Position numbers and translations under genes: made by a program. From a virus, in the IMG/VR virus record IMGVR_UViG_3300048996_000060, positions 1 through 39,549 of that record: a DNA stretch of 39,549 bases; one strand, written 5' to 3'. Shown here one piece after another: positions 1 to 39,549 of the stretch. How positions within the stretch are numbered: position 1 is the first letter of the stretch; each line of letters begins with the position of its first letter. The notes under the pieces were generated by a model. That model was not told where the DNA came from. It did no database searches and worked only from the letters and a program-made list of their open reading frames with translations.

Positions 1-485
1 TACGTCGGCCAGACGTACGTTTTGTCGATCGTGGCGATGTAGATCTCTTCGTCGAGGAGGCCGTGCGTTAGCGCTGCATCCCAAGAGTTCTCGAACACTT
101 GCTCCGACTTCACCTCTACTATGGGGTTGGGTATTCTTGCGAGGGGGTTCTCGAACTGACGGAAGTACTTGCGGGCGAACCAGAGCGGACGCCAGAGCAG
201 GTTCTCGACCCGGTTGTTGTGTCGATCGCCGTCAAGGTTGATCGGTGTGGTGAATGACAGAGGGCGGGCAGTCCTCACGAACGCGTGAGCGACCATCAGT
301 GCCACGGACCGCTTGTGCTGAACCCCGTTTTTCATCAACCCGACATACGCCAGTCCCCGCTGGTTAGTCGACGCCGTGATGATCCGACCGGAGTTCCCGT
401 TCTTGTACTCGATGTCGCTCCGTACTCGACCCAGGGTGCTCACTGAATAGCACTCGAAGCCCTGAACCACGCACCACTCTTCCAT
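1..485 (-). CDS. NUMOD4/HNH endonuclease-like protein, cut by window edge
   Basis: 161 residues are visible with no stop before the left edge, so the C-terminus is missing. The ATG at 485 follows a GGTGGGG ribosome site by 4 nt. Residues 3-23 (W-C-V-V-x-G-F-E-C-Y-S-V-S-T-L-G-R-V-R-S) match the NUMOD4 DNA-recognition motif of phage homing-type nucleases. Residues 81-98 (P-I-N-L-D-G-D-R-H-N-N-R-V-E-N-L-L-W) match the second half of an HNH fold, but the usual first catalytic His (N-H-x-D-G) is absent. It may be a related protein without standard HNH chemistry, or only a DNA-binding protein. It is the first gene downstream of the AT-rich non-coding region at 486-865. The family call is good; activity is uncertain. 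Confidence 0.7.
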   Translation of the reverse strand, partial: MEEWCVVQGFECYSVSTLGRVRSDIEYKNGNSGRIITASTNQRGLAYVGLMKNGVQHKRSVALMVAHAFVRTARPLSFTTPINLDGDRHNNRVENLLWRPLWFARKYFRQFENPLARIPNPIVEVKSEQVFENSWDAALTHGLLDEEIYIATIDKTYVWPT

Positions 486-573
486 CTGTCCCCACCTGTT
501 CTTTTGCGGCTCTTTACATCCGACATTTTGGAACGTGTTGGAACGCAGTTCCTAAATCGGACAACTTGGGCGG

Positions 574-722
574 TGTGAAATCTGAATCGAGGAACAAAAC
601 TTTTTTAAAAACGTTTCTTGGTATCTAATATTACTAGTCTCGCGTATAGGGGTAGGAGACAGTAAGATTTCACAACAAGAAAGTTTTTTTAAAAAGTTTT
701 GTGCTCAGCTTCAGATTTCACA
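574..722. repeat. 149-bp symmetric imperfect inverted repeat
   Basis: The left half is a TGTGAAATCTGA site (574-585), 8 nt, then a 24-nt A/T arm (594-617, ACAAAAC-T6-A5-CGTTTC). After a 61-nt centre the same elements return inverted: arm 679-702 (GAAAG-T7-A5-GTTTTGT), 8 nt, then TCAGATTTCACA (711-722). Site length, spacing and arm length are equal on both sides and the arms differ at only three or so positions. Symmetry at this scale suggests a two-fold protein assembly or a cruciform. Confidence 0.75.
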
Positions 723-793
723 TCACAGGGGCGTTTCCGCAGGTCAGACCTGGTTTTTGCCCATGCGAAATCTGAAAAACATGTGAAATCTGA
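574..793. repeat. five copies of a TGTGAAATCTGA 12-mer
   Basis: Copies lie at 574-585 (+), 663-674 (-, one mismatch), 711-722 (-), 764-775 (+, one mismatch) and 782-793 (+). Three are identical. They look like binding sites for one sequence-specific protein, either an initiator (iterons) or a repressor. No candidate binder is recognisable nearby in this window. Confidence 0.75.
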
Positions 794-799
794 GCTGCC

Positions 800-840
800 G
801 GGGCCGACGATTAGCGAGTTTCCTCACGTTCGCCGACCCC
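800..840 (-). terminator. long GNRA-capped hairpin downstream of the SF2 helicase gene
   Basis: Read on the minus strand, an 11-bp stem (GGGGTCGGCGA with TCGTCGGCCCC, two G-T wobbles) is followed by a small internal loop, then a 5-bp stem GTGAG/CTCGC closed by a GAAA tetraloop. It starts about 25 nt after the helicase stop. No U-tract follows, so it is not a canonical rho-independent terminator. RNA protection or a processing site fits equally well. Confidence 0.5.
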
Positions 841-865
841 GTCCCAAACAGTCGCGCTTGCCCTA

Positions 866-2038
866 TTACGCGGCTTTCTTGTGCTGGACGAATTTGGACT
901 CGTTGAAGTCCTTCTTCTGCCGGAGCGCAGCCATCACCGCGCGGTCGATCGCAGAATTCGACAGCAGCACGTAGTACTTAAGAACCTTGAAGGGCGTGTT
1001 GAGGCGGTTTGTACGACCATGCGCCTGTTTCCACGTCCTGTACGAGTACGTCAGGGAATAGAACAGTGTCGCCCGAGTTGTGATACAATTCCACGCTTCG
1101 GCCCCTGCCGCGTACTGCACGAGGTAGACCCACCGTTCCGTCTCCGGAACCTCCTCGTGGTTGTGTCCGTTCCACTCCGCAAGCGTGATCTCCTCCCGGA
1201 GCTTCAGCAGCTCCTCACGCTCGTAGTCGAAGTTGTAGAACACGATGAGCCTCGGCTCTTCCTGAAGGACCTTCCGTACCGCTTCGAGCCTCGACTCGTG
1301 CGAGTAGGTCATCCTCCGCATACAAGCGAAGAGCTCCGAGACGTTCTTGATCGGGCGGTCCGTGAAGGGGTTCCAGCGCTCCTTCAGGAGCCTCTTGAAC
1401 CCAACCTCGTCGAACTGCACCGGGATGTTGATCGTGTCGCTCACAGCCTCGTACTCGTACGGCATGTGCACCAGCAGCGAGTTCCGATGCTTGATGAGAA
1501 CCCCGACGTTGTGATACGCCTTGATCTTAGGGTACTTGCTGAAGCTGTCATACTCCACGTGCTTCTCGATGAACTCGGTCTTGTTCTTGAAGAACCCGTT
1601 CGCGACGAAGACCGGTACGTAGTCCATCCACGTGTCCCCAGGTGTGGCAGACAGCAGGACCCAGTTGTTGTTCTTGGCGATGTGCTTGAACGCCTTGACC
1701 CACGCCCCGCTCCCCACGAGACGCTGTTCGTCGAAGATGAAGAAGGCTCCTTTGACGTTCTTGTACTTCGCGATGTTGTTCCACGAATCGGTACGAAGAA
1801 CGCCGGCGACCGTGGCGCCTTTCTCAGTGCCTACGCCGTACCGCACGAACTCGGTGTCCCAGTCAAGGGCGTCCCGCTTCCGTGCGGTAGTAATGACGTA
1901 GACGTCTTTGGGTGCCTCCCGCTCAAGGTAGTAAGCCACCGCGGTGCGTGACTTCCCCGTCCCGACCCCGCCCCAGAGGATGCACCCGTTGTGCATCTTG
2001 TCTACTGCATCCCGCTGGTGAGGGTACAGGTCAACCAT
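866..2038 (-). CDS. SF2 (DEAD/SNF2-like) DNA helicase or translocase
   Basis: This 390-aa ATP-dependent nucleic-acid motor has superfamily 2 motifs in order: an N-terminal Q-motif-like stretch (L-Y-P-H-Q), Walker A G-G-V-G-T-G-K-S at residues 23-30, Walker B D-E-Q-R at 103-106, motif III S-A-T-P at 130-133 and motif VI H-G-R-T-N-R at 340-345. Two RecA-like lobes fill the whole length with no extra domain. The ATG at 2038 follows AGGAG by 6 nt. It is the last gene before the candidate control region and probably acts in phage DNA replication or recombination. Substrate and polarity cannot be read from sequence. Confidence 0.88.
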   Translation of the reverse strand: MVDLYPHQRDAVDKMHNGCILWGGVGTGKSRTAVAYYLEREAPKDVYVITTARKRDALDWDTEFVRYGVGTEKGATVAGVLRTDSWNNIAKYKNVKGAFFIFDEQRLVGSGAWVKAFKHIAKNNNWVLLSATPGDTWMDYVPVFVANGFFKNKTEFIEKHVEYDSFSKYPKIKAYHNVGVLIKHRNSLLVHMPYEYEAVSDTINIPVQFDEVGFKRLLKERWNPFTDRPIKNVSELFACMRRMTYSHESRLEAVRKVLQEEPRLIVFYNFDYEREELLKLREEITLAEWNGHNHEEVPETERWVYLVQYAAGAEAWNCITTRATLFYSLTYSYRTWKQAHGRTNRLNTPFKVLKYYVLLSNSAIDRAVMAALRQKKDFNESKFVQHKKAA

Positions 2039-2041
2039 GGT

Positions 2042-2386
2042 CTACTCCTGATGTGTGCCCTTCGCCAAGTCGGCGAGGGTAGTGACCGGAATGGGCTTGC
2101 GGAAGACGATGACCTCGTCCTCCTCGGGAGCGTTGGGGGCAGCGTTCACGGCCTCGTCAGTCTGCACCCCAGCCCTACTGAAGCTCCTGAGGTTCTCGAC
2201 TGCTTCCGCCGTAGACATCCCGAGCTGTCCACCGTTCCACTCGTCGATGTACATCCCGACCGGCCTGGCACCGTTGATCGTGGTGCTCGTGCCCGTGTAC
2301 GCCGGGATGCGCTTCGCCGGTACAGCGACCATGCGGTTGTAGTTCAGCTCACGGGCGAGCTGGTCGAATATCGGAGTGTCGCTCAT
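2042..2386 (-). CDS. hypothetical protein, 114 aa
   Basis: No family is recognised. The protein is soluble and acidic towards its C-terminus (a P-E-E-D-E stretch near residue 88), with no membrane segment and no cysteines. The ATG at 2386 follows GAAGGA by 6 nt. Only 3 nt separate its stop from the helicase start, so the two are probably translated from one message. A rho-independent terminator lies just upstream (2412-2454). Any promoter for this gene pair should therefore lie in the 25 nt between terminator and start, or the terminator is leaky. Confidence 0.7.
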   Translation of the reverse strand: MSDTPIFDQLARELNYNRMVAVPAKRIPAYTGTSTTINGARPVGMYIDEWNGGQLGMSTAEAVENLRSFSRAGVQTDEAVNAAPNAPEEDEVIVFRKPIPVTTLADLAKGTHQE

Positions 2387-2411
2387 GGCAGTTCCTTCGT
2401 TCGATGTGCTG

Positions 2412-2454
2412 AAAAAGAGAGAGCGGGGAGGCGACCCGAAGACCGCTGCTCCCC
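2412..2454 (-). terminator. rho-independent terminator
   Basis: On the minus strand a GGGGAG...CTCCCC stem with an inner GCG/CGC pairing is followed by GCTCTCTC and a run of five T. It lies 20 nt after the stop of the 58-aa gene and probably ends the message that begins upstream in the replication block. Confidence 0.75.
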
Positions 2455-2473
2455 TGCCCCTTGACCCCGACCC

Positions 2474-2650
2474 CTAGCGTCTGACGGGCCTCTTGCTGTC
2501 CAGGTACTTCCACGCCGGTATGGTGGCGTCGTTCATGCGGACCCGAAGCCGGGCGTTGTGGAGCGTGGTGTTCTCGAAGAGCCAGTCTTCGACCTGCATG
2601 GGTGTCCCCTCGAAGGCGACCGATCCGTCTTGCTCTATGACGTGGTACAC
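2474..2650 (-). CDS. small hypothetical protein, 58 aa
   Basis: A GTG start at 2650 follows GGGGAGG by 4 nt, a strong ribosome site. The product is charged and soluble, has several aromatic residues (W-L-F, W-K-Y-L) and ends in R-P-V-R-R. No family is recognised. It starts 10 nt after the 97-aa gene stops and is followed directly by a terminator, which marks it as the last gene of its transcription unit. The good ribosome site and tight packing support a real gene. Confidence 0.6.
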   Translation of the reverse strand: MYHVIEQDGSVAFEGTPMQVEDWLFENTTLHNARLRVRMNDATIPAWKYLDSKRPVRR

Positions 2651-2660
2651 GTTCCCTCCC

Positions 2661-2954
2661 CTAGATCAAATCGATGATCTTCTTGGTCATGCGCTCGGCG
2701 TACAGCTTTCGCGCGTGCCCCTTAACCGGCCGCTCCGTTTGACGTTCGAGGATCTCGGTGACGATCTCCTTGACCGCGGCGAACTTCTCCCGGTTGGCGT
2801 ACTCCGACACGGTGACAACCGTCTTCGTCTCCCCAACGAGGATGTACGCCCAGTTGCTCGGGAGCTTGTGACCGGACTTCAGCCGACGGTCTATCTCGTG
2901 TGCCGGCTTGCAGGCGATCACGTTCATGTCCCGGTCCAACACCGTGTCGTTCAT
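2661..2954 (-). CDS. hypothetical protein, 97 aa
   Basis: No family is recognised. The product is basic and soluble. The N-terminal half is predicted mixed strand/helix with a V-V-T-V-S-E-Y motif; the C-terminal half is a long charged helix (residues about 57-95, rich in K, R and E). The ATG at 2954 follows GGGGGAG by 6 nt and begins 3 nt after the previous gene's stop, consistent with coupled translation in a compact operon of small accessory genes (2.5-4.4 kb). Confidence 0.7.
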   Translation of the reverse strand: MNDTVLDRDMNVIACKPAHEIDRRLKSGHKLPSNWAYILVGETKTVVTVSEYANREKFAAVKEIVTEILERQTERPVKGHARKLYAERMTKKIIDLI

Positions 2955-2957
2955 GTA

Positions 2958-3239
2958 CTACTCCCCCTTGAGTAGTTCCGCCGGCGTGTAGAGCTTGTAG
3001 ATGAAGTCGTCCGTGAAGCTGAGGCTCGACCAGAAGTACAGGAACTCTCTCGGGCTGAGCGGCTTGTCCGGGCTGTTGAAGAAGTCGAACCACTGCCAGA
3101 CGTGCGGCATCATCCGGATCTGGGCTTCCAGTGCGTCATCCAGGTTTCGGACGAAGCCACCCCACTCCGGAACATCCTCGATCTCCCGAAGTCGATTGAG
3201 GCCCATCTCGATCTGGAACTTGTTCGGTTCGTCGGCCAT
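2958..3239 (-). CDS. hypothetical protein, 93 aa
   Basis: No family is recognised. The product is an acidic, mostly helical protein unusually rich in aromatic residues (V-W-Q-W-F-D-F-F and L-Y-F-W near residues 47-70), suggesting a compact hydrophobic core or partner surface rather than a membrane span. The ATG at 3239 shares one base with the preceding TAA (TAATG), and AGGAGGAGGGG lies just upstream, so translation is coupled to the 48-aa membrane-protein gene. Confidence 0.7.
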   Translation of the reverse strand: MADEPNKFQIEMGLNRLREIEDVPEWGGFVRNLDDALEAQIRMMPHVWQWFDFFNSPDKPLSPREFLYFWSSLSFTDDFIYKLYTPAELLKGE

Positions 3240-3385
3240 TATCCCCTCCTCCTACGAGCTCGCTTCATCTTGATACAGACGTGCTCGACAGTCGCGATCA
3301 GCGCTATGACCGCGGCGCCGCAGCCGAGTATTGCCACCGTTGCGAGGATCACGAACGCTCCCAGGTAGTCAGCCGGCTGCGGCAT
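3239..3385 (-). CDS. small single-span membrane protein, 48 aa
   Basis: The ATG at 3385 follows GAGGGG by 5 nt. Residues about 8-35 form one hydrophobic helix (L-G-A-F-V-I-L-A-T-V-A-I-L-G-C-G), followed by a strongly basic tail (K-M-K-R-A-R-R-R-R-G). By the positive-inside rule the tail should face the cytoplasm. The stop overlaps the next start (TAATG). It is the last of three consecutive tiny membrane-protein genes (3239-3780). Function is unknown; size and context would fit a regulator of lysis or an envelope-modifying peptide, but nothing proves that. Confidence 0.65.
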   Translation of the reverse strand: MPQPADYLGAFVILATVAILGCGAAVIALIATVEHVCIKMKRARRRRG

Positions 3386-3394
3386 CGTGGCCCC

Positions 3395-3667
3395 TCAGAC
3401 CTTGGCGTGACGTCGCTTGACGACTGCCGGCTTCTCGATGTGGAACACCCCGAGCTGGAACGTGACGTCGGGTCCCCACGTTATGGGCTTCTCGGCCTGT
3501 CGGCGCTCATACGCTTTGGCGACTGACTCCGCCAGCACCGCACGTGCCTTGTTCTCGCGGTAGATCTCGGGGCCGAAATCGACGCCCACGGCGATGCTTA
3601 CCAACCCGAGCCATACCACCACCGTGGCAGTCAGCTCGTTCCAGGTCAGAAGTATGTCTGCGATCAC
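3395..3667 (-). CDS. small membrane-anchored protein, 90 aa
   Basis: A GTG start at 3667 overlaps the preceding TGA (GTGA) and follows AAGGAGG by 4 nt, clear translational coupling. Residues about 8-32 (W-N-E-L-T-A-T-V-V-V-W-L-G-L-V-S-I-A-V-G) form one transmembrane helix. The remaining 55 residues are charged and soluble, starting with an E-I-Y-R-E-N-K-A-R-A-V-L-A-E helix. The likely topology is an N-terminal anchor with a cytoplasmic C-terminal domain. No family is recognised. Confidence 0.65.
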   Translation of the reverse strand: MIADILLTWNELTATVVVWLGLVSIAVGVDFGPEIYRENKARAVLAESVAKAYERRQAEKPITWGPDVTFQLGVFHIEKPAVVKRRHAKV

Positions 3668-3780
3668 TGCTCCTCCTTGGGAGACTTGTTTCTGTTGCTG
3701 ACATCTGCGATGACGACGCCGAAGATCACACCCACCAGCATGATCACGGCGCCCGCCACCATCGACCAGAAGACGATCAC
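3664..3780 (-). CDS. tiny membrane protein, 38 aa
   Basis: A GTG start at 3780 overlaps the TGA of the preceding gene (GTGA). An in-frame ATG lies six codons later (3762), so the true start is uncertain. Residues 3-27 are one hydrophobic helix (M-V-A-G-A-V-I-M-L-V-G-V-I-F-G-V-V-I-A), followed by the polar tail S-N-R-N-K-S-P-K-E-E-Q. It is coupled at both ends to neighbouring genes. Function is unknown. Confidence 0.6.
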   Translation of the reverse strand: MIVFWSMVAGAVIMLVGVIFGVVIADVSNRNKSPKEEQ

Positions 3781-4391
3781 GCCTCGATGCCCAGGGCATA
3801 CCGAGCGGCAGCCGCGGCCTTCACGGAAACGTCTTCTTCGTCCTCCACCCACTCGCCGCCCTCGACGTCGATGATGTCCTCGTCGCCCGGCGGGAGTGCC
3901 AGGATCGGGTCCATCCCGACCTCGGGGAGGTGGGCGTACTTCTGCTCCAGCTCGTCCTCGGCGACCACGAACATGCCGGTCTTCAGGTAGGCGCTGATGC
4001 CCGTCCGGCCGTTGATCTTGTAGTGGCTCGCGCTGATGAGCACGTCGATGAACTGGAACTCGGTCCAGTCCAGCATGTCGCACGTGTCCTCGTCGAGGGG
4101 CACGCGTCCGCGGGACGTGATCAGGACCAGCCGCGGCGGCTTGAACTTGTAGGAGACCTTGACCTTGATGAAGTAGGCGGTCTCGTCGCCCTCCTCCTTG
4201 CCGGTCCACTCCTTGACGTTCCAGCCCTGTGCGCGGAGCTCGTCGACGTGGTCGGGGTCGATCGCCACGTTGAAGTAGCGGTCACCCTCGGCGTTGAACT
4301 GTTCCGCCTGGCCGGCGAAGTTGGGACGGAACACGATGTGAGTACCCTCGATCTTGAGGGTCTCGTCGCGCCTTCGTGCGGGAAGCGGCAT
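3777..4391 (-). CDS. conserved phage protein, possible ssDNA-binding or replication accessory protein
   Basis: A 204-aa soluble protein. The ATG at 4391 follows GGAAGGA by 9 nt; an earlier in-frame ATG at 4409 lacks a ribosome site. From memory it resembles a family conserved in Gram-positive siphophages near replication genes, with the pattern F-R-P-N-F-A-G then D-R-Y-F-N-V-A-I-D near the N-terminus, a W-N-V-K-E-W segment, and a central beta-rich region. The C-terminal 45 residues are acidic (G-D-E-D-I-I-D-V-E-G-G-E-W-V-E-D-E-E-D), as in many ssDNA-binding proteins. Beta-rich core plus acidic tail plus replication context makes an OB-fold ssDNA-binding role plausible but unproven. Codons are strongly G/C-ending, suggesting high expression. 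Confidence 0.6.
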   Translation of the reverse strand: MPLPARRRDETLKIEGTHIVFRPNFAGQAEQFNAEGDRYFNVAIDPDHVDELRAQGWNVKEWTGKEEGDETAYFIKVKVSYKFKPPRLVLITSRGRVPLDEDTCDMLDWTEFQFIDVLISASHYKINGRTGISAYLKTGMFVVAEDELEQKYAHLPEVGMDPILALPPGDEDIIDVEGGEWVEDEEDVSVKAAAAARYALGIEA

Positions 4392-4458
4392 TACTGGGCG
4401 TCCTTCCATGCGTATATCAGTGCGAGAGACGGGGAATGCCAGATGCTCCCCTGTGGAG

Positions 4459-4488
4459 GCCGGTGACCCCTCCTGTAAAGCCACCGGC
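4459..4488 (-). other. 7-bp hairpin in the intergenic gap
   Basis: GCCGGTG pairs with CACCGGC across a 16-nt loop, just after the DUF6275-like gene. No T-run follows. It may be a weak terminator or RNA-stability element. The rest of the 106-nt gap shows a GATATA hexamer (near 4414) but no convincing -35 partner. Confidence 0.3.
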
Positions 4489-4497
4489 GTATGTACC

Positions 4498-4917
4498 TCA
4501 TACCCGGTGATCGGGGACGGGGAAGTTGTCCTGCTTCTTGTAGCAGTCGAAGTACGTGGTCTGCTTCTCGCCGTCGTACGTGAGCTCGAACAGCAGGCCG
4601 TCGGGCATCGTCGTGCCGAGTATGGCCTTCCAGTTCTGCAGCGTCTTGGCGAACCACACCACGTAGACCGTGTAGGTCGGCAGCTCCGTCATCGGGAAGT
4701 TCTGCTTGTGCAGCGAGTCGACGTAGTCCTTGACCAGCTGCTTGGCCTTCTCCTGGAAGTCCGTGGTCTCGCCGACCATGTAGCCGTACTCCTGCGCCTC
4801 GCTCTTACAGCGCGGACAGATGTCCACACCACCGCAGCGGGCGGGGTTCTTCGGGGCGTCCTTGATGGATGCCGACGGGCTTCCGGGGATCTGGTGTCCG
4901 TGACCGGTGAAGGCCAT
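4498..4917 (-). CDS. DUF6275-like conserved phage protein, 139 aa
   Basis: The ATG at 4917 follows AGGAGG by 4 nt. The C-terminal half carries the pattern I associate from memory with DUF6275: Y-V-V-W-F-A-K-T-L-Q-N-W-K-A then E-L-T-Y-D-G-E-K and Y-F-D-C-Y-K-K. The N-terminal third has a possible metal-binding set (C-G-G-V-D-I-C-P-R-C). The function of this family is unknown. It lies between the 143-aa gene and the putative ssDNA-binding gene, so a DNA-metabolism role is inferred from position only. Confidence 0.65.
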   Translation of the reverse strand: MAFTGHGHQIPGSPSASIKDAPKNPARCGGVDICPRCKSEAQEYGYMVGETTDFQEKAKQLVKDYVDSLHKQNFPMTELPTYTVYVVWFAKTLQNWKAILGTTMPDGLLFELTYDGEKQTTYFDCYKKQDNFPVPDHRV

Positions 4918-4955
4918 TGTTCCTCCTAGCTGACAAACTCCAATGGTGTGACCGC

Positions 4956-4997
4956 AGGAGAGGCGAAGCTCGTTGCAACTCAAGCCTCGCCTCTCCT
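4956..4997 (-). other. 11-bp perfect hairpin between replication genes
   Basis: AGGAGAGGCGA and TCGCCTCTCCT are perfect 11-nt arms around 20 nt that can pair further (GCT with AGC, capped by the palindrome GTTGCAAC). It sits in the gap between the 143-aa gene and the DUF6275-like gene. No U-tract follows. It is best explained as an RNA-stability or attenuation element, or a protein site. Confidence 0.55.
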
Positions 4998-5015
4998 CAC
5001 TGCCGTGGTTGTGGA

Positions 5016-5447
5016 TCACTTGGGCGGGTGGTTCAGGAAACCCTTGTGGGGGTCGTCGTCCTTCTTCACCCCGAAGCTGATGGAATGGTCCTCGGGGTCG
5101 ATCCAGACCTCTTCGGTCGTGAACGCCCCCTGGATCGTTCCAGTCTCCTCGTCGTAGACCCCGTAGCCGACAACGCGGCCGTCGATCTTGATCTCGACCT
5201 CGTCGGTGACGATGGGGTCTTCGTTGTTCTCGAACTGGTTCCTGCTCATGTTTTGCCTTCCCTTACAGGCGATGCAGCCGAACATGGTTTCGCAGAAGCA
5301 GAAGCCGGCATTGCGGAGTCGATGCAGCAGTTCTCTGTGGTCTGGAAGAGGCCGGTTCTGCTCGTCCATCCAGTCACTCACGATCTCAAGGACGGGGTAC
5401 ACACTGCTACCCGACATCAATTTGAGACCGCGGTATCTCACATTCAT
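5016..5447 (-). CDS. hypothetical protein, 143 aa, with possible internal start
   Basis: The ATG at 5447 overlaps the polymerase stop (ATGA), so translation is coupled. The N-terminal part has a cysteine cluster (C-F-C-E-T-M-F-G-C-I-A-C, residues 50-61) that could hold a metal ion. The C-terminal part is a beta-rich acidic domain (I-K-I-D-G-R-V-V-G-Y-G-V-Y-D-E-E-T-G). An in-frame ATG at 5249, preceded by GGGAAGG with a 6-nt gap, begins exactly where the second part starts, so a 77-aa C-terminal product may also be made. No family is recognised. Confidence 0.65.
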   Translation of the reverse strand: MNVRYRGLKLMSGSSVYPVLEIVSDWMDEQNRPLPDHRELLHRLRNAGFCFCETMFGCIACKGRQNMSRNQFENNEDPIVTDEVEIKIDGRVVGYGVYDEETGTIQGAFTTEEVWIDPEDHSISFGVKKDDDPHKGFLNHPPK

Positions 5448-8400
5448 GCCCTCACCAACTCCTCATAGCTGACGTACTTGCCGATGGTGTCCTTGGCGTC
5501 CTTGACCAGCTCGTCGAAGAACGACATGTCAACGACGCCGGCCAGCACTTCCAGGTCGAAGAACGGCATGTCGATGGTCACCTGAGCCTTGAGCTGCTCG
5601 GCCTCCACCCACTTGTAACCCTTGGTACCCGTGACGGCGTACGGCTTGCCCTGACCGTCCTTGACCTTGACCAGGTCCCCGCCGCCGTCCAGCACGGGCA
5701 CGAAGCTGCCGGTCCTACCGACGTGCACCAGGCCGGCATACGGCTCGGTAGGCGTCGCCAGATCCGGGTTCATGTCCAGGTACATGACCCACGGGTTCAG
5801 AACCGACTTCGTCTCGCACAGGTCGTTGAACTTGACCGCCTCGCCGGAGAAGAGGTTCTTGAACACCCAGGGGTGCTGGAACTGGGCACCTACGGCGTCC
5901 CACGTCCCGATCTTCTTCTCCTTGTCGGCCCACCCGTACTTCGCGATGTACACCGCGTCGTTGACGAGGCAGAACTTCTTGTACGTCGCCTCGTGTTCGA
6001 AGGTGTAGCCGTACCGCTTGCCGAAGTCCATGACCGCGGCCTTGAGCTCCGGGCGAAGCGCATCCGTGACTCCGGGGATCTTGATGGAGTCCGTCTTGAT
6101 GTGGACGACCTGGAACCCAAGCGACTGGATGAACTTCTTGAGGTCCACCATGAACAACGCGCCCCTCTTGGCGACGTAGTTGTCCTTGTTCCGGATGTCC
6201 CTGAAGTCGTTGTCGAACTTCGCCGCGGTCAGACCGTAGACGATGTTGATCACGATCTTCATCGCGTAGGACAGCTTCTCGGCGTCTTCCTCGCTCTGGA
6301 GGTAAGGCGCCAACTTGCCGCCCAGCATCTTGCGCGCGGACGCGTAATCCTTGTGCTTGATCGCAAGACGTGCGTCCACCAAGTCCTTGAAGTTCTTGGT
6401 GTACGTTCCGAACGCTTCCATCTGGATGATGGAGGTGGGGTGCATCGACGCGACGTCGTAGACGTCCACGTCCTCGTAGAAGCCGGGTTCCGCGTAGACG
6501 TACCCGCCTTCGCCGACCTCCTCGTCGCAGTACGTGCTCTTGCCGTAGTTGTACTCGTAGCCGGGGAACTCCTCCGACAGATCCCGGTAGATGAACGACT
6601 GCTGCGGGTTGCGGTCCCCCTTGAAGATGATCCGAGAGGTGTGCTTCTGCGTCGTGGCGTTGACGGGAAGCCCGCTGAGGTCTGCCAGGATCTGCCGTGC
6701 GACGAAGTCCTGCTTGAGGTGCCTGAACACCTCACGAGTCGAATGGACGTCGTTGCTGCAGTAGTCCATGACCTTGTCCCACAGCTCAGGCGGGACGGGC
6801 TGAGTGAACGGGATGTCGAGCTCCACGTGCGGCAGGCCCAGCTTGATCTGCCACTTCTTGAGGCCCATCTTGGTCGCCGCGAACTCGTAGATGTCCGCGT
6901 AGGAGAGGCTGAACGCCTCCCTGAGATAGGCCGACTGCGCCTCCTTGCTGACCAGCTTGGTCGAGAGCTCGAACAGCTGCTGGTTGTTCCATCCCATGCT
7001 GGCGGCGTACAGCATGTGGTTGTCGTACTTGCGGTTGTTGAAGCCGACCAGCTTGAACTTGAACAGGGCCGCGACCTCGTCGGGGGACGGGTTGACCATC
7101 CGCACCACGGTGTCGCTGTCCTCGTACATCCAGCAGATCCCGAAGAAGTTCGGGAAGCACTCGACGTCGAAGATGACGATCGGTGCGTCGCCGGCATCCA
7201 CCTTCGGGGCTACGGTCTCCTCGGCCGAGACCTCGGAAGCCCACTTGATGGACTTCACGATCTTCAGGCACTGCAGGGCCTGGTTGGTGCTGCCGGTGGC
7301 GAACACCATGACCGGCTTGCGCAGGTCCGTGATGTCGTACGGGAAGCCGGCAACGTACGCATCGTCCGTGAGCTTCTTGATGAAGTCCACGTTCGACTTG
7401 GTGCTGCTGAGCCCCTCGAAGTCCTTCCGGAGTCCCTTCGCGATCATGTTACGAAGGTGCTGTTCGTCCTTCAGCGTGTTGGTTTCGAGCACGGGTTTCT
7501 TCTCCCTGAATGGCAGACCACTGCTGATCGTGGCGATGAGTACGTTGTTGCAGAACGAGAGCTTGCGCCGCAGGGAGCTGTTCCCTGTGAACACCTTGAT
7601 CTCGATGCCCTTCGAGTACTCGCGCGCCAGTTCTTCCGGGTCACCGTCGTAGATGTAGTGGAGATGAACCCCCTTGCCGGACTTACTGATCTCGGCATAG
7701 GTGGCGGGCCACGTGCTCGCGGCCTCCAGGTTCGCCTCTAGTGACTTCTTGCCGCCCGCCGTCAGGTCGAAGTCGATCACGATGTGATGACTCGGCACCT
7801 TCAGGAAGTGCAGCTTGGACGTGTCCAGGTCCCCCAAGACCGTGCTACAGACCGCCGACGGATCGGGCTTCTTGAGCTCGCCGTCGATGATCCGCTCTTC
7901 GTCAGTCCAGTACTTTGCAGGGGTCTCATTGTGCTTCCCATACTGGGCCGGCATCCCGGAGTACATCTCGTCGATGAGGGAGACGGTCTCCTCCAGGACG
8001 AGCTTGTACGTCTTCGGTGTCGTCTCCGGCACCACTGGGGTCTTGAACTGCTTGGCCGAGAAGCCCTTGAAGTAGCTGTGGACCACAGTTCCGTTGATGT
8101 TGATCCTCGTGTGGAACTCGTCGAAGAAGTCCCTCAGAGCTGTACGGAACTTGTACTGCGGGAGCTTGAACTCAACTCCCGTGTCGGTGACCCACTCCTT
8201 GTACATCGCGTATGCCTGGCGCAGGCTGACGCCATCCTGCTCCTTGAACGTGTCGTAGTGCTCGTCCACGAAGTTGTGGAACACGTTCGTCTCCAGCATC
8301 ATCCGCTCGGGGCGGTAGGTGCTGTAGTAGCTCTTGCCCAGACGCTTATAGAGGTCCAGGCAGTGATGCGCGATGGCGCCAAGCTCGAAGTCGATCCGGT

Positions 8401-9343
8401 TCATCAGGGCGTAGTAGTGATCGGGTTCGAAAGTGTCCCCGGTCGGAACCACGTCAATAAGGCGCCGAATCAGTCCAGACTTGGCATCAGTGATCTTGAC
8501 GGCCTTGTTGGTTCCCATGTACAGGAACGCGTTCAGCTTCTGCTCGTAGCCAGCCTTGTACTTCTCGTTGATCCGCATCTTGTCGTGACCGACGACCGAG
8601 TTGAGTTTCGAGTTGTCCTCGATTTTCGACAGGTCGCCGTCATGCTGGATCGCTACGAGCGGGTTGTCCTTGAACGCCTCGGTCGCGAAGTTGTTGTTGG
8701 TCCCGACCAGGGCCTTGGCTTCGAACATGGCTACGTAGCCGTCGAACAGCTTCTCGATGATCTTGAGAACTGTCGACTTACCGGTGCCACCCTGACCGTA
8801 GAAGACCATGAACTTCTCGATCTTCTTGGCGTCGCCGGAGATGATGGCACCGATCGACCACTCGATCTTCTCCTTCTCCTCCGGCGTGTACAGGCGGCCC
8901 AGGAGCTCGTCCCAGGCGTCGTGTGCACCCAGGACGAGACTGTAGGGGAGGCACCGACTGACGTAGTCCGTCTTCTTCGTCGGCACCTCATTGGCGAACG
9001 TCACCGTCGTGTCCAGCTGGTGGCTGTTGTCACTGACGTTCTTCATGAACTTCCGGAACTGGCTCCAGCCGTTCGTCCCGAACGAACTGAGGAACTTCGG
9101 AGTTGCCGGCGTCCCCTGTTCGATCAGCTTGTCGCAGTACGTCTGGATCTCTTGGTCCACAAGACGCTGAACGTCGTACTCGTCCGTGGACCAGAGACCG
9201 CGTTCCTCATCCCAGATCGCGTAGAAGGCCCCTCCACGGATCATCAGATCCCTGGAACGACCGACCGTGAAGTCGGGACGTACCTCGACAGGCTTCCCCT
9301 CCTTGGTGGGCTCCTTCAACGTGATTCGAAGGAAGTCCAGCAT
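5444..9343 (-). CDS. fused SF3 helicase, AEP primase-like and family-B DNA polymerase
   Basis: A 1299-aa multidomain replication protein. Residues about 35-340 are a superfamily 3 helicase: Walker A G-Q-G-G-T-G-K-S at 183-190, Walker B-like L-V-A-I-Q-H-D-G-D at 229-237, sensor G-T-N at 277-279, arginine finger R293-R294. Residues about 500-620 resemble archaeo-eukaryotic primases: I-D-F-D at 523-526, S-x-S-G-K-G-V-H at 553-560, E-I-K at 571-573, then R592-R593. Residues 720-880 are a DEDDy 3'-5' exonuclease: D-V-E at 726-728, N-x-x-Y-D at 770-774, Y-x-x-x-D at 861-865. Residues 950-1130 hold polymerase motifs A (Y-D-V-A-S-M-H-P, D963), B (K1029-x3-N1033-x2-Y-G) and C (K-T-D-S, D1085). The start follows GGAGGAGGG. 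Motif identification is strong for helicase, exonuclease and polymerase, moderate for primase. Confidence 0.9.
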   Translation of the reverse strand: MLDFLRITLKEPTKEGKPVEVRPDFTVGRSRDLMIRGGAFYAIWDEERGLWSTDEYDVQRLVDQEIQTYCDKLIEQGTPATPKFLSSFGTNGWSQFRKFMKNVSDNSHQLDTTVTFANEVPTKKTDYVSRCLPYSLVLGAHDAWDELLGRLYTPEEKEKIEWSIGAIISGDAKKIEKFMVFYGQGGTGKSTVLKIIEKLFDGYVAMFEAKALVGTNNNFATEAFKDNPLVAIQHDGDLSKIEDNSKLNSVVGHDKMRINEKYKAGYEQKLNAFLYMGTNKAVKITDAKSGLIRRLIDVVPTGDTFEPDHYYALMNRIDFELGAIAHHCLDLYKRLGKSYYSTYRPERMMLETNVFHNFVDEHYDTFKEQDGVSLRQAYAMYKEWVTDTGVEFKLPQYKFRTALRDFFDEFHTRININGTVVHSYFKGFSAKQFKTPVVPETTPKTYKLVLEETVSLIDEMYSGMPAQYGKHNETPAKYWTDEERIIDGELKKPDPSAVCSTVLGDLDTSKLHFLKVPSHHIVIDFDLTAGGKKSLEANLEAASTWPATYAEISKSGKGVHLHYIYDGDPEELAREYSKGIEIKVFTGNSSLRRKLSFCNNVLIATISSGLPFREKKPVLETNTLKDEQHLRNMIAKGLRKDFEGLSSTKSNVDFIKKLTDDAYVAGFPYDITDLRKPVMVFATGSTNQALQCLKIVKSIKWASEVSAEETVAPKVDAGDAPIVIFDVECFPNFFGICWMYEDSDTVVRMVNPSPDEVAALFKFKLVGFNNRKYDNHMLYAASMGWNNQQLFELSTKLVSKEAQSAYLREAFSLSYADIYEFAATKMGLKKWQIKLGLPHVELDIPFTQPVPPELWDKVMDYCSNDVHSTREVFRHLKQDFVARQILADLSGLPVNATTQKHTSRIIFKGDRNPQQSFIYRDLSEEFPGYEYNYGKSTYCDEEVGEGGYVYAEPGFYEDVDVYDVASMHPTSIIQMEAFGTYTKNFKDLVDARLAIKHKDYASARKMLGGKLAPYLQSEEDAEKLSYAMKIVINIVYGLTAAKFDNDFRDIRNKDNYVAKRGALFMVDLKKFIQSLGFQVVHIKTDSIKIPGVTDALRPELKAAVMDFGKRYGYTFEHEATYKKFCLVNDAVYIAKYGWADKEKKIGTWDAVGAQFQHPWVFKNLFSGEAVKFNDLCETKSVLNPWVMYLDMNPDLATPTEPYAGLVHVGRTGSFVPVLDGGGDLVKVKDGQGKPYAVTGTKGYKWVEAEQLKAQVTIDMPFFDLEVLAGVVDMSFFDELVKDAKDTIGKYVSYEELVRA

Positions 9344-9357
9344 CTACCCTCCTCCCA

Positions 9358-9894
9358 TCAGATATGTTCGAGCACGTATGCCGAAAGCTGGTACCAGAGT
9401 TCAATACCGCGTTGGTCATCGCACGGCTCTCGCAGCGGGAAGAACCCGCCTTCACCCTGCCGGTTGTACTGGCGGAACATGACCGAGTACAGAATGGCCT
9501 CGACCTCGTCCTCCGGGTATCGCAACCCGTCGTGGTACCCCCGCAGCTCTATGTTCTCCAGCAGTTTCCAGAACCAATATGGGACTGTGCCGCCGGCCTC
9601 AAACTCAAGCCGGTGCGCCAGCCCCACTACCAGCTCCAGAAAGGAGCACTCGATCTCGACCCAGTCGCGTTCGCGGCCTCGCAGGACGATGCCCTGTTCG
9701 CGAAGGAATACGTGTCGAAGTGCCTTGCCGTCCTCCAGGCGGTTCTCGTCACGAGGGACGAGCCACAGGAACTTAGTGGTGAACATCTGCCGGAACAGAC
9801 TCCAGTAAGTCAGTGACTCGTCCTGCTCGTCGACGAGAGCCACTTGGTCGTAGAGCCACCGGAGGTAGTTCTCATCAAGTGGCGCGGCGTCCAT
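9358..9894 (-). CDS. conserved phage protein of unknown function, 178 aa
   Basis: A soluble, acidic, aromatic-rich protein. From memory it matches a family widespread in Gram-positive siphophages and related elements, with the marks Y-L-x-W-L-Y near the N-terminus, F-L-W-L-V-P-R-D-E-N-R-x-x-D-G near residue 42, E-C-S-F-L-E-L-V-V-G-L-A-x-R-L-E in the middle, and G-G-F-F-P-L-R-x-P-x-D-D-Q-R then E-L-W-Y-Q-L-S-A-Y near the end. The start ATG at 9894 follows AGGA closely. It lies 14 nt before the polymerase gene and just after the 224-aa membrane-anchored gene. No activity is known to me. Confidence 0.65.
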   Translation of the reverse strand: MDAAPLDENYLRWLYDQVALVDEQDESLTYWSLFRQMFTTKFLWLVPRDENRLEDGKALRHVFLREQGIVLRGRERDWVEIECSFLELVVGLAHRLEFEAGGTVPYWFWKLLENIELRGYHDGLRYPEDEVEAILYSVMFRQYNRQGEGGFFPLREPCDDQRGIELWYQLSAYVLEHI

Positions 9895-9898
9895 GGTC

Positions 9899-10573
9899 CT
9901 ATCCCGTCTCGCCCAGGACCTCGACCGAGTGCTTGCCCGGGCTCCGAGTGACCTCGAAGTCCATGTTGAAGCGCTCGCACCGGACGTAGATCACGTTCGG
10001 CTCCAGGTCCGGGTCGTCCGTGTTGGTCCCGAACTTGTTGAGGTTGTCCGTGCCGATGATTTGCTCGACACGGTCCGGAGAGATGACGTTGTCCTCCTCG
10101 TCGATGACGATGCCGTCGCCGGCGAAGAAGGACACCGAGACCTGCGCGTAGCCGAGATCCCCGGCGTCGAACTCCGCGAAGGTGATCAGGTGAGGCGCAC
10201 GAGCGTCCGGGTCCAGCGGAGACGCCGCGACGTTGCTCTCGATGTCGCGAACCTCCTCCTCGACGATGGACGGAGCCCCAGGCTTGTTGTACGCGGTCAC
10301 CGTTCGCTCCACGTTCTCGGCGAGCACGGACGGGACGATCTTGACGTCACCCGCGACGTACTCCGTCAGGGCTTCTGCGGCGTTGATCGCGTCCTGCATG
10401 AACTCCGGGTCGTCGAGGCCCTCCTTGGAGCCCTCGTAGTCCGCCCCGAAGAACTCCTTGGTCCGCTCGATCTCCTCGTCGAGGAGCCGGGCGTACTTCT
10501 TCTCCAGCACGTTGCGAGCCACCAGGAAGCCGATGCCGGCCCCTGCAGCTCCGATGAGAACTTCCCTCAACAT
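9899..10573 (-). CDS. membrane-anchored conserved phage protein, 224 aa
   Basis: Start taken at the ATG at 10573, which follows GGAGG by 8 nt; an upstream ATG (10588) overlaps the previous stop (TGATG) but has no ribosome site. Residues 3-20 (R-E-V-L-I-G-A-A-G-A-G-I-G-F-L-V-A-R) form a short transmembrane anchor, followed by a charged helix (E-K-K-Y-A-R-L-L-D-E-E-I-E-R-T-K). The remainder is a mixed soluble domain with Y-A-Q-V-S-V-S-F-F-A-G-D-G-I-V-I-D-E-E-D-N near its centre. Related proteins occur, from memory, next to DUF6353 proteins in other phages. Function is unknown. Confidence 0.65.
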   Translation of the reverse strand: MLREVLIGAAGAGIGFLVARNVLEKKYARLLDEEIERTKEFFGADYEGSKEGLDDPEFMQDAINAAEALTEYVAGDVKIVPSVLAENVERTVTAYNKPGAPSIVEEEVRDIESNVAASPLDPDARAPHLITFAEFDAGDLGYAQVSVSFFAGDGIVIDEEDNVISPDRVEQIIGTDNLNKFGTNTDDPDLEPNVIYVRCERFNMDFEVTRSPGKHSVEVLGETG

Positions 10574-10587
10574 GTCCAGGACCTCCA

Positions 10588-11490
10588 TCAGATCTTGTCG
10601 TAGATGACGCCGTCGACGTTGAAGTCGATCCAGACGGCCCGCTCGTTGCCCTCGACGAACTGGTCGCCCATGTAGGCGTTCGGGCCGAAGATGTTGAAGA
10701 TGACCGTGTCGTCACCGTCACCACCGTCGATCCAGCCGGTCACGGCACCCGCCTTGGTGTCGGGCAGACCGAGCATCCGGTAGACGTCGTTCAGGAAGAT
10801 GTGCCCGTCGGCACGGAGCTTGTTGTTCGCCCACGTCTGCTGAGCGGCGAGGAAGGTCTGGTTGTAGCCCCAGTCCTTCTTGAAGTTGCGGTTGTGCTCG
10901 TCGAACAGCACCGCGTACATCGAGTGGGCGTTGCCGCTCGGCGCCTTGATCGTCTTCGTGGTGATGCCGTGCTCGTCCTCGACGGCGATCTCCTTGTCGA
11001 TCATGTCGTAGCGGTACTCGCGGTCCTTGTCCTCCCCCTGGTCCGCGATGACCCGCTGGCGGTACTCCTTGAACGCCTTGTCGACCGCCGCGTAGGCAGC
11101 GGTGAGGCCGGCGATCCGGCGGTTCAGGATGATGTGCGCCCCGGTGAACAGAGCGAGCGAAGCGACACCCACGGCGACGGCCGGCGCGTACGCCTTGACG
11201 ACCTCGATGGACAGCTTGACGCGGGAGAGCTTGCGGTCCTTGTCGGCGTCCTCGGCGGTGTACTTGTCCGCGTGCTCGGTCTCGGCCTTCTCGATCTTGA
11301 CGCGGTCGGCCTCGGCCTCCTTGAGGATGCCGTCCAGCTTGAGCGTGGCCTTGCTGGCCAGTACCGCGGTGGTGACGAAGCCCACGGCGCCGCCGACGAG
11401 CATGATGGTGGGGGAGTGCTTCTGGCTGAGAAGGATCTGCCGTCCGACCTTGGAGGTCACGGCGTTCGAAATAGCCCTCAGGGCGCTCAT
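10588..11490 (-). CDS. DUF6353-like membrane protein, paralogue 1 (300 aa)
   Basis: Two hydrophobic segments are seen (about 27-50 and 100-122). The conserved pattern Q-K-H-S-P-T-I-M-L-V-G-G then S-K-A-T-L-K-L lies near the N-terminus, with R-R-I-A-G-L-T-A-A-Y-A-A-V-D-K-A-F-K-E-Y-R centrally, F-L-N-D-V-Y-R-M-L-G-L near residue 229 and A-G-A-V-T-G-W after it. This matches what I recall as DUF6353, a phage family of unknown function. The gene at 13824-14603 encodes a second, shorter member. The ATG at 11490 overlaps the preceding TGA (ATGA) and follows AAGGA by 9 nt. Codons almost all end in G or C, as in the capsid gene, suggesting abundant protein. Confidence 0.72.
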   Translation of the reverse strand: MSALRAISNAVTSKVGRQILLSQKHSPTIMLVGGAVGFVTTAVLASKATLKLDGILKEAEADRVKIEKAETEHADKYTAEDADKDRKLSRVKLSIEVVKAYAPAVAVGVASLALFTGAHIILNRRIAGLTAAYAAVDKAFKEYRQRVIADQGEDKDREYRYDMIDKEIAVEDEHGITTKTIKAPSGNAHSMYAVLFDEHNRNFKKDWGYNQTFLAAQQTWANNKLRADGHIFLNDVYRMLGLPDTKAGAVTGWIDGGDGDDTVIFNIFGPNAYMGDQFVEGNERAVWIDFNVDGVIYDKI

Positions 11491-11612
11491 CGGTTGTAGT
11501 CCTTACGGGTGTAGGGGCGAGGAGTGGTGCTGACGTACTTCTTGTACAGGTCGATGAGGATCTCTCGACCGAGAGGACTCATGGCCGCAGCCAGAAGCAG
11601 ACGGAGAAGCAT
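11487..11612 (-). CDS. small conserved phage protein, 41 aa
   Basis: Starts at ATG 11612 after AAGGA (5-nt gap), 8 nt after the upstream stop. Its TGA overlaps the start of the DUF6353-like gene. The sequence opens with a hydrophobic stretch (M-L-L-R-L-L-L-A-A-A-M), then S-P-L-G-R-E-I-L-I-D-L-Y-K-K-Y-V and a basic tail. I recall small proteins with this L-x-x-P-x-G-R-x-L-L-x-x-x-Y-K-x-Y-V pattern beside DUF6353 genes in Firmicutes phages. This supports a real gene that travels with its neighbour. Function is unknown. Confidence 0.65.
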   Translation of the reverse strand: MLLRLLLAAAMSPLGREILIDLYKKYVSTTPRPYTRKDYNR

Positions 11613-11620
11613 GTACTTCC

Positions 11621-12307
11621 TTATCCGATGGGTTCGGTCCTCGGGAGAACGAGGATGTAGGTACCGGAACGCGTACGACGCACGTCAGCGCCGTAGAGGT
11701 CGGTCCACCCCCACTTCTCGTCGGTGAACTCGGCGTCGAGGTCGACCATCTCGTACAGGTCGGCGACCGACGTGTGACCGAAGCGGTCGATGAACTCCTG
11801 CATCTGACCGATGGTTGCCTCGGCCTGAGCGCGTGTCCGGAGCTCGATCTCCCCGAAGTCGTGGCTCGCACGTCCTCGGGAACTCATGGTCCGCGGGCCG
11901 GCCGTCTCGCGCGGCGTTGCGGAGTAGCGGTTGTACTGGATGTGGCTGGACGAGCCCACCGGTCCACGACGTGTTCCGGTACGTCGGGAGCTCTGCTGGG
12001 CCTCGCCGTAGACCATCCGCTCGACGCCCTGGATGACCGCGTCGGTCACCATGTCCTTGAACGCGGGTGCCAGGACTTCGGTCAGGAGGTAGTCCGTGAT
12101 GCTCTGGCCGTCACGACCGCCGAGGGCCTCCCGGAAGCGGCTGCCGAGGGTCTTCTTCCTCTTTATGGCGCCACCCTTGACGATCTTCTTGACGACCTTC
12201 TCGCCACCGGCGATGGGCTTCACCTCGGTCTGGCTCTCATCCGGCATCGGCCGGCGGACCTTCGGGGTGTTGCTCGACTCGATGCTGTTGCTCGGGAACT
12301 CGTCCAT
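11621..12307 (-). CDS. conserved phage protein of unknown function, 228 aa
   Basis: A basic, largely soluble protein. Residues 1-60 are low-complexity and lysine-rich (K-V-V-K-K-I-V-K-G-G-A-I-K-R-K-K). Residues 65-105 are helical (S-I-T-D-Y-L-L-T-E-V-L-A-P-A-F-K-D-M-V). A disordered R/S/G-rich linker follows, then a folded C-terminal domain (about 150-225) with R-A-Q-A-E-A-T-I-G-Q-M and D-E-K-W-G-W-T-D-L. The pattern matches a family I remember from many Gram-positive phages, sometimes near structural genes. The ATG at 12307 follows GAGGA by 5 nt. A rho-independent terminator sits immediately upstream (12329-12359), so transcription must read through it or start very close to the gene. Confidence 0.65.
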   Translation of the reverse strand: MDEFPSNSIESSNTPKVRRPMPDESQTEVKPIAGGEKVVKKIVKGGAIKRKKTLGSRFREALGGRDGQSITDYLLTEVLAPAFKDMVTDAVIQGVERMVYGEAQQSSRRTGTRRGPVGSSSHIQYNRYSATPRETAGPRTMSSRGRASHDFGEIELRTRAQAEATIGQMQEFIDRFGHTSVADLYEMVDLDAEFTDEKWGWTDLYGADVRRTRSGTYILVLPRTEPIG

Positions 12308-12328
12308 GTCAATCCTCGTCTGTGAGAA

Positions 12329-12359
12329 AACAGAAAACCCGTGTTAGGGGTTTGCTGTT
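12329..12359 (-). terminator. rho-independent terminator
   Basis: On the minus strand AACAG-x-AAACCC and GGGTTTT-CTGTT form a nested stem around CTAACAC, followed by TTCTC. It closes the 83-aa membrane-protein unit. The CCCTAACA loop recurs in the terminators at 15384 and 16144. Confidence 0.75.
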
Positions 12360-12380
12360 GTAAGCGGTGTGCGGATGGGG

Positions 12381-12632
12381 TTACAGCCGGGGCTTGACGT
12401 TGGTCTCCCAGAACTCGACGATCTCATCGATCTTGGCGTCGGTGTACTTCCGGGCAGCGTCCGCGGCCATGAAACCGACAACGAGCTGAGCGGAGGCGAC
12501 GGCGGCACGGTTGTGCAGTCGCTCCTCTTCATCAGTGTTCTTGTCGATCACGGCCTTGGCGATGCGGGAAGCTCCGAAGCCGACGACGAAGCCGACGACG
12601 TTCTTGGCGATATCGGTCTTGGACTTAGGCAT
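12381..12632 (-). CDS. small membrane protein, 83 aa
   Basis: Starts at ATG 12632 after GGAGA (4-nt gap). Residues 7-25 form a glycine-rich hydrophobic helix (A-K-N-V-V-G-F-V-V-G-F-G-A-S-R-I-A), and a second moderately hydrophobic helix lies near residues 45-58 (A-S-A-Q-L-V-V-G-F-M-A-A-D-A). The C-terminal 25 residues are a charged helix. The gene is a complete monocistronic unit, with its own 36-bp promoter-like element 14 nt upstream (12646-12681) and terminator 22 nt downstream. Function is unknown. Confidence 0.65.
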   Translation of the reverse strand: MPKSKTDIAKNVVGFVVGFGASRIAKAVIDKNTDEEERLHNRAAVASAQLVVGFMAADAARKYTDAKIDEIVEFWETNVKPRL

Positions 12633-12645
12633 GGGTTCTCCAAAG

Positions 12646-12681
12646 GTAGGGGTCTCGTTATAGAGCTCGAATTTCCTGCGA
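12646..12681 (-). promoter_or_regulatory. 36-bp promoter-like element, copy 1
   Basis: Minus strand: TCGCAGG, 12 nt, then TATAAC plus GAGACCCCTAC. It is one of six elements of identical length and layout, each 10-25 nt upstream of a start codon. The TATAAT-like hexamer is a good -10 box. The conserved upstream block TCGCAGG is too close for a normal -35. Confidence 0.72.
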
Positions 12682-12727
12682 TGAGATGCAGGGCACATGT
12701 TCTACGGGGGTACCGGCTGTCGTTTAA

Positions 12728-12788
12728 GTCAAGCATCCGGACTAGGACCAGGGGAGACCCCTACAGTGACCCAAGATCCTTGCTTGAC
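12728..12788. repeat. inverted repeat holding a reverse copy of GAGACCCCTAC
   Basis: GTCAAGCA (12728-12735) and TGCTTGAC (12781-12788) are perfect 8-nt arms. Between them, on the plus strand, is GGGGAGACCCCTAC (core 12754-12764), the 11-mer of the promoter-like elements in the opposite orientation and without the TATAAT part. It follows the 173-aa gene and may act as a terminator-like fold or a binding site. Confidence 0.5.
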
Positions 12789-12805
12789 CCCCATCTCACC
12801 TCAGG

Positions 12806-13327
12806 TCAGGCGGCCTGCTTGCGCCGGAACGCGATCAGCAGGAACCGCTTGTCCCAGTTCTTGTCGTCCTTGCCGCCGGCCGCGGAGTAGAACTCCTCCC
12901 ACGGAATGGTGAGCAGCTGCTCGTCCGTGTACTCCTTCTTCTCCGGCGAGGCGACCTCGTCCACCCGGCTCTGCATGTCGGCCGGCACCACACCACGGAA
13001 GAACTTGATCGCCTCTTCGGCGTTCGTCGCGAGCTCGATGAACAGCTCCGAGTAGGCGCCGGTCTGCTCGAACTGGGCCGTCAGGTCCGCGTTCTTGACG
13101 AAGCGCTGGCCCTCGCGGCGACCGTACGTCTTCATGATGAGGTCCTTGAAGAGCTCGATGAGCTCCCCGTGGCTCTCGGCCTCGACGATGCGACGGGCGT
13201 ACTCCTCGACGCCGCCCTTCCTGCTGAAGTTCATCTCGACGGCTTCAGCCTTGGTCAGGTTGAAGTGATGGGTCTCGGTGACCGTCTCCCCGTCGAGGTT
13301 GACGTACGTTATGTCCTTCGTGTACAC
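12806..13327 (-). CDS. conserved phage protein, 173 aa
   Basis: A GTG start at 13327 follows AAGGG by 7 nt. The sequence begins Y-T-K-D-I-T-Y-x-N-x-x-G-E and continues F-N-L-T-K-A-E-A-V-E-M, then F-K-D-L-I-M-K-T-Y-G-R-R and E-L-F-I-E-L-A-T-N-A-E-E-A-I-K-F-F. From memory this is a common family in Gram-positive siphophages, sometimes annotated as XkdN-like tail-assembly chaperone, although this window has a better chaperone candidate at 29678-30220. Codons are nearly all G/C-ending, as in the major capsid gene, predicting high expression. The upstream context CTGAAGGGCA-CACC is shared with the 130-aa gene. Confidence 0.62.
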   Translation of the reverse strand: MYTKDITYVNLDGETVTETHHFNLTKAEAVEMNFSRKGGVEEYARRIVEAESHGELIELFKDLIMKTYGRREGQRFVKNADLTAQFEQTGAYSELFIELATNAEEAIKFFRGVVPADMQSRVDEVASPEKKEYTDEQLLTIPWEEFYSAAGGKDDKNWDKRFLLIAFRRKQAA

Positions 13328-13370
13328 GGTGCTGCCCTTCAGGTGCTAGCGCGGATGGTGGGGGTGTGGA

Positions 13371-13763
13371 TCAGGCGTCGACGGCGACGTCGTCCGAGGA
13401 CTCGATGACCTCGTCGGCCTCCAGGCCGTCCTGACGACGGGCGATGGCCCTCAGGACCAGGCTCGCGGCGGTCAGTCCGACGGTGGCGACGACCAGCTTC
13501 TTGTTGCGCTGGAACAGGCCCTTGGCGCCGTCGACCAGCTTCTTGGCCTTGCCGTCCGCCGTGAGCTCGTTGACCTGGACCTGGACCTCACCGTTCTCGT
13601 CCAGGGTCAGCGTCACCGTCATGCCCTCGGACTTCTTGCTCTCGACGGCCTTCAGCGCGTCGCCGATGGTGAGGACGGCCGCGGACTTCGCGTCACTGCT
13701 CTGCTGCTCGGGGACCTCGACCTTGACGTCAGCGGCGGTGTTGGTCTTGGCGGTGTTCGACAT
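13371..13763 (-). CDS. single-span membrane protein, 130 aa
   Basis: The ATG at 13763 lies 10 nt after AAGGG. Residues 1-85 are hydrophilic, with a beta-like stretch M-T-V-T-L-T-L-D-E-N-G-E-V-Q-V-Q-V-N. A basic patch F-Q-R-N-K-K then leads into one transmembrane helix (L-V-V-A-T-V-G-L-T-A-A-S-L-V-L-R-A, about 89-106), followed by an acidic tail ending D-V-A-V-D-A. The layout (K-rich entry, short span, acidic tail) matches the 78-aa protein at 15088-15324. Strong G/C-ending codon bias suggests high expression. Function is unknown. Confidence 0.65.
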   Translation of the reverse strand: MSNTAKTNTAADVKVEVPEQQSSDAKSAAVLTIGDALKAVESKKSEGMTVTLTLDENGEVQVQVNELTADGKAKKLVDGAKGLFQRNKKLVVATVGLTAASLVLRAIARRQDGLEADEVIESSDDVAVDA

Positions 13764-13823
13764 GATGGTGTTGCCCTTCAGCTCAGGAAGTTCAGGATCT
13801 GATGGATGTTGGGCCGAGGCCCG

Positions 13824-14603
13824 TTAGTGAAACGAGTTGTGCCCTCGGTAGGGCACCGCACGGAAGCGCATGACGCCGCAGGGGCGTTCGTCGGGCGTGC
13901 TGCCCCAACTGAACTCCAGGTCCAGCGGGCAGTCGGAGTTCCAGCCGATCATGTCGGACTCGTCTGTCCGGTCCAGGCCGACCAGGTCGTAGAAGTCCGA
14001 CAGCGTCGCGGAGAAGTCGCTGTTGAGCGTGGAGTTGATCTGGTTCGCCGCTCTCTCCAGCGCCACCACGGTGCTGTTGAAGTACCGTCCGGACCAGGAG
14101 TCCCGGAACAGGTCTCCACCACCGCCCTCAACGTAAACCGTCTCGCGGTTTATCGGGTGCCGGTCGATCTCGTCCTGGGCCATCGCGGTCCGAACGGTCT
14201 CTTCCTTCTTCTTGCCGATGGTCTCGACGACCTTGTCGCGGTACTGCAGTGCGGCCTTCTCGGCGATCGTGTACGCCGTCGCCAAAGCCGCCACTCGTCT
14301 GGCACCGATCCGGTTCGCAGCCACCATGCAGGCGATCGTCACCACGGCGACCCCTGCAGCGGGGATGAACTCTTTCCAGACGTACTTGACCTTCTCCTGG
14401 TTCGTCAGCGGAGGGTTGTGCTCCGGGATTGCCTTGGAGAGGTCGGATTCCCACTCATCGAGAATCTGCTTGGCTTTCAGCGTCGCCTTGCCGGTGAGAT
14501 AGGCCGTTGCCAGCGAGCCCACGACGCTGAACGTGGTCAGGATTGCCGGCGAGTTGTCGGCAGCGACTCTTCCCGCCTTCTTGGCGAGTATGCCGAATTC
14601 CAT
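13824..14603 (-). CDS. DUF6353-like membrane protein, paralogue 2 (259 aa)
   Basis: Shares layout and motifs with the 300-aa protein at 10588-11490: an N-terminal span (N-S-P-A-I-L-T-T-F-S-V-V-G-S-L-A-T-A-Y, about 17-36) ending in G-K-A-T-L-K-A, a second span (F-I-P-A-A-G-V-A-V-V-T-I-A-C-M-V-A-A-N-R-I), then R-V-A-A-L-A-T-A-Y-T-I-A-E-K-A-A-L-Q-Y-R. Downstream it has a short L-S-D-F-Y-D-L-V-G-L match to the paralogue's F-L-N-D-V-Y-R-M-L-G-L. It is about 40 residues shorter. The ATG at 14603 follows AGGAG by 6 nt, and the 11-mer GAGACCCCTAC lies just before it inside the end of the previous gene. Function is unknown. Confidence 0.7.
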   Translation of the reverse strand: MEFGILAKKAGRVAADNSPAILTTFSVVGSLATAYLTGKATLKAKQILDEWESDLSKAIPEHNPPLTNQEKVKYVWKEFIPAAGVAVVTIACMVAANRIGARRVAALATAYTIAEKAALQYRDKVVETIGKKKEETVRTAMAQDEIDRHPINRETVYVEGGGGDLFRDSWSGRYFNSTVVALERAANQINSTLNSDFSATLSDFYDLVGLDRTDESDMIGWNSDCPLDLEFSWGSTPDERPCGVMRFRAVPYRGHNSFH

Positions 14604-14604
14604 G

Positions 14605-14820
14605 TCAGTCTCCTGTAGGGGTCTCGGTGTCCTTGACGAGGCGGACGGCCTTGCCGTTCTTCTCAGCCTCCTTCACGCCCTCCCGGTACTTCGTCTTGAT
14701 CTGCTCCCTGCCGTCCTCGTTGAGGATCAACGCGATGGCCCTGGGCAGGGTTCGGCCAAACTCGTAGCCGGCGCCGACCGCGATGGCGATCTTGAGGACG
14801 TTGAAGAAGGTGAGCTTCAC
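14605..14820 (-). CDS. small membrane-anchored protein, 71 aa
   Basis: A GTG start at 14820 overlaps the preceding TGA (GTGA) and follows GGAGGAG, so translation is coupled to the 58-aa gene. Residues 4-20 (F-F-N-V-L-K-I-A-I-A-V-G-A-G-Y-E-F) form a short hydrophobic helix. The rest is a charged helix (E-D-G-R-E-Q-I-K-T-K-Y-R-E-G-V-K-E-A-E-K). Its final codons spell the GAGACCCCTAC element (14615-14625). No family is recognised. Confidence 0.6.
   Translation of the reverse strand: MKLTFFNVLKIAIAVGAGYEFGRTLPRAIALILNEDGREQIKTKYREGVKEAEKNGKAVRLVKDTETPTGD
14615..14625 (-). repeat. GAGACCCCTAC 11-mer without the TATAAT block
   Basis: An exact copy of the 3' part of the 36-bp elements. It lies inside the last codons of the 71-aa gene and 11 nt before the start of DUF6353-like paralogue 2. 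The upstream TCGCAGG and TATAAT blocks are absent, so it is probably not a promoter. Confidence 0.6.
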
Positions 14821-14993
14821 TTGGTCTCCTCCGGGGTGGGGATGCTGTCCCACGCCTTCTTCAGCTGGGGGCGGAAGACCTTGGTCGCCAGGACGAAAGT
14901 CCCGACTACACCGGTCGCGGCACCGACACCCGCCGCCGTGTTGACGAGGAAAACGCGTCCGAGGAAGCCAGCGAACTTGAGGCCGTTGCTCAT
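14817..14993 (-). CDS. small membrane protein, 58 aa
   Basis: Starts at ATG 14993 after AAGGA (8-nt gap). A glycine/alanine-rich hydrophobic helix covers residues about 9-37 (F-L-G-R-V-F-L-V-N-T-A-A-G-V-G-A-A-T-G), and the C-terminus is short and polar (K-K-A-W-D-S-I-P-T-P-E-E-T-K). It is the first gene after the terminator at 15031-15057 and is translationally coupled to the 71-aa gene that follows. No family is recognised. Confidence 0.6.
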   Translation of the reverse strand: MSNGLKFAGFLGRVFLVNTAAGVGAATGVVGTFVLATKVFRPQLKKAWDSIPTPEETK

Positions 14994-15030
14994 TGTTGAT
15001 GTCCTTGTGTCTCGTGTCGAAAAACGAAAA

Positions 15031-15057
15031 CCCATACACCTGGGTAGGGTGCATGGG
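15031..15057 (-). terminator. rho-independent terminator
   Basis: On the minus strand CCCATGCACC pairs with GGTGTATGGG around CTACCCA, followed by TTTTCGTTTTT. A strong stem plus U-tract closes the 78-aa membrane-protein unit. Confidence 0.85.
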
Positions 15058-15087
15058 CTTCTGAGTGACCTGGGGAGGTCGGTGAAC

Positions 15088-15324
15088 TCAGTCTTCGGTC
15101 GGCTCGTCCGAGTCCTCATCGTCCGACGGGCCGAGCAGGCGGGTCGCGACGTAGGTGACTGCGGCGGCGGCGATGGTGCCGAACAGGGCCTTTTTCAACG
15201 CCTTCTTGTTGAAGGTGATGGTGATGGTCTCGTTCGACTCCTCGGCGACGTCGGTGGTCTCCTGGTCAGCGGCCTGCGCGTTCAGCATGGCGGCGGTGGG
15301 GATGGACGTGTCGGTCTTGGACAT
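15088..15324 (-). CDS. single-span membrane protein, 78 aa
   Basis: The ATG at 15324 follows GGAGACCCC. Residues 1-38 are polar, then a basic entry K-K-A-L-K-K-A and one hydrophobic helix (L-F-G-T-I-A-A-A-A-V-T-Y-V-A-T-R-L-L, about 47-64), then an acidic tail G-P-S-D-D-E-D-S-D-E-P-T-E-D. The V-T-Y-V-A-T-R-L-L stretch resembles the I-T-Y-A-L-S-T-A-V-T-R-L-V of the 80-aa protein, suggesting paralogy. It forms an independent unit between a 36-bp element (15341-15376) and a terminator (15031-15057). Confidence 0.68.
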   Translation of the reverse strand: MSKTDTSIPTAAMLNAQAADQETTDVAEESNETITITFNKKALKKALFGTIAAAAVTYVATRLLGPSDDEDSDEPTED

Positions 15325-15340
15325 GGGGTCTCCAGACGTA

Positions 15341-15376
15341 GTAGGGGTCTCACTATAATGCAGGTAATTCTTGCGA
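15341..15376 (-). promoter_or_regulatory. 36-bp promoter-like element, copy 2
   Basis: Minus strand: TCGCAAG, 12 nt, TATAGT, GAGACCCCTAC, ending 17 nt before the 78-aa gene start. Confidence 0.75.
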
Positions 15377-15383
15377 GGACGCT

Positions 15384-15426
15384 AAAACCTAAAGCCCTTG
15401 TTAGGGGCTTGAGGCTTTTGAGGTTC
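15384..15426 (-). terminator. rho-independent terminator with nested stem
   Basis: On the minus strand AACCT and AGGTT enclose an inner AAGCCC/GGGCTT stem with loop CTAACAA, followed by TTAGCG. It closes the 59-aa gene. The inner hairpin is the same sequence as that at 16144-16164, so the terminators in this block are repeated too. Confidence 0.75.
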
Positions 15427-15430
15427 AGCG

Positions 15431-15441
15431 GTAGGGGTCTC
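15431..15441 (-). repeat. GAGACCCCTAC 11-mer at a stop codon
   Basis: An exact 11-mer overlapping the TGA of the 59-aa gene (TGAGACC). It has no TATAAT block and no start codon nearby; a terminator follows. This shows the 11-mer is not tied only to gene starts. Confidence 0.6.
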
Positions 15442-15619
15442 AGTCGGACGTGGGGGCGTCTTCCAGCTTGTTGAGCAAGTAGTTCACACCGTAGTGAACG
15501 ACCACGGTCGCGATGATGGGGATCACGAGCTTGTGCATGATCAGCTTCTTGGCGAGGCGGTTGTTCTCCTTGGCGAGTTCTTCCTTGTTCATCTTCTGAA
15601 TTTCGTTCCAGGACTTCAT
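15440..15619 (-). CDS. single-span membrane protein, 59 aa
   Basis: The ATG at 15619 follows GGAGA (4-nt gap). Residues 1-27 are a charged amphipathic helix (N-K-E-E-L-A-K-E-N-N-R-L-A-K-K-L). One transmembrane helix follows (L-V-I-P-I-I-A-T-V-V-V-H-Y-G-V-N-Y-L-L, about 32-50), then an acidic tail K-L-E-D-A-P-T-S-D. The layout resembles the 78- and 80-aa proteins. A 36-bp element lies 13 nt upstream and a terminator follows directly, making a self-contained unit. Confidence 0.68.
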   Translation of the reverse strand: MKSWNEIQKMNKEELAKENNRLAKKLIMHKLVIPIIATVVVHYGVNYLLNKLEDAPTSD

Positions 15620-15632
15620 GGGGTCTCCAGAC

Positions 15633-15668
15633 GTAGGGGTCTCATTATAGTGCATGTATTTCCTGCGA
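15633..15668 (-). promoter_or_regulatory. 36-bp promoter-like element, copy 3
   Basis: Minus strand: TCGCAGG, 12 nt, TATAAT, GAGACCCCTAC. This copy has a perfect consensus -10 hexamer. GTAGAGGTC at its outer end is a near-inverse of GACCCCTAC, giving an imperfect inverted repeat across the element. Confidence 0.78.
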
Positions 15669-15671
15669 CCT

Positions 15672-15755
15672 CTACAACCCGAACAAGAAGTGCCAAGCCA
15701 AATATAGCCCGCAGACGATGATCCAACCGCATAGAATTCTTTGACGATGGTTCAT
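15672..15755 (-). CDS. 27-aa membrane peptide
   Basis: ATG at 15755 preceded by GGGAG with a 5-nt gap. Translation gives a basic start (M-N-H-R-Q-R) and one hydrophobic helix rich in tryptophan and cysteine (I-L-C-G-W-I-I-V-C-G-L-Y-L-A-W-H-F-L-F-G-L) that runs to the stop. It lies in the gap after the terminator at 15802-15823, and its stop is 3 nt before 36-bp element copy 3. It is too short for normal gene callers. The ribosome site plus clean basic/hydrophobic design support a real transmembrane peptide, but a chance ORF cannot be excluded. Confidence 0.5.
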   Translation of the reverse strand: MNHRQRILCGWIIVCGLYLAWHFLFGL

Positions 15756-15801
15756 ACTTTCTCCCAAATTTCTCCGCCGGGGATTTTCGCCAAAACGAAA
15801 A

Positions 15802-15823
15802 CCCAAATCCCTTGCGGGATGGG
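15802..15823 (-). terminator. rho-independent terminator
   Basis: On the minus strand CCC-ATCCC pairs with GGGAT-TTGGG around GCAA, followed by TTTTCGTTTTGG. It closes the 80-aa membrane-protein unit. Confidence 0.75.
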
Positions 15824-15844
15824 CTTTCCAAATATAGGTGAGGT

Positions 15845-16087
15845 TTACTCGGATTCGCTGTTCTTGGACAGGTTATCGACCAGGCGGGTGACCGCGGTAG
15901 AAAGCGCGTAGGTGATGATCACGGCGCCGACGGCCTTAGCGGTGTGCGTCACGAAGTCCTTGGCGATCTCAGCGATCTGCTCGGGCTCTCGGTGACTGCA
16001 CGCCTCTTTGGGCGCGTCGACGGAGTTGTCATTCTTGGGCGTTTTTACCATGGACACCTGGAGGGCACGATTCCGGCGGTTGAACAC
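15845..16087 (-). CDS. single-span membrane protein, 80 aa
   Basis: Start taken as GTG 16087 after AAAGGA (7-nt gap), in the same position relative to its 36-bp element as in the other cassettes. An ATG at 16051 (12 codons later) is the alternative but has a weaker ribosome site. Residues 1-55 are polar. One hydrophobic helix (A-K-A-V-G-A-V-I-I-T-Y-A-L-S-T-A-V-T-R-L-V, about 51-71) precedes the polar tail N-L-S-K-N-S-E-S-E. It has its own promoter-like element and terminator. Function is unknown. Confidence 0.62.
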   Translation of the reverse strand: MFNRRNRALQVSMVKTPKNDNSVDAPKEACSHREPEQIAEIAKDFVTHTAKAVGAVIITYALSTAVTRLVDNLSKNSESE

Positions 16088-16101
16088 GGCGGGGTCCTTT
16101 C

Positions 16102-16137
16102 GTAGGGGTCTCATCATATAGCCGGTAAAACGTGCGA
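16102..16137 (-). promoter_or_regulatory. 36-bp promoter-like element, copy 4
   Basis: Minus strand: TCGCACG, 12 nt, then ATATGAT in place of TATAAT, then GAGACCCCTAC. This is the most divergent copy in the -10 region; the 11-mer is exact. Confidence 0.68.
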
Positions 16138-16143
16138 AAGCAT

Positions 16144-16164
16144 AAAGCCCTTGTTAGGGGCTTT
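16144..16164 (-). terminator. rho-independent terminator
   Basis: AAAGCCC and GGGCTTT enclose CTAACAA, followed by ATGCTTTCG on the minus strand. It closes the 64-aa gene. Its core is identical to that of the 15384-15426 terminator. Confidence 0.7.
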
Positions 16165-16176
16165 AGAGGCTTGAGG

Positions 16177-16371
16177 TTAGTCCTCGTCGAGAATCATGTC
16201 GGTGAATGCTTCGATGGCCATGATGTAGTCATCCACATCCTTGATGGCGCCCACGAAGAACCGAGGCAGTATGAAGTTCTGGAACTTCACGTAGGTCTCG
16301 GCGCTTTCGCGGTCGAACAGGCGGATGGGGACGAGCAGCAGCGCGACCATGTTGAGGTAACTCGTGAACAT
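16177..16371 (-). CDS. small hypothetical protein with hydrophobic N-terminus, 64 aa
   Basis: The ATG at 16371 follows AGAGGA by 3 nt. Residues 3-16 are hydrophobic (T-S-Y-L-N-M-V-A-L-L-L-V-P-I), possibly a membrane anchor. The rest is amphipathic with F-Q-N-F-I-L-P-R-F-F-V-G-A-I-K-D-V-D-D-Y and an acidic end. It lies in a cassette with a 36-bp element 17 nt upstream and a terminator 13 nt downstream. No family is recognised. Confidence 0.62.
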   Translation of the reverse strand: MFTSYLNMVALLLVPIRLFDRESAETYVKFQNFILPRFFVGAIKDVDDYIMAIEAFTDMILDED

Positions 16372-16387
16372 GGGTCCTCTTTCGAGA

Positions 16388-16423
16388 GTAGGGGTCTCAC
16401 TATAAGGCCCGTAAACCCTGCGA
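16388..16423 (-). promoter_or_regulatory. 36-bp promoter-like element, copy 5
   Basis: Minus strand: TCGCAGG, 12 nt, TATAGT, GAGACCCCTAC, 17 nt before the 64-aa gene start. Confidence 0.75.
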
Positions 16424-16454
16424 GGACAAAAATGAAAGGCACAGAAAACACAAA

Positions 16455-16487
16455 CACCGTGCAAGAGTGGGGTTCTCTTACACGGCG
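16455..16487 (-). terminator. strong rho-independent terminator
   Basis: CGCCGTG pairs with CACGGTG (one wobble) and an inner AAGAG/CTCTT stem encloses ACCCCA. TTTGTGTTTTC follows on the minus strand. It closes the 98-aa membrane-protein unit. Confidence 0.85.
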
Positions 16488-16523
16488 TCTGCGTTGATTT
16501 CCTGCGGGGTTGAAGTGGCCTTG

Positions 16524-16820
16524 TTACCGGGCGAGCTTCGTCACGAAGCCCAGCGCCTTGGTCACGATGATGTGTCCGGACTTCTCGAAGATGAGGATGG
16601 CCATGATTCCGGAGATGCTTCCAGCCAGGTTGGCCAGCGTGTCAGGGCTCACGCGCTTCTTCGACTTGGATTCGTCGTTGAGCTTGTAGAGCTTGACCAG
16701 CTGGTCAGCCGTCTTGGAGTATTCTTCGGACTCGGGGTCCATCCCCTGCAGCGAGTCGAACAGACGCGTGATCGCGTCGTCCAGCGGGGTGGGCTCAATG
16801 GTGGAAGCCTTGAGGGTCAT
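16524..16820 (-). CDS. small membrane protein, 98 aa
   Basis: Start taken as ATG 16820, 9 nt after AGGAG; a TTG one codon earlier is possible. The N-terminal 65 residues are soluble and helical (D-A-I-T-R-L-F-D-S-L then E-E-Y-S-K-T-A-D-Q-L-V-K-L-Y-K-L). A basic patch K-S-K-K-R-V precedes a hydrophobic C-terminal helix (L-A-N-L-A-G-S-I-S-G-I-M-A-I-L-I-F) and T-K-A-L-G-F-V-T-K-L. It follows the holin genes and has its own 36-bp element and strong terminator. A lysis-related role is possible from position only. Confidence 0.65.
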   Translation of the reverse strand: MTLKASTIEPTPLDDAITRLFDSLQGMDPESEEYSKTADQLVKLYKLNDESKSKKRVSPDTLANLAGSISGIMAILIFEKSGHIIVTKALGFVTKLAR

Positions 16821-16840
16821 CAAGGGGTTCTCCTAGAGTC

Positions 16841-16876
16841 GTAGGGGTCTCATTACAGGGCAAGAATATCCTGCGA
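16841..16876 (-). promoter_or_regulatory. 36-bp promoter-like element, copy 6
   Basis: Minus strand: TCGCAGG, 12 nt, TGTAAT, GAGACCCCTAC. GTAGGGGTC overlapping its outer end (16875-16883) is the exact inverse of the inner GACCCCTAC, so this copy is bounded by a perfect 9-bp inverted repeat. Confidence 0.75.
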
Positions 16877-16886
16877 CCCCTACGCA

Positions 16887-17276
16887 TCACGGACGAACGA
16901 TCGGGTTCTCCCCGGTACTGCTGCTGTCAACCCGGAACGTCACCTCAGGCTGATGCTCCAGCGGATGAGCCGCCTCGTTGAGGATGAAGTTCAGCTGTTT
17001 CGCGTCGTCGGTTTCCTCGACTTCGATGATCCCGGCGTACTTGGTGTCACTGCGGTTATACGAACGCGTCGAGATCCCGAGGACAACCCCGAGGAACGTG
17101 TTCAGTGCGGCCAGTGAGCCGACGACCTCTTCCGCCTTGGGCAGATGCCAGATCTGCGCCATGGTGAAATATAGAGCGCCAAGCGCCGGCAGGACGACCG
17201 TGGTCGACTGCTTCAACTTGTTGTACGCGCTATCGCCCAGCAGAGGCTTCTTCAGAGCGTGCGACGACTCGGGCAT
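16887..17276 (-). CDS. r1t-type holin
   Basis: A 129-aa protein. The ATG at 17276 follows AGGGGAG by 10 nt; an earlier ATG (17324) has no ribosome site. Two hydrophobic helices are seen: T-V-V-L-P-A-L-G-A-L-Y-F-T-M-A-Q-I-W (about 25-42) and V-V-G-S-L-A-A-L-N-T-F-L-G-V-V-L-G-I-S (about 51-69). S-Y-N-R-S-D-T-K-Y-x-G-x-I follows, a pattern I associate with phage r1t-family holins, with a hydrophilic C-terminus. Holins form membrane lesions that let endolysin reach the wall. It overlaps the end of the membrane-anchored gene 17230-17625 by 47 nt. Confidence 0.75.
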   Translation of the reverse strand: MPESSHALKKPLLGDSAYNKLKQSTTVVLPALGALYFTMAQIWHLPKAEEVVGSLAALNTFLGVVLGISTRSYNRSDTKYAGIIEVEETDDAKQLNFILNEAAHPLEHQPEVTFRVDSSSTGENPIVRP

Positions 17277-17625
17277 TGTTGATGTGCTCCCCTTCTCGGG
17301 TACGTACTTCGGCCACTTCGGCATAGCGCCGATGGGTCACGGGCAGTTCTTCGACTGCCTTCATGATCTTCTCGGCAACGCCGTTCCCGCCCAGTTCCTT
17401 GTACGGATCGTAGAAGTAGTGTCTCAGATCCTCGTACTCGTCCCTGGTGATGGAACCACGCTGAATGTAGTTCGCCCCGAGGGTCACCAACTCGATGTAA
17501 GCCAGGCCCATCATGAGTCTTGTTGCAGCAGTCTTGTGGTCGGTCTTTCGCAGAACGTAGGCCCAGAAGCCTGACGAAGCCACAACCGATCCAGCTGCCA
17601 CCAGGGCTACCTGCAGCCAGTTCAC
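17230..17625 (-). CDS. membrane-anchored lysis-region protein (possible holin partner), 131 aa
   Basis: A GTG start at 17625 follows GGGGAGG by 8-9 nt. Residues 3-23 form a single N-terminal transmembrane helix (W-L-Q-V-A-L-V-A-A-G-S-V-V-A-S-S-G-F-W-A-Y), followed by a helical soluble domain with R-L-M-M-G-L-A-Y-I-E-L-V-T-L-G, G-S-I-T-R-D-E-Y-E-D-L and G-G-N-G-V-A-E-K-I-M. From memory this family often sits directly before an r1t-type holin in Gram-positive phages. It may regulate or assist lysis. Its last 47 nt overlap the holin gene. Confidence 0.65.
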   Translation of the reverse strand: MNWLQVALVAAGSVVASSGFWAYVLRKTDHKTAATRLMMGLAYIELVTLGANYIQRGSITRDEYEDLRHYFYDPYKELGGNGVAEKIMKAVEELPVTHRRYAEVAEVRTREGEHINNARVVARSEEASAGR

Positions 17626-17639
17626 GCGAATTTCCTCCC

Positions 17640-18626
17640 CTAAGTGGTGCGTTTCCAGACGCCCACGTTACGAATCCAGGGCTCGGCGATCTTCCATACG
17701 CCTCCTACTTTTACGTAGGGGACCGCGAGCTTCATCTCTGCCCCTACACGAATATAGGCGCCTGCGACCGTCCGAACGCTACGAGACGCAGACCAGGTTC
17801 CCCAACCGACAGAGTTCCGGGCACGAACCCAGAAGTAGTACACGGTTCCTGGATTAAGTCCCGAGACTACTTGTGGCGAAGTCGCAGAGACCGTACTCGC
17901 CGGCGCAGATGAGGATGTCCCGTAACCGATCTGATAACCGGTAATCGTGGACCCGCCGGTGTCGGAGGGTGCAGAGAACGCAACATCTACGCTGGTTGCT
18001 CTGACACTCGACAAGAGAGGAGCGCTAGGCGCCCCAGGTCCCTTTAGAGTCTTCGCCGACGCTCGACCGGACCAGGCGCTCCAGCCTTCGGAGTTGTGCG
18101 TCCTGGCCCAGAAGTAGTAGGTCGTTCCTTGCGAAAGACCTGTGATCGTCGTCGACCGGTCCGAGGACACCGTGTCCTGAACCGATGTAGAACTTGTGCC
18201 GTATCCGATCTGTCGCGCATCGATGGCGTCGCCACCGTTGGCACCGTCCGAGAACGTGACGTGTACCGATGTGGCCGTGATGCTAGATATGTTCGGAGTA
18301 GACGGCTTTGCGGGAATTGTGTCCCGCTTGATGGCCTGCGGGAAAGATGTCGGGCCACCGATACCCGAAGAACTGGACCCATCCGTCAGACGGAACGTCA
18401 CAGTCTGGGAGTCGGTGACCCGAACCTCTCCGACCTTGTACCAGTCGGCACCCGTGGGGTAGTTGATCGTCTTGCTGGTCGTCGACCCGTTCGCGGTCCA
18501 GTTGAACGGCATTCCGTTCCACCAGTCCGACGAATATCCGGCCTTGAACCAGAACTCGACGTCTGATCCGGTGTCCCGGATCATCATCTTGCCCGTGGAA
18601 CCGGTGGTTTTCGTGTAGTCGGTCAC
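17640..18626 (-). CDS. tail protein with two fibronectin type III domains
   Basis: 328 aa, starting at GTG 18626 after AGGTG. Residues 1-100 are a beta-rich N-terminal domain (F-W-F-K-A-G-Y-S-S-D-W-W). Residues about 105-194 and 198-288 are fibronectin type III repeats, each with the G-L-x-x-G-T-x-Y-Y-F-W-x-R-x-x-N-S-x-G-W signature. Residues 290-328 contain a short repeat (V-K-V-G-G-V-W-K-I-A-E-P-W-I-R-N-V-G-V-W-K). FN3 domains on phage tails bind surface carbohydrate weakly and raise adsorption. Position after the hub places it at the tail tip. Confidence 0.8.
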   Translation of the reverse strand: MTDYTKTTGSTGKMMIRDTGSDVEFWFKAGYSSDWWNGMPFNWTANGSTTSKTINYPTGADWYKVGEVRVTDSQTVTFRLTDGSSSSGIGGPTSFPQAIKRDTIPAKPSTPNISSITATSVHVTFSDGANGGDAIDARQIGYGTSSTSVQDTVSSDRSTTITGLSQGTTYYFWARTHNSEGWSAWSGRASAKTLKGPGAPSAPLLSSVRATSVDVAFSAPSDTGGSTITGYQIGYGTSSSAPASTVSATSPQVVSGLNPGTVYYFWVRARNSVGWGTWSASRSVRTVAGAYIRVGAEMKLAVPYVKVGGVWKIAEPWIRNVGVWKRTT

Positions 18627-18634
18627 AGCAACAC

Positions 18635-18880
18635 CTAACTGATGATCTTGAGGTAGATGTCTCCGTCAGACCCCGTTGCCGGGTTGGGGTCTGCTGTTCC
18701 CGACGTGATACCAGCCGCAGAGCGGTACCCCGACTTGCCTAGGGGGATGAGCGCCTTGACCGCGGCGATGAAGTCACGGGTGCGGTTGATCTCCCGCGAG
18801 CCCCAACGAACGCGGCCTTCTTCTCCGCTTTCAGGAACCAGCGGATAGCCGGCGGCTGTTGCCTGATCGCCGATCGGCAT
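18635..18880 (-). CDS. small tail-module protein, 81 aa
   Basis: The ATG at 18880 follows GGGAGG by 6 nt, a strong site. It contains R-E-I-N-R-T-R-D-F-I-A-A-V-K-A-L-I-P centrally and ends S-D-G-D-I-Y-L-K-I-I-S. The G-D-I-Y-x-K-I ending recurs, from memory, in minor tail proteins of actinobacterial phages. It lies between the hub and FN3 genes with gaps of 8-11 nt. Probably a baseplate or fibre-attachment component; no structural fold is assigned. Confidence 0.6.
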   Translation of the reverse strand: MPIGDQATAAGYPLVPESGEEGRVRWGSREINRTRDFIAAVKALIPLGKSGYRSAAGITSGTADPNPATGSDGDIYLKIIS

Positions 18881-18891
18881 CTATTACCTCC

Positions 18892-20058
18892 CTACGGTTG
18901 GTCGATCCATTCCTCGGTGGTGAGCTCAATCCACTGCTTGTTGTTCAACCAGGACAGCCACGACCCGGTCGTGATGAAGGTGTTGAGTGCCAGCGTCGGG
19001 TAAGCCCGCTCGCCCTCCCGATCAGACACGAATATCTGCTCGGTCACCCGCATGTTGTTGGTGACGCCGTCCGTGGTGCGCATCTCGACGATGTCGCCGA
19101 GGTTGTAGTGCACGCCATACTTGTACTGACTGTTCTGAGCGATCTCACCGTCGAGGCTCTGACTGACGCGGTTCCTGGCCAGCTCCTCCATCCCCTTCTG
19201 CAAGAGTGCAGCAGGAATATCGGTGGTTTCGGAAGTGACGTCTGTTGCGTTCACGACCAGAACGTGGCGCTCAAACCCGGTGACGTCCTCGTCCACGCCA
19301 GCGGCGTAGACCTTGAGGAAGCCGGCCGGAGAATATACGTACGCGACGTTCTTGGCCTTGTCGATCGTCGTCAGTTCTTTGATGTCCTGGAGGTTGTCCA
19401 GAGACGGAGTGAAGATGACCGGCGGCAGCGTGGTCTGTGACGCGGTACGGTCGCTGCCCATGTAAATACCGAACCAGAGCTCGGATGTGTCGAAGTTCCG
19501 CAACAGCCGGAAGCCCATGCTCCAGACGTTGCAAATATCCTCGATGGCGTCGTAGACCGTGGTGGGGTCCAGCTCTACCGTGATCGGGTCAATCGGTTCC
19601 GCGACAGTGTCCGGAGGCAGGAACGTCCCCTCGTGAATGAAGGGAATGATGTCCGCTGTGTCGAGAATCCCCGTGACACAAATATCGTGGAAGATCTTCC
19701 GGGCGACGTCGGCAGGCTCGTCTGTGATCTCCCATTTTGGCGAGGTAGTCAAGTCTGCCGTTGAGTTCTTGGCCACCCGGTCGAGCAACAGAGCCTCGAT
19801 CGACCGTCCCTTGACCGAGAGCATCCGCCGGCCATCCGAGTTCGTCTCGTCTTCGATGGTTTCCACCATCATCACACGATAGGACTCGTTCATGGCCAGC
19901 AGAGTGCCCTTGGACAAGAGTGTTCGGAACGCCGGCGTCGATTCGATGTCCATCTGGAAATCACCGAAGGCTGCAAACCTTTCGGTCCAGATGAGCGACT
20001 CGAATTGGTCGATGACAGCGATCCGCCGGAGGAGAGGATCGAGGACATACGCCTCCAT
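18892..20058 (-). CDS. tail hub / tail-associated protein (Siphovirus_ReqiPepy6_Gp37-like)
   Basis: 388 aa. The ATG at 20058 shares one base with the previous TGA (TGATG) and lies 6 nt after GGAGG; a GTG one codon earlier is too close to that site. The opening A-Y-V-L-D-P-L-L-R-R-I-A-V-I-D-x-F-E-S-L-I-W-T-E-R-F-x-x-x-G-D-F matches the Gp37-like family of hub proteins, which form the closed ring below the distal tail protein and connect to receptor-binding parts. It has no obvious peptidase domain at the C-terminus, unlike larger Tal proteins. Confidence 0.8.
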   Translation of the reverse strand: MEAYVLDPLLRRIAVIDQFESLIWTERFAAFGDFQMDIESTPAFRTLLSKGTLLAMNESYRVMMVETIEDETNSDGRRMLSVKGRSIEALLLDRVAKNSTADLTTSPKWEITDEPADVARKIFHDICVTGILDTADIIPFIHEGTFLPPDTVAEPIDPITVELDPTTVYDAIEDICNVWSMGFRLLRNFDTSELWFGIYMGSDRTASQTTLPPVIFTPSLDNLQDIKELTTIDKAKNVAYVYSPAGFLKVYAAGVDEDVTGFERHVLVVNATDVTSETTDIPAALLQKGMEELARNRVSQSLDGEIAQNSQYKYGVHYNLGDIVEMRTTDGVTNNMRVTEQIFVSDREGERAYPTLALNTFITTGSWLSWLNNKQWIELTTEEWIDQP

Positions 20059-20885
20059 CACAGACCTCCGTACTTGTTGATGTACTGGATGGACAGCGGG
20101 ATGTCAGCCCCTTCCGCGGCAACACGAATGGTATTCGTGCCCGGCTGCAGCTCGATCCAGTTGGACTGAGGCGAGATGCCGAACAGGACAGAGGTTGTGA
20201 CACCCGCTCGGGTCAGGGTTGCCCCCTTGGCACCGCGGACAGTGCTGATGACCAGCACATCCCCAGCGATCAAGGGGTAGTTGTCGAAGTCCATCGTCTT
20301 TGTCTCGTCGTTGGGCGGGACGTGGTAGACGCTGAAATCCGGCAGCGAACGGTCGACAAGGAGAGTGAGCTGGATGCCCGTCTCGATGCTGCCCGCGTAC
20401 TCGATGGTGATGGGCACTTCGCCGGCCGTCGTTGTCCCCGGGACGAGCTCAGGGGTGAGCTCATAGAAGTCCGGCTTGAAGCACATCACTGAAATATCGA
20501 CCGCGGGTTCCTGGGTGAACATCGCGGTTTCGCATGACTCCACGCGACCTACGATGTCCACTTCCAGGCCGTCCGACATGTAGAACCGGAACGTGACCTC
20601 GGACTTGGGCATGAAGAACTTGTAGATCTCCTTCCGAAGCCCGTACACCGTGTCACCGGTTTCCGGGTCGGGATCTAGTTCGATCTGCAGCTTGACGTTC
20701 CGAGCTTCACGCCGGCTCGACTGGTACTCCTCGCCGTCCATGTTGGCAAAGCTCGATGAGACGAGATTCGCTTTCACGGGGTCAAGCCCCTGGATGTCGG
20801 CAACCCGGAAACCCGAGCTATCGTCCTCCAGGGGCAGACTCAGCAGGTCGCCCTGTCGGGTTCGAACCTCAACCAGTTGAAGCAC
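20058..20885 (-). CDS. distal tail protein (Dit)
   Basis: 275 aa, starting at GTG 20885 inside the last 17 nt of the tape-measure gene; the ribosome site GGGAG is 12 nt away, so coupling probably matters. The N-terminal half has the sipho_tail pattern: G-F-R-V-A-D-I-Q-G-L-D-P-V-K-A then R-E-A-R-N-V-K-L-Q-I-E-L and V-Y-G-L-R-K-E-I-Y-K-F-F. The C-terminal half is a beta-sandwich (about 155-275) with P-L-I-A-G-D-V-L-V-I-S-T and L-Q-P-G-T-N-T-I-R. Dit forms the hexameric adapter ring at the tail end. Position between tape measure and hub is the classic one. Confidence 0.82.
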   Translation of the reverse strand: MLQLVEVRTRQGDLLSLPLEDDSSGFRVADIQGLDPVKANLVSSSFANMDGEEYQSSRREARNVKLQIELDPDPETGDTVYGLRKEIYKFFMPKSEVTFRFYMSDGLEVDIVGRVESCETAMFTQEPAVDISVMCFKPDFYELTPELVPGTTTAGEVPITIEYAGSIETGIQLTLLVDRSLPDFSVYHVPPNDETKTMDFDNYPLIAGDVLVISTVRGAKGATLTRAGVTTSVLFGISPQSNWIELQPGTNTIRVAAEGADIPLSIQYINKYGGL

Positions 20886-23800
20886 TAGTCGACAGAGCTC
20901 CCTTCACAGTGGAGAGTTGGTTCTTCGTCTGGCGATAGATCGTCGCCTCGCTCAGAGCCTTTGGTGAGTAGTTGTTCTGGGTGTAGTTGACGGTGCCCGA
21001 CTGGTTGTCGAGTTCCGTCTGTGCAGCCGCGGCCTGCTGGCTTGCGTACGCATCACGCACGTACTTGGCCTTGGCGTAGGCAGCATCGAGCGAGATGCCT
21101 TGCTCGGGCAGCAGTCGACTCATACCAGCAGCGTCCTTGCGGAAGTTGCTCAGGTCCAGCACCGGTGTGATGGTGGGTCGAGTAGCCATGTCGCTCGTGA
21201 TCAGGTCGGAGAACCCGGATATGGACTTGCGGACGGAGTCCACAGCTTCCGTACCGACACTCTCCGCCGACTTGGCGACGATCTTGGAGGTACCCTCCAG
21301 TCCCTTGGCGAGGCCCTTGCCCGTGTAGTCGCCGATCTCCATGAAGACGCGAGACGGAGACTTGATCTTCAGCTTGGCCTTGATCGCCTTGACCATCTTG
21401 GCTGCGATGGCGTCCATCACGGCTTCGATGGCCTTCTGCTGAGCCTTCAGCCCGTCGAGGAAGCCCTTGGCCGAGTTGACCGCAGCCTGGTACAGGTTGG
21501 TCGACGCCGTCTTACCGAGCGCAGAGCCTGCCTGGTCCAGTTCCTTGCCGAGCTTGTTGATCTCATCGATGTCTCCCTTGCCGTTCTTGAGGAGATCCTC
21601 GACGAACGGAAGGGCACTGACACCCTGAGAGAGCAGGTCCTTGTACGTCTCGTCGTTGAGGCCCATCTTGCGGAGCCTCTGGAGATCGTTCGAGAACACC
21701 TTGGTGTCCTCAACCTGCTTCTTCAGGTTCTTGATGTAGTCGTCGACCGAAATATCCCCGGTGGGGCTGGCCATGTCCGAGTACTGATCAGTGATCTGCT
21801 TGCGGTAGTCGTCACGGGTCTTGATCGCGTTCTTGTACGCCTCATCGGCGGTCTTGATCTTCTCCGTGAGCCCGTCGTACTTGTCGGCGAGCTTACCGAT
21901 CGCGCTCTTCTCATCGTTGAGCTTCTTGGTCAGCTCGGTGTAAGCAGAGGCCGCCTTCTTGCGCTCAGCGGAGGACGCCTTGGAACTCTTGGAGAGGTCC
22001 TTGAGCATCTTCTTGAGGTCGTCGAATGCGTCGTAGACCTGCTTCTTGTTGCCATCGAGGCCCTTGCGGAAACCGTCGTTGACGTAGTTGCCGACCTTCT
22101 CGAACTCCTTCGAGGGAGAGTGAATCCCAAGGAAGTTCTTGGCGCCGTCCAGAGCAGACTTGGCGACGCTGACCGCGGCGTTCTTGATCTCGCCGAGGCC
22201 GGCCATGATGCCCTTGGCCATACCCTTGACGATTGCGACTGCCAGACGACCACCAGCAGCACCGAGCTTTTCGGCGTTCTGGTCAATCGCCTTGGTGACC
22301 CCGTTGATGAAGCTCAGGATCAGGTTCACACCCGCCTGAATGATCTTCGGGAGGTTGCGCGCAACGCCGTTGATGAAGTTGACAGCGACCTTGGTGGCCG
22401 TGTCGATGACCTTGCCGATGTTGTTGGCGATGCCCTGGAGGATGCCGATCAGGAGCTTGAGACCGGTGTCCACCATCTTCGGGACGTACTGCAGCATCTT
22501 GCTGAGCATCATCGAGAGCATCTTGAGCAGAGCGTCGACGATCTTCGGTGTGACCCGGACGATCGCACTGATCAACGACTCCAGGACCGTGACAAGCGCC
22601 TTGGTGATCGCTGGACCAGCTGTTGCGATGACTTCGGCAAAGGCGATGAGGCCCAAACCGATCTGCTTCATGACGTAGGGGATGAGCCCTACCAAGCCCT
22701 TGACGATTCCCACGATGGCCGCTGTGGCGCCTACACCCGCCGCAGCCAGGATCGATAGACCCGTCGCGAACAGAAGTACACCGGCGCCGGCTGCCAGCAG
22801 ACCGATACCCAACAGGGTTACGGCAGCTGCCAACGCGATCATCAGAGGGACGACCGGAGCCAACAGCAGTGATGCGATGCCGAAGACTGCGAATACGCCG
22901 GCCAGCATGAGGAGAGATGTGCCAATTTCCCCGAGGGACATTTGGCTGAACTGCATCAGGACAGGCGCCAGGACCGTGAGGGCTGCGGCGATGATGAGTA
23001 CTGCTGCGGCACCCGGAAGAGCTCCGGTCATCAGCAGAAGTGCGCCAGCGATAATGCCAAGCGTTCCCGCCAGCATGACCATGGCCTTGCCGATCTCTTC
23101 CCAGCCGTACTGAGAGAAGTCCTGCAGAACCTTGGCAACCTGCTGAAGGGCAATCGCCGTGATGAGGATTCCCGCGGCCGCAAGAGGCGCCGTAGGCGGG
23201 ATGACGTACAGTGCCGCCGCGATGAGGGTGAGCGCACCCAGCATGACGACGAGACTCTTACCGATCTCACCCCAGCTCATCTGAGCCATCTGGTCGAGGG
23301 CGTCGGCCACCATCCCGAGGGATATGGCTACACCCAGGACCCCCGCGGCGGCCAAAGGTGCCGTCGGCGGGATCAAATATAGAGCAGCAGTGATTACCGC
23401 AAGTGCACCCGCAAGGGTCACAAGCCCCTTAGCTATACCACCCCATGACAATTTGGACATGTCGGCAACTGCACTCGCCAGGATTTTGATGCCCGCGGCC
23501 AGCAAGATGATTCCAGCACCCTGGAGGATGCCGCCCTTGTTGGCCTTGGCGAACATTGTGAAGAGTACGAGCGCCCCGAGCAGGGCACCGACTCCTACGA
23601 GTCCCTTGGCGAGTTCGTTCCAGCCGAGACCAGACAGGTCTTCGACTGCACTGACTAGGATTTTGATCCCCGCCGCTAGGGCGATGATCCCGATTCCGGT
23701 GGAGATGAGGCCCTTCGGGTTGGGCATGACCTTGAGGGCGCCGACGAGCAGGCCCAGGGTCACAGCGAGGCCCGTAAGTCCCTTCGCCAGCTCCTCCCAG

Positions 23801-26097
23801 TTCAGGCCAGACAGCTGTTTCACTGCCTGAGCGAGAATGAGAACTGCCCCTGCCAGGAGTATCAACGACCCCATGATGAACGGCAGTTTGGCGAATCCGG
23901 AGACCCCGACGAACTTGTTGAACAGGACCATGGTCCCGATGAGCTGACCGAACATGCTGGCAATGGCCGAAGAGGCTCGTGCCAGTCCTGCAGCGTCGAT
24001 CTTGGCCAGCGTGTTCATCGCCAGAGCCAGGATGCCGACCGCGATAGCGATCTGAAGCAGTGCCGAAGCGTTCAGGGTGTTCTGCATACCCTTGAGAACG
24101 CCGGTGAATCCATCGATGGCGTCAGTGATGCCTTCGAGAATGCCACCTCCGCCGGCTCCGTCAGAGAGGAACTTCTTGACCAGGAGGAAGAGCCCCGCGA
24201 TCAGACCGGTGTTGATGCCGGCGAAAGCGGTGTCGAGATCCAGGCCGAGCGTACTAGCAAGGTTTCCGCCGAGCGTACGGAAGAAGTTGGCGATGTTGCT
24301 GCCGATCTTCTGAATTCCGGTCCACACTCGGTCCATGACGTCGCTGACACGTTCCCAGGCGTTCGAGACCATCTCACCGAGCCGAGCCATGGGCTCCAGC
24401 TTGTCAGTGAGCTCGCCCACACCCTTGCCGGCGGCACCGCTGTCCTTTCCGGAGAACAGGTCAGCCAAATATCCGCCGAGCTTGGCGATGAGCTTGATCG
24501 GAACCGCAAGGATCTTGCCGAGACCCTTGAAGAACGAGGCGAGTCCATCGCCTTCCTTGACGGCCTTGTGCAGAGCGACGAGGAAGTCACCAACACTGGC
24601 CGTAGCCGAGAGGAAGCCGCCCGAGCCCTTACCGACCTCACCGAAGAGGCCGAATATGGTCTTGGCGACCTGCTTGACTATCTCCCAGCCGATGCCCAAG
24701 ATCGCGAAGAACCCGGCGAAAGTCCGCTTGAGGTTGTCCGCGGTTTGGGAACCGAGCTTGAGCCTCTCCATGAAGTCACGGAACGAGACCGTCATCTCAT
24801 AGAGCTGCTTGCCCGTGGTCGCTGGGAATATGTCCCGGAAGGCGTCCTTGATGGGGCGAAGGATGGAGAAGAGAGCTGAGAATGCGTTGGTGATGCCCTT
24901 GATCAGAGCGTCACGACCACCCAGGTCCTTCCAGTCCGACAGCATCTTGTTGCGAGCGTCGGCAGAGTCGCCAACGATCTTGCCGATGGCGTTGCTGGCA
25001 CCCGTGAACAGGCCCTTGGCTTCGGTGAAGTCGCCGAATATGGTCTGCCACGTCTGCGACCAGCCGGAGCCGAGAGCTTCCTTGGTCGTGTCGAACAACT
25101 GAGACAGCGTCTTGACCTGAGTCGCTGCTTCTCGGGCCGTCTTGGCTTGAGCCTGGATGGCCTTGATCTCAGACTTGTTGAACCCCTGCGCGGCAAGGTC
25201 CGCATCCTTCAGGTCACCGGTGAACTGCGCCAGCGTCTGAGTCAGAACCTTGGAAGTCAGCCACGATTCCTCGCCGGGCTTCGCCGTGATCGACTCACGG
25301 AACGACTTCCCTTCGATCGTGACGTTCTTCATCTTGCCCTTGAGCTCCACCGCACCCTTGCTGAGTGTGCCGAGCTTCTCGGCGTTCTGCGCAAGTGCAC
25401 GCTGGAAGACGGTGCCACCCATGCCGGCGTTGACGACCGAGTTCCAGTCCTCCAGGGACACCCGACCCGCAGATATCGCCTGCGAGAGCTGGTACATCGC
25501 TCCGGCAGCCTGCTCCGAGTTGGAACCCGAAAGGGCCGCCAGGTTGGCAATACCCTTGATCGCCGCGGTGGACGTCTTCAGGTCGACACCGGCAGCCGTG
25601 AAGGTGCCGATGTTCTTTGCCATCTCGGAGAAGTTGTAGATCGTCTGGTCGGAGTAGTGGTTCAGCTCGTTCAGCTCGTGATTGACGTCCTTGAGCGTCG
25701 CTCCAGATGCCTGGGTGTTGGCCAGAATCGTCTGGATCGAGTTCAGGTTCGTCTCGTACTCATGGAACCCGTCGATGAGAGGTTCGAGAGTGAGTGACTT
25801 GCCCATCTGGATGGCGGACTCGGATATCCGAGCGCCGATGTTGTGCAGTGCACCTGTGGCGATCTGCTGGAGGGCAGAGAACCGACCAGCAACGCTGTCA
25901 ACGCCGGCTTCCAGATTCTTCAACGAACCGGTTTGAGAGCTGGCGGCGCTTCCGATGCCCTGGAGTCCCTTGGCGGCACCCTGGAGCTGAAGCCCCTGGT
26001 TGAGGCGGTTGAGAGACGCGAGTGTCTGAGCAACGCCACGTTCAAACGCAGCGTTATCGAACTGCATGTGAACGACGCGGTTGTCGACACTGGTCAT
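20869..26097 (-). CDS. tail tape measure protein
   Basis: 1742 aa from ATG 26097, which overlaps the preceding TGA (ATGA); an ATG seven codons earlier is possible. The N-terminal region (residues about 1-420) is helical with the typical S-L-N-R-L-N-Q-G then F-x-x-Y-E-T-N-L-N-S-I-Q-T-I-L and Y-S-D-Q-T-I-Y-N-F-S-E-M pattern. The centre (about 745-1100) carries six hydrophobic repeats of about 57 residues. The C-terminus has two H/K-S-P-S-x-x-F-x-E-x-G-x-Y repeats. The protein sets tail length; at about 0.15 nm per residue the tail would be near 260 nm. The hydrophobic centre may insert in the host membrane at DNA entry. Confidence 0.95.
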   Translation of the reverse strand: MTSVDNRVVHMQFDNAAFERGVAQTLASLNRLNQGLQLQGAAKGLQGIGSAASSQTGSLKNLEAGVDSVAGRFSALQQIATGALHNIGARISESAIQMGKSLTLEPLIDGFHEYETNLNSIQTILANTQASGATLKDVNHELNELNHYSDQTIYNFSEMAKNIGTFTAAGVDLKTSTAAIKGIANLAALSGSNSEQAAGAMYQLSQAISAGRVSLEDWNSVVNAGMGGTVFQRALAQNAEKLGTLSKGAVELKGKMKNVTIEGKSFRESITAKPGEESWLTSKVLTQTLAQFTGDLKDADLAAQGFNKSEIKAIQAQAKTAREAATQVKTLSQLFDTTKEALGSGWSQTWQTIFGDFTEAKGLFTGASNAIGKIVGDSADARNKMLSDWKDLGGRDALIKGITNAFSALFSILRPIKDAFRDIFPATTGKQLYEMTVSFRDFMERLKLGSQTADNLKRTFAGFFAILGIGWEIVKQVAKTIFGLFGEVGKGSGGFLSATASVGDFLVALHKAVKEGDGLASFFKGLGKILAVPIKLIAKLGGYLADLFSGKDSGAAGKGVGELTDKLEPMARLGEMVSNAWERVSDVMDRVWTGIQKIGSNIANFFRTLGGNLASTLGLDLDTAFAGINTGLIAGLFLLVKKFLSDGAGGGGILEGITDAIDGFTGVLKGMQNTLNASALLQIAIAVGILALAMNTLAKIDAAGLARASSAIASMFGQLIGTMVLFNKFVGVSGFAKLPFIMGSLILLAGAVLILAQAVKQLSGLNWEELAKGLTGLAVTLGLLVGALKVMPNPKGLISTGIGIIALAAGIKILVSAVEDLSGLGWNELAKGLVGVGALLGALVLFTMFAKANKGGILQGAGIILLAAGIKILASAVADMSKLSWGGIAKGLVTLAGALAVITAALYLIPPTAPLAAAGVLGVAISLGMVADALDQMAQMSWGEIGKSLVVMLGALTLIAAALYVIPPTAPLAAAGILITAIALQQVAKVLQDFSQYGWEEIGKAMVMLAGTLGIIAGALLLMTGALPGAAAVLIIAAALTVLAPVLMQFSQMSLGEIGTSLLMLAGVFAVFGIASLLLAPVVPLMIALAAAVTLLGIGLLAAGAGVLLFATGLSILAAAGVGATAAIVGIVKGLVGLIPYVMKQIGLGLIAFAEVIATAGPAITKALVTVLESLISAIVRVTPKIVDALLKMLSMMLSKMLQYVPKMVDTGLKLLIGILQGIANNIGKVIDTATKVAVNFINGVARNLPKIIQAGVNLILSFINGVTKAIDQNAEKLGAAGGRLAVAIVKGMAKGIMAGLGEIKNAAVSVAKSALDGAKNFLGIHSPSKEFEKVGNYVNDGFRKGLDGNKKQVYDAFDDLKKMLKDLSKSSKASSAERKKAASAYTELTKKLNDEKSAIGKLADKYDGLTEKIKTADEAYKNAIKTRDDYRKQITDQYSDMASPTGDISVDDYIKNLKKQVEDTKVFSNDLQRLRKMGLNDETYKDLLSQGVSALPFVEDLLKNGKGDIDEINKLGKELDQAGSALGKTASTNLYQAAVNSAKGFLDGLKAQQKAIEAVMDAIAAKMVKAIKAKLKIKSPSRVFMEIGDYTGKGLAKGLEGTSKIVAKSAESVGTEAVDSVRKSISGFSDLITSDMATRPTITPVLDLSNFRKDAAGMSRLLPEQGISLDAAYAKAKYVRDAYASQQAAAAQTELDNQSGTVNYTQNNYSPKALSEATIYRQTKNQLSTVKGALSTSASTG
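22800..23830 (-). repeat. six tandem hydrophobic repeats within the tape measure gene
   Basis: Repeat anchors W-x-E-[LI]-x-K-G-L encode near 23790, 23620, 23443, 23267, 23096 and 22928, a steady 168-177-nt period (about 57 residues). Each unit pairs this amphipathic anchor with a long V/L/A/I/G-rich helix. The repeats differ at DNA level, so the expansion is old. Confidence 0.8.
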
Positions 26098-26471
26098 GCG
26101 GAGGTCACCGCCTTCCATACTTCGTCAGCGATCATGTCAAATATCGGCTTGATGGCGGGGTTGATGTAGTCACGCCCCTGGACGTAGCCGCCTGTACCCG
26201 TTCCGTAGCCGTACTGCAGCATGATGGCGACGGGAAAGCCGTTTTCGACGTCCGAGTTGGTCCACTCGATCCGGGCTGAACCGCGGGACTTCTCAATCGT
26301 GTAAGACCAAGAGCCCGCGGCCAGACCGGAGTCGCGTGGGGTGGCTGCTTCGAGCGCGGTGACGCCCTGCTGGGCCAAGCGGTCGAGACCGTTGTAAATA
26401 TCACCGCGTTTGAGCTTGTTGAGGAAGTCCTCGACCCGTCCACCCGAACGAGTCGTCGTGAACGAGATCAT
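26094..26471 (-). CDS. HK97 gp10-like tail completion protein, 125 aa
   Basis: The ATG at 26471 follows AGGAGG by 4-5 nt. The sequence runs I-S-F-T-T-T-R-S-G, then D-R-L-A-Q-Q-G-V-T-A-L-E-A-A-T-P-R-D-S-G-L-A-A-G-S-W-S-Y, then M-L-Q-Y-G-Y-G-T-G-T-G-G-Y-V-Q-G-R-D-Y-I-N-P-A-x-x-P-I-F. The T-P-x-D-S-G and Q-Y-G-x-G-T-G-T-G-G pair marks the gp10-like neck/tail completion family. It is located directly before the tape measure, to which it is translationally coupled (ATGA), rather than among the head-tail joining genes at 31-32 kb. Confidence 0.75.
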   Translation of the reverse strand: MISFTTTRSGGRVEDFLNKLKRGDIYNGLDRLAQQGVTALEAATPRDSGLAAGSWSYTIEKSRGSARIEWTNSDVENGFPVAIMLQYGYGTGTGGYVQGRDYINPAIKPIFDMIADEVWKAVTSA

Positions 26472-26482
26472 CAGACCTCCTT

Positions 26483-26761
26483 CTATGCCTCCAGACCGGT
26501 GAACTTCCGGCCAACGGTCGTGAGGTTGGCGTTGCTGACGCGGATGTTCTCGACGCCCTCGAAGTACAAGCGCAGGGCGTAAGCCTCGTCCGCGGTGTAA
26601 CCGAAGTCGGTCGTCAACGGATCGACACCGTCCACAACGGGGCGGTTGCCCAGCCACGCAGCGATGGCCTCGTGCTTGTCCAGCGCGGAACGCAGTTCGA
26701 TGACCGACTGAGCAGCCTTCATGTCGAGGGTCGACTTGTCGACGTTGAGCCCAAGGCCCAT
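26483..26761 (-). CDS. small tail-module protein, 92 aa
   Basis: The ATG at 26761 follows AGGAG by 5 nt. The product is soluble and helical, with A-A-Q-S-V-I-E-L-R-S-A-L-D-K-H-E-A-I-A-A-W-L-G and F-G-Y-T-A-D-E-A-Y-A-L-R-L-Y-F-E-G-V-E. It lies between the receptor-binding protein and the gp10-like gene with gaps under 12 nt. I recall similar short proteins with a Y-G-Y-T-x-x-D-A-x-x-L motif before the tape measure in other siphophages. No fold or role is assigned. Confidence 0.6.
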   Translation of the reverse strand: MGLGLNVDKSTLDMKAAQSVIELRSALDKHEAIAAWLGNRPVVDGVDPLTTDFGYTADEAYALRLYFEGVENIRVSNANLTTVGRKFTGLEA

Positions 26762-26769
26762 GGAAACTC

Positions 26770-28119
26770 CTAGCTTGCGGACTCGTAGGTGAAGGAACCC
26801 CGAAGGTAGTTGCCACTCGCCCAGACGAAGGGGGAAATGGAGTCGACGTCGCCTCCGATAGCGGCCGTCGATCCGGGAGAGACACCGAGGCGGAAGCCCG
26901 TGGTCGAGTAGAGCTTGACCCTGGCCAAACCGTAGTTGGTGGCGTTCTGATACATCTCCAGGAAGCCGAGACCATCATCGGCAGCATTGGCAGCAGTGAC
27001 CGGAAGAGAAAACTGCCAGTTGTCGCTGGACGTCGGTGACGCGCCGAAGTTCGTCGTGCTTCCGAAGTTGATCCAGAATTTGACGTTGACCGTGCGGCCG
27101 ATCTTCTGGTACCTGCAGTTGAACGTGGCGTTTCCGAAGCTCGGCTGGACACTTCCCTGGGAGGTCCACGTCGGCGTGTAGGAAATCCAGGCGCCGGGAT
27201 CGGAAAGGTATTTGGCCCATGCCGACCAACCGCTTGCGTTTCCGCTACGTGTCCAGAGGGCCGGAGCAGAGCCGCCAGAGCTACCGTGCTCGGTGAACGT
27301 CTGACGGATGAAGTCGGACCCGTCGACGAACGTCATGAGATCGCCCCACTTGCCGGCGAAGTCCCACCCGACCGAAGTGGTGTTGTCGAAGTAGACCCTC
27401 GACGTACCGTTCGGGTACACGGCCAACAGAGTGCTCTGCGTGATGCTCGCAGCGGTGAGAGTCTTGATCGCCATCTGCTGCGACCATGCGGTCCAGCCGC
27501 CACCGTTGTTACTGGTGTGGTACTGACGTATCCAGCTTCGCGGCGTGCCCGTTCCGCCTGGGTTCGAGTACGCCAACTGGACCGTGCGATCCGTCTCGGT
27601 TCGGTACGTGATCACGGAACCGAACCCCGAGTTGACAGACCATCCAGAACCGGTAGTCAGCGACATCTGCGAAATGCCGAGAGGATATGCGCTCGGAAGC
27701 GCGGTCTCAGTCACGGCGTTTGCCGCGAGGATCTTCGAGGCCAAGACAGCGGCCACACCAGCGGGTGTCACGGCTCGCGCGGTGTCAGTACCGGTGACAG
27801 CTTCCGCACTCGTGGCGAGCTCGACGAGTCCCTGCTGTGTGGTGCTGGCGAATGGACCTGTCGGTCCGGTGGTGTCGAACCAGACCGATCCGTCAGGGAC
27901 CGCTCCAGGGTCTGTGTCTCCCACGTAGGAGAACACATCGGCCTTGGAGTAGGTCGTCCCGGCGTCCAGCTGAACACCAGATACGGCGCCCATGTCGATG
28001 GGGGTTCCGTCGTGGCGAGTGAGGACCAGGTGACCCGCGGGATTGATCTCTCCGGAGGTGATCGAAGCCGCCTCGATCTCGGCGGTTCGCTCGGAGGTGA
28101 ACACAGTTACCGTAGCCAC
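26770..28119 (-). CDS. tail fibre / receptor-binding protein
   Basis: 449 aa from GTG 28119 (AGGTGG, 4-nt gap). Residues 94-126 (T-Q-Q-G-L-V-E-L-A-T-S-A-E-A-V-T-G-T-D and so on) are a classic phage tail-fibre repeat. Residues about 145-215 and 235-305 resemble pyocin-knob receptor modules, each ending W-x-A-W. From about 312 (W-I-S-Y-T-P-T-W-T-S-Q-G) a jelly-roll-like C-terminal domain, typical of actinophage minor tail proteins, runs to the end. This is the best candidate for host recognition. Its location upstream of the tape measure is unusual, since such genes generally follow the tape measure. Confidence 0.8.
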   Translation of the reverse strand: MATVTVFTSERTAEIEAASITSGEINPAGHLVLTRHDGTPIDMGAVSGVQLDAGTTYSKADVFSYVGDTDPGAVPDGSVWFDTTGPTGPFASTTQQGLVELATSAEAVTGTDTARAVTPAGVAAVLASKILAANAVTETALPSAYPLGISQMSLTTGSGWSVNSGFGSVITYRTETDRTVQLAYSNPGGTGTPRSWIRQYHTSNNGGGWTAWSQQMAIKTLTAASITQSTLLAVYPNGTSRVYFDNTTSVGWDFAGKWGDLMTFVDGSDFIRQTFTEHGSSGGSAPALWTRSGNASGWSAWAKYLSDPGAWISYTPTWTSQGSVQPSFGNATFNCRYQKIGRTVNVKFWINFGSTTNFGASPTSSDNWQFSLPVTAANAADDGLGFLEMYQNATNYGLARVKLYSTTGFRLGVSPGSTAAIGGDVDSISPFVWASGNYLRGSFTYESAS

Positions 28120-28131
28120 GAGGCCACCTTT

Positions 28132-28866
28132 CTAGATTTGATCGTCCCAAGCGCCTCCGATTCGGGGCTTGGGTGATGCGGGGACCCAAGCGCCTCCGAT
28201 TCGAGCTTTCGGCACCGCGGGAATCCAGACGCCGTTCCACATGACCTTTCGAGTCACAAACGTCGTGGTTTCAAGTGCGAAATATGACGCGTCGTCGAAC
28301 TTGGCGGTGAGATCGGTCGTCGTTCCGTTCCAGATGCCGGCCTGGAACATCATCCCTACGGCGGTCTTGGTGAACGTTCCGCCCACGGTGCAGTGGGCCA
28401 TCTCCGTCCAGTTCTGACCGTCAGTCGACTTGTACATGTACAGGATGTTGTCGGTACCGAGGTTGCCGATACCCCACCATGTACCGTTCACCCAGCCTGA
28501 GCCGAGGCCGACAGTTGTGTCGACGATGACCTCGGTGTTGAACGTGACGCTGCCGCTGGGATTGAACGTGAGATAACTGCCGTTCGGAGCACCAAGAGCA
28601 GCTATCGCGTTCCCCGAACCGTCCTCAGCTCCGAGGTAGAACTCGCAGGCATCTACGCGAGTGCCGGCTACGGTCAGCTTGGCTGCGAATATGCCCTTGG
28701 AGAGATCGAATTGCTGGTCGCCCTCGACGCGCGGGTAATCTGCGACACAGGCCAAGTTCAGGGTGCCGCCAGACTCGGAGGCGCCTGGTCCCTGAGTGAC
28801 TGTCCACTTGGCGAGGTCCAGCGACGCGTCGTTGAAGTCGTCGATGAGCGTTTGCACGTACGGCAC
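28132..28866 (-). CDS. concanavalin/LamG-like tail adhesin
   Basis: 244 aa from GTG 28866 (AAGGAGG, 4-nt gap). The first 195 residues read as a beta-sandwich carbohydrate-binding domain: D-D-F-N-D-A-S-L-D-L-A-K-W, G-G-T-L-N-L-A, F-D-L-S-K-G-I-F-A-A-K-L-T-V, and a Y-K-S-T-D-G-Q-N-W-T-E-M strand pair. The end is a short tandem repeat (G-V-W-I-P-A-V-P-K-A-R-I-G-G-A-W-V-P-A-S-P-K-P-R-I-G-G-A-W). It probably binds host surface sugars. Its partner is the receptor-binding protein encoded 12 nt downstream. Confidence 0.7.
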   Translation of the reverse strand: MPYVQTLIDDFNDASLDLAKWTVTQGPGASESGGTLNLACVADYPRVEGDQQFDLSKGIFAAKLTVAGTRVDACEFYLGAEDGSGNAIAALGAPNGSYLTFNPSGSVTFNTEVIVDTTVGLGSGWVNGTWWGIGNLGTDNILYMYKSTDGQNWTEMAHCTVGGTFTKTAVGMMFQAGIWNGTTTDLTAKFDDASYFALETTTFVTRKVMWNGVWIPAVPKARIGGAWVPASPKPRIGGAWDDQI

Positions 28867-28875
28867 AGGACCTCC

Positions 28876-29664
28876 TTACCCGTCGCTGATCGTGTAGGTG
28901 TCGGGATCGACCTCGACGACAGTCGGCCAGTTGAACTGGAGGAGAATATCGTCGAGATGGGTGATGGCTTCGTCCGGACCTGAGATGGTCGCTGTTCCGT
29001 CGCCGTTGTCGACGATGACAAAGACAAAGAACGCGTCGTACATCTCGACCAGTTGGTCAAGCGTGGGGAGATAAGGCATCGCCTCGTCGGACCCGTACAG
29101 AGCTTCCTCAACCAGAGAAAGGACGTTCGGGTCCGTCGTTCGCGAGTCGATCTCGATGTGCGATGTTCGCTTGTAGCCGGCGACCGCAGGCGGCTTGGTC
29201 TTGACGGACCATGCGAACGGAGTCGGGTCCACCGTGTCGGTCTTGGTCTCGTGGGTCCGGCCGGAGGGTTCGGCCAGAGCGTTGTAAACCAGGTGGATCT
29301 TGTAGCCGGCGTCCGGATTCAGATCTGTGCCGACCGTCGTTCGCCAGGAGAAGCCGAAAGGCTTTCGCCGTTGCTGACGGAGGGACAGGCCGTTACGAAC
29401 CGACCGAGACCCGTCACACTCGGCGAACTGCGGCGGGTATGTGAAGGCGTTGATCGTGGCGCCGAACTCTTCCCTCGCGGAAACGAGAAGGATCTTCTCG
29501 CCGTCGAGGTAGTACGACTTCGTACCGCCACCTTCGGGTGCCAACTCGACGGATGTCAGGCCGGTCCATGCGACTCCTGCTTGCCCGGTGAGGTACAGGA
29601 CACCACGGTCAACGCCCGTCTCGAACTCTCGACTTCCGGGCGCAGTCCAATCCAGCCTTGTCAC
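28876..29664 (-). CDS. second major-tail-protein-like protein (tail tube paralogue)
   Basis: 262 aa from GTG 29664 (AGGAGG, 6-nt gap). It aligns with the tail tube protein at 30249-31136 over residues about 1-210: E-x-G-V-D-R-G-V-L-Y, W-x-G-L-x-S-V, E-E-F-G-A-T-I-x-A-F-T-Y-P, F-G-F-S-x-x-x-x-x-G-x-D-L-N-P-D-A-G-x-K-I-H-L-V-Y, E-A-L-Y-G. It lacks that protein's immunoglobulin-like C-terminal domain and ends in another 50-residue segment (D-N-G-D-G-T-A-T-I-S-G-P). It may form a distal or proximal ring of the tube, or be a minor tube subunit. Confidence 0.75.
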   Translation of the reverse strand: MTRLDWTAPGSREFETGVDRGVLYLTGQAGVAWTGLTSVELAPEGGGTKSYYLDGEKILLVSAREEFGATINAFTYPPQFAECDGSRSVRNGLSLRQQRRKPFGFSWRTTVGTDLNPDAGYKIHLVYNALAEPSGRTHETKTDTVDPTPFAWSVKTKPPAVAGYKRTSHIEIDSRTTDPNVLSLVEEALYGSDEAMPYLPTLDQLVEMYDAFFVFVIVDNGDGTATISGPDEAITHLDDILLQFNWPTVVEVDPDTYTISDG

Positions 29665-29677
29665 TCAGGTCCTCCTC

Positions 29678-30220
29678 TCATCCGTTGGTTCCGTACTTGG
29701 CCATGCGTTCTGCGTTCAACTTCTGGCGCTGAGCAATCTGATCACGCTTGCTCATCTTCTTCGAGGGTGCGTTCTTCTGTTCGCACACCCGCAGTAGCGT
29801 CAGCAGCTTGTTCAGATGCCAGTGTTCAGCCTCAAGCCAAACGTTGAAGTGGATCATCCAGTGGTAGATGATCTCTGCGGTGATGACCTCACGGCTCGGC
29901 CTTTGGTTCTTGTCCTCACGGAACCAAGTCGCGGTCATCTTCGCGTTGATGTACTGGTTTATCTCCTCGAAGTTCTCCTTGGAAAGTCTGGCGAAAAGCT
30001 CCGGAGGAGTTTTGGGGTCGACTGCCATCAGCATGATGTAGGCAACCGTCTCTTCCGGAGTCTTGTCGGCCGACCCGAGGAACGGCTTCTCGAAAGATTG
30101 CTCCCATTTTGACACGGAGGCCAAGGAGTGTTCGAGATCGAGCGCGACCGACTCGCTGACTTCCCACATCTGCGTGTCGTCGTTGAAACTTTCCTTCAAC
30201 GGGACTCGAATCGTAAGCAA
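29678..30220 (-). CDS. tail assembly chaperone
   Basis: 180 aa, apparently from TTG 30220 after GGAGG (7-nt gap). The pattern W-E-Q-S-F-E-K-P-F-L, K-T-P-E-E-T-V-A-Y-I, I-N-Q-Y-I-N-A-K-M-T-A-T-W-F, E-V-I-T-A-E-I-I-Y-x-W-M and H-W-H-L-N-K-L-L-T-L-L-R-V-C matches the chaperone family of Gram-positive siphophages. It coats the tape measure during tail building. I looked for a frameshift slip site near the end that would extend it, as in many phages, and saw none, so it seems to be made as a single form. Confidence 0.8.
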   Translation of the reverse strand: MLTIRVPLKESFNDDTQMWEVSESVALDLEHSLASVSKWEQSFEKPFLGSADKTPEETVAYIMLMAVDPKTPPELFARLSKENFEEINQYINAKMTATWFREDKNQRPSREVITAEIIYHWMIHFNVWLEAEHWHLNKLLTLLRVCEQKNAPSKKMSKRDQIAQRQKLNAERMAKYGTNG

Positions 30221-30248
30221 ACCTTGGCCTCCTTCCGTCAGATCGGGA

Positions 30249-31136
30249 TCAGAAGTCGCCGATGAGCCAGTCGGCGTCGACGGGCTGCGTGAACTTGTAG
30301 CCCACCGCCGGGCGAGCCTCGACGACCTTGTTGGTGGTCAGGGCCGGCTGAGCACCCGGAGCCAGCAGCTCGTCGTCCATGTAGTACTGGACGCCCGTGA
30401 TCGACGGGATCGTCATGACGTTGGTCGTGGTGTCGTACGTCGGCTCGGTCGGGGTGGCCGTCAGGACGGCGCCCGAGAACAGAGCCACGACAGCGGCCGG
30501 CGTCGGCAGGGACGGGTCGGTACCCGCGGTGCCGTAGAGGAACTCTCGAAGGGTGGCGACCGCGTCGGGGTCCTCCTTCGTGGTGTCGACGGTGATCGTC
30601 GAGAGCGGCTTGTACGTGGTGCCGCCGATCGTCCCGACCTGGACCGGGCTGGTGGCGAGCTCCCACGAGAACGTCGCCGCCTCCGGCGAGTCGTTGACCG
30701 TGGTCATGGCCTTCTCGGACGGGTTGGCGGTGGCGCCGTAGACCAGGTGGATCTTCTCGCCGGCGTCCGGGTTGAGGTCGTTGCCGATCTTGGAGACGTA
30801 CGAGAAGCCGAAGGTCGGGCGACCCTGCTGACCGAGGGACAGGCCCGGGGTCGGGCTGGCCGAACCGTCCAGAGCCGGAATGGCCTGGAGCGGGTAGGTG
30901 AACGCCTCGATGGTCGCGCCGAACTCCTCGGCGGAACGGAGGCTCGCGTAGACGATGTTGTCGGCGTACTGCTTGTTGACCTCGGCGCCAGACGGCGACT
31001 CGGTGACGGAGACCAGACCGTTCCAGGCGTACCCGTGGTCGTAGGCGCCGGCGCCGTTGACGGTGTAGAAGACGCCCTTCTCGACGCCGTTCTCGTACAC
31101 CTTCTCGCCGACCTGGTCCCACTGGAGGACAGACAT
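30249..31136 (-). CDS. major tail (tube) protein with C-terminal Ig-like domain
   Basis: 295 aa. The ATG at 31136 follows GGGGAG by 6 nt. Residues 1-220 are the tail tube fold, with E-E-F-G-A-T-I-E-A-F-T-Y-P-L, F-G-F-S-Y-V-S-K-I-G-N-D-L-N-P-D-A-G-E-K-I-H-L-V-Y-G and F-L-Y-G-T-A-G. Residues about 224-295 are a bacterial Ig-like domain (T-P-T-E-P-T-Y and so on) that also ends the capsid protein at 31777-33846. It forms the hexameric rings of the tail tube; the Ig-like domain would decorate the tail exterior. Codons are strongly G/C-ending, as expected for an abundant protein. Confidence 0.9.
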   Translation of the reverse strand: MSVLQWDQVGEKVYENGVEKGVFYTVNGAGAYDHGYAWNGLVSVTESPSGAEVNKQYADNIVYASLRSAEEFGATIEAFTYPLQAIPALDGSASPTPGLSLGQQGRPTFGFSYVSKIGNDLNPDAGEKIHLVYGATANPSEKAMTTVNDSPEAATFSWELATSPVQVGTIGGTTYKPLSTITVDTTKEDPDAVATLREFLYGTAGTDPSLPTPAAVVALFSGAVLTATPTEPTYDTTTNVMTIPSITGVQYYMDDELLAPGAQPALTTNKVVEARPAVGYKFTQPVDADWLIGDF

Positions 31137-31149
31137 TTGTTACTCCCCT

Positions 31150-31452
31150 TCAGAAGTACAAGTTGAAGACGTCGTGATGCAGCCCATCAGCTGCGTAGTT
31201 GCGATCGAACAGACACATGGGCTGCTGGGCGACCTTGTCCGGAATATCACTGTCCGGGTCCTGATCGATCACGGTGACCATGTAGCGCTTGGTGTAGGCG
31301 TACGGCTTGTTGCCAGCGAACTGAGTATTCCCACGGTCGCGCTTGTACACGATGCAGGGATAGTTCATCTGCACATTAGCCGGAGGCTGGAAGTAGACGT
31401 TGGGTGTCAACGTCACCAGCAACTCATGGAGTTGGAGGCGCGATCGGCCCAT
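31150..31452 (-). CDS. tail terminator protein
   Basis: 100 aa from ATG 31452 (GGGAGGG, 7-nt gap), overlapping the upstream gene by 29 nt. The pattern L-Q-L-H-E-L-L-V-T-L, N-V-Y-F-Q-P-P-x-N-V-Q-M-N-Y-P-C-I-V-Y-K-R-D and V-T-V-I-D-x-D-P-D-S-D-I-P-D-K-V-A is a well-known siphophage tail terminator set. The protein caps the finished tail tube and joins it to the head. It lies directly before the tail tube gene, as is typical. Confidence 0.8.
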   Translation of the reverse strand: MGRSRLQLHELLVTLTPNVYFQPPANVQMNYPCIVYKRDRGNTQFAGNKPYAYTKRYMVTVIDQDPDSDIPDKVAQQPMCLFDRNYAADGLHHDVFNLYF

Positions 31453-31762
31453 TGTACTTCCCTCCCAGCCTCAAGAGCAGACGGGGGCTCTGCACTTCAA
31501 CCTCTGTGACTTTCCACAGAGCCCCCATCCACGTCACATAGCGAATGGCAAAGAAATTTTCGTTGGCGTATGGGTCCGCCACAATGCTGATCAAGTTGTT
31601 AACCGAGAGATCGTCATTGACACTCTCTCCCGATTCGAGTCTCCGCGTGTTCCGAAGAATATCGCCGACATACTCTCGCTCGACGATTACCTCGGTCCAG
31701 ACTCCAGGCTTAGTTTCAACACTGGTCGGGCCGTAACCTACCTTTCCGTAGTACTTTGCCAT
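31424..31762 (-). CDS. head closure / head-tail joining protein
   Basis: 112 aa from ATG 31762. The motif M-A-K-Y-Y-G-K-V-G-Y, P-G-V-W-T-E-V-I-V-E-R-x-Y-x-G-D-I-L-R-N-T-R-R-x-E-S-G-E, and I-S-I-V-A-D-P-Y-A-x-E-N-F-x-A-I-R-Y-V-T-W-M-G-A-x-W-K-V matches the head-closure family (DUF7253 from memory) of Gram-positive siphophages. It seals the connector after packaging and presents the tail attachment surface. It is adjacent to the capsid gene and to the tail terminator gene. Confidence 0.75.
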   Translation of the reverse strand: MAKYYGKVGYGPTSVETKPGVWTEVIVEREYVGDILRNTRRLESGESVNDDLSVNNLISIVADPYANENFFAIRYVTWMGALWKVTEVEVQSPRLLLRLGGKYNGPIAPPTP

Positions 31763-31776
31763 CGCCGGTGCCTAGA

Positions 31777-33846
31777 TCAGGCGGCCGGACGCTTGAACGG
31801 CCACGAGGTGTCCGCGTTGGTCGCGAAGTAGTAGTTCGTGGCCGGGACCGCGACGACGGTGAGGGTCTCGCCCGCGGCCAGGGCCGGCTGTGCGCCGGAG
31901 GCCAGGACGGTGCCGTCCGAAGCGTCCTGGTAGATGACGCCCGTCTTGGTCGGGATGGTCACGACGCCGGTGGAGGCGACGAAGGTCGGCTGAGTGGGCG
32001 TCACCAGGACGTCGGTCGCGGCGGTCTTGCGGATGACCTGCGCGGACTTGATCTTGGTGAGGGCGCCGGACAGCCGCGCCTCCATGAGGTACTTGTACTG
32101 GTTGTAGTCGATGTCGAAGTCGTCGAACCGGGTGAGCTCGCCACCGCGGTCGGTACCGACCGTGTAGTCGGACAGGTTGACCAGGATGCCGACGAGGTCG
32201 CCCTCGCCCTCCATGGCCTCGACGGGGATGATCGCGTTGACGCGCAGGGCCGCGGCCAGGTCCGCCTCGGAGGCGTACAGGCGACGGTTGGAGTTGGCCT
32301 CGTCCTTGAGGAGGAGCATCTCGGTGAGGTGCTGCTCGGTGGTGAAGAGGGTCGGCCGGCCGGTGCCCTTGTAGAAGCGGCGGGCGCGGAGGACGGTCTC
32401 GATGAGCTCGTGGTACGAGGAGCTGGCGTCGTCCAGGTTGACCCGGACGGTGGTCATGTACAGCTCGTGCTCGTTGGTGATCGAGCGGATGCCGTCGCCG
32501 GAAGCGGCCGCCATCGGGTCGGCGATGTGGTCGGGGTCCGAGACGTCGCGGCCGTCGCCGAAGAGGATCGCACGCGCGATCTCCTCCTCGATCATGAGCC
32601 GGATCTCGCCCCACAGCCAGGCGACGATGTCGAAGTCGGTGACGTCGAGGATGTCGTCGCGGTCGAGCTGCTGCTTCTTGTAGATCGTGGTGGGCCCGGT
32701 CTTCCGGGACGTGACCGCGAACCACTCCTGCTTCTTGTACGAGCCGGTGATGTAGCCCTTGGCCCGCGCCTCGTCCTGGGTGATGTCCGCGACGAGGGTC
32801 TTGATCCGGGAGAACGGCCGGCGGTCGACGCCGTTGAGGACGCTCGCGACCCACTCGGTCCGGCGCTTGTTCCACTCCGGCGTGGCGGAGATCGCCTTGG
32901 CGTCCGGGAACAGGACCTCGATGTTCTCGACGCCGTGCTCCAGAGACGCCTCTTCCAGCGCCTCCTTGAGCGAGCCCAGCTTGACGGCCTTCTTGGCGAT
33001 GGCCTTGAACTCGGAGTGGGTGAGGGCCTTCTTGCCGTCCGGGATGGTGCCGGTCGCGGACTGGTCGAACACGTTGCGCGTCATAGCGCCGGTTCCTTCC
33101 TGGTGGTCGAGGTTGCCCTCGTCGGTCTTGTCGTCGGTCTTGGGCTCGCCGTCATCCTTGGGCTCACCCTCGTCCTTGGGTTCGCCGTCGTCCTTCGGCT
33201 CCTCGTCGGAGTGCGCGGCGCCGGCCTCAAGGGCCGCTTCCACCAGCGCAGTGACGAGACCCTTGGTGTCGTCGTCGAGGTCGTCGTACGCCTGCTGCAG
33301 CGTCACACCCTCGCCGTCGTCCGTCTTGGCATCCGGCTTGGCGTCGTCGATGCCGTCGACCGCGTGCTGAAGAACGATCTCTTCGCCGGTCTTGATGACA
33401 GCCTCGTCAGTCAGCTCGGTGAAGTCCTCCGGGTCATCGCTGTGGGCGATGCGGACGAAGTCGATCACTGCACCGGGGTTGGCGCCGGCGAGAACGAGCG
33501 ACACCTCACGGATCATGCCGTGGATGACGTTCTTGCCGCCCTGGATGGCCTTCTCGATCAGCTGGTTGGCGTAGATCGACAGGTGCTTGATGTCGCCGTG
33601 GGCGACCTGCAGCTTGGCGTTCTTGCCAGCCGGCGTCTCGTTGAAGTACGCCTTGCAGTAGACGCCTTCGTCTCGGTGCTCCAGCACGGCGTACCCGAGA
33701 ACGTTCTCCGGGTTGCTGTGACCGTGCATCCAGACGAGCGGCACCTGCTGCTTGTCCATGTGCTTGAAGGCATCGGGCAGAATCGTCCGGCCGTCAGAGC
33801 ACTTGAGGTTGGCCTTGGTGGCCCATCCGCCAAAGTCAGGTACCAT
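31777..33846 (-). CDS. fused prohead protease and major capsid protein
   Basis: 689 aa. The ATG at 33846 follows GGGAGGG and overlaps the portal end by 11 nt. Residues 1-145 are a prohead protease of the HK97 type: candidate catalytic His in W-M-H-G-H-S (41), Ser in K-H-L-S-I-Y-A (90), and R-E-V-S-L-V-L-A-G-A-N-P-G-A at 113-126. Residues 216-240 are an acidic E-P-K-D-D-G linker. Residues 255-610 are the HK97-fold capsid protein, and 611-689 an Ig-like domain. An internal ATG (33084, residue 255) has its own ribosome site. Presumably the protease frees the capsid domain. Strong G/C-ending codon bias fits abundant product. Confidence 0.88.
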   Translation of the reverse strand: MVPDFGGWATKANLKCSDGRTILPDAFKHMDKQQVPLVWMHGHSNPENVLGYAVLEHRDEGVYCKAYFNETPAGKNAKLQVAHGDIKHLSIYANQLIEKAIQGGKNVIHGMIREVSLVLAGANPGAVIDFVRIAHSDDPEDFTELTDEAVIKTGEEIVLQHAVDGIDDAKPDAKTDDGEGVTLQQAYDDLDDDTKGLVTALVEAALEAGAAHSDEEPKDDGEPKDEGEPKDDGEPKTDDKTDEGNLDHQEGTGAMTRNVFDQSATGTIPDGKKALTHSEFKAIAKKAVKLGSLKEALEEASLEHGVENIEVLFPDAKAISATPEWNKRRTEWVASVLNGVDRRPFSRIKTLVADITQDEARAKGYITGSYKKQEWFAVTSRKTGPTTIYKKQQLDRDDILDVTDFDIVAWLWGEIRLMIEEEIARAILFGDGRDVSDPDHIADPMAAASGDGIRSITNEHELYMTTVRVNLDDASSSYHELIETVLRARRFYKGTGRPTLFTTEQHLTEMLLLKDEANSNRRLYASEADLAAALRVNAIIPVEAMEGEGDLVGILVNLSDYTVGTDRGGELTRFDDFDIDYNQYKYLMEARLSGALTKIKSAQVIRKTAATDVLVTPTQPTFVASTGVVTIPTKTGVIYQDASDGTVLASGAQPALAAGETLTVVAVPATNYYFATNADTSWPFKRPAA
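31780..32016 (-). other. Ig-like domain at the capsid C-terminus
   Basis: Encodes residues 611-689 (T-P-T-Q-P-T-F, T-G-V-V-T-I-P-T-K-T-G-V-I-Y, G-A-Q-P-A-L, Y-Y-F-A-T-N-A-D-T-S-W). It aligns over its whole length with residues 224-295 of the tail tube protein (encoded at 30252-30467): T-P-T-[QE]-P-T, I-P-[TS]-x-T-G-V, G-A-Q-P-A-L, D-[TA]-[SD]-W. Confidence 0.8.
33082..33101 (-). promoter_or_regulatory. internal ribosome site and start for the capsid domain
   Basis: AGGAAGGA lies 9 nt before an in-frame ATG at 33084, exactly where the acidic linker ends and the capsid domain begins (M-T-R-N-V-F). Use of this start would yield a 435-aa capsid protein without protease, at a higher ratio than the fusion. 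Confidence 0.6.
33127..33201 (-). repeat. acidic E-P-K-D-D-G coding repeat
   Basis: Four imperfect 18-nt units encode E-P-K-D-D-G, E-P-K-D-E-G, E-P-K-D-D-G and E-P-K-T-D-D between the protease and capsid domains. It is a flexible charged linker likely to contain a cleavage site. Confidence 0.75.
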
Positions 33847-35128
33847 TTTGACGGTTCCCTCCCGTCTCTATCAGTTGAGGTGGCGACTCCGACGGAGCCG
33901 GTTCGAGTTCGAGCGGTTGACGAGCCGGACCGAGTTGCTTGTCGGTCGGCATGTTGGGGTTGGTGAGCTTGTCCGCGGACGGGTCCTTGGCCGGCTTCCA
34001 ACCGATGGCAGTTCGGATGTCGTTGCCCGTTGCGATGCGGTTCCGGACAAACTTGTCGCCGATCTCCGCCAGCTGTTCCATGGCGACGAGCTTGAACGGA
34101 TTGCGATACCACTCGACCGACTGACCTTGCGTCCGAGCAGTCTTCGTCAGGAAGGCCCGACGCATGGCTTCGCTGATCGCGTCAAGCAGAGGGTCGATGG
34201 TGCGGAAGAAGTAGTTGTTCATGGCCGCTTCGTCCGCTGTCCCGTTCATGACATCCGGAGTGAGCCCCAGCTGATTGAACAGCATGTCCGTGAAGTACTT
34301 GACCTCGTCGAGGAGCTTGTTCTCCACGGCCCGGTTCAGCTGTGTGATCTTCTCGGTTCCGTCTGTGTAGGCGATGCCGTACTGGCTGCCCTTCAGCTGG
34401 AACTCGATGTCCTTTCGGCGCTGTTCGGCCTGCTGCCGGCGAGCCTCAGACTTGATCACGTAAGGCAGCTGGATGATCATGTCCAGCTTGCCGGAGCTGT
34501 TCGCATCGTCGGTAGTGTCCAGAAGGTTCAACTTCCGGATGAGCCGCTGATACGTCGAGTTCGGCTCGTTCATCACCGTGTAGAGAGGGTTCTCTACGAT
34601 GGCGACGAAGCGCTTGGGGAGAGTGATCTCTTCCCTCATGCCGGATCGCTCGTTGTAGAGCATGACGCGAACGGCGTCCGGGAACCACGCGATGACTTCG
34701 CCGACTCGAAGAGACTTGATGTCGAAGCCCCCGGTAGTAGCCGGGTTCACGGAGGTCTCCACCGGAACGATGGCGACTACGCCCTTCTCCAAGACCGTCT
34801 GCGCGATGTCCTGCCTGAACTGACGTCCCGCCTGGTCCATGTTGGCTTCGACCTTGAGGCAGTCGTTCAGTCCGCTCTTGATGTCCTCGACGTACCGTTC
34901 CTCTTCGTCCACTCGGACGTGCCGGATCGGTACTTCGGAAACGTCAATCGCGATTCGCGTGATGATCGACGCGATGATGGACCGTTCGTTGCCGAGCGAC
35001 ATTCGCTGTCGATCAGGCCGGCCACCGTAGTTGAACCCGCCATGGTTCTGATTGCTGGCATACGGGTCCGATGTGAAGGCGTTCCATGCGTGCTGCAGGC
35101 TCGACCTCAATCGGGTAAGCAATGCCAT
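33836..35128 (-). CDS. portal protein
   Basis: 430 aa from ATG 35128 (AAGGAGG, 6-nt gap). HK97-type portal features are seen: an N-terminal clip/wing region, I-A-I-D-V-S-E-V-P-I-R-H, a stem-like segment L-D-E-V-K-Y-F-T-D-M-L-F-N-Q-L-G-L-T-P-D-V-M-N-G-T-A-D-E-A-A-M-N-N-Y, a helical crown, and a proline-rich C-terminal tail. The dodecameric portal is the DNA entry channel at one capsid vertex. It lies between the large terminase and the protease-capsid fusion, the standard order. Confidence 0.9.
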   Translation of the reverse strand: MALLTRLRSSLQHAWNAFTSDPYASNQNHGGFNYGGRPDRQRMSLGNERSIIASIITRIAIDVSEVPIRHVRVDEEERYVEDIKSGLNDCLKVEANMDQAGRQFRQDIAQTVLEKGVVAIVPVETSVNPATTGGFDIKSLRVGEVIAWFPDAVRVMLYNERSGMREEITLPKRFVAIVENPLYTVMNEPNSTYQRLIRKLNLLDTTDDANSSGKLDMIIQLPYVIKSEARRQQAEQRRKDIEFQLKGSQYGIAYTDGTEKITQLNRAVENKLLDEVKYFTDMLFNQLGLTPDVMNGTADEAAMNNYFFRTIDPLLDAISEAMRRAFLTKTARTQGQSVEWYRNPFKLVAMEQLAEIGDKFVRNRIATGNDIRTAIGWKPAKDPSADKLTNPNMPTDKQLGPARQPLELEPAPSESPPQLIETGGNRQNGT

Positions 35129-35147
35129 GAGTCACCTCCTTTCCTGG

Positions 35148-36893
35148 CTACTCGAAGGCTTCCTTGTTGAGCTTGTAAGCGACCCAGGCGTCCATCATGG
35201 CTGCGACGTTGTCGATCTTGGCGTCCTGGCGCTTCTTCAACAGCTTGCGGTTGCCGTTCGTGTCTTCCATGGTGATGGCGTTACCCATGGCGAACATCAT
35301 CAGCTGTTGATCAAATTTCAAGATGCGTTCTTCACTAAGAGTCTTGAGCTCCCCAAGCGGGACAGACTCAGTCCTCGCCCCCTGAATCACTTTCTCGATG
35401 CCGAACGGACCGTTCTCCTGCTCCCAACGAGTGACAAACTCTTTGGCGTTGTACGGGTCGTACCCGAGGGCGCGCACGTCATAGCTCTTGCGGTCAATGT
35501 GAGCGTCGAGGTCGTCGTAGACCTCCATCATGTCGAGGATCTCGCCTTCCAGAACGTGAAGGCTACCCTCGGCAATGAACTCCTCGTACTTCTGACGCAT
35601 GGCGCCAGGCAGCTTGTGGAGTGTGTTGGTGGTTATGTAGCTCCGTGTCTTGATTCCAAATCCACGTGGCAGTGGGAAGAGGAATGTGAACGCACAGAAG
35701 TCGTCACCCTGTGAAAGGTCAGCCCCAAGAGCACAAGGCATCTGCCAGTACTCACGCTTAGGCCGATGTGGAATGGTTTCCTCGTACGTAAAGAAGTACG
35801 TGTAGCCCTCCATCGGGATTCCAAAGCGCTTTGCCAGGATGTCGTTCCGAGCAGCTGGGGCTTTCTCGGCTCGTTCAACATCGAGTTGGTAGGTGTCATA
35901 CGTGATCGTCTTCCCGAGGTTCGGGTTGGCCTTCAACCACTTCGACGGGTCCCCGACTTCCTCGATTTCGTCCAGCTTGTAATGCCAGATCGAAACGTGG
36001 GGCGCTTGGTACTCACCCTTGAGAATGTCAGCGAGTTCCATTTTGATGGTATCGCCTGAACCGTTACGGACGGTTCCCTCTGAGCTGATGGCGACGATCA
36101 AGTAGTCGTCCAGTTTCGAGGCACCTTGCTCGACGGCGCCGACTACGTCCTCTCGGAGGTCGCCGGACAGCCATTCGTCGATCGTCGACACCTTAGGGCG
36201 GAGACCCTGCAGCTTGTTGATCGACATGGGCCGGACCTCAAGCAGAGATCCGGTCAGGAAGTTCTCGACGCCCTTCTTGGTTGATGCCAGCTTGACGCGG
36301 TTCGCCTTGGAACCCGTCGTGTTCTGCATCGAGCCTTCGGTGAGGAACTTGAACAGAGGTCCTCGGCTGCGGATGATCGCTGTCCTGAACGGCGACATGA
36401 CCTCATCGGCCTGCTTCATCGTCGGCGCCGTGGTGATCTGGTGCGTCGTCGATGTGTCGATGTTCAGGAAGTACGCCTGGATGCACTGGGCGTACATCGA
36501 CTTGGCGGCTCCTCGGGCAACGATCAGGTACTGCTTCGTCGTCAGCCTCTTCTTGACGACCTTGTCGACGTAGTGACCTTCGCCTCCGTCTACACCCGGC
36601 TCGTAAACCGAACGGTTGACGAAGTAGTACCAGCCGAAGATCTGTTCTGCCCACAGCTTGAAGGTCGGCAGCAGATGTAGATCACTGCCGTCCGTGAGCG
36701 TGAGTTCCTTCTCGCAGTAAAGGATGAAACCCTCTACTGTGGCGTCGTCATAGTAGTAGTTCGGGTTCGCGATGAGCGCGTCAATGCGGTTCATCTCCAG
36801 TGAGACTTCCCGGTTGACAGGAATCTCTCCGCGAATCACCGCGTCACGGAACTGTCCGTAGTAGACGGGGACAGCCGTGTTCGACAAGGCCAT
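35148..36893 (-). CDS. terL: terminase large subunit
   Basis: 581 aa. The ATG at 36893 lies 7 nt after GGGGAGG; a TTG two codons earlier is too near that site. The ATPase has a Walker A-like A-R-G-A-A-K-S at about 127-132 and Walker B S-T-I-D-E near 237-240. The RuvC-like nuclease has acidic residues in L-G-A-D-L-S-Q-G-D-D (D392), L-G-Y-D-P-Y-N-A (D479) and N-V-A-A-M-M-D-A-W (D568). It cuts concatemers and pumps DNA into the prohead. The neighbouring portal gene supports the call. Confidence 0.95.
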   Translation of the reverse strand: MALSNTAVPVYYGQFRDAVIRGEIPVNREVSLEMNRIDALIANPNYYYDDATVEGFILYCEKELTLTDGSDLHLLPTFKLWAEQIFGWYYFVNRSVYEPGVDGGEGHYVDKVVKKRLTTKQYLIVARGAAKSMYAQCIQAYFLNIDTSTTHQITTAPTMKQADEVMSPFRTAIIRSRGPLFKFLTEGSMQNTTGSKANRVKLASTKKGVENFLTGSLLEVRPMSINKLQGLRPKVSTIDEWLSGDLREDVVGAVEQGASKLDDYLIVAISSEGTVRNGSGDTIKMELADILKGEYQAPHVSIWHYKLDEIEEVGDPSKWLKANPNLGKTITYDTYQLDVERAEKAPAARNDILAKRFGIPMEGYTYFFTYEETIPHRPKREYWQMPCALGADLSQGDDFCAFTFLFPLPRGFGIKTRSYITTNTLHKLPGAMRQKYEEFIAEGSLHVLEGEILDMMEVYDDLDAHIDRKSYDVRALGYDPYNAKEFVTRWEQENGPFGIEKVIQGARTESVPLGELKTLSEERILKFDQQLMMFAMGNAITMEDTNGNRKLLKKRQDAKIDNVAAMMDAWVAYKLNKEAFE

Positions 36894-36911
36894 AACCAAC
36901 CCTCCCCTCTA

Positions 36912-37295
36912 CTATCCGCGACCGGCGAGAGCCTTGGCCAGCTGCTTGGCGGCGTACTTCTTCGTCTCTTCCTTGCCGATCTGAAGAAGCATGTCCTTGA
37001 CGAACTTGCCAGCCTCTTCCTTGGGACCTGGATTGCCCTTCTTGTAGCGCTTCTCCAGGTCCATCCGTTCGAGGTAGGTCTTGAGCTCATCGTTGCTGAG
37101 GGACTTGAGCCCGCCGGCCTTCACCTTGGCCTTGGCAGCCTTAGCTGTCTCGTGATCGCCTGACGGCGTCGGTTTGGCAGACGGATTGGCGCGTCGGACG
37201 CCCCACTTCATGCCCTTGATGCCGTAGTGGCCGAGGACGTCGTCCATCTTCTTGGGTTCGCCGACTACACGACCGGCAAGGACGGATCGGTCCAT
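36912..37295 (-). CDS. HYGIKGMKWG-motif phage head protein, 127 aa
   Basis: Start taken at ATG 37295 after AGAGGGGG; an ATG at 37328 would overlap the previous gene by 64 nt and has no clear site. The motif H-Y-G-I-K-G-M-K-W-G-V-R-R sits near residues 23-35. This motif is common in phage proteins encoded near portal and capsid genes, where it is often linked to capsid assembly or maturation. The rest is lysine-rich and helical (E-T-K-K-Y-A-A-K-Q-L-A-K-A-L-A). The role is not established. Confidence 0.65.
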   Translation of the reverse strand: MDRSVLAGRVVGEPKKMDDVLGHYGIKGMKWGVRRANPSAKPTPSGDHETAKAAKAKVKAGGLKSLSNDELKTYLERMDLEKRYKKGNPGPKEEAGKFVKDMLLQIGKEETKKYAAKQLAKALAGRG

Positions 37296-37633
37296 TGGTC
37301 CCCCTCTCGGGTCACGTTGAGACGCCACTCCATCTTCGTCACCTGTTCGTTCAGGGAGTTGACGAGGTACTGCGTCTGCGGCGGGTCGAACATGAGTCGC
37401 ACGCGAAAGTACACGTACGATTTGACGGCACTCCAGCGAGGATCACCGTCGAGGAAGGCGTCCCACGTGGGGGCGTCATCTTCGATCATGAACCCGCCGA
37501 CTGGACCGAGTCCGATCTGTTCGAGATCGCCCAGCACCGAGTTGATGTGCATCAGAAGGACGTCGTCGAACACCGTCAACGACGGATCGACACCGACCAT
37601 CTTCTTGACGCTGTTGAGGATGCTCTGTTCCAC
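37265..37633 (-). CDS. gp6-like head-tail connector
   Basis: Start taken at GTG 37633, 8 nt after GGGAGG; a GTG at 37642 abuts the site. 122 aa, helical, with V-E-Q-S-I-L-N-S-V-K-K-M-V-G-V, D-D-V-L-L-M-H-I-N-S-V-L-G-D-L-E-Q-I-G-L-G-P and V-K-S-Y-V-Y-F-R-V-R-L-M-F-D-P-P, then K-M-E-W-R-L-N-V. This is a well-recognised head-tail connector set in Gram-positive phages. It sits upstream of the terminase rather than after the capsid gene, which is an unusual position. Confidence 0.75.
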   Translation of the reverse strand: MEQSILNSVKKMVGVDPSLTVFDDVLLMHINSVLGDLEQIGLGPVGGFMIEDDAPTWDAFLDGDPRWSAVKSYVYFRVRLMFDPPQTQYLVNSLNEQVTKMEWRLNVTREGDQWTDPSLPVV

Positions 37634-37659
37634 GCGGGACACCTCCCTTCAAGGTGTTA

Positions 37660-38541
37660 CTACGCGCGGCGGTTGACCTCAGCCTGGACGGCCTTGGCGT
37701 TGTAGCCCGCGCGCGTGAGCCTCTGGACACGGACATCACCGTCGCCCCACTCGCCACGCATGACTTCGGCGGCCAGCTGGTTGATGGACTTCTTGCTGGC
37801 GTTGTTGCCGAGCAGGAGGCGGTTGACCTCCTTCTGGACGGTGCCCGCGTTGTAGCCGGCCTTGGTCAGGCGGGTGACTCGATCGGCGCCACTGCCCCAC
37901 GTGCCGGCGATGACCTCCGAAGCGAGCTGGGCGACCGTCTTCTTCTTGCTCGCGGCCTGGTCGGCGTCGAGCTTGATGTTGATGAGACGCTGGATCTCGG
38001 TGGGGTTGTAGCCGGCGCTGTGAAGCCGCTGAGTGCGGGTGTGGCCGTTGCCCCACTTGCCGGCGAGGACCTCGTCGACGATCTGGGCGTTGGTCTTCTT
38101 CTTGTCGGGCGCGGGGTCGACCGGAGCGGTGTCCGAACCGGGCTTCTGGTAGGTGCCGGTGAAGAACAGCGCGTGGACGTGGTCCATGTGGTTCTCGGTC
38201 GTGCTGCCGCGGTCGGCCATCTTGCGAACGACGCCGGGGCTGGTCACGGTCGAGGTGATGTGCTGTTCCCAGATGACGTGCTGGAGCCGCAGGCGGGCGC
38301 GGTTGCGCCAGATGTAGTCGCGGACCCACTGGCCGTCGGCGTGGTTGCGAATCATGAAGTCCAGAGCGCGGCCGGAGTGGTGCTCGGTGTTCGATGCGTT
38401 GCCGTCGTAGCCCCACATGAACCAGACCTGGTGGCCGGCCTTCTTGGCGGCGTCGAAGATCTCCTTCGCGCGCGACTCGGTGGGGCCGGTGATCTTGCCG
38501 AGCTTGGAGCTGACGTACTCCCAGCTGTTCTTGTCAGTCAT
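37660..38541 (-). CDS. endolysin: VanY-like peptidase with three CW_7 repeats
   Basis: 293 aa from ATG 38541, which overlaps the TGA of the 36-aa gene (ATGA). Residues 1-130 resemble a zinc D,D-carboxypeptidase/endopeptidase: T-E-H-H-S-G-R-A-L-D-F (H54/H55, D61) and N-H-M-D-H-V-H (H118, H121, H123) supply likely metal ligands. After a linker, three wall-binding CW_7-like repeats follow (about 151-188, 203-242, 252-291), each with A-G-x-W-G-x-G-x-x-R and A-G-Y-N-x-x-x-V/I-Q. It digests peptidoglycan at lysis. It is encoded in the packaging region, about 20 kb from the holin. Confidence 0.88.
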   Translation of the reverse strand: MTDKNSWEYVSSKLGKITGPTESRAKEIFDAAKKAGHQVWFMWGYDGNASNTEHHSGRALDFMIRNHADGQWVRDYIWRNRARLRLQHVIWEQHITSTVTSPGVVRKMADRGSTTENHMDHVHALFFTGTYQKPGSDTAPVDPAPDKKKTNAQIVDEVLAGKWGNGHTRTQRLHSAGYNPTEIQRLINIKLDADQAASKKKTVAQLASEVIAGTWGSGADRVTRLTKAGYNAGTVQKEVNRLLLGNNASKKSINQLAAEVMRGEWGDGDVRVQRLTRAGYNAKAVQAEVNRRA

Positions 38542-38648
38542 GCTGCCGGTACCTCCTCGGCCTCGTAGTCCGCCGCCGTCTCCTGGGCGAGCGTGTTCTC
38601 TTCGTCGTCCTCGACGGGCGGGCAGGGTGCGCCGGTGTCGTCGTTCAT
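38538..38648 (-). CDS. acidic small protein upstream of endolysin, 36 aa
   Basis: ATG at 38648, 4 nt after GGAGGA. The TGA overlaps the endolysin ATG, so the gene couples endolysin translation. The product is highly acidic (V-E-D-D-E-E-N, E-A-E-E-V-P-A-A) with one cysteine. It may be a leader peptide or a small structural protein. It is too short for family assignment. Confidence 0.65.
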   Translation of the reverse strand: MNDDTGAPCPPVEDDEENTLAQETAADYEAEEVPAA

Positions 38649-38658
38649 GCGTCCTCCA

Positions 38659-39066
38659 TTACCAGAGCTTGGTATCGCCGGGTTGCCGGTCGATAACGGG
38701 TCGGGGCAGCAGACTTTCGTCGCCGTAGTGGATGGCGTTGTGGGTCTGATGGGTGACTGTGATCAGGAATTCGGGGTCGAGGTTCGCCGGATTACCAGAC
38801 GTGATGTCCTCGGTAGTCATCGGGTTCATATGGTGAATGTAGAGCCCCGAATGGATGTCGTATCCGTCGATGCCCATGTCACACCCGTTGTCCCGGGCAA
38901 TAACCTCGTGTCGAACCTGCCTCCACTCACGAGAGGTGTAAAACGCTTGGTTCATCCACCTGTCGTAACCGAATGTGGCTTCTCCAACCTGCCCCCGGAG
39001 TTTTAGGTACTTAAACCGATCTTCAAACGTCGAAAGACGACGCAGATCGGAGTAATTCCTATTCAT
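38659..39066 (-). CDS. HNH endonuclease
   Basis: 135 aa from ATG 39066, which overlaps the upstream TAG by 8 nt. It contains R-D-N-G-C-D near residue 60, an H-H-M-N-P-M motif near residue 76 (HNH first His), and N-P-A-N-L-D-P-E then H-Q-T-H-N-A-I-H-Y-G. The ββα-metal fold is probably complete (H-H, N, H). Zinc-binding cysteines are absent. HNH proteins next to terminase genes assist cohesive-end cutting during packaging in many phages. Confidence 0.82.
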   Translation of the reverse strand: MNRNYSDLRRLSTFEDRFKYLKLRGQVGEATFGYDRWMNQAFYTSREWRQVRHEVIARDNGCDMGIDGYDIHSGLYIHHMNPMTTEDITSGNPANLDPEFLITVTHQTHNAIHYGDESLLPRPVIDRQPGDTKLW

Positions 39067-39412
39067 CCTGATCAGAATCGGTCGGAGGAGGACCATTTCC
39101 GGTATAGGCACGGAAGTAGTCCATTGCTTCGCGGAACAGCTCGTCAGACTTCTTCTGAGACTCCATGGCTTCCTTCTTGACGACCAGGAGTTCGTTCTCG
39201 TGGGAGATCCGCTGCTGTTCAAGCCGTTCCCTCGACGAACCGAGCTTGAGGAGGGCGGTGGTCTCTGTTGCCGAAGCCGTTCCGTCTCGAAGGCGCTGTT
39301 CGACAAGGTCGTAGGCCAGCGCAACCATCTGGTTCTCTCGACCCTGAGGAGTTGTCGCCGGTCTACGCGGACTTACCGGCGTGTCTGAGTCCCTTCTCGG
39401 TCGCGTGACCAC
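39059..39412 (-). CDS. candidate small terminase subunit
   Basis: 117 aa from GTG 39412, 9 nt after AAGGAG. The sequence is basic and disordered N-terminally (R-R-P-A-T-T-P-Q-G-R-E-N), then helical with a charged coiled-coil-like region (E-R-L-E-Q-Q-R-I-S-H-E-N-E-L-L-V-V-K-K-E-A-M-E-S-Q-K-K-S-D). E-N-Q-M-V-A-L-A-Y-D-L-V-E-Q-R-L-x-D-G-T-A-S-A-T-E resembles the start of small terminase-like proteins. Position next to HNH and the terminal GC-rich region supports recognition of packaging sites. Confidence 0.55.
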   Translation of the reverse strand: MVTRPRRDSDTPVSPRRPATTPQGRENQMVALAYDLVEQRLRDGTASATETTALLKLGSSRERLEQQRISHENELLVVKKEAMESQKKSDELFREAMDYFRAYTGNGPPPTDSDQDE

Positions 39413-39549
39413 GGTTTACAACTCCTTTCGATCAGGTTCCTGTCAAGAAAGAGAGGGGATAGGGGTGCGGGGAAAGGGGAACATTACCCCCGGAGCAACC
39501 ACGGGGGCAAAAACTTTGTGGGAAAAGTCCCCGCGGGGGAAAATATAGG
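39413..39549. other. GC-rich hairpin region upstream of the packaging genes
   Basis: No gene is seen. It contains two GC hairpins: CCCCGCGGGG (about 39529-39538) flanked by A/T runs, and CCCCCG...CGGGGG (around 39486-39506). A lone TTGACA -35-like hexamer (39446-39441 on the minus strand) lacks a clear -10 partner. Location next to the small terminase and HNH genes suggests a cohesive-end or packaging site, which cannot be confirmed because the window ends here. Confidence 0.45.

Follow-up and report, generated by a model that had tools for sequence, protein, structure and literature searches.

Six 36-bp elements upstream of small genes in a Scapunavirus genome are putative promoters of a phage-encoded two-barrel RNA polymerase

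The window analyzed here, the full 39,549 nt of IMG/VR record IMGVR_UViG_3300048996_000060, is the truncated genome of a Scapunavirus, a Streptomyces phage. All six copies of the promoter-like element originally predicted on its minus strand (at 12646, 15341, 15633, 16102, 16388, and 16841) were found, each ungapped and exactly 36 bp long. Their description as near-identical was overstated, as invariance is limited to TCGCA, a few single positions, the box region, and GAGACCCCTAC. TCGCA is present in every copy, but the full TCGCAGG proposed as the conserved block occurs in only four of the six, the other two reading TCGCAAG and TCGCACG; the box itself varies among TATAAT, TATAGT, TATAAC, TATGAT, and TGTAAT. 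A gap of 13–17 nt, narrower than the 10–25 nt originally given, separates each element from a start codon (four ATG, one GTG, and one TTG). When the window was scanned with a degenerate 36-mer pattern derived from these same six sites (≤ 3 mismatches), as had been suggested, only the six known copies were recovered, and 100 dinucleotide shuffles gave 0 matches. GAGACCCCTAC also occurs without the upstream half at three sites not scored as elements (14615–14625 and 15431–15441 on the minus strand, 12754–12764 on the plus strand).

Table 1. Elements, small genes, and terminator-like hairpins in the window
Feature	Positions	Strand	Sequence	Remarks
Promoter element copy 1 (putative)	16841–16876	-	TCGCAGGATATTCTTGCCCTGTAATGAGACCCCTAC	box 16852–16857
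Promoter element copy 2 (putative)	16388–16423	-	TCGCAGGGTTTACGGGCCTTATAGTGAGACCCCTAC	box 16399–16404
Promoter element copy 3 (putative)	16102–16137	-	TCGCACGTTTTACCGGCTATATGATGAGACCCCTAC	box 16113–16118
Promoter element copy 4 (putative)	15633–15668	-	TCGCAGGAAATACATGCACTATAATGAGACCCCTAC	box 15644–15649
Promoter element copy 5 (putative)	15341–15376	-	TCGCAAGAATTACCTGCATTATAGTGAGACCCCTAC	box 15352–15357
Promoter element copy 6 (putative)	12646–12681	-	TCGCAGGAAATTCGAGCTCTATAACGAGACCCCTAC	box 12657–12662
Small gene, copy 1	16524–16823	-		99 aa, TTG start, phrog_5818
Small gene, copy 2	16177–16371	-		64 aa, weak phrog_3340
Small gene, copy 3	15845–16087	-		80 aa, GTG start, phrog_6618, one hydrophobic segment
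Small gene, copy 4	15440–15619	-		59 aa, one hydrophobic segment
Small gene, copy 5	15088–15324	-		78 aa, one hydrophobic segment
Small gene, copy 6	12381–12632	-		83 aa, phrog_7539, hydrophobic segment
Terminator-like hairpin	16448–16494	-		between copy-1 gene and element copy 2
Terminator-like hairpin	15807–15820	-		between copy-3 gene and element copy 4
Terminator-like hairpin	15392–15410	-		between copy-4 gene and element copy 5
Terminator-like hairpin	15027–15061	-		3' of copy-5 gene
Terminator-like hairpin	12335–12353	-		3' of copy-6 gene

Copy 1 has an orthologous copy upstream of Bilo gp26, among others, and most copies in Bilo and Tanis lie 12–17 nt from a start codon. Beyond the window, some copies sit before tRNA genes or non-coding stretches; an Rfam search of such stretches in Gordonia, Rhodococcus, and Arthrobacter phage records returned tRNA only. 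Hairpin pairing in the leaders began at positions +1 to +3 in 72% of 32 dereplicated cases, compared with 42% of shuffles, a pattern that is only suggestive of the start site because pairing often begins further upstream once upstream bases are included.

A blastn search with a 36-nt consensus of the element matched 172 of 50,697 phage records, all within genera carrying the protein family phrog_4291, and the reversed 36-mer matched none. Matches to the 36-mer equaled the number of phrog_4291 carriers among phages of Gordonia (55/55), Streptomyces (54/54), and Rhodococcus (4/4) and fell below it in those of Arthrobacter (54/95), Curtobacterium (4/7), and Microbacterium (1/4); inspection of two phages of Arthrobacter and one of Curtobacterium showed diverged copies. 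At least 120 IMG/VR stretches contained the element pattern and none the reversed pattern. All 18 IMG/VR records of ≥ 40 kb picked by the element encode phrog_4291, either complete or truncated at the end of the contig, and all 18 records picked by the polymerase carry two to eight element copies, with a single reversed match in total. The motif is thus present with phrog_4291 and absent elsewhere, apart from the shortfall in the three genera above and with lineage co-inheritance as a limit on this correspondence: as phrog_4291 shares its inheritance with its neighbor phrog_4303 and with further core genes, co-occurrence cannot single out one of them as the reader.

Phrog_4291 is a protein of ∼910 aa with a DFDGD catalytic motif, invariant across 46 sequences, and helix-turn-helix (HTH) domains at both ends. 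Its gene lies near the far genome end in the complete relatives fetched, outside our window, and we assign it to this genome through these relatives. Four diverse members (Bilo, P162, Oengus, and ReqiPoco6) share a weak RdRP Pfam match at the same position. Because a PDB sequence search with the polymerase gave no meaningful match, we turned to structure prediction. The AlphaFold model (pLDDT 79) matched QDE-1, P74-26 gp62, and RDR2 in Foldseek with probability 1.00, at a global TM score of only ∼0.3. The predicted structure, which combines a DxDxD catalytic loop with a match to the QDE-1 class, identifies phrog_4291 as a putative single-chain two-barrel (double-psi beta-barrel) RNA polymerase. 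Its N-terminal HYG..R.SGRYP.GSG is similar to HYGVKGMKWG, a motif found in small proteins whose genes lie near terminase and portal, and the ReqiPoco6 record labels its homologue in Lactococcus phage 1706 a structural protein. Directly downstream lies phrog_4303 (∼80 aa), a neighbor of the polymerase in each of the six genomes tested, from phages of Streptomyces, Rhodococcus, Lactococcus, and Faecalibacterium; it has no recognized fold or function. No relatives of the polymerase were found on plasmids.

A reduced core of the element recurs beside ∼40–45% identical polymerases in Lactococcus and Faecalibacterium phages and in Firmicutes prophages, using patterns composed after copies had been seen in each of these groups. 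Lactococcus P162 has 11 core copies against 0.9 expected and Faecalibacterium Oengus 14 against 0.02; the core also recurs in Lactococcus 1706, and the Lactococcus copies are without the CGC half. Firmicutes prophages yielded 91 core matches, all on the polymerase strand, and none reversed. Nine whole bacterial genomes yielded 46 core matches, 40 of which share the strand of the polymerase gene and are no more than ∼30 kb away from it; the reversed core again gave none. TATAAT is the commonest box among actinophages, in which A at -11 is kept at 52 of 66 sites; the Firmicutes box is mostly CTTTAT or TTTTAT, with T at -11 in Oengus and most Firmicutes copies, and the -11A of a host sigma-70 promoter is not a family-wide feature.

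The promoter-like character originally attributed to the elements is upheld, and they are almost certainly promoters. We consider it probable, judging from sequence patterns, that they are promoters of the phage's own two-barrel polymerase and drive monocistronic small-protein genes. The sharing of a core among polymerase-carrying phages of both Actinobacteria and Firmicutes makes this enzyme, rather than that of the host, the most likely reader. From this distribution and the predicted fold, we infer which polymerase reads the elements and by which domain, as well as the start site and timing. The upstream TCGCA and the mid-element ACA positions would probably be recognized in double-stranded DNA by the N- and C-terminal HTH domains of the polymerase, perhaps together with phrog_4303. 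DNA would then melt at the AT-rich box, in either its actinophage or its Firmicutes form, and RNA would start near the conserved G 3' of the box. Each copy would serve one small gene, whose product mostly has one hydrophobic segment, and the terminator-like hairpins after most genes would make the region an array of separately transcribed cistrons. Many members also carry a variant element ∼900–950 nt upstream of the polymerase gene. A more speculative extension, which we hold only tentatively, draws on the N-terminal motif of the polymerase and on the structural-protein label of its homologue: that virions contain the polymerase and inject it, that the array forms a pre-early regulon of small membrane proteins independent of host polymerase, and that the polymerase operon is under its own element and an attenuator-like hairpin.

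How the polymerase obtains its specificity allows a variant that overlaps with this reading, in which a separate factor such as phrog_4303 acts as a sigma-like initiation factor. Its constant position beside the polymerase makes this a possibility of some weight, although the HTH domains of the polymerase itself could render an extra factor unnecessary, and the absence of a recognizable fold in phrog_4303 also counts against it. Less probable is transcription by host RNA polymerase, with the housekeeping sigma reading TATAAT and a conserved phage activator on TCGCA/ACA replacing the -35 in the manner of MotA. The host enzyme could read the actinophage box, as it is the sigma-70 -10 consensus, and the 12–14 nt between the conserved block and the box resemble MotA-box spacing. 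A scan for sigma-70 promoters (-35/-10, 16–18 nt spacing), however, gave one match in the region, with 1.2 expected, and detected none of the six copies, in line with the original view that an ordinary sigma-70 -35 does not fit. A single activator–host match would also have to hold from Streptomyces to Lactococcus. Of the readers originally suggested, a phage-encoded factor is thus probably correct, but a host sigma -10 with an activator, or an unusual sigma, is unsupported, because the element tracks the phage polymerase gene across host phyla and its Firmicutes box lacks the -11A that sigma-70 requires.

Cluster A mycobacteriophages carry repeated fixed-sequence repressor sites in intergenic positions, and the copies could by analogy be operators or stoperators of a phage repressor. 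We regard this as very improbable: the copies lack symmetry, have a direction, and keep a nearly constant spacing to start codons, no repressor or integrase is annotated among the Scapunavirus records read, and a published description of Scarif calls it virulent (PMC11536984). That same near-constant gap, in the window as in Bilo and Tanis, would suit start-associated sequences with a translational or recombination-site role, the least credible of the alternatives. A purely translational role is inadequate, since the conserved TCGCA half, like the box, lies upstream of any plausible transcript, and the copies before tRNA genes or non-coding stretches also argue against it.

The element is not described in the open literature we searched; earlier notice elsewhere is possible. 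As a candidate promoter, it has a defined core and hundreds of natural variants, and ∼250 sequenced phages supply the matched polymerase gene. How a minimal polymerase recognizes a promoter can therefore be tested directly, and the element might yield orthogonal expression parts for actinomycetes. The promoter reading would also account for how a long array of genes for small membrane proteins is transcribed.

Among known systems, T4 middle promoters likewise combine a -10-like box with a conserved block replacing the -35, the MotA box lying ∼12 bp from the -10. MotA and AsiA work with the host holoenzyme, whereas in Firmicutes members the box of our element drops features of sigma-70 promoters; no MotA homologue was noticed in the course of the analyses. 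T7-type promoters are also short and self-contained, with a TATA stretch followed directly by a purine-rich initial sequence, but the fold of T7 polymerase is unrelated to that predicted for phrog_4291. The start-associated sequences of cluster K mycobacteriophages (SAS/ESAS) are of the GGGATAGGAGCCC type at starts, a consensus that differs by eye from the element. In SPbeta, which also encodes a single-chain polymerase, SPBRE is a repeated intergenic element, but we rejected it as a counterpart because it is the operator bound by the MrpR repressor (PMC10516654). A literature search on phiC31 early promoters yielded nothing useful.

Few single-chain two-barrel phage polymerases have known promoters. 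YonO of SPbeta, a characterized member of this fold class, is likewise a single-chain DNA-dependent RNA polymerase from a phage of Gram-positive bacteria, and the promoter sequence that it recognizes remained to be determined (PMC5467207). It transcribes late genes, whereas the element described here serves an array of small genes, and 50 kb of SPbeta, including the late region, contained no element. YonO belongs to phrog_8308, which is too distant for profile alignment to phrog_4291 (only a weak match, E 0.0038), so phrog_4291 cannot be placed in the YonO family by homology. Another parallel is P74-26 gp62, a top structural match, which is a phage RNA polymerase of the single-chain two-barrel type with the fold predicted for phrog_4291. 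Our system differs from it in its motif, the absence of a tape-measure fusion, its Gram-positive hosts, and its start sites, which are predicted; in both, short conserved motifs lie upstream of starts, and the AT-rich motif of the P74-26 system is likewise limited to relatives that keep the corresponding polymerase.

Each of the six 36-bp elements predicted on the minus strand of the window was recovered in place and without gaps, and the start codons, expected 10–25 nt downstream, lie at 13–17 nt. The predicted shared block TCGCAGG is complete in only four copies; its first five bases, TCGCA, are identical in all six, as is GAGACCCCTAC. A degenerate 36-mer derived from the six copies themselves matched, at ≤ 3 mismatches, exactly these copies in the window and nothing in shuffled sequence. 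The genes under the elements encode products of 59–99 aa, most with one hydrophobic segment, and a terminator-like hairpin follows most of them. GAGACCCCTAC also occurs without the upstream half, in one case overlapping a stop codon (TGAGACCCCTAC).

Coordinates of elements and other features in the window and in compared loci (L-numbers)
Feature	Position
Six element copies, window	starting at 12646, 15341, 15633, 16102, 16388, 16841
GAGACCCCTAC without upstream half, window	14615–14625, 15431–15441 (overlaps stop codon), 12754–12764
Helicase ORF, window	866–2038
Inverted repeat, window	574–722
130-nt direct repeat, window	29262–29391, 30716–30845
HYG[VI]KGMKWGVRR small protein, window	37226
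Elements without a following gene	L141:18668, L282:8938, L143:29798, L144:23099, L018:41699
Elements upstream of polymerase gene	L237–L316 (around locus 9040–9070), L140:27683, L148:3860

Scapunavirus genomes of Streptomyces phages match the window at 83–87%, with a single gene direction throughout the records examined. From the 390-aa helicase ORF and the map of the complete relative Bilo, the contig appears to end inside an HNH gene; the window would then lack the four genes that close the Bilo map (VRR-Nuc, Cas4, a 910-aa protein, and a 78-aa protein). An inverted repeat (62-nt arms, 79% complementary, 25 nt apart) lies between the helicase and HNH genes, and the two copies of a 130-nt direct repeat (72%), perhaps a gene duplication, fall where relatives have their major tail protein genes.

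The 910-aa Bilo protein is phrog_4291, a predicted single-chain two-barrel RNA polymerase, with DFDGD at residues 519–523 and HTH domains toward the N- and C-terminus. It also matches an RdRP Pfam family weakly, and this match recurs in P162, Oengus, and ReqiPoco6. Its AlphaFold model (46-sequence alignment, mean pLDDT 79.4, pTM 0.68) had as best Foldseek matches in the PDB QDE-1, P74-26 gp62, and maize RDR2 (probability 1.00, E 9e-9 to 5e-5), at a global TM of only ∼0.3, which we read as a difference in domain orientation. Short ORFs resembling polymerase residues ∼116–249, possibly a stand-alone DNA-binding piece, occur in four element-bearing contigs (G014, G015, G022, and G043). The polymerase N-terminus (HYG..R.SGRYP.GSG) echoes HYG[VI]KGMKWGVRR, a motif of small proteins near terminase and portal in the window and relatives.

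A PWM built from the six window sites also located the element in relatives: nine Scapunavirus records, together with pSt2402, Madamato, Scarif, and SscP1EGY, carry it in the matching small-gene region. The consensus comes from 66 distinct sites. The PWM search found 6–11 copies each in Gordonia Tanis, Rhodococcus ReqiPoco6, and saliva contig89, diverged copies in Arthrobacter Mudcat and Stayer and Curtobacterium Yotsuba, and none in Lactococcus P162 or Faecalibacterium Oengus. Inspection of upstream sequences revealed a related core in both: TTTTACATACCCTATAATGAA in P162 (11 matches of ACANNNNCTATAATGA at ≤ 1 mismatch vs 0.9 expected) and ACGCG-N6-ACA-N5-CTTTATG in Oengus (14 vs 0.02); several small genes of Lactococcus 1706 have TTTTACATACACTATAGTAGAA-type sequences upstream. 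These three forms were spotted by eye and the patterns composed later, so the expectations refer to data-chosen patterns. What follows some elements is not a gene but a tRNA, a non-coding stretch that appears structured, or, directly, a terminator; in the non-coding stretches of the Gordonia, Rhodococcus, and Arthrobacter records searched, Rfam found only a tRNA. These repeats may have been described earlier.

The polymerase was found in 250 phage records (tblastn) and the element in 172 (blastn with a 36-nt consensus itself selected from known sites; the letter-reversed query gave no matches in phage records). Numbers are equal in Gordonia (55), Streptomyces (54), and Rhodococcus (4), and from these per-genus counts we infer that the record sets are the same; element records are fewer, as would be expected where the element has diverged, in Arthrobacter (54/95), Curtobacterium (4/7), and Microbacterium (1/4). 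Among 50 IMG/VR records picked solely by the element pattern, some of them isolate genomes shared with the phage collection and so not independent, 28 matched phrog_4291 (four only as short partial matches), including all 18 of ≥ 40 kb, where the gene is complete or truncated at the contig edge. Conversely, 18/18 polymerase-bearing records (37–53 kb) carry 2–8 copies at ≤ 3 mismatches, compared with a single match of the reversed pattern across all of them, and the whole viral collection holds at least 120 element stretches and no reversed matches.

Bacterial genomes yielded 80 loci with polymerase relatives, mostly Firmicutes by record title. A relaxed core regex matched 91 times in their 1.42 Mb, always on the polymerase strand, and its reverse never. 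A strict core, composed after the Oengus and prophage copies were seen, matched 46 times in nine whole genomes: by coordinates, 40 share the strand of the polymerase gene and lie no more than ∼30 kb from it, four cluster on another R. torques contig, and two are stray; Butyrivibrio had none, although it carries the polymerase gene. Many Firmicutes loci have one copy ∼900–1000 nt ahead of the polymerase gene, and many actinophage contigs have one there in the form of a TATAATAGAAGG variant. In Firmicutes, a hairpin and T-run follow this copy directly; folding energy averages −13.4 vs −6.4 kcal/mol in mononucleotide shuffles, and 72% vs 42% start to pair at +1 to +3. Because the pairing start often shifts once upstream bases are included, these data only hint at a transcription start near the box and at attenuation; the polymerase operon may be autogenous and attenuated.

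We favor the phage polymerase itself as the probable reader of the element, with phrog_4303, encoded directly downstream in 6/6 genomes tested, as a possible initiation partner; given co-inheritance, co-occurrence does not separate the polymerase from neighboring genes. In actinophages, where the box is TATAAT, a host promoter aided by a phage activator is possible. What chiefly speaks against a host −10 is that in Firmicutes the box mostly reads TTTTAT or CTTTAT and thereby loses the −11A that sigma-70 requires.

YonO, the SPbeta polymerase, belongs to another PHROG and gave no profile-level alignment to phrog_4291, so our claim concerns fold class, not YonO membership; the YonO study left its promoter undetermined (PMC5467207). 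A precedent for the pairing of element and polymerase proposed here is P23-45, whose polymerase type includes P74-26 gp62: its polymerases have separate short motifs, and the AT-rich one is absent from relatives without that polymerase (PMC10770324).
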